Assembly (NCBI GenBank): GCA_022768545.1
Contig: JALELV010000047.1
Coordinates: 1 to 56,619, forward strand
Length of the DNA: 56,619 bases
Reading direction: 5' to 3'
From: Oscillospiraceae bacterium
GTDB lineage: Bacteria > Bacillota > Clostridia > Oscillospirales > Ruminococcaceae
Shown here: piece after piece, positions 1-56,619 of the stretch
How positions within the stretch are numbered: position 1 is the first letter of the stretch
How the letters are laid out: every line of letters begins with the position of its first letter
Notes under the pieces: model-generated
The model's database searches: none
The model's input: only the letters and a program-made list of their open reading frames with translations
What the model was told of the DNA's origin: nothing
Translations under genes and position numbers: made by a program

Positions 1-1
1 G

Positions 2-280
2 CTGGAACGCTCCCTGCAGTCGGCCCGGGACAGCGGACGGGAGACCCTGGTGTTTCTGCACTATCCGCCCCTGTACGGGGAGGAGGCCTCCGCTCCCATT
101 CTGGATGTGCTGCTGCGGTACGGGGTAAAGCGGGTCTACTATGGCCATATCCACGGGGCCGGGCGGGCCTGGGCCTTAAACGGCGAGTGTATGGGCATCC
201 GGTTCCGGCTCATCTCGGCGGATCAGCTGGGGTTCTGCCCGGAGCTTATTGAGCCTTCCGGGCAGCCGGGCAGGTTTTAG
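2..280 (+). CDS. Metallophosphoesterase, C-terminal part
   Basis: This open frame enters from the left edge and ends at TAG 278-280, so only about 92 C-terminal residues are present. The segments FLHYPPLYG and YYGHIHG look like the last metal-binding His motifs (xxH and GHxH) of the calcineurin-like phosphoesterase fold. Substrate cannot be told from this piece. It is followed by about 210 bases containing the promoter for the trigger factor gene, so it is probably a separate transcription unit. Confidence 0.75.
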   Translation: MERSLQSARDSGRETLVFLHYPPLYGEEASAPILDVLLRYGVKRVYYGHIHGAGRAWALNGECMGIRFRLISADQLGFCPELIEPSGQPGRF

Positions 281-344
281 GCAACATGCGGCAGGAAAAA
301 GTTATTTCCCAACCAAGAATTGTTTATAATTTTGTGATAAATAA

Positions 345-374
345 TTGGCAGAGAATGTGCTATTATGCTATAAT
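345..374 (+). promoter_or_regulatory. Sigma-A-type promoter for tig
   Basis: TTGGCA at 345-350 and TATAAT at 369-374 are separated by 18 bases in an AT-rich stretch that stands out from the GC-rich surroundings. The start of transcription would fall near 381, leaving a leader of about 110 bases before the tig start codon. Confidence 0.7.
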
Positions 375-491
375 CATATAGTTAGGGCAAGGGGCCGGCC
401 TTCCCGTTACCGGGAATTGCAGAACTCGCAGACCTGCGGTGGAATGCGGCTCCATCTTTTAAAAAGTGTTTCATTACAGGAGGAAGTACAA

Positions 492-1805
492 ATGAGTTTG
501 ATCTCTGCAGAAAAAACCGGTACCAATCAGCATGAATTGAAAGTTTCCGTGGGCAAGGAAGCGTTTGCGGCCGCCGTGGAAAAGGCCTACCGCAAAAATG
601 TAAAAAACATCAGCGTTCCCGGTTTCCGCAAGGGAAAAGCCCCGAAGCATATTATCGAGAAACTCTACGGCGAGGGCGTGTTTTATGAGGACGCCGTAAA
701 CTCCCTGTACCCCGAGGCCTACGCCGCCGCGGTGGAAGAAGCGGGCCTGGAGCCTGTGGACCGCCCCGAGATCGAGGTGGAAGAGGTAAGCGGCGACGGC
801 TTTACCTTTAAAGCGGTCGTCACCGTGCGCCCCGAGGTTACCCTGGGCGAATACAAGGGCCTGACCGCCGAGAAAGCGGAGGCCAATGTGACCGACGCGA
901 TGGTGGAGGCCGAGATCGACCGCCTGAAAGAGCGCAATGCCCGTGTCATCACCGTGGAGGATCGCCCCGCGGAAAACGGCGACCAGACCGTGATCGATTT
1001 TGAAGGCTTTATCGACGGCGTCCCCTTCGAGGGCGGCAAAGGAGAGAAATTTGACCTTACCCTCGGCTCCGGGCAGTTCATCCCGGGCTTTGAGGATCAG
1101 ATCGTGGGCAAAAACGTCGGCGACGAGTTCGATGTGGACGTCACCTTCCCTGAGGATTACCAGGCCGAGGAGTTGGCCGGCAAGCCCGCCGTGTTCAAAT
1201 GCCGTCTCCACGAGCTGAAAACCAAGGAATACCCCGAGGTGGACGATGAGTTTGCCAAGGACGTCAGCGATTTTGACACGCTGGCGGAGCTGAAAGAAGA
1301 CTTCCGCAAAAAGCTCACCGAGGCCGCTGAAAAGCGCGCCCAGGAGGAGTTCGAGAACAAGCTGATCGACCAGGTCGTGGAAGGCATGCAGTCGGAGATC
1401 CCCCCCTGCATGATCGACAACAAGATGGAAGATCTGGTAAAAGATTTTGACTACCGCCTGCAGGCCCAGGGCATGAACCTGGAGACCTACCTGAAATACA
1501 CCGGCAGCGGCCTGGACGCCTTTAAACAGAACTTTGCCCCTCAGGCCGAGCGCCAGGTGAAGATCCGTTTGGCTTTGGAAAAGATCGTGGAGCTGGAGGG
1601 CCTGAAGGCCTCCGACGAAGAGGTGGAGGCTGAGTACGCCAAGATGGCCGGGACCTACAGCATGGAAGCCGACAAGATCAAGCAGTTTATCCCCGCTAAG
1701 GATATCGCCCTGGATCTGGCAGTGAACAAAGCCATCGACCTGGTGCGTGAGAGCGCCAAGGCTGTGGCCCCCGCCGAGAAAAAAGAGGAAAAGACCGAGG
1801 AATAA
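492..1805 (+). CDS. tig: Trigger factor (peptidyl-prolyl isomerase chaperone)
   Basis: Ribosome-associated chaperone that shields nascent chains at the exit tunnel. The 437-residue product has the usual family length. The N-terminal ribosome-binding signature GFRKGKAP is at about residues 37-44, followed by an FKBP-type isomerase core (about 150-235, with FEGFIDGVPFEGG and GSGQFIPGFE) and a helical C-terminal chaperone domain. The ATG at 492 is chosen over an upstream in-frame ATG at 345 because it follows AGGAGGAAG at normal spacing and begins the conserved domain; the upstream start lies inside the promoter. It is followed by clpP, the classic Bacillota order. Confidence 0.96.
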   Translation: MSLISAEKTGTNQHELKVSVGKEAFAAAVEKAYRKNVKNISVPGFRKGKAPKHIIEKLYGEGVFYEDAVNSLYPEAYAAAVEEAGLEPVDRPEIEVEEVSGDGFTFKAVVTVRPEVTLGEYKGLTAEKAEANVTDAMVEAEIDRLKERNARVITVEDRPAENGDQTVIDFEGFIDGVPFEGGKGEKFDLTLGSGQFIPGFEDQIVGKNVGDEFDVDVTFPEDYQAEELAGKPAVFKCRLHELKTKEYPEVDDEFAKDVSDFDTLAELKEDFRKKLTEAAEKRAQEEFENKLIDQVVEGMQSEIPPCMIDNKMEDLVKDFDYRLQAQGMNLETYLKYTGSGLDAFKQNFAPQAERQVKIRLALEKIVELEGLKASDEEVEAEYAKMAGTYSMEADKIKQFIPAKDIALDLAVNKAIDLVRESAKAVAPAEKKEEKTEE

Positions 1806-1885
1806 GCTCCTTCCTCCCCTTTTGCCTCCTTTGAAGCGGTACATACGGCTCCCTGCGGGGGGCGGAAGATATGGAGGTATGAAAG

Positions 1886-2467
1886 ATGAGTTTAGTCCCA
1901 ATGGTAATTGAACAAACGGGCCGCGGTGAGCGTTCCTACGATATTTTTTCCCGGCTGCTCAACGACCGGATCGTAATGCTCAGCGAAGAGGTGAACGACA
2001 CCACCGCCAGCCTGGTGGTGGCCCAGCTGCTCTACCTGGAAGGACAGGATCCGGAAAAGGATATCTCCCTGTACATCAACAGCCCCGGCGGCTCGGTGAC
2101 GGCGGGCATGGCCATCTATGACACCATGCAGTACGTCAAGTGCGACGTCTCCACCATCTGCATTGGCATGGCGGCGTCCATGGGGGCGTTCCTGCTCTCC
2201 TCCGGCGCCAAGGGCAAGCGCTTTGCCCTGCCCAACAGCGAGATCATGATCCACCAGCCTCTGGGCGGGATGCAGGGTCAGGTGACGGACATCAAAATCC
2301 ACGCCGACCGGTTGATCCGCATCAAATCGAAGCTCAACCAGATCCTGGCGGACAACACCGGAAAGCCCCTCTCGGTGATCGAGCAGGATACGGAGCGGGA
2401 CAACTTTATGAGCGCCGACGAAGCGGCCCAGTACGGCCTGATCGACAAGGTGTTCTACAAGAGATGA
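1886..2467 (+). CDS. clpP: ATP-dependent Clp protease proteolytic subunit
   Basis: Serine peptidase that forms the tetradecameric chamber and works with ClpX, encoded next. The 193-residue protein is full length. The catalytic triad is readable: Ser98 in GMAASMGAF, His123 in MIHQPLGG and Asp172 in TERDNF. The ATG at 1886 follows GGAGGTATGAAAG. The gap to tig is 80 bases and I see no strong terminator in it, so co-transcription with tig is possible. Confidence 0.97.
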
Positions 2468-2598
2468 CCAAAACGAATGGTTCGTGCGCGGGGCCCTGGG
2501 CCCGGTGCACGGGCCTTTCCTGTACAAAGGGCGGGCTTTGCGGCCCGGGCAAAGAGAAGAGATAAAAGCGTCCCCAGGGGGGACGGTCAGGAGGGACT

Positions 2599-3918
2599 AT
2601 GGCAAAATACGACGATAATGGCAGAACGCTGCGCTGCTCCTTCTGCGGAAAGACCCAGGACAAGGTGGGGAAGCTCATCGCGGGCTCCGGCGTCTGCATC
2701 TGCAACGAGTGCATTGAGCTGTGCGTCAGCGTGCTGGAGGAAGAGGGCATCTCCTCCCGGAAAAAGCCGGTGCGGGAGGAGATCGACATCACCATCCCCA
2801 AGCCGGCGGAGATCAAGGAAATTCTGGATGAATATGTCATCGGCCAGGACGCCGCCAAGCGCACCCTCTCGGTGGCGGTATACAACCACTACAAGCGCAT
2901 CTATTTCGGCGCCGGGGACGATGGGGACGTGGAGCTCTCCAAGAGCAACGTTCTGCTGCTTGGTCCCACGGGCGTGGGGAAAACATTTTTGGCCCAGACC
3001 CTGGCAAAGATCCTCAACGTGCCCTTCGCCATTGCCGACGCCACCACCCTCACCGAGGCGGGCTATGTGGGCGAGGATGTGGAAAATATTCTGCTGCGGC
3101 TGATCCAGGCTGCGGATTACGACATTGAGCGGGCGGAAAAGGGCATCATTTACATCGATGAGATCGACAAGATCGCCCGAAAATCCGAAAACCCGTCCAT
3201 CACCCGGGACGTCTCCGGCGAAGGCGTTCAGCAGGCCCTGCTGAAGATCCTGGAGGGTACGGTCTCCAATGTGCCGCCCACCGGCGGACGCAAGCACCCG
3301 CAGCAGGAGTTTATCCAGATCGACACCAGCAACATCCTGTTTATCTGCGGCGGCGCTTTCGACGGCATCGAGAAGGTGATCGAAAAGCGGGTGAACCAGT
3401 CCTCCACCCTGGGCTTCGGCTCGGAGCTGGCGGCCGGAAAAAAAGAGATCTCCGCCCGGCTGATGGGCCAGGTGATCCCCCACGATCTGGTCAAATACGG
3501 GCTGATCCCGGAGCTGGTGGGCCGTATCCCGGTCATCACTACGCTGCAGGAGCTGGACGCGGAATCACTGGTGCGGATCCTGTGCGAGCCGAAGAACGCC
3601 CTGGTGCGCCAGTATCAGAAGCTGTTTGATCTCGACGGCATTGACCTCCACTTTGAAAAAGAGGCGCTGGAAGAGGTGGCAAAGCTTGCCATCGAGCGCA
3701 AAAACGGCGCCCGTGGCCTGCGTTCCATCATGGAGGATATTCTTTCGGATATCATGTTCACCGCCCCTTCCGACGGCACGGTGGACTCGGTGGTGATCAC
3801 AAAGGGCTGTGTGGATAAAACGGAGCAGCCGAAAATCACCTACGACCCGGCAAAGAGGCCGGCGAGGATGAGCCTGCCCTCCGCCAAAAAGCAGAGGAGC
3901 CGCGGCTCCGTTTCCTGA
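2599..3918 (+). CDS. clpX: Clp protease ATP-binding subunit ClpX
   Basis: AAA+ unfoldase that recognises, unfolds and feeds substrates into ClpP. The 439 residues contain an N-terminal zinc-binding domain (Cys13, Cys16, Cys35, Cys38), a Walker A motif GPTGVGKT, Walker [12 protein letters not shown] and a C-terminal small AAA domain. The ATG at 2599 is preceded by AGGAGGGACT. It lies 131 bases after clpP, and a hairpin with a T run follows its stop, closing the tig-clpP-clpX block before lon. Confidence 0.97.
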
Positions 3919-3934
3919 ACCCAAAAGCGGATCG

Positions 3935-3975
3935 AAACGCACTCTGACCGCAAGGAAGCGGCAGGGTGCGTTTTT
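3935..3975 (+). terminator. Intrinsic terminator after clpX
   Basis: An imperfect inverted repeat (AACGCACTCTGACCGC against GCGGCAGGGTGCGTT) is followed directly by a T run at 3971-3975. It lies 17 bases after the clpX stop. Confidence 0.65.
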
Positions 3976-4013
3976 GTCAAAAACAAGGGGAAAGCGGAGG
4001 AAATACAATATGC

Positions 4014-4042
4014 TTGCATTCAAATACGCTTTTCGCTATACT
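4014..4042 (+). promoter_or_regulatory. Sigma-A-type promoter for lon
   Basis: TTGCAT at 4014-4019 and TATACT at 4037-4042 have the ideal 17-base spacer. The promoter sits between the clpX terminator and lon, indicating that lon is transcribed on its own. A GC-rich inverted-repeat stretch lies between it and the lon start. I looked for CtsR heptads and CIRCE elements near this promoter and found neither. Confidence 0.7.
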
Positions 4043-4137
4043 TTTAGCAGGCGGCACAGGCCGCTGCAGCCGCCTGTGGGCGGCCTTCCGGCGCAGAAAG
4101 GCGCCCGGATATATTTTGAAATAAAGGAGGAAACAAC

Positions 4138-6567
4138 ATGGAGGAAGAGAGAAATACTCCCCGCAGGCTGGAGCTGCCGATGCTTGCGCTGCGCGGGCTT
4201 GTTTTGTTTCCCAGAATGATCTTACATTTTGACGTGGGGCGGGAGAAATCCATCCGTGCCCTCAACGAAGCCATGAAAAGCGGCCAGCAGATCTATTTGG
4301 CGGCACAGAAGGATATCCAGACCGACGACCCGGAGGAGAGCGACCTCTACACCGTGGGCGTGGTGGCGGAGGTGCGGCAGATCTTAAAAAGCTCCGGCAA
4401 CACCCTGAAAGTGCTGGTGGAGGGGCTTTACCGCGCCCGGACGGTGTCCCTGCTCTCGAAGGAGCCCTACTGGACGGCCCGGGTGGAGGAATACCCGCTG
4501 AAAAACCCGAAGATCCGCAATACCCTGCTCAGCGACGCTCTGATGCGCACCATCAAAGAGCTGTTTGAGGAGTACTGCTATCTGACGCCCAAGGCCCCTA
4601 AGGAAATCGTCATGAACGTATTCTCCGCGGAGGATCCCGCCTATCTGGTGGAATATATCGCGGCAAACCTTCCCCTGCGGCTGGAGGATAAACAGAAGCT
4701 GCTGGAGGAAAACAGCCTGACCCGTCGTCTGGAGGAGATGGCCTCCATTTTGGAGAGCGAAAACTCCATCATGACCCTGGAAAAGGATATTTACGACAAA
4801 GTAAAGGAGTCCATCGACCAGAACCAGCGGGAGTATTTTCTGCGGGAGCAGATGCGGGTGATCTCTGACGAGCTGGGCGAGGGGGAATCGGTCCAGGACG
4901 AGGCGGAGGAATACCGGGAGCGCATCGAAAAGCTGAAGCTTTCCGGCGAGGTGTACGAAAAGCTGATGAAGGAGGCGGACCGTCTTTCTAAGATGCCGCC
5001 CAATTCTCAGGAATCCACCGTGATCCGAAACTATCTCGACACTTGCCTGGAACTCCCCTGGAACACCGCGACCCGGGACCGCATCGACATCGCGAAGGCG
5101 AAGGCCCGGCTGGAAAAGGACCACTACGGCCTTGCCAAGGTAAAGGAGCGCATTCTGGAGCTTTTGGCGGTGCGCAAGCTGGCTCCCGGCATCAAAGGGC
5201 AGATCATCTGTCTGGCGGGCCCCCCCGGAGTGGGAAAGACCTCGGTGGCAAAGTCCATCGCCGGGGCCATGGGGCGGAAGTACGCCCGTATCTCCCTGGG
5301 CGGCGTGCGGGATGAATCCGACATCCGGGGCCACAGAAAGACCTATATCGGGGCCATGCCGGGCCGCATCATCGGGGCCCTGCGCCAGGCGGGCACCCGC
5401 AACCCGCTTATCCTGCTGGATGAGATTGACAAACTGGGCAGCGACTACAAGGGAGACCCCTCCTCTGCCCTGCTGGAGGTGCTGGACGCGGAGCAGAACA
5501 GCGCTTTCCGCGACCATTACATCGAACTTCCCTTCGACCTGAGCGATGTGCTGTTTGTCACCACCGCCAACGATGTGGGGAGTATCCCCGCCCCTCTGCT
5601 GGACCGCATGGAGCTCATTGAGCTTTCCAGCTACACCCGGGAGGAGAAGTTCCATATTGCCCGGCGCCACCTGGCGCCCAAGCAGATCAAGCGCCACGGG
5701 CTTTCATCCAGGACCTTCCGTCTGGCGGACAGCGCCATCTACAGCCTGGTGGACAGCTATACCCGGGAGGCCGGCGTCCGCACCCTGGAACGGGAGATCG
5801 CCGCGCTCTGCCGCAAGGCCGCCAAGAAGATCGCCGCCGGAGAGGCGGAAAAGGTCTCGGTGACGGGGCAGAACATCGGGGAATACCTGGGGCCCAAAAA
5901 GTTCCTGCCGGAGACGATCGGCAAATCTGACGAGGTGGGGCTGGTAAACGGCCTTGCCTGGACCTCTGTGGGCGGCGAGATGCTGCAGGTGGAGGTTGCG
6001 GTGCTGGAGGGCGCCGGAAAGCTGGAGCTCACCGGTTCTCTGGGCGACGTGATGAAGGAATCCGCCCGCACGGCGGTCAGCTTTATCCGCAGCGTGGCCA
6101 GACAATACGATATTGACCCGGATTTTTATAAAAACCGGGATATCCATATCCACTTCCCGGAGGGGGCCGTGCCTAAGGACGGGCCCTCCGCCGGTGTGAC
6201 CGTCTGCACCGCACTGGTGTCCGCTCTTTCCGGCTGCCCGGTGCGCCGGGAGGTGGCCATGACCGGTGAGATCACCCTGCGGGGCCGGGTGCTTGCCATT
6301 GGCGGGTTAAAGGAAAAGACCATGGCGGCCTATCGCGCCGGCATCCGGACGGTCATCATCCCCAAGGAAAACGAGCCCGACCTGGCGGAGCTGGACCCTG
6401 TGGTCACCGGCGCCATCCGCTTCATTCCCGTGGAGCGGGCCGACGAGGTGCTGAAAAATGCGCTGATCACCCCCTGCGAGGGCGCGGCGGGCCGGCACCG
6501 GCCCACGGCGGAGGCCCTGGTGCAGAAAGCCGAAAAGGATAAAGAGGCGGAGCACGTCTCTCAGTAA
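4138..6567 (+). CDS. lon: ATP-dependent Lon protease
   Basis: Cytosolic AAA+ serine protease that removes damaged and regulatory proteins. The 809 residues show an N-terminal substrate-binding LON domain (about 14-205), Walker A GPPGVGKT at 361-368, Walker [10 protein letters not shown] at about 425-433 and a C-terminal peptidase domain. The Ser-Lys dyad is Ser684 in DGPSAGVT and Lys727 in GGLKEK, with the same 43-residue separation as in E. coli Lon. The start follows an AAGGAGGAAACAAC site. engB begins 11 bases after the stop, so the two are likely co-transcribed. Confidence 0.97.
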
Positions 6568-6577
6568 GGGGAATGAC

Positions 6578-7261
6578 ATGAATTTTCACAACGTGGTTTT
6601 TGAAGCCTCCTACGGGCTGTTTTCCCAGATCCCGGAGGACGACCTGCCGGAGATCGCCTTTTCCGGGCGCTCCAATGTGGGAAAGTCCTCGCTGATCAAT
6701 AAAATTTTTAACCGCAAAAACCTGGCGCGGGTCAGCGCCGTGCCGGGCAAGACCGCCACCATCAATTTCTTCCGTCTGGAGGGGATGCGCTTTGCAGACC
6801 TGCCCGGCTACGGCTACGCCAAGGTGGCAAAAACCGAAAAAGAGCGCTGGTCCGGGCTGATCGGAGGGTATCTGCACAGCGGGCGGGACATCGCCCTCGT
6901 GTTTCAGCTGATTGACATGCGCCATCCCCCCACCCGGGATGACCTGCAGATGATCGATTTTCTGGTGGAGGGCGAAATGCCCTTTGCAGTGGTACTCACC
7001 AAGCGCGACAAGCTCTCCCCCCGGCAGCAGGCGGAGCGCCTGGAGGCCTTCCGGAAAGAGATCCCCTACGGGGATCAGATCGTCATGCTGCCCGTTTCCT
7101 CCGAGACCGGGGAGGGCATTGAGGCGGTGCGGGAGGTCATCGAAGAGATCGCCGCCGACTGCGCGGCCCATCCTGCGGCCGGAAGCCCGGAGCCCCTGGA
7201 AGGGGAGGAACAGGCCGGGCAGGGCTTTCTTGCCCCGCGCCCGAGAAAAAAGCAGCAGTGA
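6578..7261 (+). CDS. engB: Ribosome biogenesis GTP-binding protein EngB/YsxC
   Basis: Small GTPase needed for late assembly of the 50S subunit. The P-loop GRSNVGKSS is near residue 29, followed by a TRM-type GTPase order: DLPGYGYA for G3 and TKRDKLS for G4. The 227-residue protein is slightly longer than usual because of a charged, low-complexity tail after about residue 195. It lies directly downstream of lon, a common Bacillota pairing. Confidence 0.93.
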   Translation: MNFHNVVFEASYGLFSQIPEDDLPEIAFSGRSNVGKSSLINKIFNRKNLARVSAVPGKTATINFFRLEGMRFADLPGYGYAKVAKTEKERWSGLIGGYLHSGRDIALVFQLIDMRHPPTRDDLQMIDFLVEGEMPFAVVLTKRDKLSPRQQAERLEAFRKEIPYGDQIVMLPVSSETGEGIEAVREVIEEIAADCAAHPAAGSPEPLEGEEQAGQGFLAPRPRKKQQ

Positions 7262-7309
7262 ACAGGCCGGGGGATACCCTTCCCCATGGGACAGAAGGAG
7301 AGGTTTGAC

Positions 7310-8611
7310 ATGTTCGTTTCCGACTGCCTTGGCATCAATGCCAAGGGGCACCTGACCATTGACGAAAAGGATACGCTGGAGCTGGCGGGGGAGTATGGGA
7401 CGCCGCTGTATGTGATGAGCGAAACCCAGATCCGGGAAAACTGCCGGAAGTTCCGGCGCTCCTTTGAGGAGCACTACGGAGGAAACGGCATGGCTCTTTA
7501 CGCCAGCAAGGCGTTTTGCTGCAAGGCGGTGTGCCGGATCGCCCAGGAGGAGGGCATGGGCCTGGACGTGGTGTCTGCCGGGGAGCTGTACACCGCGGAG
7601 AGCATCGGGTTCCCGGCGGAGCGCATTTATTTCCACGGCAACAACAAAACGCCGGAGGAGCTGGTGGAGGCGCTGCGCTATGGGGTGGGCACCATCGTGG
7701 TGGATAATATCACCGAGCTGGAGGTGCTGGACCAGATCGCGGCGTCCATGGGGAAAACAGCGGGCATCATGTTTCGGGTAAAACCCGGCGTGGACGCCCA
7801 CACCCATGATTTTATCCGCACTGGGCAGATCGATTCCAAGTTCGGTGTCGCACTGGAGACGGGGGAGGCCATGGAGGCGGTGTGCCGGGCGGCGGAGCTC
7901 TCTCATGTGCGCCTGACGGGCTTGCACTGTCACATCGGCTCCCAGATCTTTGACATCGACCCCTTTGAGGAAGCCGCCCGTGTGATGCTGCGCTTTTTGG
8001 CCGAGGTTCGGGAGAGGACGGGGCTTACTCTTTCAAAGCTCAATCTGGGCGGCGGTTTTGGCATCAAATATGTTCCGGAAAACGACCCCGCCGGCCTGGA
8101 GACCTATATGGGCCGGGTGTCCGCCGTGGTACACGGGGAGTGCGGGAGGCTGGGGCTTCCCATCCCCTTTATTCTCATCGAGCCCGGCCGCTCCGTCGTG
8201 GGGGACGCGGGGATCACTTTGTACCGGGTGGGGGCCGTTAAGACCATCCCTGGTGTGCGCACCTATCTTTCGGTGGACGGCGGCATGACCGACAACCCCC
8301 GCTATGCCCTGTATCAGGCACGGTATGAGGCGCTGGTGGCCGCGCGGGCGGGGGAGGCCAAGACCATGGAGGTCACTTTGGCGGGGCGCTGCTGCGAGAG
8401 CGGCGACCTGATCGGAGAGAACATGCTGCTGCAGCCCGCAGCGCCGGGCGATGTTGTGGCGGTGCTTTCCACTGGCGCCTACAACTATTCCATGGCCTCC
8501 AACTACAACCGCGTCCCCCGTCCCCCGGTGGTGTTGGTAAAGGGCGCAGAGAGCCGGGTGGCGGTACGCCGGGAGACCTTGGAGGACATGATAAGCCACG
8601 ACGAGCTTTAA
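7310..8611 (+). CDS. lysA: Diaminopimelate decarboxylase
   Basis: PLP-dependent fold-III decarboxylase that converts meso-diaminopimelate to lysine, the last step of the pathway. Lys67 in ALYASKAF is the expected Schiff-base lysine. Other family signatures are HCHIGSQ, the LNLGGGFG phosphate-binding loop, EPGRS and CESGD. The ATG at 7310 is chosen over one at 7286 because AGAAGGAGAGG precedes it and lies inside the longer version. The product is 433 residues. It may be co-transcribed with engB, which ends 48 bases upstream. I saw no lysine riboswitch ahead of it. Confidence 0.95.
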   Translation: MFVSDCLGINAKGHLTIDEKDTLELAGEYGTPLYVMSETQIRENCRKFRRSFEEHYGGNGMALYASKAFCCKAVCRIAQEEGMGLDVVSAGELYTAESIGFPAERIYFHGNNKTPEELVEALRYGVGTIVVDNITELEVLDQIAASMGKTAGIMFRVKPGVDAHTHDFIRTGQIDSKFGVALETGEAMEAVCRAAELSHVRLTGLHCHIGSQIFDIDPFEEAARVMLRFLAEVRERTGLTLSKLNLGGGFGIKYVPENDPAGLETYMGRVSAVVHGECGRLGLPIPFILIEPGRSVVGDAGITLYRVGAVKTIPGVRTYLSVDGGMTDNPRYALYQARYEALVAARAGEAKTMEVTLAGRCCESGDLIGENMLLQPAAPGDVVAVLSTGAYNYSMASNYNRVPRPPVVLVKGAESRVAVRRETLEDMISHDEL

Positions 8612-8685
8612 AAAGGCAAAACCGGAGGGCGGAGCCCCTTCCCGGGGCCTCCCGGGCTTTTCCTGAGGAGAAAGGAGGGCGTTGT

Positions 8686-9489
8686 ATGGCGCAGGGATTA
8701 TCTGTACCGGCCGCGGCTGTGTGGGCTATTTTGGCGGCGCTGTTTCTCACCCTTGTGCTGCCGCTGGGGGCGGCGGCCTTTTTGGGGGTAAAGAAAAAGA
8801 TCTCGGCTATGCCGTTTTTTGTGGGTGTTCTGGGCTTCTTTGTTTCCCAGATGCTGCTGCGGATCCCTCTGCTCACCTTTTTGAACACCAGGGACTGGTA
8901 TGTGCGCTTTGCCTCCAACCCCTTTATATCCGCGGTGCTGATCGGCGGGCTGACGGCGGGCCTGTTTGAGGAGACGGCCCGTCTGGCGGGGGCCCGGCTC
9001 TTCTGCAAAAACCGTCTGGAGTGGAAGGACGCCCTCTCCTACGGGCTGGGGCACGGGCTCTGCGAGGCAGTGTTGCTGGTGGGGATGAGCTATTTAAACG
9101 CCGCGGTGCTGTTAAACGCCGGAGCGCTGGAAAGCCTTTCCCCTGAGCTTGCCAAGACTGTGGCGTCGCAGCTTTCCGCCTTTGAACCGGCCTCTGTTCT
9201 GCTCGGAGCGGGGGAGCGGGCTCCGGCGGTGATGTTCCATATCTTCGCCTCGGTGCTTGTCTTCCTCGGCGTGCGTAGGGGCAGGGCAGGCGGCTACTGG
9301 CTGGCGGTGCTGCTGCACACGGCCCTCAATGGCGGGGCAGTGCTGCTGGCCCGGTACGGGAACATCTGGGTCTCGGAAGGGTTCCTCTGGGCTTTTGGGG
9401 TGCTGATGCTCTGCCTGCTGCCCCGGCTGAAGAAGGCCTTTCTGCCGCCTTCGCCGGAGGGCGCGGACGATATGGCCGGGAGCCCTTAA
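8686..9489 (+). CDS. YhfC-family putative intramembrane metalloprotease-like protein
   Basis: A 267-residue, strongly hydrophobic protein with about seven predicted membrane segments. The pattern GLFEETARLAG near residue 88, then YGLGHGLCEA near 118 and later MFHIFAS and LLHTALNGG, matches the YhfC family, related to the CPBP/glutamic intramembrane proteases, where Glu and His residues in the membrane form the putative active site. Substrate is unknown. AAAGGAGGGC precedes the ATG. It follows lysA by 74 bases. Confidence 0.75.
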   Translation: MAQGLSVPAAAVWAILAALFLTLVLPLGAAAFLGVKKKISAMPFFVGVLGFFVSQMLLRIPLLTFLNTRDWYVRFASNPFISAVLIGGLTAGLFEETARLAGARLFCKNRLEWKDALSYGLGHGLCEAVLLVGMSYLNAAVLLNAGALESLSPELAKTVASQLSAFEPASVLLGAGERAPAVMFHIFASVLVFLGVRRGRAGGYWLAVLLHTALNGGAVLLARYGNIWVSEGFLWAFGVLMLCLLPRLKKAFLPPSPEGADDMAGSP

Positions 9490-9504
9490 AAACAGTGTTT
9501 TAGC

Positions 9505-9535
9505 AGTTTACTTTTCAGATGTAATATGGTAAACT
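9505..9535 (+). promoter_or_regulatory. Inverted repeat at the yerC promoter
   Basis: AGTTTAC at 9505-9511 is repeated exactly as its complement GTAAACT at 9529-9535, with 17 bases between. A possible -10 (TAATAT, 9522-9527) falls between the two arms. This is the layout of a repressor operator placed over a promoter. The obvious candidate to bind it is the TrpR-like protein encoded just downstream, but that link is inference. Confidence 0.4.
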
Positions 9536-9600
9536 ATCCTTGTTGGTTTCCCGCTTTAGATCTTGAAAGCGGAAGGATGATCACAGGGGAGGATTTGCAG

Positions 9601-9888
9601 ATGAACAGCAAGCTCAAAGACCTGAATATCGATTATTTATTTCAGGCGATCCTGTGTCTGGAGACTCAGGAGGAATGTTATAAATTTTTTGAGGACCTCT
9701 GCACCGTGCCGGAGCTGAAGGCTCTGTCCCAGCGTCTGACGGTGGCCAAAATGTTAAACGAAAAGAAGGTCTACAGCGATATTGTGGCGCAGACCGGGGC
9801 CAGCACCGCCACCATCAGCCGTGTCAACCGCTCCCTGAGCTATGGCAGCGACGGATATCAGATCGTGTTTGAAAGAGTGAAGGACTGA
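9601..9888 (+). CDS. YerC/YecD-type TrpR-related DNA-binding protein
   Basis: A 95-residue all-helical protein. The stretch VPELKALSQRLTVAKML followed by SDIVAQTGASTATISRVNRSL is the helix-turn-helix of the TrpR/YerC family. It is probably a small transcriptional repressor; the effector is unknown. The ATG at 9601 follows AGGGGAGGATTTGCAG and is preferred to an in-frame ATG at 9526, which would overlap the promoter and add non-conserved residues. Its stop TGA shares bases with the next ATG, indicating translational coupling. Confidence 0.88.
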   Translation: MNSKLKDLNIDYLFQAILCLETQEECYKFFEDLCTVPELKALSQRLTVAKMLNEKKVYSDIVAQTGASTATISRVNRSLSYGSDGYQIVFERVKD

Positions 9889-10631
9889 TGAGCGGCTATT
9901 CCTGCTTTGCCCGGTATTATGACCGGCTGACTGAAAATGTAAATTACCGCAGCCGGGCGGAGTATTTCGCCCGGCTGCTGCAGCGTTATCGATCAGACCC
10001 CGGCCTGGTGCTGGACCTTGCCTGCGGCACCGGCAGTCTGACGGTGGAGCTGGCGGAGATGGGCTATGAGATGATCGGTGTGGATTCCTCCCCGGAGATG
10101 CTCTCGGAGGCCATGTGCAAAACCGGTGAGAGAGGGCTTTCAGTGCTCTACCTCTGCCAGGATATGACGCAGCTGGACCTTTACGGCACTGTCGAGGCTA
10201 CTGTCTGCGCGCTGGACAGTGTCAACCACCTCACCGACCCCGCCGACCTGAAAAAGGCGTTTGAGCGTGTGAGCCTTTTTACCGAGCCGGGAGGTATTTT
10301 CCTCTTTGACGCAAACACCCCCTACAAGCACCGGGAGATCCTTGCCGATAACGCCTATATCTACGAGTTTGACGACCTGTACTGCGGCTGGCAGAATTCC
10401 TACGACCCATCCGACGGCAGCGTGAACATCCGGCTGGACTTTTTTGAACGCGCGAAGGGGGGCTGGCGGCGGGAACAGGAGGAATTTTCCGAGCGGGCTT
10501 ACTCTGCGCAGGAGCTGGAAGATCTGCTGCGGGAGACGGGCTTCGAGCTGCTGGACATGTATGGGGATGACACATTAGCCCCACCCGGAGAGCAGGCCCA
10601 GCGCTGGGTCTGCGCGGCGAAAAAGCGATAA
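9888..10631 (+). CDS. SAM-dependent class I methyltransferase
   Basis: 247 residues with a Rossmann-type SAM site: VLDLACGTGSLTVELA (motif I, about residues 41-56) and an acidic residue at the end of the next strand (MIGVDSS). The substrate cannot be told; proteins of this type in Clostridia are usually annotated only as class I methyltransferases. It overlaps the yerC stop by one base. Confidence 0.88.
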   Translation: MSGYSCFARYYDRLTENVNYRSRAEYFARLLQRYRSDPGLVLDLACGTGSLTVELAEMGYEMIGVDSSPEMLSEAMCKTGERGLSVLYLCQDMTQLDLYGTVEATVCALDSVNHLTDPADLKKAFERVSLFTEPGGIFLFDANTPYKHREILADNAYIYEFDDLYCGWQNSYDPSDGSVNIRLDFFERAKGGWRREQEEFSERAYSAQELEDLLRETGFELLDMYGDDTLAPPGEQAQRWVCAAKKR

Positions 10632-10666
10632 AAGCCGGTATGGCCGGCGGGAAAGGAACCAAGATC

Positions 10667-11548
10667 ATGGCACAGATCGTACGAACCATATCCAGAGACG
10701 GCGGGGTAGTCTGCTCCGCCATCGATTCCACCGATATTGCCGCGGAGGCGGAGCGCATCCATAAAACCTCTGCAACGGTCACCGCCGCCCTGGGGCGCCT
10801 GCTGACGGCGGGCTCCCTGATGGGCTCCATGCTTAAAAAGAAGGAGGAGTCCATCACCCTGCGCTTAAGCGGAGGTGGGCCTGCCGGTCTGCTCCTGGTG
10901 GTGTCGGACGGCGAAGGAAATGTCCGGGGAACGGTGGATAACCCGGTGGTGGAGCTCCCCCTCAATTCCTACGGTAAGCTGGATGTGGCGGGGGCTGTGG
11001 GCCGGGAGGGGACCCTCTCCGTGGTGAAGGATCTGGGCCTTAAGGACCCGTACGTGGGCCAGGTGCCCATCGTGTCGGGGGAGATCGCGGAGGATATCAC
11101 CCATTACTATGCTGTGAGCGAGCAGATCCCCACGGTGTGCGCCTTGGGGGTGCTCGTAAACCCGGAGTTGACGGTGCGGGCCGCGGGGGGCTTTTTGGTG
11201 CAGCTTCTGCCCGGCGCCACGGAGGAGGAGATCACCCGCCTGGAAGAAAACGTCAAGGAACTTCCCGCCATCTCGAAGATGATCGACAGCGGCATGACGC
11301 CGGAGGAGATCGCAAAGAAGGTGCTGGCGGGCTTCGAGCCGGAGGTGCTGGACCGCTTTGAGGTGGGGTATCGCTGCGACTGCTCCCGCCGGCGGGTGGA
11401 GCGCGCTCTCATCAGCATTGGCCGGGAGGACCTGGAAAAACTGGCGGAAGAGCAGGAGGAAACCGAGGTCTGCTGCCATTTCTGCGACAAAAAGTACCGT
11501 TTTACCGCGGGGGACTTAAAAGCTCTGCTCGCCTCTGCCCAGAAGTGA
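10667..11548 (+). CDS. hslO: Hsp33 family redox-regulated chaperone
   Basis: Holdase chaperone switched on by oxidation. The C-terminal zinc-binding redox switch is complete: Cys237-Asp-Cys239 (CDCSRRR) and Cys270-His-Phe-Cys273 (CHFC). The N-terminal domain shows the family pattern GPLGGL-like segment GGGPAGLLLV and later YYAVSEQIPT. The start at 10667 follows GGGAAAGGAACC and replaces a longer version starting at 10640. It is 293 residues, the normal length. Confidence 0.95.
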   Translation: MAQIVRTISRDGGVVCSAIDSTDIAAEAERIHKTSATVTAALGRLLTAGSLMGSMLKKKEESITLRLSGGGPAGLLLVVSDGEGNVRGTVDNPVVELPLNSYGKLDVAGAVGREGTLSVVKDLGLKDPYVGQVPIVSGEIAEDITHYYAVSEQIPTVCALGVLVNPELTVRAAGGFLVQLLPGATEEEITRLEENVKELPAISKMIDSGMTPEEIAKKVLAGFEPEVLDRFEVGYRCDCSRRRVERALISIGREDLEKLAEEQEETEVCCHFCDKKYRFTAGDLKALLASAQK

Positions 11549-11618
11549 TCTGCGGGGCCGGAGAAGGATGGCGCTTTTGAGGACCTGGGAGTATTTCGGG
11601 AAATTTGCAGGTTTTATC

Positions 11619-11648
11619 TTGACAAAAGCGGCATTGGTATAGTATAAT
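11619..11648 (+). promoter_or_regulatory. Promoter of the tRNA cluster
   Basis: TTGACA at 11619-11624 and TATAAT at 11643-11648 are both full consensus, 18 bases apart. The first tRNA begins 33 bases after the -10 element. Confidence 0.85.
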
Positions 11649-11681
11649 AAAACCCGTCGCTTGAGAGATTAGGGGACACAC

Positions 11682-11757
11682 GGGAGCATAGCTCAGCTGG
11701 GAGAGCATCTGCCTTACAAGCAGAGGGTCACAGGTTCGAGCCCTGTTGTTCCCACCA
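11682..11757 (+). tRNA. tRNA-Val(TAC)
   Basis: A 76-base cloverleaf with acceptor stem GGGAGCA against the 3' strand, anticodon loop CTTACAA carrying TAC, a GGTTCGAGCC T arm and an encoded CCA end. Confidence 0.95.
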
Positions 11758-11760
11758 TAT

Positions 11761-11837
11761 GGCCTGGTAGTTCAGTTGGTTAGAACGCTAGCCTGTCACG
11801 CTAGAGGTCGTGGGTTCGACCCCCATCCAGGTCGCCA
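11761..11837 (+). tRNA. tRNA-Asp(GTC)
   Basis: A 77-base cloverleaf starting GGCCTGG, with anticodon loop CTGTCAC (GTC), GGGTTCGACCC T arm and encoded CCA. It starts three bases after tRNA-Val. Confidence 0.95.
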
Positions 11838-11840
11838 TAT

Positions 11841-11916
<76 letters not shown>

Positions 11917-11946
11917 AACAAAGCCGCTCCGCACGGAGCGGAATAT

Positions 11947-12022
11947 GCGGGTTTAGCTCATCTGGTAGAGCGCCACCTTGCCAAGGTGGAGGTAGCGAGT
12001 TCGAGCCTCGTAACCCGCTCCA
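11947..12022 (+). tRNA. tRNA-Gly(GCC)
   Basis: A 76-base cloverleaf starting GCGGGTT, with anticodon loop TTGCCAA (GCC), GCGAGTTCGAGCCTCGT T arm and encoded CCA. Its 3' part recurs in degraded form about 130 bases downstream. Confidence 0.95.
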
Positions 12023-12086
12023 ATAAAAAAGAAGAGCGTCTGACGGGCGAGAGCTCGCTGCCTCCACCGTTTTTCAAATCGGAGGT

Positions 12087-12154
12087 GCGGGGCCCCACGA
12101 AAGCGAAGCTTTTGTGGGGTGCGATAGCGAGTTCGAGCTGTGTCCCCCGCTCCA
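12087..12154 (+). other. Degenerate tRNA-like remnant
   Basis: The stretch ATAGCGAGTTCGAGC (12124-12138) ending in CCCCCGCTCCA at 12154 closely resembles the 3' end of tRNA-Gly (GTAGCGAGTTCGAGC ... CCCGCTCCA), and the following bases TAAAAAGGAAGAGC resemble those after the real tRNA. The 5' end GCGGGG can pair with the 3' CCCCGC. Between them lies a 12-bp hairpin (12094-12120, one G-T pair) in place of the D and anticodon arms. The T stem is poorly paired and no anticodon arm exists, so it is not a working tRNA. It may be a decayed duplicate or an attachment-site scar. Confidence 0.5.
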
Positions 12155-12207
12155 GTAAAAAGGAAGAGCAGAGGGAGATTTCTGAGCGCTCCTTCTGCTT
12201 ACAAGAT

Positions 12208-12282
12208 GGCGCTGTAGCCAAGTGGTAAGGCACGGGTCTGCAAAACCCTTATGCACCGGTTCAAATCCGGTCAGCGCCTCCA
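12208..12282 (+). tRNA. tRNA-Cys(GCA)
   Basis: A 75-base cloverleaf starting GGCGCTG, with anticodon loop CTGCAAA (GCA), CCGGTTCAAATCCGG T arm and encoded CCA. A strong terminator starts almost at once after it. Confidence 0.95.
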
Positions 12283-12286
12283 AAAA

Positions 12287-12328
12287 AAGCCGTATGAACC
12301 TGAAAAGTTCATACGGCTTTTCTTTTTT
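12287..12328 (+). terminator. Terminator of the tRNA cluster
   Basis: A perfect 13-bp stem (AAGCCGTATGAAC against GTTCATACGGCTT) with a seven-base loop, followed by TTCTTTTTT. Confidence 0.93.
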
Positions 12329-12394
12329 CATGCGGGAAAAAGCCGGAACAAAAGGGCTGCGGATATCCGCGGCCGGGAAGGGGAGACAGCTGCC

Positions 12395-13429
12395 ATGAAA
12401 GCGATCTACACAAAAGCGCCGTACCAATTTGAGCTCCGGGAGGTAGCGCTGCGGGCGCCGCGGCACAACGAGGCGCTCATCCGGGTGGAGGCCTGCGGGC
12501 TCTGCGGCTCCGACCTGCACACTGCCCGGGATGCCGTGAGCTTTGAGCCCCTGGGACATGAGGTGGCCGGGGTGGTGGAGCAGGTGGGGGAATATGTCAC
12601 AAATGTCCGCCCGGGCGACCGGGTAGTGCTGGAGAGCGGCTCCTACGACCGGTTTTCAAGCCTTTCACGGGACGGAAAATACGACCTGGACAACAACGGG
12701 CGGCACTTTTTTAACACCCAGCAGGACGGCAACGGCATGGGCTTTGCGGAATATCTGATCGCGCCGGACGAGGTGTGTGTGCCCTACGAGGGGCTTTCCC
12801 TGGCCGCAGCCACCATGATAGAGCCCCTGGGCGTGGCGTTTGACCTGGTGAAGGTGTCGGACATCGAACTGGGGAGCACGGTCATGGTGGTGGGTATCGG
12901 AACCATCGGGCTCTGCGCCCTCCGCCTGGCAAAGCTGAGGGGCGCTGCAAAGGTAATTGCGGTGAGCACCCGGGGGCGGGCCCGCCGGGACGCCGCGGCC
13001 CGGGCCTACGGCGCGGACGAGATCGTCTATGCCGGCGAGGACTTTTCCGCCTGCAGGGCGGACCGTATCCTCTGCACCGCCCCGCCGGAGGTGATGCCGG
13101 GGCTTTTGAAAAACCTGAATGTGGGAGGGGTCTTAAGCTATATCGGGGAGGGGGGCAGCCCCTACGCCACCTTCGATATGGATTATCTGCACTGGCACAA
13201 GCTGCAGATCCGGGCCTCCTACGCGGCGCCGGCGCTGTTTTTTCCGGTCTGCATCAAGCTGGCGCGGCTGAAGATGATAGACCTGGACCTGCTGCATACC
13301 CACGACTTGCGGCTGGAGCACTTTAAAGAGGATTTTGACTTTTATCGGCAGGACAGGGAAAACGCCATCAAGGCGGTGATGTTCACCGCAGGGCGGGAGG
13401 ATGCCCCCGCCGCTAAAAGAGCAGAGTGA
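12395..13429 (+). CDS. Zinc-dependent medium-chain dehydrogenase/reductase
   Basis: A 344-residue alcohol/sorbitol dehydrogenase-type enzyme. The N-terminal catalytic domain shows CGLCGSDLH (catalytic zinc Cys) and GHEVAGVV (catalytic zinc His-Glu). The NAD-binding half begins at VMVVGIGTIGLCAL. The four-Cys structural zinc lobe found in many relatives is absent: between the two halves there is VLESGSYDRFSSL without a Cys cluster. The ATG at 12395 follows GAAGGGGAGAC. It faces the TIR gene and their 3' ends overlap by 17 bases. Substrate unknown. Confidence 0.88.
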   Translation: MKAIYTKAPYQFELREVALRAPRHNEALIRVEACGLCGSDLHTARDAVSFEPLGHEVAGVVEQVGEYVTNVRPGDRVVLESGSYDRFSSLSRDGKYDLDNNGRHFFNTQQDGNGMGFAEYLIAPDEVCVPYEGLSLAAATMIEPLGVAFDLVKVSDIELGSTVMVVGIGTIGLCALRLAKLRGAAKVIAVSTRGRARRDAAARAYGADEIVYAGEDFSACRADRILCTAPPEVMPGLLKNLNVGGVLSYIGEGGSPYATFDMDYLHWHKLQIRASYAAPALFFPVCIKLARLKMIDLDLLHTHDLRLEHFKEDFDFYRQDRENAIKAVMFTAGREDAPAAKRAE

Positions 13430-14393
13430 CCCGGTAGACGTTGTGAGAGCCGGTGAGCAGCAGCTCCCGCTCTCCCTCGGAGAGGGCGGAGCCCCCCTCC
13501 GGGAGGCGGTGTATTTCTTCAAAACGCCGCTGCTTTTCCCGGTCGACGCAGTAAAAATAATATTTGGAGTGCCCCGGGCCGGAGAGGCGGTTTTGTTCAA
13601 TGCTGTCTGCGTCAGGGTAGACAGCCCGGCAGGGCGCCCCGTGCCGGGCGGAGGGGGTGAGGGTAACCGTCAGCCCGAAGCGGGTGCGCTGCAGGGAGAG
13701 AGACTGAAAAAAGAAGCTGTCCTCACCGTCCGGAGTATTGGGGTAGTCGGAGATCACCACGCTGCGGGAGCGGTAGAGGTCTGCGATGAAAAACAGCATA
13801 TCCCCGATCTTCCGGTCCTCCCGCTCTGCCAGCCAGGCGTAGTAGTCCTCCCCAAGGATCTCGGGGTAAGCGGGGGAGACGCCCAGGCTCCTTAGAAAGG
13901 GCAGAAGGGAGATGGTATTTAAAAAGAGGCGGTTGGAGCCCCTTAAAGCGTCTACCAGGGCGGCGATGCTGTCCCGGGCCAGGCGCAGGTCGTCAAGCTC
14001 CTGTGAGAAACAGGCGGCGTCTTCCGCCAGCATCTCCTCCGCCTGCAGGACGCATTCCCGCCAGTGCCGGATATACTGCTGTTTGCCGGAGAGGCTGAAA
14101 AGATCCGTCCCCGGCAGGACCACCGGGACGGCTTTCTGTTCCCACCCGCCGTACAGCAGGAGCTGGCAGGCCTCGTAGACACAGTTGACCGACCGGAGAT
14201 AGCTGTCGCTGACCAGCAGTATTACCCGGCTGCAGCCCCGGACGCGCCGCATGAACCGGTGGATATCCTGGTCATACCCCAGGTCCCGCCGGTCCCGGGT
14301 GAGGGAGATGCCGCGGCGCAGGCAGAGGGAATCCAGCTGGTTTGCGGCTGCTTCGTCGTTCCAGCAATAGCTGAGGAAGATCTCCTGGTCCAT
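13413..14393 (-). CDS. TIR-domain protein with unrecognised C-terminal region
   Basis: 326 residues. The N-terminal 140 or so form a TIR domain: IFLSYCWNDE (first strand, residues 5-14), RDRRDLGYDQDI (33-44), CSRVILLVSDSYLRS and then NCVYEACQ, where Glu74 sits at the place of the NAD-cleaving glutamate of TIR enzymes. The remaining 180 residues (about 145-326) match nothing I know; they are mixed charged/hydrophobic with no membrane segment. Bacterial TIR proteins act as NADases, often in antiphage defence or signalling, but no defence partner is adjacent. The ribosome site is weak (AAAGGA right before the ATG). Confidence 0.8.
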   Translation of the reverse strand: MDQEIFLSYCWNDEAAANQLDSLCLRRGISLTRDRRDLGYDQDIHRFMRRVRGCSRVILLVSDSYLRSVNCVYEACQLLLYGGWEQKAVPVVLPGTDLFSLSGKQQYIRHWRECVLQAEEMLAEDAACFSQELDDLRLARDSIAALVDALRGSNRLFLNTISLLPFLRSLGVSPAYPEILGEDYYAWLAEREDRKIGDMLFFIADLYRSRSVVISDYPNTPDGEDSFFFQSLSLQRTRFGLTVTLTPSARHGAPCRAVYPDADSIEQNRLSGPGHSKYYFYCVDREKQRRFEEIHRLPEGGSALSEGERELLLTGSHNVYRVTLLF

Positions 14394-14506
14394 TCCTTTG
14401 CTCTTTTCCGGCGCCTGTGGGAAGGGCGCTTGTGCACCGGGGCGTTTTTTAGTACAATATCAGTAGCTTTATTATAACATCCCCTTGCGGGTGTGGAGGG
14501 ATAAAC

Positions 14507-15157
14507 TTGGAAAAAGAGATCATTTTATTTGATCTGGATGGAACGCTGACTGACTCCCAGCCGGGGATCGTGCGGTCGCTGCAGTATGCCCGGGAGAAGC
14601 TTGGCCTGCCGCAGCAGACGGAGGAGGAGCTCCGGTGCTTTATCGGCCCGCCGCTGATGGAATCCTTCCGGCGGTTTTGGGGGCTGGAGGGGGAGAACGC
14701 CCAGACGGCTCTCCGCTTTTACCGGGAGCGGTTTTCCACCGTAGGGTTGTTTGAAAACGCCGTCTACCCGGGGGTGCCGCAGATGCTGTGCGCGCTGAAG
14801 GATGCAGGCAAAAAGCTCTATGTGGCTACCTCCAAGCCGGAGAAATTTGCGCGGATCATTTTAGAGCATTTTAAGCTGGCCGGGTGTTTTGAAGATATCT
14901 GCGGCAGTGAACTGAACGGCGAACGGGATACCAAGGTGGAGGTTATTGAATACTGCCTTGGAAAAAACTCTATCCGGAGCCTCAGTAAAGCGGTGATGGT
15001 GGGAGACCGGGAGCACGATATCCTGGGGGCCCATTCCATAGGTCTGGAAGCAGTGGGCGTGCTGTACGGTTATGGCAGCCTGGCGGAGCTGACGGCGGCG
15101 GGAGCGGAGGAGCTGGCCCGGAGCGCCGGTGAACTGGAGGAGCTGCTGCTGGGATGA
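14507..15157 (+). CDS. HAD family hydrolase, phosphoglycolate/pyrophosphatase type
   Basis: 216 residues starting with TTG at 14507 after GTGGAGGG. HAD motif I is LFDLDGTLTDS, motif II is in YVATSKPEKF and motif III/IV is VMVGDREHDILGA. The cap is the small helical type seen in Gph/PpaX phosphatases, but the exact substrate is not determined. Its stop TGA overlaps an ATG of the next frame, and the SDR gene follows 11 bases later, suggesting one operon with the SDR and GNAT genes. Confidence 0.9.
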   Translation: MEKEIILFDLDGTLTDSQPGIVRSLQYAREKLGLPQQTEEELRCFIGPPLMESFRRFWGLEGENAQTALRFYRERFSTVGLFENAVYPGVPQMLCALKDAGKKLYVATSKPEKFARIILEHFKLAGCFEDICGSELNGERDTKVEVIEYCLGKNSIRSLSKAVMVGDREHDILGAHSIGLEAVGVLYGYGSLAELTAAGAEELARSAGELEELLLG

Positions 15158-15168
15158 GAGGGAAAGAA

Positions 15169-15885
15169 ATGAAAAAATCGGTTTTGGTCACCGGAGCCTC
15201 CCGCGGTATCGGGCGGGCCTCCGCTGCGGCCTTTGCACGGGCGGGATACCGGGTTTGCATCCATTATCACAGCAGCGGGGCGGAGGCGGAGGCCCTGGAG
15301 GCGGAGCTTCTGGCCGAGGGCTGCGACGTCTTTCGCCTGCAGGCGGAGCTCACCAGCGCAGAGGAAGTGAAGAACCTGTTCGCCGCTGCGGGAAAGGTGG
15401 ATATCCTGCTCAACAACGCGGGTATTTCCCAGGAGATCCCGTTTTTGGAGATGTCGGAGGAGGATTGGGACCGGATGCTCGCGGTCAATTTAAAATCCGT
15501 CTTTCTCTGCTCCCGGGCGGCCGCGGCGCAGATGGTGCGCCGGGGCGAGGGGAAGATCTTAAATATATCCTCCATGTGGGGGCTCGTGGGCGCCTCCTGT
15601 GAGGTGCATTACTCCGCCGCGAAGGCGGGCGTCATTGGTTTTACCAAAGCCCTGGCCAAGGAGCTGGGGCCCTCCGGAGTGCAGGTAAACTGCATCGCGC
15701 CGGGGGTCATCGACACGGACATGAACCGCTGGCTCTCCCCGGAGGACCTGGCCGTCCTGCGGGAGCAGACCCCCCTGGGGCGCATCGGCACCCCGGAGGA
15801 TGTGGCGCGGGCGGCCCTTTACCTGGCGGAGGACCGCTTTATCACCGGGGAGGTACTCAACATCAGCGGCGGGTTTGTCATCTGA
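15169..15885 (+). CDS. Short-chain dehydrogenase/reductase, FabG-like
   Basis: 238 residues with a complete classical SDR set: TGASRGIG cofactor loop, NNAG, active Ser in NISSMWG, YSAAK (Tyr and Lys of the catalytic tetrad) and a C-terminal LNISGGFVI end as in 3-oxoacyl-ACP reductases. A gene symbol is not given because stand-alone SDRs outside a fatty acid cluster often act on other substrates. Start 15169 has a GAGAGGGAAAG site; an ATG at 15154 would add five residues. Confidence 0.88.
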   Translation: MKKSVLVTGASRGIGRASAAAFARAGYRVCIHYHSSGAEAEALEAELLAEGCDVFRLQAELTSAEEVKNLFAAAGKVDILLNNAGISQEIPFLEMSEEDWDRMLAVNLKSVFLCSRAAAAQMVRRGEGKILNISSMWGLVGASCEVHYSAAKAGVIGFTKALAKELGPSGVQVNCIAPGVIDTDMNRWLSPEDLAVLREQTPLGRIGTPEDVARAALYLAEDRFITGEVLNISGGFVI

Positions 15886-15901
15886 GCAGCAGGAGGGAAA
15901 A

Positions 15902-16399
15902 ATGGAACGGAAAATGGGTTTTCGCATGGCGCGGCCGGAGGATACCTCCAAGATCCTGGAATTTATCCTGGCCCTGGCGGCATACGAGAAGATGGAGGAC
16001 CAGGTGGTGGCCACGGAAGAGCTGCTGCGGGAATGGATCTTTGAAAAAAACAAGGCCGAAGTGCTCTTTGTGCTGGAGGATGGCCGGGAGGTGGGGTTTG
16101 CCCTTTTTTTCCACAACTTTTCCACCTTCCTCGGCCGGGCCGGGCTGTACCTGGAGGATCTTTTTGTCCTGCCGGAATACCGGGGCCGGGGGTACGGCAA
16201 GGGCCTGATGAAAAAGCTTGCCGAGATTGCGGTGCAGCGCGGCTGCGGGCGGCTGGAATGGTGGTGCCTAGATTGGAACCGCCCCAGCATCGGGTTTTAT
16301 CTCTCCCTGGGCGCGCAGCCCATGGAGGACTGGACGGTCTACCGGGTGGCGGGCGAGGCGCTGACAAGCCTTGCGGCGCCCTCCGAAGGCCGGGCGTAA
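15902..16399 (+). CDS. GNAT family N-acetyltransferase
   Basis: 165 residues of the diamine-acetyltransferase-like GNAT group: VGFALFFHNFSTFLGRAGLYLEDLFVLPEYRGRGYGKGLM contains the acetyl-CoA loop RGRGYGKGL. The ATG at 15902 follows CAGGAGGGAAAA, 13 bases after the SDR stop. Substrate unknown; by similarity to the SSAT group it could be a polyamine or small amine. Confidence 0.88.
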   Translation: MERKMGFRMARPEDTSKILEFILALAAYEKMEDQVVATEELLREWIFEKNKAEVLFVLEDGREVGFALFFHNFSTFLGRAGLYLEDLFVLPEYRGRGYGKGLMKKLAEIAVQRGCGRLEWWCLDWNRPSIGFYLSLGAQPMEDWTVYRVAGEALTSLAAPSEGRA

Positions 16400-16400
16400 A

Positions 16401-16437
16401 AAAAGAGTTCAGGGCGCGGCGCGCTCTGAACTCTTTT
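16401..16437. terminator. Bidirectional terminator
   Basis: A perfect 12-bp stem (AAAAGAGTTCAG against CTGAACTCTTTT) whose arms provide the A and T runs for both strands. It serves the GNAT gene on the left and the convergent GNAT-HAD gene on the right. Confidence 0.9.
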
Positions 16438-16457
16438 GGCTGCGGCGGGGCCTCGGC

Positions 16458-17663
16458 TCAGCCTTTTGCCAGGAGAACTTTTAAAAGAGGGATGATCTGG
16501 TCAAGGCTCTCCTTTTGGGCAAGGCAGAGGGAGAGCAGCTCCGGCGTGGGAGGGACCAGGTCCGGCACCATGACCACCTGCATCCCGGCGCTGTGGGCGG
16601 AGCGGACGCCGGCAAAGGAATCCTCCACGGCGACACACTGCCAGGGCGGGATGCCCAGCTTTTTGGCCGCGGCCAGGTAGATCTCCGGGTGGGGCTTGCT
16701 GTGGGAGAACTGGTCCCCGGTGACCACGGCGTCAAAATAGGGGGCGATGCCGGCGCTTGAAAAATTGCGGTCTACACAGGCCAGGTCGGAGGAGGTGGCG
16801 AGGGCTACCCGCAGGCCTTCCTCTTTCAGATAGGCCAGCAGCTCGTGCAGGCCCGGCTTTTCCGGTACTTTTGGAGTGATAGCCTCAAAATAGTAGCGGT
16901 GAAGCGTCTTTTCAAAGGCGCGGTAGGCGGCTTCGCTCGGGAAATGCTTTAAAAAGAGCTCCACACTCTTTTGCTGGGTCATGCCCAGGGCTTCCAGGAT
17001 CATGGCCTGCACCCCGGGGAGGTTTTGCTCCCGCTCGATGCGCCCTGCCGCCCGGTATTCTACCCCTTCGGTGTCAAAGAGGACGCCGTCCATATCGAAT
17101 ACCACCGCCCGGGGCTTTGTATCCAGGGGAGGGAGGCTCAAAAACATATCCTTATCCATGCGGAAGATGAGATGCGGCATGGCCTTCCCGCGGTAGACCT
17201 TGACACAGCTCCCCGCTTCTTTCATGCCGAGGGAGCGGGCCACCCGCAGGGAGGGGAGGTTTTCCGGCCGGATCTCCGCGATGGCGCAGTCGGCGCCCAT
17301 CTCCTCAAACAGATAGCGCAGGCAGGCCCCCGCCCCCTCCCGGGCAAGCCCCCTGCCCTGAAACTCTGTCCCCAGGATGTACCCTATTCCCATGGCGGGC
17401 GCGCCGTCCGGAGTCTCCCGCAGGGGGCCGATGAGGCCGGCGACCTCGCCGGTGGCGCGCAGCACCGCTGCCAGATAGCCGCAGCCCCACTGCCGGCAGC
17501 TGAGCCGGTTGTTAGAGATCCAACCGGCGATCTCCTCATCGGAAAAGCAGTGTTCCCAGGCGTACATCACTTTTTCGTCCTGCAAAACAGGGCGCAGGGC
17601 GGGGAGGTCTTCGGGGACAAGCTCCCGCAGGACCATGCGGGGGGTCTGGATGGTGATGCCCAT
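16458..17663 (-). CDS. Fusion of a GNAT acetyltransferase and a HAD phosphatase
   Basis: A single 401-residue frame. Residues 1 to about 175 are a RimJ-type GNAT domain (TPRMVLRELVPED, then GIGYILGTEFQGRGLAREGAGA with the acetyl-CoA loop QGRGLA). Residues about 183 to 401 are a beta-phosphoglucomutase-like HAD hydrolase (VVFDMDGVLFDTEG, ATSSDLA, HSKPHPEIY, VAVEDSFAGVRSA). The HAD half resembles the stand-alone HAD gene at 18231-18890, including the unusual VPDLVPPTPEL tail, which suggests a tandem duplication and fusion. The two activities may act on one pathway, but no substrate is evident. Confidence 0.88.
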   Translation of the reverse strand: MGITIQTPRMVLRELVPEDLPALRPVLQDEKVMYAWEHCFSDEEIAGWISNNRLSCRQWGCGYLAAVLRATGEVAGLIGPLRETPDGAPAMGIGYILGTEFQGRGLAREGAGACLRYLFEEMGADCAIAEIRPENLPSLRVARSLGMKEAGSCVKVYRGKAMPHLIFRMDKDMFLSLPPLDTKPRAVVFDMDGVLFDTEGVEYRAAGRIEREQNLPGVQAMILEALGMTQQKSVELFLKHFPSEAAYRAFEKTLHRYYFEAITPKVPEKPGLHELLAYLKEEGLRVALATSSDLACVDRNFSSAGIAPYFDAVVTGDQFSHSKPHPEIYLAAAKKLGIPPWQCVAVEDSFAGVRSAHSAGMQVVMVPDLVPPTPELLSLCLAQKESLDQIIPLLKVLLAKG

Positions 17664-17719
17664 GGCTCATGTCTCCTTGTCAAAAAATAAAAGCGCGGCG
17701 TCGGGGGAAGGAAATATTT

Positions 17720-18181
17720 ATGAAAGTAGTGCAGGTACACGATAAGGACCGGAAGAGCGCCATTACACTGAAGGTGATGGAGGCCCTGCCGGAGTGGTTC
17801 AGTCCGCCGGAGGACGTCCGGAGAAAAGCGTAGACCCACCGGGGCTTTGCCTTTTTTGCGGCGGAGGAAGGCGGAGAGGTTGTGGGCTTTGCGGCGATCA
17901 AACGCCACAACCCCTATACGGCAGAGCTCTACACAATCGGCGTACGGAAGGAATACCACCGCCGGGGAGCCGGGAAACGGCTGCTTAACGCCTGCGAGGA
18001 GTGGTGCCGCGGAGAGGGCCTTGTCTGTCTGACGGTAAAGACCCTGGACGGGTCGGCAGATTACCCGCCTTACAACGGGACGAGGGCGTTTTACCGGCGG
18101 CAGGGCTTCATACCGCTGGAGGTGTTCCCAACCTTTTGGGACGAGGAAAACCCCTGCCCGTTTTTGGCGAAGATGCTGTAA
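17720..18181 (+). pseudogene. GNAT acetyltransferase interrupted by an in-frame TAG
   Basis: A GNAT frame of 153 codons begins at ATG 17720 after GGGGGAAGGAAAT and continues in one frame to TAA 18181, except for TAG at codon 38 (17831-17833). Downstream of the stop the fold is well preserved: FAFFAAEEGGEVVGFAAIKRH, then YTIGVRKEYHRRGAGKRLL with the acetyl-CoA loop. No insertion or deletion is needed to explain it, so it is a point nonsense change, a base-call error or a readthrough case. It starts 57 bases from the divergent GNAT-HAD fusion gene. Confidence 0.82.
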
Positions 18182-18182
18182 T

Positions 18183-18219
18183 AAAACAGTCGGGACGGCA
18201 CGCCGCCCCGGCTGTTTTT
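18183..18219. terminator. Bidirectional terminator
   Basis: Inverted repeat AAAACAGTCGGGACGGC against GCCGCCCCGGCTGTTTTT, with two G-T pairs and A/T runs on both sides. It separates the GNAT remnant from the convergent HAD gene. Confidence 0.8.
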
Positions 18220-18230
18220 GCCGCGAAGGA

Positions 18231-18890
18231 TCACTGCTTTTTATCCTGCTCCAGCAGACGGATGAGCCCGAGGAGGGAATCCTCCACAGAGAACAGCATG
18301 GGGCGGAGCTCATCGCTGAGGGGGATCAGATCAGGGATCATGACGGTTTTCAGCCCGCCGGCAAAAGCGGAGCGGATGCCGTTAGGGGAATCCTCCACCG
18401 CGAGGCACTCCTCCGGCCGGGTCTCCAGGAGGGCGGCGGCTTTTAAATAGATCTCGGGGTCGGGCTTGCTGTGCTCGATCATATCGCCGCACACCAGATG
18501 GTCAAAATAGCCGAGCACACCGGTGCGCTCCAGGTTGCGGCGGGCGCCGTCGCGGTTGGTGGAGGTGGCCAGGGCGATGGGGTAGCCGTTTGCTTTGAGA
18601 TACTCCAGCACCTCGTGAAGGCCGGGCTTCTCCGGAATGCCCTCCCGCTCAATGGCGCGTACATGGTAGCCGTGCGAAAAACTCATGAACTTATCATATT
18701 CAAAGTCCGGCCCCATAGTCTCCATAAAGGCCTGGCGCACCGCCGCGGCGTTCATGCCGAGGATGCGGTAGGTCAGCTCCATGGGAATAGGCAGGCCGGA
18801 GGCTTTGATAGCCTCTACCAGAGATTCCCGGGCCAGGCGCTCAGTGTCGAAGAGGACGCCGTCCATGTCGAATACCACTGCTTTGATCAT
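18231..18890 (-). CDS. HAD family hydrolase, beta-phosphoglucomutase-like
   Basis: 219 residues starting at MIKAVVFDMDGVLFDTE; the ATG complementary to 18888-18890 follows GGGGGAAAC and is preferred to one 21 bases upstream. Motifs: FDMDGVLFD, LATSTNRDG, EHSKPDPEIY and AVEDSPNGIRSA. It closely parallels the HAD half of the fusion gene at 16458-17663 (including VMIPDLIPLSDEL), so the two are probably paralogues. Likely a sugar-phosphate phosphatase or mutase; the substrate is unknown. Confidence 0.9.
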   Translation of the reverse strand: MIKAVVFDMDGVLFDTERLARESLVEAIKASGLPIPMELTYRILGMNAAAVRQAFMETMGPDFEYDKFMSFSHGYHVRAIEREGIPEKPGLHEVLEYLKANGYPIALATSTNRDGARRNLERTGVLGYFDHLVCGDMIEHSKPDPEIYLKAAALLETRPEECLAVEDSPNGIRSAFAGGLKTVMIPDLIPLSDELRPMLFSVEDSLLGLIRLLEQDKKQ

Positions 18891-19059
18891 AAAAGTTTCC
18901 CCCGTTGTCACAAATTATGCCATCAGTATAACATATTAAGACGACCGGGACAAGCCAAGAAGGAAAAAAGCTCCCCTAAAATGGGAAACGCCGCTTCCCC
19001 GGCCCGTGCGGTATCGCTGCATTGCCTCGAAACTGAATTTTGCCCATAGCAACAGCAAG

Positions 19060-19091
19060 TTGCTTTCTTAATGAGAAAGCGGTGTTATAAT
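19060..19091 (+). promoter_or_regulatory. Extended -10 promoter for the zinc-ribbon XRE gene
   Basis: TGTTATAAT (19083-19091) is an extended -10 element. TTGCTT at 19060 could be a -35 but the spacer of 20 bases is long, so recognition would rely on the TGn extension. Confidence 0.5.
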
Positions 19092-19112
19092 ATCTATGAG
19101 GTGATCATTTAT

Positions 19113-19562
19113 ATGGATACAAAAGAAATTATACTGAAACTCCGGACAGAAAACGGCCTTTCTCAAGATGAACTGGCAGAAAAGATCCATGTTACGCGGC
19201 AGGCGGTATCCCGTTGGGAAACGGGTGAAACTGTGCCGAACACCGAGACCCTGAAACTGCTTTCCAAGTTGTTTGATGTTTCTATCAATACGCTTTTGGG
19301 CCAGCCAAGGCAGCTTTTTTGCCAGTGCTGCGGCATGCCTCTTGATGATTCCAGCATCAGCAAAGAGCCGGATGGCGCCTTTAACGAGGAGTACTGTAAG
19401 TGGTGTTATGCCGGTGGAAAATTCACTTACTCCAACATGGACGACCTGATCCATTATTGCGCCGAGCATATGGCGAATAAAGACTGGCCTTCCGCGCAGG
19501 TACGGGAATATTTGAAAGACATGCTGCCGAAACTGAATTACTGGAAGCGGCCGAATGATTGA
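19113..19562 (+). CDS. XRE-type regulator with C-terminal zinc ribbon
   Basis: 149 residues. The N-terminal 65 form a Cro/CI helix-turn-helix (GLSQDELAEKIHVTRQAVSRWETGETVPN). From about residue 70 there is a zinc-ribbon segment, CQCCGMPL ... YCKWCYAGG, with paired Cys motifs, as in the 'putative zinc ribbon' family often fused to XRE domains in Clostridia. Probably a small regulator, perhaps metal- or redox-sensitive. The start at 19113 follows GAGGTGAT. Confidence 0.88.
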   Translation: MDTKEIILKLRTENGLSQDELAEKIHVTRQAVSRWETGETVPNTETLKLLSKLFDVSINTLLGQPRQLFCQCCGMPLDDSSISKEPDGAFNEEYCKWCYAGGKFTYSNMDDLIHYCAEHMANKDWPSAQVREYLKDMLPKLNYWKRPND

Positions 19563-19695
19563 CCGGAAAATTTCCGGTTATCGTGCAGATTTGCACATTC
19601 ACAGGCATCAAGGCCTGCCGCTCAGCGGCGAGATCTGCCATGATACCGGATCCGGCGCCATGGTTCTGCCGGGGTGAGCCTGCCCCGAACCTTTC

Positions 19696-19744
19696 AAACA
19701 CAGACGGCCGTGCATCGTAATTGATGCACGGCCGTCTGTGTTTT
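19696..19744. terminator. Long perfect bidirectional terminator
   Basis: A perfect 21-bp stem (arms 19696-19716 and 19723-19743) with a six-base loop and AAA/TTTT flanks, between the XRE gene and the convergent DUF1697 gene. Within 19563-19882 I see nothing else. Confidence 0.88.
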
Positions 19745-19882
19745 ACGAAGCGCCCAACAGAGAAACGCCTTTTCTTTGCCCTGGGGCGCATTTGTTTTTT
19801 CAAAGGGCCGGGGCCTGGGCTGCGGTGTGTACCGGAGGTGCCCGACTGTATATTGCCGCATGCTTTCGGGCGGCGGGCGCAC

Positions 19883-20422
19883 CTACATCTCCGCAAGCTT
19901 CCGGACGGTGTTTGCCGTTCGGATCGTCAGTTTTTTGCCGACGGCGGCGCTGGCCGTTCCGGGCCACCAGTTTGTCTTTTGATAATCCCTCCGGCTGAAG
20001 GACCAAAAGACCGCTTCCCGGTAATTCTCGACCCTCTCCAGAGGTTCCTTCGGCTCTCCGATCCCGGCGGATATCTCGTCAAAGGAGACAGGAGGGAGGA
20101 TGAAGATCAGGTTGTCATAGATCTCCCGGTTTTCACCGCCCCACCAGCCGGGCGCATGGCGCAGAATATCCACAAGAGACTCCTGCGCCAGCAGGAAGAC
20201 AGGGATCTCCAGGCCGAACTGTTCTTTTATCATGGCTTTGATACGGTTTGCCATAGCCTCTGTGTTCCCGCCGCTGCCTGAAAAGACCACGTTGCCGCTG
20301 TTGAGGTATGTTTTTACCTCTCCAAACCCAAGCGCTTCAAAGCCTTTTTTTAATTCCGCCATCGGGACCCTGTTTTTTCCGCCGACATTAACGCCGCGCA
20401 GGAGAGAAATATATCTTTTCAT
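19883..20422 (-). CDS. DUF1697 family protein
   Basis: 179 residues starting MKRYISLLRGVNVGGKN, the diagnostic N-terminus of DUF1697, followed by LKKGFEALGF and TYLNSGNVVF. Biochemical role unknown. The C-terminal TANTVRKLAEM is the usual end. The ATG at 20422 has an AGGATACC site and replaces a much longer in-frame extension with no conserved residues. Confidence 0.88.
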   Translation of the reverse strand: MKRYISLLRGVNVGGKNRVPMAELKKGFEALGFGEVKTYLNSGNVVFSGSGGNTEAMANRIKAMIKEQFGLEIPVFLLAQESLVDILRHAPGWWGGENREIYDNLIFILPPVSFDEISAGIGEPKEPLERVENYREAVFWSFSRRDYQKTNWWPGTASAAVGKKLTIRTANTVRKLAEM

Positions 20423-20579
20423 AGGTATCCTGCCCCCGTACCAGTTTTGTTGATCTGTTTTCATTATACCTTTACCGGCGGAAAAAGAACAGAGCAGAAC
20501 GCAAAATATCCGGAGCAGGGACGGCCCCCGCGGCTGCCGGGCCCGGCATATTCCCCCGGGAGGCGACAGGACGGCACTG

Positions 20580-20990
20580 TTAACCGCCCCGCCGGGGGTG
20601 CTTTGGGGGGCTGGAAGAGGAAGAGCGGTGTTTCTCCGGGCGGGCGAACAGCTCCCGCAGCCCCAAAGCCAGCAGCAAAAGGGCAAACGACCGGGCCAGC
20701 AGTGTCTCGTCCATGGAGCGGGCCAGCCAAAAGCCTGCCGCCGTGCCCAGGATGCCGAACCCTCCGCAGAAAAGGGCGGCTTTATAATCGATGAGCTTTG
20801 CCCTGGCGTGAAAAAACACGGCCACGGCGGCCACCGGCAGAAAAAACACCAGGTTCATGCCCTGGGCGGTCATCTGCGCCACCCCTGCGAAGGCAGTGAG
20901 GTATAAAAGCAGCACCGCCCCTCCGCCAATGCCCAGGGCCCCGGCGGCCGCGGCCAGAAAAGCGACGGTAAAGTCAAGCATCCACTGCAT
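20580..20990 (-). CDS. TauE/SafE-type membrane protein, half-length (second of pair)
   Basis: 136 residues, about four membrane segments, with the glycine-rich loop AAAAGALGIGGGAVLLL typical of each half of TauE/SafE sulfite/organosulfur exporters. A full-length family member has about 250 residues and two such halves. This gene starts 14 bases after the companion gene at 21005-21352, with GGGAGGAGC ahead of the ATG. The two products probably assemble together. The C-terminus is a Ser/Pro-rich tail. Confidence 0.78.
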   Translation of the reverse strand: MQWMLDFTVAFLAAAAGALGIGGGAVLLLYLTAFAGVAQMTAQGMNLVFFLPVAAVAVFFHARAKLIDYKAALFCGGFGILGTAAGFWLARSMDETLLARSFALLLLALGLRELFARPEKHRSSSSSPPKHPRRGG

Positions 20991-21004
20991 GCAAAAGCTC
21001 CTCC

Positions 21005-21352
21005 CTACCCCCGTGCAAGCAGGCGAACGGCGGCGTACAGAATAAATACGGCAAAAACCTTGCGCAGCCAGAAATCCGGGATCCTGCGCAGAAAAAGCGC
21101 CCCGGAGGCGGCTCCGGCCAGCCCGCCGGGCAGGTAGCGCAGGCACTGGGAAAAGTCGATATAAGAGCGGTAAAAAAAGACGCTGAGGCAGGAAAGCGCC
21201 AGAATGATCAGCACGGAGGTGGCATGGGCGCCCTTAGCAGATAGCCCAAGCTTTTTTAAAAACGCAACGGCGACGATCCCTCCGCCGGAACCGAACAGAC
21301 CGTTGAGCAGCCCCATGGCAAGCCCCGCTGCCCCATAGATGAGGTACTGCAT
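21005..21352 (-). CDS. TauE/SafE-type membrane protein, half-length (first of pair)
   Basis: 115 residues, about four membrane segments, with GLLNGLFGSGGGIVAVAFL, the family's N-terminal repeat loop, and LKKLGLSAKGAHATS. It corresponds to one half of a standard exporter and is followed by the other half. AGGAGGAGGAC precedes its ATG. Substrate unknown; sulfur compounds are typical of the family. Confidence 0.8.
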   Translation of the reverse strand: MQYLIYGAAGLAMGLLNGLFGSGGGIVAVAFLKKLGLSAKGAHATSVLIILALSCLSVFFYRSYIDFSQCLRYLPGGLAGAASGALFLRRIPDFWLRKVFAVFILYAAVRLLARG

Positions 21353-21954
21353 TTGGCCGTCCTCCTCCTTCTTTGCAAAATAAAAGGCCTCCGGGTTAGT
21401 ATAACCCGAAAGGACTGCGTTTTGCCGGGAAAGAGCGCAAAATGCGCGGCTGTTTTTTGGGGGGCCAGCCGGCCAGGGGACATTTAAACTTTCCGCCGTC
21501 GGGGCACGAGGGGCAATACACCGCTCCGGGGCCTTTGCCGGCGCTGGCTGTGTTTGGGACCGGGCCTTGCCGGTACCGGTTTATTCTCCCGGACAGACTC
21601 ATGGGTTTTTGAGGGAGGAAATGAGCGGCCGGATGCAGGGGCAACGGTGCCGGATACTGGTTTTGCCATCAAAAGCTGTGCCGGCCCTTATGCGCCGACG
21701 GCGCTGCGGAGCAATAAAAAAAGCCCCGCCCTGCCGGCGTCATGGCGCCTAAAACCCATCTTATCGACAGGGTGGGTAAAGCTGCCCGCCGGGTTTGCGC
21801 TCCCTTCTTCCGGCACAGGGCCGGGAGGTCTGCGGTCCGCCGACGGAGACAGGATCCCTTTTAGAACGTGTTGGATTTCAATATACCATGACAATCGAAC
21901 AGGGCAGGGTGGCGGAAAACCGCCTGTGCCATATTTTATTTAAGTTCGCTGAGT
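21353..21954. other. Gene-poor stretch
   Basis: About 600 bases between the TauE pair and DUF1292. Open frames exist on both strands but none has a good ribosome site or recognisable motif. A minus-strand TATACT near 21398-21403 could be the -10 for the TauE pair. Otherwise I see nothing. Confidence 0.4.
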
Positions 21955-22251
21955 TCAGTCGACAAAGTCAAACTCGTCGGACAGGTTTTCCATAAAAATC
22001 CCGGACACTTCGTTAAACTCGTCCTCGTCCTCGATCGGCTCCAGATACTGATCTTCCCCTTCCCCGGCCGCCCGAAGGACCACAAGCTCGCCGTCGTCCT
22101 CCGACAGGTTTTCCTCGTCGATCACAGGGATCATGGCAAAATAGGTATGTCCGTTCTTATCCAACTGATCCAGTATCTCAAACTGATATTCCTCGCCGTC
22201 ATCGCCGGACAGGGTAATGATATCCGGGCCAAACTCCATCTTTTCGTCCAT
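21955..22251 (-). CDS. DUF1292 family protein
   Basis: 98 residues, very acidic. The core ITLSGDDGEEYQFEILDQLDKNGHTYFAMIPV matches DUF1292, a small beta-sheet protein widespread in Bacillota, of unknown function and usually near yrrK/ruvX in other genomes. That context is absent here. Start at 22251 has an AGAGAGG site. Confidence 0.85.
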   Translation of the reverse strand: MDEKMEFGPDIITLSGDDGEEYQFEILDQLDKNGHTYFAMIPVIDEENLSEDDGELVVLRAAGEGEDQYLEPIEDEDEFNEVSGIFMENLSDEFDFVD

Positions 22252-22435
22252 TGCCGCAGCCTCTCTTTCCGCGCGGAGCACCCGCCGCGCCGCTGTATTA
22301 GCATACCCGGCGAGGCAATAATCATACGCCGTTCTGCTTCCGTTATCATCTTATCGAATAATGGGAAAGAAGTCAATGGATGAAAAAAATTAACCTATTA
22401 TTCATAAAATAGCATATGTTTGTTGGTAAAAACTG

Positions 22436-22464
22436 TTGACAATACCCAAAAACCGTGTTATATT
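22436..22464 (+). promoter_or_regulatory. Strong promoter of the candidate large RNA
   Basis: TTGACA (22436-22441) and TATATT (22459-22464) are 17 bases apart in an AT-rich stretch. No gene start with a ribosome site follows for more than 600 bases. Confidence 0.82.
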
Positions 22465-22470
22465 AAAGAC

Positions 22471-23175
22471 ACAGAAAAGATGATGAAAAAAGAACAGCAT
22501 CTGAAGGAAAGGTGGCGATTCCCATGTACTCGGAAGAAACTCCGCACTGCTTTTCTTGCCGCGTGGTCCATGTGGAATGCGCGACGAGGCTGACCGACAG
22601 TTAAGCTCGTAATTTTCAGGAGCCGCAGAGTAAAAAAGATACCTGGCTCAAAACAACGGCAAGTGTGCCGGGCGAAGCGAAACTGGATCAGAGGTCAGTG
22701 AAGATAACCGGAGACAGCGAAAACGGATTGGATTTTGCAGGAGGCATTTGTTGCAGCGGCCGCAGGGGCCAGAGGGTTCCGGCAGCCAGAAAAGGCAAAA
22801 AGCTTAAAGCGCAGGGAAAAAGCCAGAGGGCTTTCTGAGCAGGAAAGCAAAGGCCCGAAAGGCAGACCGCAGAAGACAGAGGCTTCCAGTTACAGGCTGT
22901 TTTGCGTTCCTCTTGACGAGAAAGAGAGGAAAGAAAACCACGATCGTTTGTATCGGCAAAGCTGTGGGCTCCGTGGGGAGCAGCCAGAGCAAAAGCTGTA
23001 ACGAAAAGTGCAAGCGAAAGGTGAGTCCAATGAATTAAGCAAAGCTCCATTCTACAGGGTATGAACTCTAAAAAGAAATAATAGAAGACGCGAGTTGGCC
23101 TATTGTTTTAGGAGAATTAACCTGTAAAAAAATTAAATAAAGAGCCGCGATGTGGTTTGCATCGCGGCTTTTGGT
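22471..23175 (+). ncRNA. Candidate large structured non-coding RNA
   Basis: The unit runs from a near-consensus promoter to an intrinsic terminator, about 700 bases. It is purine-rich and lacks a credible gene: the only sizeable open frame (22735-23001, TTG start) has no proper ribosome site and a biased Lys/Glu/Arg composition. Short helices are visible throughout, for example CGGCA/TGCCG at 22659-22672, GCTTTC/GAAAGC at 22829-22846, CCTCTT/AAGAGAGG near 22910-22930 and GGCTCC/GGAGC near 22967-22983, many with GA-rich loops. Size and style fit the ornate large bacterial RNAs (OLE, ROOL, GOLLD classes), but I cannot assign it to any. RNase P, tmRNA, SRP and 6S signatures are absent. Confidence 0.6.
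23143..23175 (+). terminator. Terminator of the candidate large RNA
   Basis: A perfect 10-bp stem AGCCGCGATG/CATCGCGGCT (23143-23152 and 23160-23169) followed by a T-rich tail. From here to 23353 I see no further feature. Confidence 0.82.
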
Positions 23176-23353
23176 TTACGCGGAAGTTTACAGGCCTTTT
23201 CCCCGTCCCCGGGCGCAGAAAAAAGTGCGGGGGCGGAGCCGGTCCCTTGCCCCGCAGAAGAGGCCGGGGGCCGTATCCCCGGCCTTCGGCAGGGATGCCT
23301 GCAAAAGCTGCCCGTCCGCGCGGGTGGATATCCGGCGGAAGGAGGCTCTGCCG

Positions 23354-24221
23354 TTAAAGCTCCGGGGCATCGGGCGGAAGCGCCTGGACCCGCCGCAGAA
23401 AAGCGATGACCCGCCGCTCCTCCTCTTCCGGATAGCAAAAGCCCAGGGCAGAAGCTGTTTCCCTTCCGGCCCGGCCAAACAGCGCGGCAGAACAAAACAG
23501 GGCGCGCCAGATATCCTCGGCGGCGTAAGAGCAACCTGTCTCCATCAGCAGCTGCCACTCCTCCGGGGGGAGATAGCGGCGCAGATGTTTTCCCATCTTG
23601 CCGGTGCTCACGGAAAAGCCGGTGAGCGCCCCGGCGCGCCAGGAGAGCATCTGCAGCAGAGCGGGATGCAGTACCTGGTCCAAGTGCCCTTTGGCGTAGG
23701 TGTGCTCGTCCCGCCACAGGCCTTTGGCCACATAGGGTGCCACCCAGAGAAACTCGTTGCAGCAGTCTGCAAAGTGGGAAGGTTCCGGGCGTCTGACGTG
23801 GTAGCTCCGGTCGCTGGCGGGCGGCAGGGAAGAGAGCAGGCCGTCCTTGTCCAGCAGTGCCACCGAGAGGCTGTCCCCGGGGTAACGGAAAAACTCATCG
23901 GCGGGGAAAAGGGTCAGGTCGATGCGGTTGCCGTCCTCAAACTGCATGAGACAGGTAAAACGCCCGTCGCCGATGGGGGAGTAAAAGCTCATGGCCTCCG
24001 GCGTCTGCATGATGACGCGGGAGCCGAAACGGTCCACCCAGCGAGGCGTGCGGAGAAAAGGCTCTATTGACCGCACCAGAAAAAGAATATCGTAAGTCCT
24101 GAAACAGGTCTCTTTTGGCGCCGGGGTCGGCGCGGGAACCGCCCAGCGCCACAGCCCGCACCCGGTCATCCTCCCGGGCGGCGGAGAGGATGAGCTCCAT
24201 CATTTCCGATTCGCTTCGCAA
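23354..24221 (-). pseudogene. Aminoglycoside 6-adenylyltransferase (ANT(6)-like), frameshifted
   Basis: Streptomycin-modifying nucleotidyltransferase family. The reading frame starts at TTG (24221, after AAAGGAGGAATC) with RSESEMMELILSAAREDDRVRAV, followed by GGSRADP, the nucleotidyltransferase GS motif. One extra base in the TT of GACTTACGAT (24094-24095) then shifts the frame; the rest continues as YDILFLV, FGSRVIMQTPE and LMQFEDGNRIDLTL to 23354. Joined, the product is about 288 residues, normal for the family. Its start overlaps the upstream membrane protein by 56 bases. Inactive if the shift is real. Confidence 0.85.
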
Positions 24222-25053
24222 GACGATTCCTCCTTTTGGACACGCGCCGAAACCGTGTCCGTCTTTTATTTAAAGGGATGGGTGCGGCATCCAGGGCTTT
24301 TGCCAGCGCCCGGGCCATATCCGCCCGGGCTGCCCCTATGAGGCAATAGCAGGCGGGGACAGGCCAGACCAGCGGAAAGAACAGCAGCAGAGGCAGCCGG
24401 CGAAGCCGGATACCCGCAAGCTTCAGCCGGTATCCCCGCGTCTGCCGCGCCGACAAAGCGACGACCTGGAAAACAGAGAGGCCGGGAAATTGAGTAAGGT
24501 AAAAAAACACCAGCTCATACCGGCGGAGGGACACCCACAGGAAAAAAGCGCACAGCCCCAACAGCGCAAAACAGATACAGCCGGTAAGCTTTGCAAGAAG
24601 GAACCACAGGCTGTCCGGGGAAAACAGGCCCTGCGCCCGAAAGGCGGCCCCCAGCAGTAGGGCGGGAGGAAACAGGAACGCTGCCGCCCAAAGGAGCTTT
24701 CCGGCGCCGGTCAAAAGGCCGGCCAGCAGCGCGCGTCCAAGAGCCCTGCCCTGGCCAAAGCAGAGAAACAGTGTGGAAAAGGGGGCTGCCTCTCCGCAGG
24801 AGAGGGCCCATTGGCGTGCGGCCTCTCCGCAGGAAAGCGGGGAGGAGAGGAGCAGCCAGAGCAGATATGCCCCGGTACAGAGCAGCAGGGAGCCATACGC
24901 GCTCTGGAAAAGAGCCAGCCGGCGGAGGGTCCCCTCCGCCCATACGACGATGACCCAGGATGTCAAAAACACAAGCATCGCTCCCGCTCCCGCCGCCATG
25001 TGCCCTTCCAGGACACGGGCGGCAGGGGGAGAAAACCGGTTTGGTATCCTCAT
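24166..25053 (-). CDS. Multi-pass membrane protein, unknown
   Basis: 295 residues with about six membrane segments and a basic C-terminal tail. The pattern FYLTQFPGLSVFQVVALSARQTRGYRLKLAGIRLRRLPLLLFFPLVW vaguely recalls DUF975-type proteins, but I do not assign it. The ATG follows AAAAGGATC. It overlaps the start of the adenylyltransferase by 56 bases, so the last 20 residues may be altered or translation may be coupled. Confidence 0.6.
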   Translation of the reverse strand: MRIPNRFSPPAARVLEGHMAAGAGAMLVFLTSWVIVVWAEGTLRRLALFQSAYGSLLLCTGAYLLWLLLSSPLSCGEAARQWALSCGEAAPFSTLFLCFGQGRALGRALLAGLLTGAGKLLWAAAFLFPPALLLGAAFRAQGLFSPDSLWFLLAKLTGCICFALLGLCAFFLWVSLRRYELVFFYLTQFPGLSVFQVVALSARQTRGYRLKLAGIRLRRLPLLLFFPLVWPVPACYCLIGAARADMARALAKALDAAPIPLNKRRTRFRRVSKRRNRLAKRIGNDGAHPLRRPGG

Positions 25054-25115
25054 GAATATTGATCCTTTTGACAGTTTTTTGGAAGGGGCCTGCAGCGGCC
25101 GGTTCAGGGGCTTTG

Positions 25116-25820
25116 TCAGCGTCGGAGGGAGGGCTCGCCGTCCTCTTCCCAGCCGAAGTAGCTGCCGTCCAGCACGCCCAGCTCGTCGGTAAATTTGGCG
25201 TCGCAGTTTTGGTAGGGGAGCTCCGCATGAATCTCAAAGACCCGGTCGCGCATCCACAGCTCCGGGGTGAAAAGCAGGGTGAACCCGCGCCCCGGCCCGG
25301 TGAGCCACTCCTTCATCTCCCGCTTGGGGAACCCGCAGGCGGAGAGCAGCGACATGATGACCCCGCCGTGGGTGACAGCCGCCGCGCTGGAGATCTTTTG
25401 CCGCATCATGTCGCGGAAGATGGCGTCCAGGCCGGAGACCGTACGGGAGAGCAGCGCCTCACCGCTTTCTCCACCGGGAGGGGCAACGGAAAAACCGCCC
25501 TTCATCCACTGCAAAAACCGAGGGTCCTCCTTCAGCTCCACGATGCTTTTACCGGTAAATTCTCCGAAATCACATTCGTTGAGTGCCTCCTCCGTCTGGG
25601 TCCACCGGTCGGGGTACAAAAGCTCCGCCGTCTCCCGGCAGCGGGAGAGCGGGCCGGTATACACCTTCTGCACTTCCGGGTAGGAGTACTCCTTCCGCAG
25701 ACGCACAAGCTTCGCGCGCCCGGACGCTCCGAGGGGCGGATCCAGCCTTCCGATATACAGGCCGTTTAAATTTTCATCCACCGCACCGTGGTGAATGAGA
25801 TGGATTTTGTATGTAATCAA
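25116..25820 (-). CDS. Histidine phosphatase family protein with HHG motif
   Basis: 234 residues. The order IHLIHHGAVDENLNGLYIGRLDPPLGASG, TGPLSRCRETAELLYP, NECDFGEFTGK and VTHGGVIMSLL is that of phosphoglycerate-mutase-like phosphatases. The normal RHG is HHG here: the catalytic His and Gly are kept but the phosphate-binding Arg is His. A TTG at 25820 is proposed as start because GGTGG lies seven bases before it; an ATG at 25856 would add 12 residues. Substrate unknown. Confidence 0.8.
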   Translation of the reverse strand: MITYKIHLIHHGAVDENLNGLYIGRLDPPLGASGRAKLVRLRKEYSYPEVQKVYTGPLSRCRETAELLYPDRWTQTEEALNECDFGEFTGKSIVELKEDPRFLQWMKGGFSVAPPGGESGEALLSRTVSGLDAIFRDMMRQKISSAAAVTHGGVIMSLLSACGFPKREMKEWLTGPGRGFTLLFTPELWMRDRVFEIHAELPYQNCDAKFTDELGVLDGSYFGWEEDGEPSLRR

Positions 25821-25882
25821 TTGAAAACCACCGGTCCTTTCTGCATTTTTTGGCAAAATACCCAGCTTTTTTAGTTTTTGCC

Positions 25883-25912
25883 TTTACAAACGACAGTGTT
25901 TTATACTATAAT
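25883..25912 (+). promoter_or_regulatory. Promoter for the XRE regulator gene
   Basis: TTTACA (25883-25888) and TATAAT (25907-25912), 18 bases apart. The start codon is 38 bases further. Confidence 0.7.
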
Positions 25913-25950
25913 TTACGTTGCGTAGAGTAATCATGTAGAGGATGTGTTCC

Positions 25951-26652
25951 ATGAACGCTGATTTTCCAAGGATCCTGACTCTTCTTCGGAAGGAAAAAGG
26001 GATCAGCCAAAAACATGCGGCGGGTGAGCTGGGGATCTCTCAGGCTCTGCTCTCCCATTATGAAAAGGGAATTCGGGAATGCGGCCTCGATTTCCTGGTC
26101 AGGACGGCGGATTATTACCACGTCTCCTGCGACTACCTTCTCGGGCGCTCGCCGGATCGGGACGGCTCCACTCTGACGGTGGACGATATCCCGGACCCGG
26201 ACGCCGCAGGGAAAGACAATGTGATGAAGGGCAGCGTTCTGCCGGTCCTCAACAAAAAGCTTATTGCAAACTCTCTCAACATCCTTTTTGACCTGCTGCA
26301 GCGGGCGGGGAGCCGGGCGCTTACCCAGGAGGTCTCCTCCTTTTTGATGCTGGCGGTCTACCGGATGTTCCGGGTGGTGTATTCCGTCAACCCCAAAAAC
26401 CAGGACAGCTTTTTCACCATCCCCCGCAGGCTCTCTTCCCCCTATGCCGCCGCGGCCATGGAGGTATGCGGGGCAAACGCCGAAGCCGTAGCCTCCGGAG
26501 AGGCCCTGGAGGGGCAGGACCCGGTGGAGAAAACGGAGGAGCTTGCCATCACAACGGAATCATTGGCGGAGCAATATCCGCTTTTTTCATCCTCACTGCT
26601 CAACCTGGTGCAGAACAGTGAGCACCGGGCCGCGGAGGGGGCGCGGAGATGA
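25951..26652 (+). CDS. XRE family transcriptional regulator
   Basis: 233 residues. The N-terminal 65 form a Cro/CI helix-turn-helix (KEKGISQKHAAGELGISQALLSHYEKGIRECGLDFL) with the typical VSCDYLLGRSPDR end. The long C-terminal region (about 100-233) is helical and unrecognised; it includes NKKLIANSLNILFDLLQRAG and could be an effector or dimer domain. ATG at 25951 is preferred over one at 25942, which would sit directly on the AGAGGATG site. Confidence 0.85.
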   Translation: MNADFPRILTLLRKEKGISQKHAAGELGISQALLSHYEKGIRECGLDFLVRTADYYHVSCDYLLGRSPDRDGSTLTVDDIPDPDAAGKDNVMKGSVLPVLNKKLIANSLNILFDLLQRAGSRALTQEVSSFLMLAVYRMFRVVYSVNPKNQDSFFTIPRRLSSPYAAAAMEVCGANAEAVASGEALEGQDPVEKTEELAITTESLAEQYPLFSSSLLNLVQNSEHRAAEGARR

Positions 26653-26823
26653 CCCTGTGTGGAATTATGCCCATTTTAACATTTTTTCATACAAAAGGAA
26701 AGCCGGGGAAAGGTTTTTTACCGATCGTTCACAGCGGCTTTACAGCTTTCGGGTATCATGAAAAAGAACGAGGTTCTTTTGATGATGCCCGTTTTTGTTG
26801 GGGCCCGGCCCGCCCGGCTGGGA

Positions 26824-26850
26824 TTGACAGGAATCCGGGGATGTTATACT
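26824..26850 (+). promoter_or_regulatory. Possible promoter for the lipoprotein/two-component operon
   Basis: TTGACA (26824-26829) and TATACT (26845-26850) are only 15 bases apart, shorter than ideal. TATAAA at 26850-26855 is an alternative -10 with a 20-base spacer. The lipoprotein ATG is 49 bases downstream. Confidence 0.45.
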
Positions 26851-26898
26851 ATAAAGTGTAATGGTTTGCCCGAAAAAAGGGGAAAGGAGGGGAGCTTT

Positions 26899-28257
26899 AT
26901 GCGCGCTGTAAAAGTGGTTTTGATTTTTTTGGCGGCACTGATGCTCACCTCCTGCGCGGATCTGCAGCAGACGGCGGAGGACCTGATGCGCCCCCCGCAG
27001 CTGACCCGGCAGCAGGCGGAGCTGTTCGACGCTCTGAAAAACGCCCTGGGCGTCAGCACAGTCAAGCTGAAATACCCGCGGGCGGGCAGCTACCGCTCCG
27101 CCTTTGTGCTGTACGACCTGGATGGAGACGAAGGGGAAGAGGCCCTGGTATTTTACGACCCTGAGACGGAGGAGCCCTCCACCAAGATCAATATTCTGGA
27201 TCACAGTGAAGAGTCCGGCTGGGTCTCGGTATACGAAACTACCGGCGAGGGAGTGGAGATCGACCGCGTGGACTTTAAGCATCTGGTCAGCCCGGACCGG
27301 TGGGATATCCTGATCGGGTGGAGCCAGTCCGACTCGGAGGAAATGGCGCTGCAGGCCTATTCCTATGAAAACGGGGCCCTCAGTGCCATCGGCGGAAAAA
27401 ACTCCTTTTCCCAGGTGGAGATGGTGGACCTGAACGGGGATGGACTGACGGAGGTGATCCTGGCGGGGAACAGCGGTTCCGCCAAAGTGCCCAGCGTGAA
27501 GCTTCTGGGCAAGACCTCCGAGGGGTTCGGGCAGCTTTCCCGGTCCTTTTTAAACGAGGGAATCGTATCCTATTCCCGGATACAGCTTGGAGACCTGGAC
27601 CAGGGTGTCCGGGCGGTGTATGTGGACGCCTCCCTGAGCTCCGGCTCTGCTGTCACGGAGGTGCTGGCCTACTCCGGAGGCCGCCTCGACCGCCTGTACG
27701 AGGAAGGGGAGGAAAATAAGGAGCTTTTCGCCCGCTTTACCCGCCCGCTGCCCATCCCCAGCGAGGACGTGGATGGGGATCAGATCGTGGAGATCCCCTG
27801 TATGGAGGAACTGCCGGGCTATGCCGACAGTTACAGCGCGGAACGGGAAAAACAGTACCTGACCCGCTATATTAAACCACTGGACCTGCTTCGGCTGGAG
27901 CCGGAGGAGGCTCCCTCCGTCTGGACCGGGCTGGTCAGCCCGGAGAGCGGGTTCCGTTTTCGCTTCCCGGAGGCCTGGGCGGGCCGGGTGACGGTGGAAA
28001 AGGCGCAGGAAAACAGCGAGTGGCGGTTTTATGCCCTGCCGGAGCAGGAGGAGGAAAATGCCGCTTCCAAAGAACTGCTGCGTATCCGGGTATATGGGCA
28101 GGACGAGGTGCAGGATAAATTTGAGACTTACGAAAAGGTGGCAAAAAAAGGATTTCATGAATACTACGTGCTGATTCCAAAGGATGAAAGCATTCCGGAG
28201 GGGATGGCCGTTACGCTGCAGCAGTGCAGGGAACTGCTGGAGTTGACCGAACAATAG
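26899..28257 (+). CDS. Lipoprotein with FG-GAP-like repeats, upstream of a two-component system
   Basis: 452 residues. The N-terminus MRAVKVVLIFLAALMLTSC is a lipoprotein signal with lipobox LTSC (Cys19), so it is anchored outside the membrane. Segments LYDLDGDEGEEALVFYDP and MVDLNGDGLTEVILAG have the Asp-rich loop of FG-GAP/VCBS beta-propeller repeats. GGAAAGGAGGGGAGC precedes the ATG at 26899. The response regulator gene starts 14 bases after its stop, suggesting one operon and perhaps a sensory or cell-envelope role. Confidence 0.8.
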   Translation: MRAVKVVLIFLAALMLTSCADLQQTAEDLMRPPQLTRQQAELFDALKNALGVSTVKLKYPRAGSYRSAFVLYDLDGDEGEEALVFYDPETEEPSTKINILDHSEESGWVSVYETTGEGVEIDRVDFKHLVSPDRWDILIGWSQSDSEEMALQAYSYENGALSAIGGKNSFSQVEMVDLNGDGLTEVILAGNSGSAKVPSVKLLGKTSEGFGQLSRSFLNEGIVSYSRIQLGDLDQGVRAVYVDASLSSGSAVTEVLAYSGGRLDRLYEEGEENKELFARFTRPLPIPSEDVDGDQIVEIPCMEELPGYADSYSAEREKQYLTRYIKPLDLLRLEPEEAPSVWTGLVSPESGFRFRFPEAWAGRVTVEKAQENSEWRFYALPEQEEENAASKELLRIRVYGQDEVQDKFETYEKVAKKGFHEYYVLIPKDESIPEGMAVTLQQCRELLELTEQ

Positions 28258-28271
28258 GGGAGGCGAAAACC

Positions 28272-28967
28272 ATGAAAAAAATATTGGTCGTGGAGGACGA
28301 GGACGTCATCCGGGATTTTGTAGTCATCAACCTGAAAAGGGCGGGATATGACGTGACCGATGTGCCAAACGGAGAAGAGGCCCTGCGGGTGTTTGAGGAA
28401 CAGCAGGGGAACTTTGACGTGGCCCTTTTGGACATCATGATGCCCGGTATCGACGGGTTCCAGGTGTGCGAGAAGCTGAGGGCCCAAAACAGCGCCATCG
28501 GCATCATCATGCTCTCCGCCAAGACCCAGGAGATGGACAAGGTGCGCGGCCTGATGCTGGGGGCCGACGACTATGTGACCAAGCCCTTTAGCCCCTCGGA
28601 GCTGGTGGCCCGGGTGGATGCGATCCATCGCCGGGTCTCCATGGCCACCAAGGCGGTCCAGCCCTCGGACGAGGTGGTGTCCGGGCCCTTTGTGCTCAAC
28701 CTGAAGAGCCGGACGCTGAAAAAGGGCGGCGAATCCATTGACCTGACTCAGGTGGAGTTCCAGCTGATGGAGGTTTTTATGAAGAACCCCAATGTGGCGC
28801 TGGAACGCACCGAGATCCTCAAAAAAGTGTGGGGAGAAAACTATTTCGGCGACGTCAAGATCGTGGATGTAAACATCCGGAGGCTGCGGATGAAGATCGA
28901 GAAAGAACCCTCCAGCCCGGAGTATCTGCTGACGGTGTGGGGCTTTGGGTATAAATGGATCGAATGA
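28272..28967 (+). CDS. OmpR/PhoB family response regulator
   Basis: 231 residues. Receiver domain at 1-115 with acidic pocket VVEDED and phosphoacceptor Asp54 in ALLDIMMPG, the conserved Lys in VTKPFSP, and a winged-helix DNA-binding domain (about 130-229, ending TVWGFGYKWIE). It is paired with the sensor kinase encoded 56 bases downstream. Start follows GGGGAGGCG. Confidence 0.95.
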   Translation: MKKILVVEDEDVIRDFVVINLKRAGYDVTDVPNGEEALRVFEEQQGNFDVALLDIMMPGIDGFQVCEKLRAQNSAIGIIMLSAKTQEMDKVRGLMLGADDYVTKPFSPSELVARVDAIHRRVSMATKAVQPSDEVVSGPFVLNLKSRTLKKGGESIDLTQVEFQLMEVFMKNPNVALERTEILKKVWGENYFGDVKIVDVNIRRLRMKIEKEPSSPEYLLTVWGFGYKWIE

Positions 28968-29023
28968 CCCGGAGAGCTGCTGCAGGAAAAGCGGCGCCCG
29001 GGCCTGAGGGGAGGTAATGCGGC

Positions 29024-30496
29024 TTGGCCATGAGGAGGATCACCCGGAGATGGCTGTTTAACAGCTTCGGGGTCATTTTGCTGATTCTGATCGCCTTTGA
29101 GGTGGTCTTTTCCTTTGGCATCCGCAGTTATTATTACAGCAGCGTCCGCCAGACCATGAACGCCCGGGCGGACTACGTGGAAAGCCTGCTCAAAAAGTAT
29201 TCCCAGGACGCCTCGGCGGATTACCGTTCCGAGGTGCGCGGCGCCGTGGAGAATTTTTCCGACAAGAACCGCATGGAGCTGATGGCGCTCGATTCCAAAG
29301 GCGGCGTGGTCATCACCTCCAGCGGCTTTGAAATGACGGAAGCGCTCTACATGCCGGATTTTGACGAGGCCATGGAGCTGGGAACAGGGTATTACCAGGG
29401 GACCATCAACGGCGAAAACGTCATGGCGGTGACCCGGCTTTCCCAGATCCCCGACGACGAGTTTTTTGCCATCCGCTTTGTAGTGTCGCTTACCGAGGTG
29501 GATCAGCAGATCGTGGCGCTCATCATTTTGATCACTCTGATCGGGGTTGCGATCATCTTTTTTGTGGTCATGTCCAGCTCTTATTTTATCAATTCCATTG
29601 TAGTGCCACTGGGCGAGGTGGGGCAGACGGCCGGCAAGATCGCCCGTGGGAATTTCGATGTTCGGCTGGAGAAAAAAAACGACGATGAGATCGGCGACCT
29701 CTGCGATGTGATCAATCACATGGCTGGGGAGCTCTCCGCCACAGAGAAGCTGAAGAACGATTTTATCTCATCTGTCTCCCATGAGCTGCGTACCCCTCTC
29801 ACCGCCATCAAGGGTTGGGCGGAGACTCTTTCCGCCTGCGGCCCCGGCGACGGGGAAACCCTGGAAAAGGGGATGGGGGTCATCATTAAGGAGACTGAGC
29901 GGCTCTCTTCCATGGTGGAGGAGCTGCTGGATTTCAGCCGTATGCAGAGCGGACGCCTGCAGCTTACCATGGATAAGCTCGACCTGCTGGCGGAGCTGGG
30001 GGACGCGGTGCTGATGTTTACCGAGCGGGCCCGCCGGGAGAGTGTGGATATCCTTTACGAGGAACCGGAGGACTTTATCCCGGTGATCGGGGATAAAAAC
30101 CGCCTGCGGCAGGTGTTTATCAATATTTTGGACAACGCGCTCAAATACTCCCATGTCCAGGGAACCATCACGGTGAAGGCTCTGCGCCGGGAGGACAGGG
30201 CGGTCATCACCATTGCGGATACCGGGGACGGCATCCGGCCCGAGGACCTGCCCCAGATCAAGACCAAATTTTACAAAGGCAACACCACCCGGAGAGGCTC
30301 CGGGATCGGCCTTGCGGTGGCGGAGGAGATCTGCACCATGCACGGCGGAAAGCTGGATATCGACAGCGTTTACGGTGAGGGCACCACAGTGACCATCGAG
30401 ATCCCTGTGGCGACCAAAAAACTGGAAGAGACGATGCTCAAAAAGAATTTGCCGGAGGGAGCTCCGGCCGGGAAAGAGGAACAGATTCATGAGTGA
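29024..30496 (+). CDS. Sensor histidine kinase
   Basis: 490 residues. A membrane segment at about 15-38, an extracytoplasmic sensor region of about 130 residues, a second segment near 165-190, HAMP (about 192-245), HisKA with His253 in SSVSHELRTPLTAIKG, and an ATPase domain with NALKYS (N box), DTGDGI and GSGIGLAVA. It is the partner of the upstream regulator. TTG at 29024 is spaced well from GGGGAGG; ATG at 29030 is an alternative. Its end overlaps the DUF1385 start by eight bases. Confidence 0.93.
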   Translation: MAMRRITRRWLFNSFGVILLILIAFEVVFSFGIRSYYYSSVRQTMNARADYVESLLKKYSQDASADYRSEVRGAVENFSDKNRMELMALDSKGGVVITSSGFEMTEALYMPDFDEAMELGTGYYQGTINGENVMAVTRLSQIPDDEFFAIRFVVSLTEVDQQIVALIILITLIGVAIIFFVVMSSSYFINSIVVPLGEVGQTAGKIARGNFDVRLEKKNDDEIGDLCDVINHMAGELSATEKLKNDFISSVSHELRTPLTAIKGWAETLSACGPGDGETLEKGMGVIIKETERLSSMVEELLDFSRMQSGRLQLTMDKLDLLAELGDAVLMFTERARRESVDILYEEPEDFIPVIGDKNRLRQVFINILDNALKYSHVQGTITVKALRREDRAVITIADTGDGIRPEDLPQIKTKFYKGNTTRRGSGIGLAVAEEICTMHGGKLDIDSVYGEGTTVTIEIPVATKKLEETMLKKNLPEGAPAGKEEQIHE

Positions 30497-31415
30497 AGCA
30501 CAGAAAAAAACCTCCATCGGCGGCCAGGCGGTCATCGAGGGAGTAATGATGCGGGGGCCGGGGCGTTCGGCTTTGGCCGTGCGCCTGCCGGATGGCCGGA
30601 TCGACGTGGAGACCTGGGAGAACAAAAACGGCAGGGCCTGGTATAAAAAAACGCCGTTTATCCGCGGCATTTTTAATCTCATCGATTCCCTGCGGGAGGG
30701 GTACCGCTGCCTGATGAAGTCGGCGGAAAAATCCGGCATGGAGGAGGAAGAGCCCAGCCGCTTTGACCGCTGGCTGGAAAAGACCTTTGGCGACAAGCTG
30801 ATGAAGGTGCTTTCCGGCGTCTCGATGGTGCTTGGCGTAGTGCTGGCCCTGGGGCTCTTTATCATTGCGCCCACCTATGCGGTAAAGGGGTTGAGCCTGC
30901 TCGTCCCCCTGGGAGGATGGGCCACGGTGATCGAGGGCGTCCTCAAGATAGCCATTTTCATCGCCTATATGGCGCTGGTCTCCCGTATGCCGGATATCCG
31001 GCGGGTGTTTGAGTACCATGGGGCGGAGCACAAGACCATCGCCTGCTATGAAGCGGGGCTGGAGCTCACCCCGGAAAACGCCGCCCGACAGACCCGTTTT
31101 CACCCCCGCTGCGGTACCAGCTTTATCTTTTTGGTGCTGATCATCAGCATCCTGGTCAATTCTTTTTTAAGCTGGGAAAACGTGCTGCTCCGGGTGGTGT
31201 GCAAGGTGCTGCTGCTGCCCGTGGTCATGGGCATCACCTACGAGATCATTAAGCTGGCGGGGCGCTACACCAACGTATGCACCCGCGCCCTGTCCGCCCC
31301 GGGGCTGTGGCTTCAGCGCCTGACCACCCGGGAGCCGGACTTTGCCCAGCTGGAGGTCGCCATCGCTTCGGTAAAGCCGGTGCTGCCCCGGGAGGATGAG
31401 GACGACCGCTGGTAA
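30489..31415 (+). CDS. DUF1385 membrane protein (YqhQ-like)
   Basis: 308 residues, with the family start SIGGQAVIEGVMMRGP and the diagnostic EYHGAEHKTIACYE and FHPRCGTSF. It has about four membrane segments. The function is unknown, but the family sits next to prmC in many Clostridia, as here. It overlaps the kinase gene and is followed by prmC 15 bases later. Confidence 0.92.
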   Translation: MSEAQKKTSIGGQAVIEGVMMRGPGRSALAVRLPDGRIDVETWENKNGRAWYKKTPFIRGIFNLIDSLREGYRCLMKSAEKSGMEEEEPSRFDRWLEKTFGDKLMKVLSGVSMVLGVVLALGLFIIAPTYAVKGLSLLVPLGGWATVIEGVLKIAIFIAYMALVSRMPDIRRVFEYHGAEHKTIACYEAGLELTPENAARQTRFHPRCGTSFIFLVLIISILVNSFLSWENVLLRVVCKVLLLPVVMGITYEIIKLAGRYTNVCTRALSAPGLWLQRLTTREPDFAQLEVAIASVKPVLPREDEDDRW

Positions 31416-31430
31416 ACACCGGGAGGACAT

Positions 31431-32309
31431 ATGCGCGCACAGGAGCTGTTTCAAAACTGCATTGCCTTTTGTGAAAACCGGGGGGTCTCGATCCCCCGGT
31501 TTGAGCTTTATCTGCTTCTGGAGGAGTTTACGGGTGTCTCCCGGGCGAGGCTCCCCCTGGAGCGGGAAAAAGAGATCTCCCAAACAGCGGAAAAGCGGCT
31601 GATGGCCGCGCTGGAGGGCCGCTGCAGCGGAGAGCCGCTGCAGTACCTGCTGGGCAGGTGGGAGTTTTACGGCCGGGAATTTCGGGTGGGGCCAGGGGTG
31701 CTCATCCCCCGGGCGGACACCGAAACTTTGGTGGAGCACGCGCTTTTTTATCTTCAGGGCCTGTCTGCCCCAAAGATAGCGGATCTCTGCGCCGGCTCCG
31801 GCTGTGTCGGCGTCACCCTGGGGCTGGAGCGGCCGGACGCGGAGGTGTGCCTGGCGGAGCTTTCGGAGCAGGCGTTTTTCTACCTGCGGGAAAACATCCG
31901 CGGGTTAAAGGCGGAAAACTGCACCGCCGTGCGGGAGGACGTGCTGAGCCCCGCGCGTCTGCCGGAGGGGCTCGACCTCATCGTCTCCAACCCGCCGTAT
32001 ATCCCGGATGGGGAGCTGGGGAGCCTGCAGCGGGAGGTACGGCGGGAGCCTGCCATGGCCCTCTCCGGCGGAGGGGACGGCCTGCGGTTTTACCGGGGTA
32101 TCCCGTCCCTCTGGCGGGCGGCTCTGCGCCCCGGCGGGATGCTGGCTTTCGAGATCGGATGCGGGCAGGAGCAGGAGGTAAAAGAGCTGCTGCTGCAGAG
32201 CGGGTACGAAGAGGTCCGCTTCCGGCAGGACCTGAGCGGCATTATCCGGGTGGTCTCCGGCATCAAAAAGAAAGAAAACGGGGAGGAGAGAAAAAATGCA
32301 GAGATATGA
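31431..32309 (+). CDS. prmC: Release factor glutamine methyltransferase
   Basis: Methylates the glutamine of the GGQ motif in peptide-chain release factors using SAM. 292 residues, with the helical N-terminal domain, the LLGRWEFYGREFRVGPGVLIPRADTE signature, the SAM site ADLCAGSGCVGVTLG and the substrate motif SNPPYIPDGEL. GGGAGGACAT precedes the ATG. prfA, a frequent neighbour elsewhere, is not here. It overlaps the next gene by 14 bases. Confidence 0.94.
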   Translation: MRAQELFQNCIAFCENRGVSIPRFELYLLLEEFTGVSRARLPLEREKEISQTAEKRLMAALEGRCSGEPLQYLLGRWEFYGREFRVGPGVLIPRADTETLVEHALFYLQGLSAPKIADLCAGSGCVGVTLGLERPDAEVCLAELSEQAFFYLRENIRGLKAENCTAVREDVLSPARLPEGLDLIVSNPPYIPDGELGSLQREVRREPAMALSGGGDGLRFYRGIPSLWRAALRPGGMLAFEIGCGQEQEVKELLLQSGYEEVRFRQDLSGIIRVVSGIKKKENGEERKNAEI

Positions 32310-32994
32310 TGTCCTGCTGCTTGACGCGGACGGAACCCTGCTTGACTTTCACGCCGCCGAAAAGGCGGCCATGGGGCGCTGTTTTATCAGCCTGGGTCTG
32401 CCCTTTGACGACACGATCCACCGCCGTTACAGCGCCATCAACCAGAGCCTGTGGCAGCAGTTTGAGCGGGGGGAGATCTCCAAGGCGGAGATCGGGGAAA
32501 ACCGCTTCCAGCGGGTTTTAGACGAGTTTTCCATCCCCTTTGACGGCAAGCGGGTGGAACAGGCCTACCGGGAGGCCCTGGGCGAAGAAGCCCAGCTTGT
32601 CCCGGGGGCGCTGGAGCTCTGCCGGACGCTTGCGGAGCGCTGTCGGCTCTACATCGTCACCAACGGCGTTTCCAAAACCCAGTACCGGCGCATCGCCCTC
32701 TCCGGCCTGAAAGGGTATTTTGAGGAGGTCTTTGTCTCGGAGGACGCGGGGGCCCAGAAGCCCCAGCGGGAATATTTTGACTATGTGTTTGCCCGGATCC
32801 CGGGTTTCTGCCGGGAGCGGGCCCTGCTGGTGGGAGATTCTCTTACCAGCGATATCCAGGGCGGCGTCAACGCGGGGCTGGACACCTGCTGGTACCGGCC
32901 CGCTGGGACGAAAAACCTCTCCGGCCTGCGCCCCACCTGGGAGATCGATACCCTCTCCGGCCTGGCGCCGCTGGTGCTGGGGGAGCGGCGCTGA
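32296..32994 (+). CDS. YjjG-like HAD hydrolase (pyrimidine nucleotidase type)
   Basis: 232 residues. The start LLLDADGTLLDFHAAE with ADGTLLDF is characteristic of the YjjG subfamily of noncanonical nucleotidases, followed by IVTNGVSKTQYRRI, EDAGAQKPQREYFD and LLVGDSLTSDIQGG. The proposed activity, dephosphorylation of damaged pyrimidine nucleotides, is inferred from family. Translation is coupled to prmC. Confidence 0.88.
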   Translation: MQRYDVLLLDADGTLLDFHAAEKAAMGRCFISLGLPFDDTIHRRYSAINQSLWQQFERGEISKAEIGENRFQRVLDEFSIPFDGKRVEQAYREALGEEAQLVPGALELCRTLAERCRLYIVTNGVSKTQYRRIALSGLKGYFEEVFVSEDAGAQKPQREYFDYVFARIPGFCRERALLVGDSLTSDIQGGVNAGLDTCWYRPAGTKNLSGLRPTWEIDTLSGLAPLVLGERR

Positions 32995-32998
32995 AAAG

Positions 32999-33039
32999 GC
33001 GCCCGGGTAAAGGCGCGGGGAGGGCCCGCGGGCGTTTTT
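32999..33039 (+). terminator. Probable terminator after the HAD gene
   Basis: A GC-rich inverted repeat around CGCCCGGG/CCCGCGGGCG followed by a T run at 33035-33039. The stem has a bulge. Confidence 0.5.
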
Positions 33040-33100
33040 GCAGGAGCATTTTTCAAAACAGTTTTTTACAGGGTATCTGGTTAAAACGGTTTGAAACAGG

Positions 33101-33135
33101 AGGGCGGCCAGCTTTTTGGGCTGGCCGCCCTTTTA
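33101..33135 (+). terminator. Strong terminator
   Basis: A 12-bp stem AGGGCGGCCAGC/GCTGGCCGCCCT with a seven-base loop and a TTTT tail. It also gives an A run for the reverse strand, where the GH5-like gene ends 25 bases away. Confidence 0.85.
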
Positions 33136-33159
33136 AAAAAGCGCGGAGGCTGACCATAG

Positions 33160-34306
33160 TTACGGGCTTTCTTCCCGGTAGATGGCGTAAAAGACGGGGA
33201 GCATTTCTTCGATCCATTCATTGGTCTCCCGGTCATAGAATTTGGTGTCTGAGTTGACCGCGAAGGGGATGCCGGCCCCGGTGAGGGAATCGGTCATGAA
33301 TTTGGCGAATGCGGCCTGTTCCGCGATGGTGTAGTCGTTCCCATCGTTGTAATTGCCCGGCATCCAGGCGCCTACCCAGGTGGGGATGCCCGTTTCTTTC
33401 TGCCACTGCAGGGCCAGAGATATTTTTTCGCGGATCTTATCTTTTTCCTCCTCCGTCCCGGTGGTCCAAAGCTTGCGCTTATTTGTCCTGGAGGGGCCTG
33501 CCGCGTAAAAATGCCACTCCGCCATCAGATAGCCGTTGTGTCCTGTGGGCACTTTCAGCTCGGAGAGGCAGGCCGCGTCCGACCGCAGCCGGGGCGATAT
33601 CATGATGATCCGCTCCGGATTGGTCCTGCGGATCTCGGTGACCAGACGCTCGTAGATCTCATTGAGCTTTTCCGGCTGCTTGTTGAGCGCGTCGGTGGCC
33701 TCGATCAGAAGGTCAAAGGAGAGCAGGGGAGATTTATCCCTGTACCGCTCGGCCACGGCCCCCCACCACGCGGCCGCCTGGTCGATGTTCTCCTGGGTAG
33801 GGGAGTTTTTAAACTCATCCGCCTGATAGGCGATGACCGGGATGAGCTGATGCGCAAGACAGTCGTCAATCTGGGCATCCAGGTACCGGAACAGGGCTTC
33901 GTCTGCCGGGTCTTTGATCCGGATACGGACGTGGGAGACCCCCATGTCTTTAAAATCGGTTACACACTGTTCACGATAGGCCTCTTTCCCCTTGGCGGTT
34001 TTGGACCAGTCGACATCCATCCCCTTCCCCAAAAGCTTTTGGTAGTCGGAAGGGGAGATGGGGCCCTCCGCAGGGGTACTGTCTGTCCCGGAGGGGGCGC
34101 TGCCGGAAGGATCCTCGCTGGAAGCGGGGACAGAGGGGGGAGGTTCCCTGGGGTTCGGGGAGGGAGGAAGGCTCCCTTTCCGGGGCGCCGCCCTGGGAGG
34201 GGGCGCTGAAGGGCTGGCTCTCCTTCGGTGTTTCGGGGGATGTGCACCCCGCAAGAAGGAGCAGAAGGGCGCAGGCCCCTAAAAGGGCGTATTTTAAAAC
34301 CCGCAT
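33160..34306 (-). pseudogene. GH5-like lipoprotein with a frameshift in the linker
   Basis: The first frame (from ATG 34306, AGGAGAAAC site) encodes the lipoprotein signal RVLKYALLGACALLLLLAGC and a Ser/Pro linker. The catalytic part lies in another frame, to 33160. The switch can be explained by one surplus base in the six-G tract at 34135-34140. The second part begins ISPSDYQKLLGKGMDVDW and resembles a GH5-type barrel: SFDLLIEATDALN in place of the acid/base segment and AEWHFYAAGP. Where the nucleophile Glu is expected the sequence is TWVGAWMPGN, so activity is doubtful. A phase-variable tract is possible, as is error. Confidence 0.75.
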
Positions 34307-34374
34307 GATGTTTCTCCTGACTGTTTGGAATGGAATGATAAGATACGGAAAATAAAGCGGCGTTCAGGGAACCC

Positions 34375-35040
34375 TTACCCCGCGGCCGGGTCCCTGGTTT
34401 CCAAAGTGTCGATGCGCCAGCCGTCCGGCGTGTTTTTCAAAGTGACGGCGCCGTCATATTTCCCGTCGTAGTAATCCATGCATTCCATGGACACGACAAG
34501 GAAGTCACCTTCCTGAGAGGATATTTCAGCGGTGGCGATGTTCCATATCCAGCCGCCTCCGCCGCCCTGGGCCAGATCCATCCAAAGCTCTCCGCCCTGT
34601 TCTCGGTAACGGATATAGGGGCCCTCCAGGGCGTACTGATAAAAATTCTCCTGGGCGTACTCTTTGGTATAGACCGACTCGGTATATTCGGTCAGGTCCT
34701 GGACAGAGTGAAAACGGTCATCCGTGACCGGTACAAACTGCTGCCCGTTTTCATCCGGGGCGGGCAGGTCGGCCTCCGCGTCAGTCTGCAGGCCTCCGCC
34801 GCTGTAAATGCCGTGGATCTCATCGCTTTTGGGCATCAGGTCCTCCAGCAGGGTTTTGAGCTCTTCTGCGCTCATTTTTTGACCGGGCACGGCGGAGGGG
34901 CTGACGGAAGAGCTCCCGGCAGAAGACACGGAGGAGCTTTCCGGGGCGGGGGGAGAGGACTGCCCTTCAAAGGCGGACTGACAGCCGGAAAGCCCGGAGA
35001 CAAGCAAAAGGGCCAGAAGTATGGTGAAAATGTTTTTCAT
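34375..35040 (-). CDS. Lipoprotein, IseA/DL-endopeptidase-inhibitor-like
   Basis: 221 residues. Signal MKNIFTILLALLLVSGLSGC with lipobox LSGC, then a Ser-rich linker and a C-terminal domain with FVPVTDDRFHSVQDLTEYTESVYTKEYAQENFY that resembles IseA proteins, which bind and inhibit cell-wall DL-endopeptidases. The assignment rests on this pattern only. Start at 35040 is preferred to a longer form because the site GGAAAGAGGAGCC precedes it and it opens the signal peptide. Confidence 0.6.
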   Translation of the reverse strand: MKNIFTILLALLLVSGLSGCQSAFEGQSSPPAPESSSVSSAGSSSVSPSAVPGQKMSAEELKTLLEDLMPKSDEIHGIYSGGGLQTDAEADLPAPDENGQQFVPVTDDRFHSVQDLTEYTESVYTKEYAQENFYQYALEGPYIRYREQGGELWMDLAQGGGGGWIWNIATAEISSQEGDFLVVSMECMDYYDGKYDGAVTLKNTPDGWRIDTLETRDPAAG

Positions 35041-35175
35041 TTTGGGGCTCCTTTCTTCCTTCAGATCCTGCTTCAGGACCATTTGACACAGAGCGCATTT
35101 AAGGAACACAGGCACCTTTTATAAAACACAGGAGGGAGGCCCGCCGTTACAAAAAAGGAGGGGGAAGCCCCTGCT

Positions 35176-35210
35176 AAAAATTCCGGCCCGGCGGAAACCC
35201 GCCGGGCCGG
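35176..35210 (-). terminator. Terminator of the trpS unit
   Basis: Perfect 12-bp stem CCGGCCCGGCGG/CCGCCGGGCCGG with a four-base loop, followed on the reverse strand by a T-rich tail (A run at 35176-35180). It lies directly after the trpS end. Confidence 0.88.
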
Positions 35211-35216
35211 AGTGCT

Positions 35217-37449
<2,233 letters not shown>

Positions 37450-37593
37450 GGCGGATACTCCTCTCAGGATCTGAAATAGCGCGGGAGCGCATCAAAACTA
37501 CCCCTTATTGTATCACAGCGGCTTGGGAATGAAAAGGAAAAACCGTAAATTTGTTCCGAAATAAAGCCGGGGAGCGGCCGAAACGACGCACAA

Positions 37594-37632
37594 AAACCCC
37601 CTGCGCGGCCCGCAGGACCGCGCAGGGGGTTT
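37594..37632 (-). terminator. Terminator of gltX
   Basis: 15-bp stem AAACCCCCTGCGCGG/CCGCGCAGGGGGTTT around a nine-base loop, ending ten bases before the gltX stop on the reverse strand, with a T-rich tail on that strand. Confidence 0.85.
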
Positions 37633-37641
37633 AAAACAGTG

Positions 37642-39099
37642 TTACATAGAGAGCAGCTCGATGCCCTTGCGGATGCGGGCCAGGGAATCCTCCTTGCCCA
37701 GGATGGCGCAGATCTCCACTCCGCCGCCGGGGGTGAACTGTTTTCCGCTTACCGCCACGCGCACCGGCCACAGCAGCCAGCCGTTTTTGACACCCAGCTT
37801 CTCGATGAGGGAGAACAGGGCGTCGTGGATACCCTGCTCGGAGAAATCGTCCAGAGCTTCCAGCACGGGCAGCACGGCCTTCAGAGCCTCCAGAGAGGTC
37901 TCCTCGTTGGTCTTCATTTTCTTGTGGGTGTACAGGGCGGTGTCGTATTCCGGCAGGGCGTCAATGAAATCCACCTGCTCCGGAATGTCGCTGAGCACCT
38001 CGGTGCGGGCCTGCAGCACCCGGGCAATCAGCATGGTGTCCACATCCTCCCGCGTTACGCTCCGACGGATCCAGGGCAGGGCCTTCTCGTGAAACTCCTC
38101 CAGAGAGAGGCGGCGGATATACTCGCCGTTGATGTAATTGAGCTTCTGCACATCGAAGATGGCGGGGGATTTGGAGATGCCGGAGATGTCAAACTCCTTC
38201 TTGAGCTCCTCCAGAGTGTAGATCTCCTGGTCTCCCTTGGGGCTCCAGCCCAGCAGGGCGATATAGTTGAGCACCGCGTCCTTCAGGTAGCCCTTGGCGA
38301 TGAGATCCTCGTAGGAGGCGTCTCCGTTGCGTTTGGAGAGCTTGTGGGTGGAATCCTTCATGACAGGTGGGCAGTGGATGTACTTGGGGATCTCCCAGCC
38401 GAAGGCCTCATAGAGGAGGTTGTACTTCGGGGCGCTGGAGAGGTATTCATTGCCGCGTACCACATGGGTGATGCCCATGGTGTGGTCGTCCACTACGTTG
38501 GCAAAGTTGTAGGTGGGCATTCCGTCGGTCTTGATGAGGATCTGATCCTCCAGCGTGGAGTTCTCCACCACGATGTTGCCGAAAATTTCGTCGTGGAAGG
38601 TGGTGGTGCCGGTCTCGGGCATCTTCTGCCGGATGACATAGGGCACGCCGGCGGCGATCTTCTCCGCCACTTCCTCCTTGGAGAGATTGCGGCAGTGGCC
38701 GTCGTATTTTGGGGCCATGCCGGATGCTTTCTGCAGCACGCGCACCTCTTCCAGGCGGTCTTTGTCGCAGAAGCAGTAGTAGGCGTGCCCGCTCTCCACC
38801 AGCTTTTCGGCGTATTCCTTGAACATGCCCATGCGCTCGCTCTGCACATAGGGGCCCACGGGGCCGCCGATATCCGGGCCCTCGTCCCAGATAAGGCCGG
38901 TCTCTTTCAGAGTGTTGTAGATAATATCCACGGCGCCCTCCACATAGCGCTCCTGGTCGGTGTCCTCAATGCGGAGCAAAAACTTGCCCCCCTGGGACTT
39001 GGCGATCAAAAACGCGTACAGGGCGGTGCGGAGGTTGCCCACGTGCATATAACCGGTGGGGCTGGGTGCAAACCGGGTGCGTACCCCTTCTAATACCAT
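37642..39099 (-). CDS. gltX: Glutamyl-tRNA synthetase
   Basis: 485 residues, class I. HIGH-type motif [22 protein letters not shown], the KLSKR motif HKLSKRNGD and a C-terminal helical anticodon-binding region. The discriminating type (one or both of Glu and Gln tRNAs) cannot be decided here. GAGGATGTCGAT precedes the ATG. It ends the reverse-strand block; spoIIE starts divergently. Confidence 0.95.
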
Positions 39100-39250
39100 A
39101 TCGACATCCTCATTTCTGTGAGATTATTGTTTGTCTGCGTACATTTTATAATACCGCCCGGGCGGGGAGATTGTCAAGGTTTACCGGGGCGAAAACCACA
39201 TTTTGAATTAAAACGGGGCGGAGAAAAAGGCCCTCACCCAGGCCTTTTCC

Positions 39251-39284
39251 TTCGACAGGTTTTTCGGAAAATATTTCCTATAAT
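39251..39284 (+). promoter_or_regulatory. Spo0A-type box and -10 element upstream of spoIIE
   Basis: TTCGACA (39251-39257) is an exact match to the core Spo0A box. TATAAT (39279-39284) is a full -10, but no -35 lies at the normal distance; the box partly covers that place (39256-39261). This is the arrangement of a Spo0A-activated sigma-A promoter, as known for spoIIE in B. subtilis. Confidence 0.65.
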
Positions 39285-39348
39285 AAAACAAAAAAGGTTT
39301 TCTTCGGGCCCGGTTCCGGGAAAGCCGACAGACAGGGAGATAAGGACA

Positions 39349-41679
39349 ATGAAAACAAAGGCGGCGCCGGCGGAAAACTGGCGGCAAAAAACGGCGGAGC
39401 TTGTAAAAGGACAAGCCAAGGTATGGGAAAATATCGGCATCGGGCTGCTCTCCTTTTTAATGTCCAATGCCTATATCATGGGGGACATGGCGCCTTTTGG
39501 GGTGTCGCTGGCCGCCGCGGCCCGGCGGGACCTTGCCATGGCGGCGGGGGCAGGGGCCATGGCGGGGTACCTGTTTTCCTTCCAGCCCGCCTCCAACAGC
39601 CGGTATATCGTGAGCCTCCTGCTGTTGATGGCGTTCAAATGGGTGTTTGGCGGGGGCAGGCTGCAGAAATACAGGGCATTTACCGTCCCGGCGGCGGCCT
39701 TTGCGGCGCTGCTTGCCCCGGCGCTGCTTCTGCAGTCCATCTGGGGCATAACCGCCTACGACCTCATCATGGCGCTGTCGGAGGCGGTGCTCTGCGGAGG
39801 CGCTTCGTTCTTTTTTATGCGCACGGCTTCGGTCGTCATGCGGGGAGAGCCCATGTCGGCGCTTTCCACGGCGGATCTCTCCTGCGCTATCATCACCTTT
39901 GCCCTGACGGTGGTGGCGCTGGGCTCCTTTACCGTGGGGGATGTCTCCGTGGGACGGGCTGTTGCGGTGATGATGGTGCTGCTGGCGGCCCGGTACGGGA
40001 AAGAGGGCGGCGGCGCCATCGCGGGGGTCACCGCCGGGGTGGCCATGGGGATGCTGGGCGGTGACATTGCCTTTTTGACAGAATCCTATGGCCTGGGCGG
40101 GCTGCTGGCGGGGATGTTCTCCGTCTTTGGCTCCTTTGGCTGTGCGGTGGCCTTTGTGCTGGTAAACGGCCTTTCGGCCCTGGTGCTGGGGACGGAATAC
40201 CAGGCCTACGCTGTGTTGTATGAGGTGCTCATCGGGTCGGTGGCCTTTATGCTGCTCCCCGGGCGACTGCTGGGCAGGATCCGTTTTTTTTCCCAGGCAA
40301 AGCCGGAGAGCACTGCCCCGGCGGTCCGGGGCCTTCTGCTGCGCAGGCTTTCCTTTGCATCCCGGGCGCTGGAGGATATCTCCGAGGCCACGGCGGAGGT
40401 ATCCCGCAGGCTTTCCGAAGCGGGCGGAGGGAGCGTGGAAGAGGTCTATGCCGCCGCGGTGGAGGAGACCTGCCGAAAATGCCCCCGCCGGGCCCTGTGC
40501 TGGGAGCGGGATTACAGCGGCAGCATGGACGCTTTAAACCGCCTGACCGGGTCTCTGCGGGAGAAAGGGGAGGCAAAGTCGGAGGAGCTGACCGGCGCCC
40601 TGAAGGAGCGCTGCCGGAGGGCGGAGGAGCTTGTCGGAGCGGTCAACCGGAGATATCGGGACTATGAAAGCCGCCGGGAGCTCCGGCGCAGGACGGCGGG
40701 GGTGCGGGGCGTGGTGACAGACCAGTTTAAAGGCCTGGCCATGCTGCTTGCGGATCTGTCTGCCGAAATGGGGGAGATCTCGGAGCCCGACGGCCGCAGC
40801 GGCTTAAAGATCCGGAAGTTTTTTACCGAAGGCGGGGCGGAGCCCGAGGCGGTGAGCTGCTACGAGGACAGAGAGGGGCGGTTGACCGCGGAGGTGATCC
40901 TCCCCGATTATAAGCTGCCCCGGGTGGATGAAGCCGCCGCCGCGGTGGAGCTTTCGGAGATCTGCGGGGAAGAGTTTGGCCTTCCCTCCGTCACACAGAC
41001 AGAGGGAAAGGCGCGCCTGATGTTCGCGCCAAAGCCCCGGTACGGCCTTGCGTTTGGGGCAAAACAGCTTACCCGCGGCGGGGCGAGGGTGTGCGGGGAT
41101 GATTTTGAGCTGGTGCGGGACGGCCGCGGCCGCGCCCATATCATTCTAAGCGACGGTATGGGAAGCGGAGGCCGGGCCGCAGTGGACGCCGTGATGACCA
41201 CCGGGCTGCTGAAAAGGATGCTGCAGGCGGGGTTTCGGTTCGACGCAGCCCTGCGCCTGCTCAACTCCGCGCTGCTGGTCAAGTCGGAGGAGGAATCCCT
41301 CTCAACGGTGGATATCGTCTCTTTTGACCTGTATACCGGGCAGATAGAATTCCTCAAGGCGGGGGCCGCCCCATCCTACGTGCTGCGGGGGCATGGGGTG
41401 GCCCGGGTGGAGGCGGCCTCCCTGCCCGCCGGCATCCTCCCGGAGGTGTCTTTTGAAAAGAATACCATAAACCTCCGGGAGGGAGACACGGTGATCATGG
41501 TCTCAGACGGGGCGGTATCTGCGGGGGACGGCTGGCTGACCGAGATGCTGAAAAGCTCCGCGGCGCTCCCGGTGCAGGAGCTCGCCGACGAGATCGCCGC
41601 CGCCGCGAAGCTCCGGGCCCAGGGGCTGCAGGATGACGATATCACCGTGCTGGCCTGCCGCCTGCAGGACGGCGCATGA
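39349..41679 (+). CDS. spoIIE: Stage II sporulation protein E
   Basis: Membrane-bound PP2C-type phosphatase that dephosphorylates SpoIIAA and so activates sigma-F in the forespore; it also acts at the polar septum. 776 residues: about ten membrane segments in the first 310, a coiled linker region with Cys pairs (CRKCPRRALCW), and a C-terminal phosphatase with Asp602 in LSDGMGSG and Asp720 in MVSDGAV. ATG at 39349 follows GGGAGATAAGGAC. It shows the organism is, or derives from, a spore former. Confidence 0.95.
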   Translation: MKTKAAPAENWRQKTAELVKGQAKVWENIGIGLLSFLMSNAYIMGDMAPFGVSLAAAARRDLAMAAGAGAMAGYLFSFQPASNSRYIVSLLLLMAFKWVFGGGRLQKYRAFTVPAAAFAALLAPALLLQSIWGITAYDLIMALSEAVLCGGASFFFMRTASVVMRGEPMSALSTADLSCAIITFALTVVALGSFTVGDVSVGRAVAVMMVLLAARYGKEGGGAIAGVTAGVAMGMLGGDIAFLTESYGLGGLLAGMFSVFGSFGCAVAFVLVNGLSALVLGTEYQAYAVLYEVLIGSVAFMLLPGRLLGRIRFFSQAKPESTAPAVRGLLLRRLSFASRALEDISEATAEVSRRLSEAGGGSVEEVYAAAVEETCRKCPRRALCWERDYSGSMDALNRLTGSLREKGEAKSEELTGALKERCRRAEELVGAVNRRYRDYESRRELRRRTAGVRGVVTDQFKGLAMLLADLSAEMGEISEPDGRSGLKIRKFFTEGGAEPEAVSCYEDREGRLTAEVILPDYKLPRVDEAAAAVELSEICGEEFGLPSVTQTEGKARLMFAPKPRYGLAFGAKQLTRGGARVCGDDFELVRDGRGRAHIILSDGMGSGGRAAVDAVMTTGLLKRMLQAGFRFDAALRLLNSALLVKSEEESLSTVDIVSFDLYTGQIEFLKAGAAPSYVLRGHGVARVEAASLPAGILPEVSFEKNTINLREGDTVIMVSDGAVSAGDGWLTEMLKSSAALPVQELADEIAAAAKLRAQGLQDDDITVLACRLQDGA

Positions 41680-41684
41680 CCGGC

Positions 41685-41718
41685 AAAAAAGGGCGGGAAG
41701 CAGCTGCTTCCCGCCCTT
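41685..41718. terminator. Hairpin terminator, best suited to the reverse strand
   Basis: A perfect 15-bp palindromic stem (AAGGGCGGGAAGCAG and its complement) with an A run at 41685-41690, i.e. a T run on the reverse strand, following the gene at 41800-42492. It also ends spoIIE, but without a T run on that side. Confidence 0.65.
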
Positions 41719-41799
41719 CCGGCGCTTGAAAAGGGATATGCCCCGCCTTTCGGATCCCCACCCACGGGGAGGGGCAGAAGCGCCCCGGAAAGGGAGCCC

Positions 41800-42492
41800 T
41801 TACAGCTCCACCAGCATCAGAGCCCGCAGGGTGGGGGTATAGGTGGGGGCTTTATCGTCGTCATAATTGCAGCGCATGCTGTGGCAGAAGATGGGGACAA
41901 ACTCCCCCACCGGGCAGAAGGAGCGCTCCACCGGGGAGACTCCGCCGGTGGGGGACACCCAAAACACAGGGGTGTCCTCCCCAAGATAGGGGGTGAGGTC
42001 CGCCGCGTCCAGGTGTTCCGCCGCCAAACGGTAGTAGTCGTCCCGGGCAATGGGAGCGAGCTCCGGAAGCTTTTCCCAGGGAAGGTTCCCCAGCCGGCGG
42101 TAGACCAGGGAGAATTCCTCCTCGTAAAAGGGGTGGGAAGGCTTTTGGTAGCCTTTTTCGGCCTTTTTCCCCCGGTCCAGCCGGAGAACGCCGTCCGCCC
42201 AGGAGAGGGAGAAAAAGGTTTGAGAGGTTTCTTTTTCCACAAGAAGGCGGCTGTCAAGGGCACGAAGCCCGCCGCGGTAGTCGAGCTCCAGACAAAAGCT
42301 TTCGCAGGAAAGCCGGGCCGGCCGCACCGCCTCTTCGATGGCGGCGACCGTATCCGGGGCAAAACAGCCCTTTCCGCCGGTTTCCAGCTCAAGATCCGCC
42401 TCCGAGGAAAAGGCGGCGCAGACCATCCAAATGCAAATTCCGGACACTGCGGCAAAGAACAACACCGTGACAGCGATACCACGCCTGTTCAT
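41800..42492 (-). CDS. Membrane-anchored hypothetical protein
   Basis: 230 residues. One N-terminal membrane segment (about 5-27, VTVLFFAAVSGICIWMVCAAF) then a soluble acidic domain with Trp, Tyr and Pro-rich stretches (WVSPTGGVSPVERSFCP, CHSMRCNYDDDKAPTYTPT). I do not recognise it. Start at 42492 follows GAGGAGGGAC and is chosen over a longer frame with no ribosome site. Confidence 0.65.
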   Translation of the reverse strand: MNRRGIAVTVLFFAAVSGICIWMVCAAFSSEADLELETGGKGCFAPDTVAAIEEAVRPARLSCESFCLELDYRGGLRALDSRLLVEKETSQTFFSLSWADGVLRLDRGKKAEKGYQKPSHPFYEEEFSLVYRRLGNLPWEKLPELAPIARDDYYRLAAEHLDAADLTPYLGEDTPVFWVSPTGGVSPVERSFCPVGEFVPIFCHSMRCNYDDDKAPTYTPTLRALMLVEL

Positions 42493-42598
42493 TTTTGTCC
42501 CTCCTCTGCCCCCGAAACCGAGGCCCTTTTCTTTCAGTATACCGTTTTTGGGAGGAATTGGAAAGGGGAAGGAGAAAAATACAGGTGTACCGGGGGGG

Positions 42599-43441
42599 CT
42601 ATTCCCCGCGGTCCAGCGCGCCGGGGCAGGTGCGGGCGTAGTGGAACAGATACTGCTGGGCAAGGCCCGCTTCGGGGAGGATCCATTCCGGGAGCCCCTG
42701 GGGGAAAAACTGCTGCATCACCCGGCGGATCCAGACGTCGGTGGGGCAGCATTCCACCCGCCCCAGGCCATAGAGCAGGGCACAGTCCGCCACCTTTTGC
42801 CCCACGCCGGAGATGCGCATCAGCTCCTCCCGGGCCTCCTCTATGGGAAGTAAGGCGGCAGCCCGCAGGCTCACCTCGCCGGAAGAAACTTTCCGGGCGG
42901 CGTCCAGAATGTATTTGGCCCGGAAACCGCTGCGCAGGGGGGCGAGGTCATCGGCACAGAGCCCGGCCAGCTGCTCCGGAGAGGGGAAGCTGTTCCAGCC
43001 CGGGGCGATGGGGCTGCCGAAAGAAAGGCAGAGCCGCTCCACAATGCCGGTGATGCGGGGGATATTGTTGTTCTGGCTGATGATGAAGGTACACAGGGCT
43101 TCCCAGGGGGGCTGCCGGAGCACGCGCAGCCCCGGGGAATATTCCACCGCCCGGGCCAGCACAGGGTGGGCCGCAAGCCGGGCTTTGAGCTTCCCGTAAT
43201 CCCGGGAAAGGTCAAAGTAAGGCACCCAGAACTCCTCCCACACCGGAAGGGGAACACCGGTGACCCGAAAGCGGTGCCCCTCCTGTGCAATGCGGCAGAC
43301 AAGGCCGCCGGCCGCCCCCTCCCACACGCCGGATGCGGCGCGCCTCCAGCGGAAGCACTGCCCGCACTGCAATGTCTGCTCCAAAGAGAAATCCTCCTGG
43401 GTAAAACAGATCTCCTCCGCCCCTGTTTTCAGGTATTTCAT
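42599..43441 (-). CDS. 8-oxoguanine DNA glycosylase/AP lyase
   Basis: 280 residues of the OGG1 type, which cuts out 8-oxoguanine from DNA. The hairpin-helix-hairpin region SGVGQKVADCALLYG carries the Lys nucleophile, and the following PTDVWI carries the catalytic Asp. The N-terminal part FSLEQTLQCGQCFRWRR is the family start. The ATG at 43441 is favoured over one 42 bases upstream, which lacks a ribosome site. Confidence 0.9.
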   Translation of the reverse strand: MKYLKTGAEEICFTQEDFSLEQTLQCGQCFRWRRAASGVWEGAAGGLVCRIAQEGHRFRVTGVPLPVWEEFWVPYFDLSRDYGKLKARLAAHPVLARAVEYSPGLRVLRQPPWEALCTFIISQNNNIPRITGIVERLCLSFGSPIAPGWNSFPSPEQLAGLCADDLAPLRSGFRAKYILDAARKVSSGEVSLRAAALLPIEEAREELMRISGVGQKVADCALLYGLGRVECCPTDVWIRRVMQQFFPQGLPEWILPEAGLAQQYLFHYARTCPGALDRGE

Positions 43442-43557
43442 GCGCCGTTCCCCCCTGTGTCCTTTCCGTTTTGCTTTTGCCATTATAACAGATTTGTGCT
43501 ATGATGGCCACAGAAAGATCGTCCTGCCCGGCCGGGCGGGGCATACAGGAGGTCAGC

Positions 43558-44241
43558 ATGAAAGAGACGATCTATACCATTCCCGTCAGCGAGGTATTCG
43601 AGCCGAAGGACGGCTGCCCCATCTGCCGCATGAGGGACGTTCTGGAGGCCCGGTGTGTGGAATACATCATGGGCGCTGCCATGATGGAGCCGGATATCCG
43701 GATAGAGACCAACAAGGCGGGGTTCTGCTCCCGTCATTTTGGGCAGATGCTGCACTGCAAAAACCGCCTCTCCCTGGCGCTGATGCTGGAGAGCCATCTG
43801 GATCATCTGCAGAAGGAGGTGCTGAAGCCCAAAAAACCCCTCCTGGGCCGCGACCGGCGCGGGACGGCGGCCAGGGACCTTGCCGGGAGCTGCTATGTCT
43901 GCGCGAAGATCGACTGGGCCATGGAGCGGATGCTGGAGACCACCCTGCGCCTTTGGGGAAAGGAGGAATCCTTCCGGACGCTCTACGGGGAGCAGCCGGT
44001 GATCTGTCTGGAGCATTACGCCCTGCTCACCGGGCTTTCGGAGCGCTACCTGGGCAAGCGGGCCGCGGAGTTTAACGACGTGACCTTAAAGCTCACCCGT
44101 CAGTACCTGGAGCCGCTGCAGAAGGATGTGAGCCACTTCTGCCGCATGTTCGACTACCGCAACAGCGGAGGGGACTGGGGAAACAGCCGGGACTCCATCG
44201 AGCGGGCGGTCTGGTATCTCACCTCCCGCAGGCCGGAATAG
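43558..44241 (+). CDS. DUF6062 family protein
   Basis: 227 residues with Cys motifs typical of this family: DGCPICRMRDVLEARCVEYIMG, NKAGFCSRHF and GSCYVCAKIDWAMERML. The Cys-X2-Cys pairs and His suggest metal binding. Role unknown; widespread in gut Clostridia. ATG at 43558 follows ACAGGAGGTCAGC. Confidence 0.8.
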   Translation: MKETIYTIPVSEVFEPKDGCPICRMRDVLEARCVEYIMGAAMMEPDIRIETNKAGFCSRHFGQMLHCKNRLSLALMLESHLDHLQKEVLKPKKPLLGRDRRGTAARDLAGSCYVCAKIDWAMERMLETTLRLWGKEESFRTLYGEQPVICLEHYALLTGLSERYLGKRAAEFNDVTLKLTRQYLEPLQKDVSHFCRMFDYRNSGGDWGNSRDSIERAVWYLTSRRPE

Positions 44242-44383
44242 TTGCCAAACAGTTTAAAATCCCCCGGCGGCCGGCGCTCATCCCGGCCGCCGAAAGTTTT
44301 TATATGTCGGGTCTTGGAAAGAGAAGCAGGCCGTCTGCGCCGCCTCGGCGGGCAGGCGTGAGACCTTGCGGGGAGGCAGAAGG

Positions 44384-44896
44384 ATGAACATAAAACTGGT
44401 AAAGCTCTCTCCCTTGTACGGACGCCAGCTCTTCGACATGATGGAGGAATGGCTGGCCGCGGAGCAGCATTTTTCACCCCACGCGATCCGGAAAAATGAC
44501 TACCGGGACTTTGAATATTATCTGGAGCACCTGGAGCGGAAGACAGAAAAGGATGGGCTCGTCCCCAACTCGGTATTCTTTGCACTGGATGCTGACCGCG
44601 ACATATTTGTAGGCGCGGTGGACATCCGGCACTATTTAAACGATGGGCTTTTGGTTACCGGCGGGCGTATCGGCGACGGCGTGCGGCCCGGCGAAAGGCG
44701 AAAGGGCTGCGCCACCGCCATGATCGCCCTGGCGCTGGAGGAGTGCCGCAAGCTCGGTATCCCAAGGGTGCTGATGACCTGTGACAAGGACAACATGGGC
44801 TCCGCAAAGTCCATCGTCAAGAACGGCGGCGTCCTCGAAAACGAAGTGATAAACGAAGAAGGCGTTCTCGAGCAGCGGTACTGGATCACGCTGTAA
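44384..44896 (+). CDS. GNAT family N-acetyltransferase
   Basis: 170 residues. VFFALDADRDIFVGAVDIRHYLNDGL and GVRPGERRKGCATAMIALALEECRKLG carry the acetyl-CoA binding strand and loop of the GNAT fold. ATG at 44384 follows GAGGCAGAAGG. Substrate unknown. A hairpin terminator follows 80 bases later. Confidence 0.85.
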   Translation: MNIKLVKLSPLYGRQLFDMMEEWLAAEQHFSPHAIRKNDYRDFEYYLEHLERKTEKDGLVPNSVFFALDADRDIFVGAVDIRHYLNDGLLVTGGRIGDGVRPGERRKGCATAMIALALEECRKLGIPRVLMTCDKDNMGSAKSIVKNGGVLENEVINEEGVLEQRYWITL

Positions 44897-44975
44897 ATTC
44901 TGCGGGAGCGGGCAAAAGCTTCTGAAAGGCGGCTTGGCTTCAAGCGGCCGTTTTATGCCAGCGGGGCAATTTGCA

Positions 44976-45010
44976 AAAACGTCCGATGTGACCACGTCGG
45001 GCGTTTTTTT
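44976..45010 (+). terminator. Terminator after the GNAT gene
   Basis: Stem AAAACGTCCGATGTG/CACGTCGGGCGTTTT with G-T pairs, ending in seven T's. Confidence 0.78.
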
Positions 45011-45196
45011 GCCGTTTTACGCGGCGGCGGCCGAAAAAGCTTCAGAGGAGAAAAACTTTTTGGAGAACATATGGGCAGAGTCTGTATATACATCCGCGGA
45101 GGTTTACAGACGGTATTTTGTCAAAGCCGGGCGGAGAGTGCCGAAAAAGCTTGAAATAAAAGGATTTGTAAAGGTTCTGAAAATTTTATTTCTGCT

Positions 45197-45294
45197 TTCC
45201 ACATACCTCTGTGGAAAAGTTGAAAACAGCTTTCCACAGGGGTATGGGAAACGCTGAAACGCATAAAATCAAAGGGTTTCCACACTTTCCACCG
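45197..45294. repeat. Cluster of DnaA-box-like TTTCCACA sites
   Basis: TTTCCACA occurs at 45197, 45232 and 45278, its complement TGTGGAAA at 45211-45218, and a near copy (TTTCCACC) at 45287. The first two face each other as a palindrome, and the stretch 45197-45247 also forms a longer inverted repeat. They resemble DnaA boxes (TTATCCACA) but are not exact. There is no dnaA, dnaN or other origin gene nearby, so this is more likely a regulatory or titration site, or chance. The surrounding 44897-45475 holds no gene I can support. Confidence 0.4.
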
Positions 45295-45475
45295 TGTTTT
45301 CAACAGCCAGTCACACCATGCGCGATTACAGCGGGTATATGCAGGCGGGAAAAGGGCGGTAAAGCGTATCTTTTTGCCCCGGGCATCGGCGGATTTTGTG
45401 AATATACGTGAATAAGCCGAACACACTACAGGGGAGAAATGTTTTCCAATGCTGTTTTAAAGGGAGGAGAAGCCT

Positions 45476-45742
45476 GTGATCCGGGGTGTAAACAAAAAAA
45501 TTATTGAGATCGTGGATATCCAAAACGACTACTTTGACAAGGCGATCCTGTTTGTGCGGGAGGAAAAAAAGGGGCAGGATACCGGGGAGATCAAAAAAAA
45601 GGCCGGGGAATATGTGGGCACCATTTCGCGGATGAAGATCCCGGTGCGGCGCCGCCCCTCCTGGGGGGAGCTGCTGCGCATGGGGACGGCGGGCGCTCTG
45701 GGCGCGGCGGCGGCCATGGTGGTTTCTCTGCTGGTGCGGTAA
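45476..45742 (+). CDS. Small tail-anchored hypothetical protein
   Basis: 88 residues with a GTG start after GGGAGGAGAAGCC. An N-terminal charged region (IRGVNKKIIEIVDIQNDYFDKAILFVREEKKG) and a C-terminal membrane segment (AGALGAAAAMVVSLLV, about residues 70-87). Unknown family. Confidence 0.62.
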   Translation: MIRGVNKKIIEIVDIQNDYFDKAILFVREEKKGQDTGEIKKKAGEYVGTISRMKIPVRRRPSWGELLRMGTAGALGAAAAMVVSLLVR

Positions 45743-45939
45743 AAAGATGGATTTTCCCGCCGGCTGATATTCCAAAATTCGACAAAATATGCTAAGATAA
45801 AAACATATATCCGCCTGTGCCCGGCGGCGGGTGCTTTTTGTGCGGCCGGGCGCGTTTTGGCGCAGATGAAAAAACAGGGCTTTTGCCGCGCGGCCGCCGG
45901 ACGGCGTCGCGGTTTCCGGCAAAGGGATGGAGGGGCAGC

Positions 45940-46743
45940 ATGGACGGTCAGAAGGAACGGGGCGGCGCGGGCCGCCGGGAGGCCAGGGAGGCCGACAGGA
46001 CGTCAGACCTGATTTTTGGGCGCAATGCCGTGCTGGAAGCGATCAAATCCGGGGCGGCTATCGATAAGATCTATGTGGCGCCGGGGGACGGAAAGGGCAG
46101 TATCGGCAAAATTATTGCTCTGGCCCGGGAAAAGGGGCTTCCGGTCAAGGACGTCTCTGCGCAGAAGCTCGACGCCATGACGGGGCATCAGTCCCACCAA
46201 GGGGTGGCGGCCACTATGGCGGCTGCCCGATACTGCGAAATGGAGGACATTTACCGCCGGGCGGAGGAAGCCGGAGAGCCGCTGTTTGTGGTTCTGGCTG
46301 ACGAAATTGAGGATCCGCACAACCTGGGGGCTCTCATCCGGACGGCGGAGTGCAGCGGCGCCCACGGCGTGATCATCCCCAAGCGCCGCAGCGCGGGGCT
46401 CTCGCCCACTGTGTTTAAAACCTCGGCGGGGGCTGCAAGCCATTTGCCGGTGGTGCGGGTGTCCAATCTCATTGCCGCCATGGAGGAGCTGAAAGAAAAG
46501 GGCGTTTGGCTCTACTGTGCCGATATGGACGGGGAGAGCTGGTGCCAGACGGATTATTCCGGCGGTGTGGGCCTGGTGGTGGGCTCCGAGGGGAACGGCG
46601 TGGGAAGGCTGATCCGTGAAAAATGTGATTTTATCATCTCCCTCCCCATGCGGGGGGAGATTACCTCCCTCAACGCCTCGGTGGCCGGCGGTATTTTGAT
46701 GTATGAGATCGCGCGGCAGAGACTAGGGCTGAGGGCAAAATAA
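45940..46743 (+). CDS. rlmB: 23S rRNA (guanosine-2'-O-)-methyltransferase RlmB type
   Basis: 267 residues of the SpoU/TrmH class with the trefoil-knot motifs NLGALIRTAECSGAHGVI, VVGSEGNGVGRL and SLPMRGEITSLNASVAGGI. The N-terminal substrate-binding region (FGRNAVLEAIKSG) is present. The target nucleotide by homology is a G in 23S rRNA. The ATG at 45940 follows GGAGGGGCAGC and begins about 120 bases inside a longer frame. Confidence 0.9.
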   Translation: MDGQKERGGAGRREAREADRTSDLIFGRNAVLEAIKSGAAIDKIYVAPGDGKGSIGKIIALAREKGLPVKDVSAQKLDAMTGHQSHQGVAATMAAARYCEMEDIYRRAEEAGEPLFVVLADEIEDPHNLGALIRTAECSGAHGVIIPKRRSAGLSPTVFKTSAGAASHLPVVRVSNLIAAMEELKEKGVWLYCADMDGESWCQTDYSGGVGLVVGSEGNGVGRLIREKCDFIISLPMRGEITSLNASVAGGILMYEIARQRLGLRAK

Positions 46744-46835
46744 ACGGGCGGAGGGCCGCGGTGTGCCGGAGGGCGCGCCCGAAAGAAAGAAAGGCTTTTC
46801 AGCCGGCAGACATCGTAAAAGGAGAGGTTTTGGCC

Positions 46836-49268
46836 ATGGATAAGCAGTACAACGTCGATGATATTCTGGCGGAGATCAAACGCAAGAAGGGCGGGCGCGG
46901 CGAGGGCGCTGTCTCCGCCCCGCCCCGGGGAGAGTCGGTATTTGCAGAGCCGGCCCGCCGCCCGGAGCGGGAGCCTTCCGAGGCGGAGGAAACGGCGGAT
47001 GCTTTCGAGAGGGAGGAGAAAGGCCGGGAGCCCGGCCTCTCCGCCCCTCTCCGCGCGGGGCAGGGAGAAGAGCGGGAAACCGCTGCTTTTCCGAAGGAGG
47101 AGCCCATGCGGGAGAAGGCCGCCTTCCGGCCGGCGCCGGGGAGGGAGCTCCCGCCCCGGGACGACCCCTTTGACCTGGGCAAATATTTTGGCGAGGGAGC
47201 GGATTTTTCCACCCTGCCGGAAAAGGAACCTCCTGCTAAAAGCGTGAAAAAGCCAGCCCCGGTAAAGCCGGCTCCTGCCAGGCAGGCCCCCATGCCCGCG
47301 CCGGAAAAAGAGCCCTTCCGGCTGGAGCTGAGCTTTGCGGGAGAGGAAGGCCGGGAGGAGATGGGAAAGACCAAGCTGGACCTCCCCGTGGCGCCGGCAG
47401 CTTCCGGCCTGCGGCGAAGCGACCTGGACGACACCCGGGACCTGCCCCGGGCCGATTTTGGAGGCCTGCTGCAGGAGGATGAGCCGGAGGACGATGATTT
47501 TTACCTTGAGGAAGAAAACCCCGGGGAAAGTGAGATAGATGATTACACCGGCCCGCAGGATATTCCGGATATCAAAGAGGATTTCCGCCGGGTCAAATCC
47601 GGGCTGGTGACCCGTTTTTCCCTCACTTTTCTGTTGTTTTTGGTGCTGCTTTACTTTTCTGCGGCGGAGTACATCGGGGCACCGCTGCCCGGTTTTCTCT
47701 CCCCCACGGAGCAGCCGAGAGTTTTTCTCATCGCCAGCATGATCCCGGTGATCCTGGCGGCGCTGGTGTGCAACACGGTCATCGGCGGCGGGCTGCTCTC
47801 CTTCTTTACCTTCCATGCGGATGGGGACTCGCTCTCCGCTGTTTCGGTGATCGCCGTGCTGGTGCAGGGCGTGGCCCTGGCCCTGATGCCGGAACATTTT
47901 TCCGACGCCCGCATCGGTGTTTACTTTACCATGGTGGTGCTGGGCCTTGTCTGCAATACCGTGGGCAAATTGCTCATCATCAACCGTATCAGCACAAATT
48001 TCAAGATGGTTTCCGGCCCCGGTGAGAAGAAGGCCGTGCTGCTGGTGCGGGACCGTGAGCTCGCCCAGGACCTGGCGCGGGGGCTCGACATTGACCTGCC
48101 GGTGATCGCGGCAAACTGCGACAGCGGGTTTTTAAAGCATTTTTTGGATCAGTCCTACGCCTGTGATAGCACCGACGGCGTTACCCGTGTCCTGGCTCCC
48201 ATTGTGACGGCGGGCGGTCTGATCATCGCGGTGGCTTCCTATTTCCTCACAGAGGATATTTTTGTGGCGCTGACTAATTTTGCGGCCTGTATGGCTATTT
48301 CCGCCCCCATCACCTCTGCTTTTGTGGGGAACCTTCCCCTGTACCGGGCCAGCCGGGCCCTGGCGCCCACAGGGGCCATGCTTTCGGGCTTTGAGGCGGT
48401 GGATACCTTCAGCGAGGTCAACGCCGTGACTTTAGAAGGAAGCGACCTGTTTCCCGAAAGTTCCGTTCAGCTGCACAACATCAAGATGTTTGAGAAAAAC
48501 CGCATCGACGATGCCATTTTGGACGCGGCCAGCGCCGTCTGCTCCTGCAACGGTACCCTCAGGGGCATCTTTATGAAGATCATCCAGGGCAATACGTCCA
48601 TGCTCAAAAAGGTAGAAAACCTCACTTACGAGGACGGCATGGGCCTTTCCGCCTGGGTGGACGGCAAGCGGGTCCTTATCGGCAGCGCCGAACTGATGCG
48701 CCGCCACGATATCGACACCCCCTCCCGGGACTATGAGCTCAAATACCGCACGGGGGACCGGGAGCTGATATATCTGGCCAACTCCGGAGAGCTCATTGCC
48801 ATGTTTGTGGTAAGCTATCTGGCGGACGACGGGATCGCCCGGGTGTTGGAGGATATGGAGCGCAAAGGGGTCGCGCTCATCGTAAAATCCACCGACCCCA
48901 ACCTCACCGGAAAAAAGATCGCCTCGGTGTACGACCTCCCGGAGGATATGATCCGGGTGCTCCCAGCCAAGCTGCACCGGGATTTTGACCACGTCACCGC
49001 CCCACGGGACGCGGCAAAGGCAGGGCTTGCGGGATGCGGCGGGGCCTGCGGTTTCCTGGGCGGCGTCTCCGCCGCCATCGGTGTCAAAAGCGCCATGGGG
49101 CTGGGGATGATCCTGCAGATTGTGGGTGTGGTGCTGGGCTACGGCATCGTGGCGTTTTTCTCCCTTATGGGGGGCATTCAGCAGGTCAATGTGTTTACCG
49201 TCATGGCGTTTCAGATCCTCTGGGGCGCGGGGGTGCTGCTGTTCCCCAATTTAAAAAAGCTGCTTTGA
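46836..49268 (+). CDS. Degenerate P-type-ATPase-like membrane protein
   Basis: 810 residues. The first 240 or so are charged, Pro-rich and disordered, starting MDKQYNVDDILAEIKRKK. Then come about eight membrane segments. The stretch CMAISAPITSAFVGNLPLYRASRALAPTGAMLSGFEAVDTFSEVNAV has the order of the segment before the phosphorylation site in P1B ATPases, but DKTGT is replaced by EGSDL (residues 534-538). Later GLSAWVDGKRVLIGSAELM matches the nucleotide-domain pattern, but TGE, HP and GDGxND motifs are missing. It therefore looks like a pseudo-enzyme. The gene is clear and intact, with AAAGGAGAGG before ATG 46836, so the loss is not decay of the frame. Confidence 0.75.
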   Translation: MDKQYNVDDILAEIKRKKGGRGEGAVSAPPRGESVFAEPARRPEREPSEAEETADAFEREEKGREPGLSAPLRAGQGEERETAAFPKEEPMREKAAFRPAPGRELPPRDDPFDLGKYFGEGADFSTLPEKEPPAKSVKKPAPVKPAPARQAPMPAPEKEPFRLELSFAGEEGREEMGKTKLDLPVAPAASGLRRSDLDDTRDLPRADFGGLLQEDEPEDDDFYLEEENPGESEIDDYTGPQDIPDIKEDFRRVKSGLVTRFSLTFLLFLVLLYFSAAEYIGAPLPGFLSPTEQPRVFLIASMIPVILAALVCNTVIGGGLLSFFTFHADGDSLSAVSVIAVLVQGVALALMPEHFSDARIGVYFTMVVLGLVCNTVGKLLIINRISTNFKMVSGPGEKKAVLLVRDRELAQDLARGLDIDLPVIAANCDSGFLKHFLDQSYACDSTDGVTRVLAPIVTAGGLIIAVASYFLTEDIFVALTNFAACMAISAPITSAFVGNLPLYRASRALAPTGAMLSGFEAVDTFSEVNAVTLEGSDLFPESSVQLHNIKMFEKNRIDDAILDAASAVCSCNGTLRGIFMKIIQGNTSMLKKVENLTYEDGMGLSAWVDGKRVLIGSAELMRRHDIDTPSRDYELKYRTGDRELIYLANSGELIAMFVVSYLADDGIARVLEDMERKGVALIVKSTDPNLTGKKIASVYDLPEDMIRVLPAKLHRDFDHVTAPRDAAKAGLAGCGGACGFLGGVSAAIGVKSAMGLGMILQIVGVVLGYGIVAFFSLMGGIQQVNVFTVMAFQILWGAGVLLFPNLKKLL

Positions 49269-49280
49269 TCAAAAGGGGAA

Positions 49281-49311
49281 AAAGCCCGGAGAATTTTCTC
49301 CGGGCTTTTTT
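49281..49311 (+). terminator. Terminator after the P-ATPase-like gene
   Basis: Stem AAAGCCCGGAGA/TCTCCGGGCTTT with a four-base loop and T run, 13 bases after the stop. From 49312 to 49470 I see nothing else. Confidence 0.87.
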
Positions 49312-49474
49312 GACATCCGGGGGAGGAAGAGATAAACGCCTTTTTGGAAGATTGGTGGGGAATGTGTCCGTTTTTCATATCTTTTCGGTGGATAAAGAAT
49401 AAAAAATATGCGTTTTGCACAATCTCTTTTTCATTTATTCTACGGATTTACAGCCCAAATTTCAGAAAACTTGC

Positions 49475-49503
49475 TTGAATGTGACAGGGAGAATCTGTAT
49501 AAT
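49475..49503 (+). promoter_or_regulatory. Promoter for the EF-G paralogue
   Basis: TTGAAT (49475-49480) and TATAAT (49498-49503) with a 17-base spacer. The leader to the start codon is about 100 bases. Confidence 0.7.
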
Positions 49504-49608
49504 AGACAGTATGAAGCGCTGAAAAAATGTTGGATTTTGGATAATTTACACAATTTCAGCGTTTTGGTGCCGCAAAGCGGCAACCTATTCTGAAAGGGGA
49601 GAACAATT

Positions 49609-51681
49609 ATGAGGCAATATAACGCAAAGCAGATTCGAAACATTGCCTTGGCAGGACACGGAAATGCAGGAAAGACGTCTCTGGCGGAGGCCCTGCTGTT
49701 TAAAGCCGGCGCTACTGATAGATTGGGAAAGGTCATCGAAGCCAATACGATCTGCGACTTTGACCCGGAAGAGACCCGGCGCAAGGTATCTGTCTCCATG
49801 GCGGTGGCTCCTCTGGAATGGGGCAATACCAAGATCAACCTTCTTGATACTCCCGGGCTGTTTGACTTTGCCACCGGCTTTTACGAGGGCGTGCGGGCCT
49901 GTGACAGTGTGCTGATTGCCCTGTCCGGAAAATCCGGCGTCTCCGTCGGCACCGAGAAGGCATACAAGCTGGCCGGCGACCTGGGAAAATCCCGGATGTT
50001 CGTAGTGACCAAGCTGGACGCAGAGCATGCGGATTTTTATAAGGTGCTGGAGGGCCTCAAGGCGAAGTTCGGTCCCTCCGTCTGCCCGCTGGTGGTGCCT
50101 CATTATGTGGGCAACGCCGTGGAAAGCTACATCAACCTCATCGACATGAAGGCCTACGTCTACGATGCGGCGGGAAACCCGCAGGAGACCCCCATGCCCG
50201 ACGCGGGGCACCGCATTGACGGCCTGGTGGCGGCTATTTCCGAGGCCATCGCCGAGACCGACGAGGAGCTCTTTGAAAAATATTTCTCCGGCGAGCAGTT
50301 CACCGTGGAGGAGATTACCGCCGGTGTGAAAAAGGGCATCAAGGACGGTACCATCACTCCGGTGCTGGGCTGCTCTGCCTTTACGATGGAGGCGGTGGAC
50401 ACGGTGCTCAACACCATTGCGGCGCTGATGCCCAGTGCGGAGGAGGCCTCCGGCGAAACCGGAGAGACCCCAGACGGCGGCGCGGTGGAGATCCCCTGTG
50501 ATGAAAACGCCCCCTTGGCGGCCTATGTGTTCAAAACGGTCGCAGACCCCTTTGTGGGCAAGCTCTCCTATGTCAAGGTAATCTCCGGCAGGCTCTCTGC
50601 CGACCAGATCCCGGTCAACTCCACCACGGAGCAGCCGGAGCGTCTGGGCAAGATCATCTACCTCAAGGGCAAAAAGCAGGAAGACACCAGCGCCATCGTG
50701 GCAGGCGATATCGGGGCGGTGACCAAGCTCTCCGAGACCCGCACCGGCGATACGCTCTATGACCCCAAACGCCCGGTGAAATTTGCGCCTTCCCGGTTCC
50801 CGGAACCCTGCCTTTCTATGGCGATCGCTCCGAAAACCAAGGGCGATGAGGGCAAGATCGCCCAGAGCATTCAGCGCCTGATAGAGGAGGACCCCTCCAT
50901 CAGCTATGTCAACAATGTGGAGACCCATCAGCAGGTCATCTCCGGCCTGGGCGAGCAGCACCTGGATGTGCTGGTGTCCAAATTAAAGAGCAAATTCGGC
51001 GTGGAGGTCACCATGGAGGAGCCCCGGGTGCCCTACCGTGAGACCATCCGCAAGAAGGTCAAGGTGCAGGGCAAACACAAGAAGCAATCCGGCGGGCACG
51101 GACAGTACGGCGACGTCTGGATTGAGTTCGAGCCCTGGGATTGCGAAGACCTTGACTTCCAGGAGAACGTGTTTGGCGGCTCTGTGCCCCGCAACTTCTT
51201 CCCGGCGGTGGAAAAGGGCCTGCGGGACTGCATCAAGAAGGGCGTTTTGGCCGGTTACCCCGTGGTGGGCCTGAGGGCCACCCTGGTGGACGGCTCCTAT
51301 CACCCGGTGGATTCCTCTGAAATGTCCTTTAAGATGGCGGCGTCCATCGCCTACAAAGAGGGCCTTGCCAAGGCGAGCCCCTGTATCCTGGAGCCGGTGG
51401 GCACCCTCAGCGTTTACGCGCCGGATTCCAATACCGGCGATATCATGGGCGACCTGAATAAGCGCCGCGGCCGCGTGCTGGGTATGAACCCGGCGGGGGA
51501 CGGCCTGCAGGAGGTCGTCGCAGAGGTTCCCATGAGCGAGATGGCGGATTATTCCACCTTCCTGCGCTCCCTGACTCAGGGAAGAGGTTCCTTCTCCTTA
51601 AAGTTTGAGCGCTACGAGCAGCTTCCCGCCAACCTGGAGCCGGAAGTCATCGAGGCGGCAAAGGCCCTGCGGGACGAATAA
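49609..51681 (+). CDS. Elongation factor G-like translation GTPase (paralogue)
   Basis: 690 residues with the five-domain EF-G layout. The GTPase motifs are altered: G1 is GHGNAGKTS (canonical AHIDAGKTT), switch I is DFDPEETRRKVSVSMAV, G3 is DTPGLFDF with Leu84 where His is normally present and needed for catalysis, and G4 is TKLDAE. Domains III-V are well kept (VETHQQVISGLGEQHLDVLV, GRGSFSLKFERYEQLP). Probably the EF-G-like type found beside a canonical fusA elsewhere in Bacillota; its role is not settled. Start follows AAAGGGGAGAAC. Confidence 0.88.
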   Translation: MRQYNAKQIRNIALAGHGNAGKTSLAEALLFKAGATDRLGKVIEANTICDFDPEETRRKVSVSMAVAPLEWGNTKINLLDTPGLFDFATGFYEGVRACDSVLIALSGKSGVSVGTEKAYKLAGDLGKSRMFVVTKLDAEHADFYKVLEGLKAKFGPSVCPLVVPHYVGNAVESYINLIDMKAYVYDAAGNPQETPMPDAGHRIDGLVAAISEAIAETDEELFEKYFSGEQFTVEEITAGVKKGIKDGTITPVLGCSAFTMEAVDTVLNTIAALMPSAEEASGETGETPDGGAVEIPCDENAPLAAYVFKTVADPFVGKLSYVKVISGRLSADQIPVNSTTEQPERLGKIIYLKGKKQEDTSAIVAGDIGAVTKLSETRTGDTLYDPKRPVKFAPSRFPEPCLSMAIAPKTKGDEGKIAQSIQRLIEEDPSISYVNNVETHQQVISGLGEQHLDVLVSKLKSKFGVEVTMEEPRVPYRETIRKKVKVQGKHKKQSGGHGQYGDVWIEFEPWDCEDLDFQENVFGGSVPRNFFPAVEKGLRDCIKKGVLAGYPVVGLRATLVDGSYHPVDSSEMSFKMAASIAYKEGLAKASPCILEPVGTLSVYAPDSNTGDIMGDLNKRRGRVLGMNPAGDGLQEVVAEVPMSEMADYSTFLRSLTQGRGSFSLKFERYEQLPANLEPEVIEAAKALRDE

Positions 51682-51701
51682 GCAGAGCCCGGGCAGGCTT
51701 T

Positions 51702-51732
51702 AAAAGCCGGTGCGTTTCGCACCGGCTTTTTT
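51702..51732 (+). terminator. Terminator after the EF-G-like gene
   Basis: Stem AAAAGCCGGTGCG/CGCACCGGCTTTT with a three-base loop and six T's. Confidence 0.9.
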
Positions 51733-51781
51733 GCGCCCTGCCGGCAGCCCCGCCGCAAAACAAAAATTCACAGAAAAGCTC

Positions 51782-51810
51782 TTGTTCCCGCCCCGGGGAC
51801 GGGTTATAAT
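51782..51810 (+). promoter_or_regulatory. Promoter for the small lipoprotein
   Basis: TTGTTC (51782-51787) and TATAAT (51805-51810), 17 bases apart. Confidence 0.6.
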
Positions 51811-51914
51811 ACATCCGTGTCTGCGGCGGCTGTTTGCGGCCTGCTGCGGAAAACAACAAAAGGATAAAAAGCCGCCGGTCTCCGGAAAAGCGGGGGCGGG
51901 CGCGGGAGGACACG

Positions 51915-52376
51915 ATGAAACGCTTTTTTTGTATTTTGCTTTGCGGCATCCTGGTGCTGTCTATGACGGCCTGCGGAAAACCCTCGGAGGAGGACATCGG
52001 CCAAAAGCTCTATGAGATTGACTGCTGGCTTGCCATGGATGTATGGGAGAACGGCTTCCGCCAGATAGTGCTCTACTCCGCTGGAGAGAAAGAGGAGGAA
52101 GAGCTCGGGGACATTCTGCAGGGCCTTTCCGACAGCCTGGAGAAAAAAGAGGAGTACGAAAAGTACATCGGTGCCCTGGAGGATGCGCGCTACGATACCC
52201 TGAAAGAGCGCTGGGGGTATGTGTCGGGGGAGATCGATAAGCTTCACGCCTCCATCCAGGAGGACCCTCCCCGCTGCGACGGCAGCTACGCCCTGGATAC
52301 CATGATGTATGAATATTACTCCAATACCTTTTGGGATGAACTCAGCAAACTGGGGATCTATCAGTACGTGGGCTAA
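51915..52376 (+). CDS. Small lipoprotein
   Basis: 153 residues. Signal KRFFCILLCGILVLSMTAC with lipobox MTAC (Cys20) and an acidic helical C-terminal part rich in Glu (AGEKEEEELGDILQGL, LEKKEEYEKYIGALEDARYD). Unknown family. ATG at 51915 follows GCGGGAGGACACG. Confidence 0.72.
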   Translation: MKRFFCILLCGILVLSMTACGKPSEEDIGQKLYEIDCWLAMDVWENGFRQIVLYSAGEKEEEELGDILQGLSDSLEKKEEYEKYIGALEDARYDTLKERWGYVSGEIDKLHASIQEDPPRCDGSYALDTMMYEYYSNTFWDELSKLGIYQYVG

Positions 52377-52547
52377 CACAAGCGGGCAGCCTCTCCTATT
52401 CGGGCATCAAAAGAGAGGAAACCACTGGGGAAAAAGACTATGATAGAGACACAGGAGGCGAGATGGCATGGAATGGGCCGAATGGATGAACCGGGCGAAG
52501 AAAAATAGGGCTGGCCGCAGCCCGGAGCAAAATCTTTCGGCTGCCCC

Positions 52548-52576
52548 TTGCATATCCCGCGGGAAAGGGATATAAT
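52548..52576 (+). promoter_or_regulatory. Promoter of the serS T-box leader
   Basis: TTGCAT (52548-52553) and TATAAT (52571-52576), 17 bases apart. Transcription would start near 52583. Confidence 0.75.
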
Positions 52577-52582
52577 AAAGGT

Positions 52583-52823
52583 CAATTGAAAAAATGCTTT
52601 TTGGCTATGATAAAAGTTATGTTCCAACGCCCTTCTGCAGAGAGCCGGTGGCTGCTGAAAACCGGTGGGGGCGCGGGGCTTTCCGCTTTTGGAGCCGCCG
52701 GTGAGGAGCCGGAGGGGGATGCCCTTTAACGCATCGCACGAGAGGCCGCCTTTGTTGGGCGGCAATTTGGGTGGCAGCGCGGGTTTCTTCCGTCCCATAA
52801 TTTGATGGGACGGAAGTTTTTTT
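52583..52823 (+). promoter_or_regulatory. T-box riboswitch controlling serS
   Basis: T-box leaders sense uncharged tRNA. The conserved box GGGTGGCAGCGCGGG is at 52769-52783; its TGGC bulge (52772-52775) pairs with the GCCA end of a tRNA that has G at the discriminator, as tRNA-Ser does. A perfect terminator stem (CTTCCGTCCCAT/ATGGGACGGAAG, 52787-52798 and 52805-52816) with a T run follows; the antiterminator would use the same box. The 5' part has the AGAGAG and GGTG patterns of stem I. The specifier codon is not certain, perhaps UCC near 52680. Confidence 0.88.
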
Positions 52824-52880
52824 ATGAGGGGTTCCGGCGGCTTTGCCGAATCCCTGATCTTAACGAGGAGGATAAAAACA

Positions 52881-54158
52881 ATGCTGGATATCAGAGTAGT
52901 GCGCAATGACCCGGAGATGGTCAAGGAGAACATCCGCAAAAAATTCCAGGACGACAAGCTCGTGCTGGTGGACGAAGTGGTGGAGATGGACCGCCGGTAC
53001 CGCGAGGCAAAGACACGCTGCGACACCCTGCGCGGCCAGCGCAATTCCATCAGCAAGCAGATTGGCGGCTTTATGGCCAAGGGCCAACGGGATGAGGCAG
53101 AAAAGGCCAAGGCGGAAGTGACAGCCATGGCAAAGGAGCTGGAGGAGCTGGAGAAGCTGGAGGAAGAGCTCTCCGCCGAGATCAAAAAGCGCATGATGGT
53201 GATCCCAAATATCATCGATCCTTCCGTGCCGATCGGCCGGGACGACAGCGAAAACGTGGAGGTGGAGCGCTTCGGAGAGCCGGCCGTGCCGGAGTTTGAG
53301 GTGCCTTATCACATCGACATCATGGAAAACCTGAAGGGTGTGGACCTCGACAGTGCCCGCCGCACCAGCGGAAACGGTTTTTATTATCTCAAGGGCGACA
53401 TCGCCCGCCTGCACTCCGCCATCCTCTCCTACGCCCGCGATTTTATGATCGACCGCGGTTTCACCAATTATATTCCGCCCTTCATGATCCGCGGTGATGT
53501 GGTAAACGGCGTCATGAGCTTTACCGAGATGGAGAACATGATGTACAAGATCGAAGGGGAGGATCTTTACCTCATCGGCACCAGCGAACACTCCATGATC
53601 GGCAAATTTATTGACCAGATCCTGGACGAGAGTGACCTGCCCCAGACCCTGACCAGCTACTCCCCCTGCTTCCGCAAGGAGGTGGGTGCCCACGGCATCG
53701 AGGAGCGCGGCGTTTACCGTATCCACCAGTTTGAAAAACAGGAGATGATCGTGGTCTGCAAACCGGAGGAGAGCGCCTCCTGGTTTGTAAAGCTGTACCA
53801 GAACACGGTGGATTTCTTCCGCTCCCTGGATATTCCGGTGCGCACCCTGGAATGCTGCTCCGGAGACCTGGCGGATCTCAAGGTCAAGAGCATCGACGTG
53901 GAGGCCTGGAGCCCCCGCCAGAAAAAATATTTCGAGGTGGGCAGCTGCTCCAACCTGGGCGACGCCCAGGCCCGCCGCCTCGGCATCCGTGTCCGCGGGG
54001 AAAACGGCACCTACATCCCCCACACCCTCAACAACACCGTGGTGGCGCCGCCCCGTATGCTCATCGCTTTCCTGGAAAACAACCTCAGGGCCGACGGTTC
54101 CGTCGCTATCCCCCAGCCTCTGCGCATGTACATGGGAGGCAAGGAGGAGATCCGCTGA
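52881..54158 (+). CDS. serS: Seryl-tRNA synthetase
   Basis: 425 residues, class II. N-terminal coiled-coil arm (about 30-105, with DEVVEMDRRYREAKTRC and EEKLEEELS-like repeats), motif 2 region SYSPCFRKEVGAHGIEERGVYRIHQFEKQE and motif 3 near NNTVVAPPRMLIAFLENN. It is preceded by the T-box leader. ATG at 52881 follows CGAGGAGGATAAAAAC. A terminator follows. Confidence 0.95.
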   Translation: MLDIRVVRNDPEMVKENIRKKFQDDKLVLVDEVVEMDRRYREAKTRCDTLRGQRNSISKQIGGFMAKGQRDEAEKAKAEVTAMAKELEELEKLEEELSAEIKKRMMVIPNIIDPSVPIGRDDSENVEVERFGEPAVPEFEVPYHIDIMENLKGVDLDSARRTSGNGFYYLKGDIARLHSAILSYARDFMIDRGFTNYIPPFMIRGDVVNGVMSFTEMENMMYKIEGEDLYLIGTSEHSMIGKFIDQILDESDLPQTLTSYSPCFRKEVGAHGIEERGVYRIHQFEKQEMIVVCKPEESASWFVKLYQNTVDFFRSLDIPVRTLECCSGDLADLKVKSIDVEAWSPRQKKYFEVGSCSNLGDAQARRLGIRVRGENGTYIPHTLNNTVVAPPRMLIAFLENNLRADGSVAIPQPLRMYMGGKEEIR

Positions 54159-54179
54159 CCTTTGCGGTCTGTCCCGATC

Positions 54180-54215
54180 AAAACGCTCTGTCCTTTCGGG
54201 GGCAGGGCGTTTTTG
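54180..54215 (+). terminator. Terminator after serS
   Basis: Stem AAAACGCTCTGTCC with GGGGGCAGGGCGTTTT and a T run; slightly imperfect pairing. Confidence 0.7.
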
Positions 54216-54242
54216 CGTGCCGGGAAACAGCCCCGCAAGGTG

Positions 54243-54271
54243 AAAAAGCCCCGGCCCAAAGGAGCCGGGGC
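54243..54271 (-). terminator. Terminator of the MATE gene
   Basis: On the reverse strand GCCCCGGCTCC loops TTT to GGGCCGGGGC then TTTTT. It lies 28 bases beyond the MATE stop. Confidence 0.8.
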
Positions 54272-54298
54272 AGGGGCCGCAGAAAGCGGGAGGGGGTG

Positions 54299-55666
54299 TT
54301 ACAGGTCGGCGCGGGTGAGGTTTTTGATCCAGCGGAAGCGGTTTACCTTTACCACCGCCACGGCGCATTTTAAGACCTGGTCTGACTTGAGGCACGCGAA
54401 CACCACCCAGGGTTCGGCGTGCAGCCAGAAGGCGGCCACACAGGCGGAGGGGATGACGATGAGCCACACAAAGATCAGGTCGTTGACCAGCACAAAATGA
54501 GTGGCTCCGCCCGCCCGGACGATGCCGGTGAGCACCGACATCTGGTACCCGGTGCCGACGATGGTGACCGAGAGCACCGTGAGGAACTGGGAGGCCATGT
54601 GCAGTGTCTCCGGGGCGAGGTTACGGTAGACGGCCTGGATGATGAGATCCTTGCTGAAGAACACCAGCGCCCCGGTAAAGAGGCCCATGCCGAGAAAGAT
54701 GAGCTGCATGGTGCGGGCGTACTGCTTCACCTTTTCGTAATCGCCGGAGCCAACCGTTTTGCCGATGACGATGGCGGTGGCGCCGGAGAGGCCGTACACC
54801 CCCACGGAGAGGATCTGCAGCAGGGTGTTGGCAATGCTCACCGACGAGATGGCCGCCGCGCCCAGCCGCCCGATAATGGCGCTCTGGGTGGCCATGTTGA
54901 GCCCCCAGGTGATGTCCCCCAAAATGACGGGGAAGCCGTAGCGGAAAAAGTCTCCCACCAGCACGCGGCTGGAATGGAGCAGTTCCCTGAACTTCAGGCA
55001 AAGCTTTTGATCCACGCGCTTGATGTAAAACAAAATGATGGCGCTTTCCAGCATCCGGGCGGACAGGGTGGCGATAGCCGCGCCGCGGATGCCCAGGGCG
55101 GGGGCGCCCAGATGCCCGAAGATGAGCACCCAGTTGAGGAATACATTGGTGACGAGGGCGGAAAAGGAGAGATACATACCCACCCGAACGGTTTCCACGC
55201 TGCGCAGGGCAGCCACCAAAACGTTGGTAAACACAAAGAACGGGTAGCTGAAGCAGACGATACGGATGTAGCGGGCCCCTTCCTCCACCACGGAGGCCTC
55301 GTCGGTGAACAGCCCCAGCACCTGGGTGGGGAAGAAAAACACTGCCCCCCAGCAGAGTACGGCCAGCAGCATGGAGAGCTTCATGGAGATGCCGATGAGC
55401 TGCTTGACGGAGCCCAGATCCCGCCGGCCCCAGTACTGTGTGGCCAAAACGGCCAGTGCAGCGGCCAGGCCGGTGACCAGCATCTGCAGCAGAGTTTGGA
55501 TCTGGTTGGACATGAACACACCGGAGAGCGCCGCCTCCCCTAAAGAGCCCACCATGACGTTATCGGCCAGATTGACCGAATAGGTGACGATATTCTGCAG
55601 CATCAAAGGGGCGGCCAGGGAAAACAGGTTTTTGTAAAAGCCCTTGTCGCGGGTAAGCCAGGACAT
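54299..55666 (-). CDS. MATE family efflux transporter
   Basis: 455 residues, twelve predicted membrane segments in two halves. Typical segments LFSLAAPLMLQNIVTYSVNLADNVMVGSLGEAALSGV and ATQYWGRRDLGSVKQLIGIS match the first half, with a second-half counterpart SSVSIANTLLQILSVGVYGLSGATAIVIGKTVGSGD. These proteins export cationic drugs or metabolites by sodium or proton antiport. Substrate unknown. Confidence 0.92.
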   Translation of the reverse strand: MSWLTRDKGFYKNLFSLAAPLMLQNIVTYSVNLADNVMVGSLGEAALSGVFMSNQIQTLLQMLVTGLAAALAVLATQYWGRRDLGSVKQLIGISMKLSMLLAVLCWGAVFFFPTQVLGLFTDEASVVEEGARYIRIVCFSYPFFVFTNVLVAALRSVETVRVGMYLSFSALVTNVFLNWVLIFGHLGAPALGIRGAAIATLSARMLESAIILFYIKRVDQKLCLKFRELLHSSRVLVGDFFRYGFPVILGDITWGLNMATQSAIIGRLGAAAISSVSIANTLLQILSVGVYGLSGATAIVIGKTVGSGDYEKVKQYARTMQLIFLGMGLFTGALVFFSKDLIIQAVYRNLAPETLHMASQFLTVLSVTIVGTGYQMSVLTGIVRAGGATHFVLVNDLIFVWLIVIPSACVAAFWLHAEPWVVFACLKSDQVLKCAVAVVKVNRFRWIKNLTRADL

Positions 55667-55923
55667 AGTAACCCTCCGTTCATATGGCTTTGCAGGATGG
55701 GAAAACGTTTACATATCCGCCTGAAAAAAAGCCGGCAGGCCTTGCGGCACCCGGCATTTCAGCTTGGTTTCAGTGTACCGCCCCGCGGGGGAAAAGTCAA
55801 ATATTTTTGAATGGGGCGAAGCATCCGGCAGGATTTTTGCAAAACCGGGAGAAGAACGGGGAGCCGTTTAAAGCTCAGGCCGGAAACCCCGGGAAAACAG
55901 GGGAAAAGGCCGTCTTGCGCGCT

Positions 55924-55953
55924 TTGAAAAGGCCGGTGAGTCTGTGGTATGAT
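55924..55953 (+). promoter_or_regulatory. Possible promoter for the last GNAT gene
   Basis: TTGAAA (55924-55929) and TATGAT (55948-55953), 18 bases apart. The stretch 55667-55923 holds no gene I can support. Confidence 0.45.
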
Positions 55954-56082
55954 AGAGACGGAAAACGGCGGGCCGTTATTCCAGGATAACAGGGGATACT
56001 CCAAAACAAACAGGTTAGGGGTGGAACCATGTACTGACAAAACTTACCTTCTTTTGTATCAATATAAAAGGTGAGTGAAATT

Positions 56083-56619
56083 ATGAATTGCCCGGAGCTA
56101 TATCAAGTGCAAAAAAGCGACCTGAGACAGGCCGCGGGGATGATGGCGGAGAGCTTTTTTCAGGACCCGCTCTATGTCCATCTGATCCCCAGCGAAGAAA
56201 TGCGCGCCAAAATACTGCCGGGGTATTTTAACTGTTATCTGGAAATGTGCTATCCGTTTACCGACATGCTGGCCGACAGCCCGGCCCTCGACGGCATGAT
56301 CACAGTGTTTGATTCAGAACGGGAGGGGCCCTATCGCTCCTACCGCCTTGCAGTGGCCCGCTGTATCCTGCGGGTGGCCTGGCTCTTGTGGAGGAAAGAC
56401 CCTTCGGGAGCGACGATCCGAAGCTTTCTTTCTTTTCGCAGCTGCCTTAGCTCCAAATGGGAGCGCAAGCTGGAGGTTGGAGAATCGGTGCATATCGACC
56501 TGCTGGCCGTGCGTCCTTCCGCCCAGGGAAGGGGGATTGCAGGGCGGCTGATGAAGACCGTGCTGGACGCGGTGGACCGGAGAAATATCTCCGCGGCACT
56601 GGAGACCCACAACGGGAAA
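56083..56619 (+). CDS. GNAT family N-acetyltransferase, cut by the window end
   Basis: 179 codons are present from ATG 56083 (AAAGGTGAGTG site) and the frame is open at 56619. The core is HIDLLAVRPSAQGRGIAGRLMKTVLD, with the acetyl-CoA loop QGRGIAGRL. N-terminal half ESFFQDPLYVHLIPSEEM is typical of the larger GNAT type that begins with a short helical segment. Substrate unknown. Confidence 0.88.
   Translation, partial: MNCPELYQVQKSDLRQAAGMMAESFFQDPLYVHLIPSEEMRAKILPGYFNCYLEMCYPFTDMLADSPALDGMITVFDSEREGPYRSYRLAVARCILRVAWLLWRKDPSGATIRSFLSFRSCLSSKWERKLEVGESVHIDLLAVRPSAQGRGIAGRLMKTVLDAVDRRNISAALETHNGK

Follow-up and report, generated by a model that had tools for sequence, protein, structure and literature searches.

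Structured stand-alone RNAs with a short open reading frame and start-stop minigenes form a candidate RNA class in the Oscillospirales, often beside the 6S RNA gene

The DNA analyzed here (the window) is a stretch of 56,619 nucleotides from the draft genome of an Oscillospiraceae bacterium (GCA_022768545.1, contig JALELV010000047.1; 2.1 Mb, 89% complete, hereafter G000). It holds a transcription unit that gives an RNA length of about 700 nt between promoter and terminator hairpin, and the neighbors examined are a divergent DUF1292 gene, a convergent gene of the streptomycin-adenylyltransferase family and a TauE/SafE permease gene (Table 1). The 6S RNA gene is on the strand of DUF1292, beyond it as seen from the unit. 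The permease gene (20580-21352, minus strand) is split into two overlapping open reading frames (ORFs) in different frames, indicating a frameshift or an assembly error. The near-consensus promoter reported in the initial annotation stands, with a TG ahead of the -10 element, and the promoters of relatives match the consensus at 10-12 of 12 bases at the equivalent position. The purine-rich bias reported for the body is also confirmed, with a purine fraction of 0.62 against a window mean of 0.53 (sd 0.03), and the GA-looped hairpins are present (15 of 38 short hairpins, a count without a chance control). The terminator was called clean, which is too generous: the GC-rich hairpin exists and its plus-strand tail reads TTTTGGTTT, and a simple scan scored it on the minus strand only; the plus-strand terminator is conserved in a relative of the same genus, G001. 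The gene that follows the terminator in the window is convergent, and the downstream genes of relatives differ between genomes. Because these genes vary, we rejected the idea that the unit serves a downstream gene as its leader or riboswitch.

Table 1. Features of the RNA unit and its surroundings in the window.
Feature	Position	Strand	Remarks
6S RNA gene	21719-21913	-	RF00013, 44.1 bits (gathering threshold 46.4), E 1.9e-7
DUF1292 gene, divergent neighbor	21955-22281	-	PF06949, E 7e-17; arrangement shared in families f1 and f24
Sigma-A-type promoter TTGACA-17-TATATT, extended -10	22436-22464	+	11 of 12 consensus matches
Structured stand-alone RNA bearing a short ORF and a start-stop minigene	22471-23175	+	Ortholog in G001; folding z -3.7; no Rfam family
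Ribosome-binding site GGAAAGGTGGCGATTCCC of the short ORF	22506-22523	+	18 of 18 bases identical in G001
26-codon ORF MYSEETPHCFSCRVVHVECATRLTDS, stop TAA	22524-22604	+	Length and frame kept in G001
Ribosome-binding motif GAAAGGTGAGTCCA of the minigene	23016-23029	+	Class motif
Dipeptide minigene ATG-AAT-TAA (Met-Asn-stop)	23030-23038	+	ATG-GAA-TAA in G001; class-wide statistics
Possible decayed third site AGGAGAATTAACCTGTAA (speculative)	23110-23127	+	Strongly conserved in G001; no ATG
Terminator hairpin	23143-23175 (hairpin 23143-23169)	+	10-bp GC-rich stem; kept in G001
Streptomycin-adenylyltransferase family protein, convergent with the RNA	23354-24169	-	PF04439, E 6e-85

The ortholog of the unit in G001 is found at the equivalent place. 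Conservation between the two genomes is concentrated in one block of about 200 nt and another of about 160 nt, both at about 80% identity, and the middle of the RNA is divergent and gapped. The strongest block, AGGAAAGGTGGCGATTCCCATGTACTCGGA, with one base differing in the context of its 5' edge, is a ribosome-binding site (RBS) followed by ATG, and opens an ORF of 26 codons in both genomes with an identical stop position (pS 0.48, pN 0.21; pN/pS 0.44). The calculated duplex of this RBS with the 16S tail has an energy of -15.9 kcal/mol, a value obtained, like the other duplex energies given here, with a generic tail because the 16S end is absent from the G000 assembly. Within the 3' block, the strongest start-like stretch, GAAAGGTGAGTCCAATG, precedes AAT-TAA in G000 and GAA-TAA in G001: the minigene reads Met-Asn-stop in the former and Met-Glu-stop in the latter, its second codon having changed and its stop having been retained. 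The motif GGTGAGTCC occurs seven times in G000, no more than expected by chance; only in this RNA is it followed by NATG. No Pfam domain was found within the unit, long ORFs of both strands included. The initial annotation had seen no credible gene here and implied a purely non-coding RNA; neither claim is supported, as the two most conserved blocks hold RBSs with ORFs of 26 and two codons, both of which are kept in the ortholog, and ORFs of both types recur across the order, where members of the class are marked by their short ORF and by their start-stop mini-cistrons, whose in-frame signals are strong.

To survey the order we searched 394 of its genomes with AGGTGAGTCCNATG and obtained 76 matches, spread over 57 genomes; the reversed-pattern control had one. 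Some of these are ordinary gene starts, and many lie inside intergenic units of 0.3-1.4 kb with strong promoters and terminators; homologous units with both signals occur in many genera, and GTGAGTCC is present in 12 of 17 genera. In the window's own family (f1) and in f24, where we used an anchor search on DUF1292, the units are divergent from this gene, and among the genomes whose loci were read, all 12 of f1 and nine of 11 of f24 contain the unit; the two f24 genomes without it (L189, L190) have both DUF1292 and 6S RNA. The 6S gene lies beside DUF1292 in many relatives, and was detected in 14 of the 17 DUF1292-unit loci read and in four others. Families f13, f14 and f20 have similar units at other genomic places, with no 6S RNA within the up to 4 kb of surrounding sequence that was read. 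Outside the order, the minigene pattern GTGAGTCCNATGTACT had no match in a 274-genome sample of the class. Of the matches read from a scan of the genome collection with an 18-base 5' pattern, the same-genus ortholog (L039) was the sole recognizable relative, a further match (L048) being judged a coincidence within a phage-type coding region; in viral contigs the 5' block had no exact match, and three exact matches to a 17-base 3' block were judged to be chance. A 21-base pattern at three mismatches was swamped by apparently ordinary gene starts. On this sequence evidence, an unrecognized family of long stand-alone RNAs adjoins the 6S gene in many gut-type Clostridia. Gene finders miss such loci because the ORFs are too short, and RNA finders because the loci are treated as non-coding and the middle diverges fast.

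A typical unit carries one short ORF of 15-30 codons (for example MYSEETPHCFS..., MYQEEPHSVAS..., MDSEQTARYHAGFSIVR, MGQEEISQLNRISLSGCC, MVTEETSYRFAGLAATL and MYSDEPVQNLGCGVRGENAADRKAVSQR), and most units also carry one to several start-stop ORFs. Minigenes reading Met-Tyr-stop are found in about ten genera and Met-Gly-Arg-stop in f13 and f20; others use Arg, Thr, Lys, Glu, Gln, Ile, Cys or Asn. All three of TAA, TAG and TGA are used and codon 2 is variable, which argues that the start-stop arrangement is conserved and not its letters. In 27 RNAs we counted 65 RBS-ATG sites, compared with 6.7 ± 2.6 in dinucleotide shuffles and two on the reverse strand. The lengths of the ORFs that follow are bimodal, with 40 of 1-3 codons and 22 of 15-30, and the stop triplets after the ATG fall at offset 3 in 27 cases and at offset 6 in 11, compared with 2-6 at out-of-frame offsets. 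The RBS pattern that led to some of these RNAs ends at the ATG. The DUF1292-only set, no member of which was found by motif, has 17 RBS-ATG sites against 2.05 expected and none on the reverse strand, with ORF lengths of two codons (seven times), 5, 5 and 15-24. Across the 118 distinct RBS-pattern contexts in all loci read, 52 ORFs have three codons or fewer and 22 have 15-30; the 17 of more than 60 codons are ordinary genes. We infer from these signals that the short ORFs and minigenes are translated.

Several observations count against engagement by ribosomes. Only a single clear minigene is present in the window RNA, and under a strict rule G410 and G456, both members of the family, have none; the predicted openness of RBS sites is no greater than average; some motif copies are followed by AAG or by no start; and constraint on the longer peptides, which drift, is weak (pooled pN/pS 0.61). 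At seven loci of f1 and f24 (L123-L126, L134, L135, L147) the RNAs contain copies of GTGAGTCC or similar sequences without ATG, some with AAG in its stead, such as GTGAGTCCACCGGTTAC.

The window RNA folds better than its dinucleotide shuffles (z = -3.7), and consensus folds of same-genus alignments beat column-shuffled alignments with z of -3.9 to -9.0, values that are generous because column shuffles do not keep dinucleotides. Compensatory pairs are in clear excess in genus g216 (22 against 7.9 ± 2.8 in shuffled alignments) and in modest excess between G000 and G001 (18 against 10.9 ± 3.2), with no excess over shuffles in genus g88. Together with the unit's own promoter and terminator and its homologs in many genera, the consensus folds uphold the initial description of a large, structured and separately transcribed RNA. 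The class resembles OLE, ROOL and GOLLD in this respect, these being large, structured, stand-alone bacterial RNAs (PMC12286853). Membership in these classes, which the initial annotation had considered, is not supported by their covariance models, nor is membership of HEARO or raiA by theirs: none of these models matches the unit at gathering or at E≤10, or the loci of relatives at gathering or at E≤0.001-0.01. We know of no start-stop cistrons described in OLE, ROOL or GOLLD. In Rfam 15 as a whole, no family matches the unit at gathering, and the matches at E≤10 are at chance level. The suggestion that the RNA could belong to a new class has held best, and our search of the open-access literature found no description of such RNAs. 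A CsrB/CsrC-type sponge was rejected because the 89% complete genome has no match to CsrA (PF02599).

The folding of the RNA would also be expected of a large RNA of the OLE, ROOL or GOLLD style with a purely structural role, in which GGTGAGTCC-N-ATG would be a structural or protein-binding element that happens to resemble a start. The fixed spacing between motif and ATG, the conserved sequence of the spacer and the motif copies without ATG are consistent with this. Against it stand the in-frame stops, the free choice among the three stop codons, a variable codon 2 and bimodal lengths, and start-stop ORFs are also preceded by other RBS versions (AGGAG, GGTGTTACC, GAAAGGTCC); we regard a purely structural RNA as unlikely. 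We hold a similarly low opinion of the possibility that the unit is the mRNA of a small protein, with the peptide of 15-30 residues as its product and the remainder an untranslated region with stabilizing minigenes. While the ORF frame and length are kept in most closely related groups, the acidic N-terminus M-x-x-E recurs in many genera and pN/pS is about 0.3-0.6 in most informative pairs, the peptides diverge rapidly and would need as little as a tenth of the RNA's length, minigenes are found repeatedly with no gene behind them, and in some f14 members a minigene comes first and no longer ORF with a matching RBS is seen. Finally, the motifs could act as decoys that base-pair with the 16S rRNA 3' end of 30S subunits with no need of translation. 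A decoy would fit the energies of -8 to -17 kcal/mol calculated for duplexes with the generic 16S tail, and also the motif copies without ATG; it leaves the in-frame stops and the short ORF unexplained, and we think it improbable.

The best reading of these sequences is that the unit belongs to an unrecognized, order-restricted class of stand-alone, ribosome-engaged RNAs. We give about even chances to its being a structured regulatory RNA that ribosomes engage at minimal cistrons. We propose that a strong constitutive-type promoter would produce a folded RNA of 0.3-1.4 kb with no main protein gene, on which ribosomes would load at two kinds of site, a 5' short ORF of about 15-30 codons and one to several start-stop cistrons with 1-3 codons each, there to initiate and to terminate almost at once. 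Occupancy by ribosomes would then control the fold or lifetime of the RNA, or would tie up initiating ribosomes if the RNA is abundant. It is very unlikely that two-codon ORFs encode a working product; with this and the drift of the longer peptides, the most economical interpretation is that what counts is for ribosomes to initiate and terminate on the RNA. Less certainly, the pattern suggests that these two events, and not the peptide, are selected. As there is no main gene, engagement by ribosomes would control the RNA itself or hold ribosomes.

Two-codon minigenes have been described in the mRNA leaders of axe-txe (mg2), LEE1 ler and ycbK, and a six-codon mini-ORF in LEE4; in these it is translation or ribosome occupancy that acts and not the product, for instance where ribosomes shield the RNA from nucleases (PMC8708949). 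The class described here shares with them an SD, an ATG, very few codons and a stop, including the two-codon form. In contrast to leader minigenes, which precede a protein gene in cis, it has no main ORF downstream on its folded, stand-alone transcript, and often has several minigenes per RNA; in the window a terminator and then a convergent gene follow, and in relatives the downstream genes vary. Start-stop ORFs are also found in the bar minigenes of phage lambda, which occupy ribosomes and cause peptidyl-tRNA drop-off; bar is a phage element and not a conserved chromosomal RNA class. RNAIII, a dual-function RNA, is also folded and regulatory, is about 0.5 kb long and contains an ORF of about 26 codons; unlike RNAIII, the class described here has additional minigenes, a poorly conserved peptide and no known target pairing. 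Minigenes have so far been regarded as leader elements of rare occurrence or as devices of phages. If our reading is true, a conserved stand-alone RNA built on minigenes would represent a novel type of regulatory RNA, found across common gut-type bacteria, and "translation without a product" would become directly testable as a regulatory principle.

A growth-state role for the class is hinted at, by analogy, by the neighboring 6S RNA, which sequesters RNA polymerase. The two RNAs differ in sequence and structure, and the likeness lies in the genomic neighborhood and would extend to the notion of a decoy RNA for a core machine. It is conceivable, though we put it forward as a doubtful extension, that initiation and termination at start-stop cistrons are the function of the class, making it a counterpart of 6S RNA for ribosomes that senses or buffers translation capacity.

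One locus (L274, reverse complement; G190:C1 near 438960) has tandem-duplicated units of 120 nt with two minigenes each (MNC-stop and MC-stop), followed by MNS-stop and then an 11-codon ORF. In G381, of family f17, AGGTAAGGTGAGTCCGATGTACGTGGCAAC is found with a 47-codon ORF on several contigs (L129, L130, L131; four pattern matches), and these copies are perhaps a mobile element that uses the same start.
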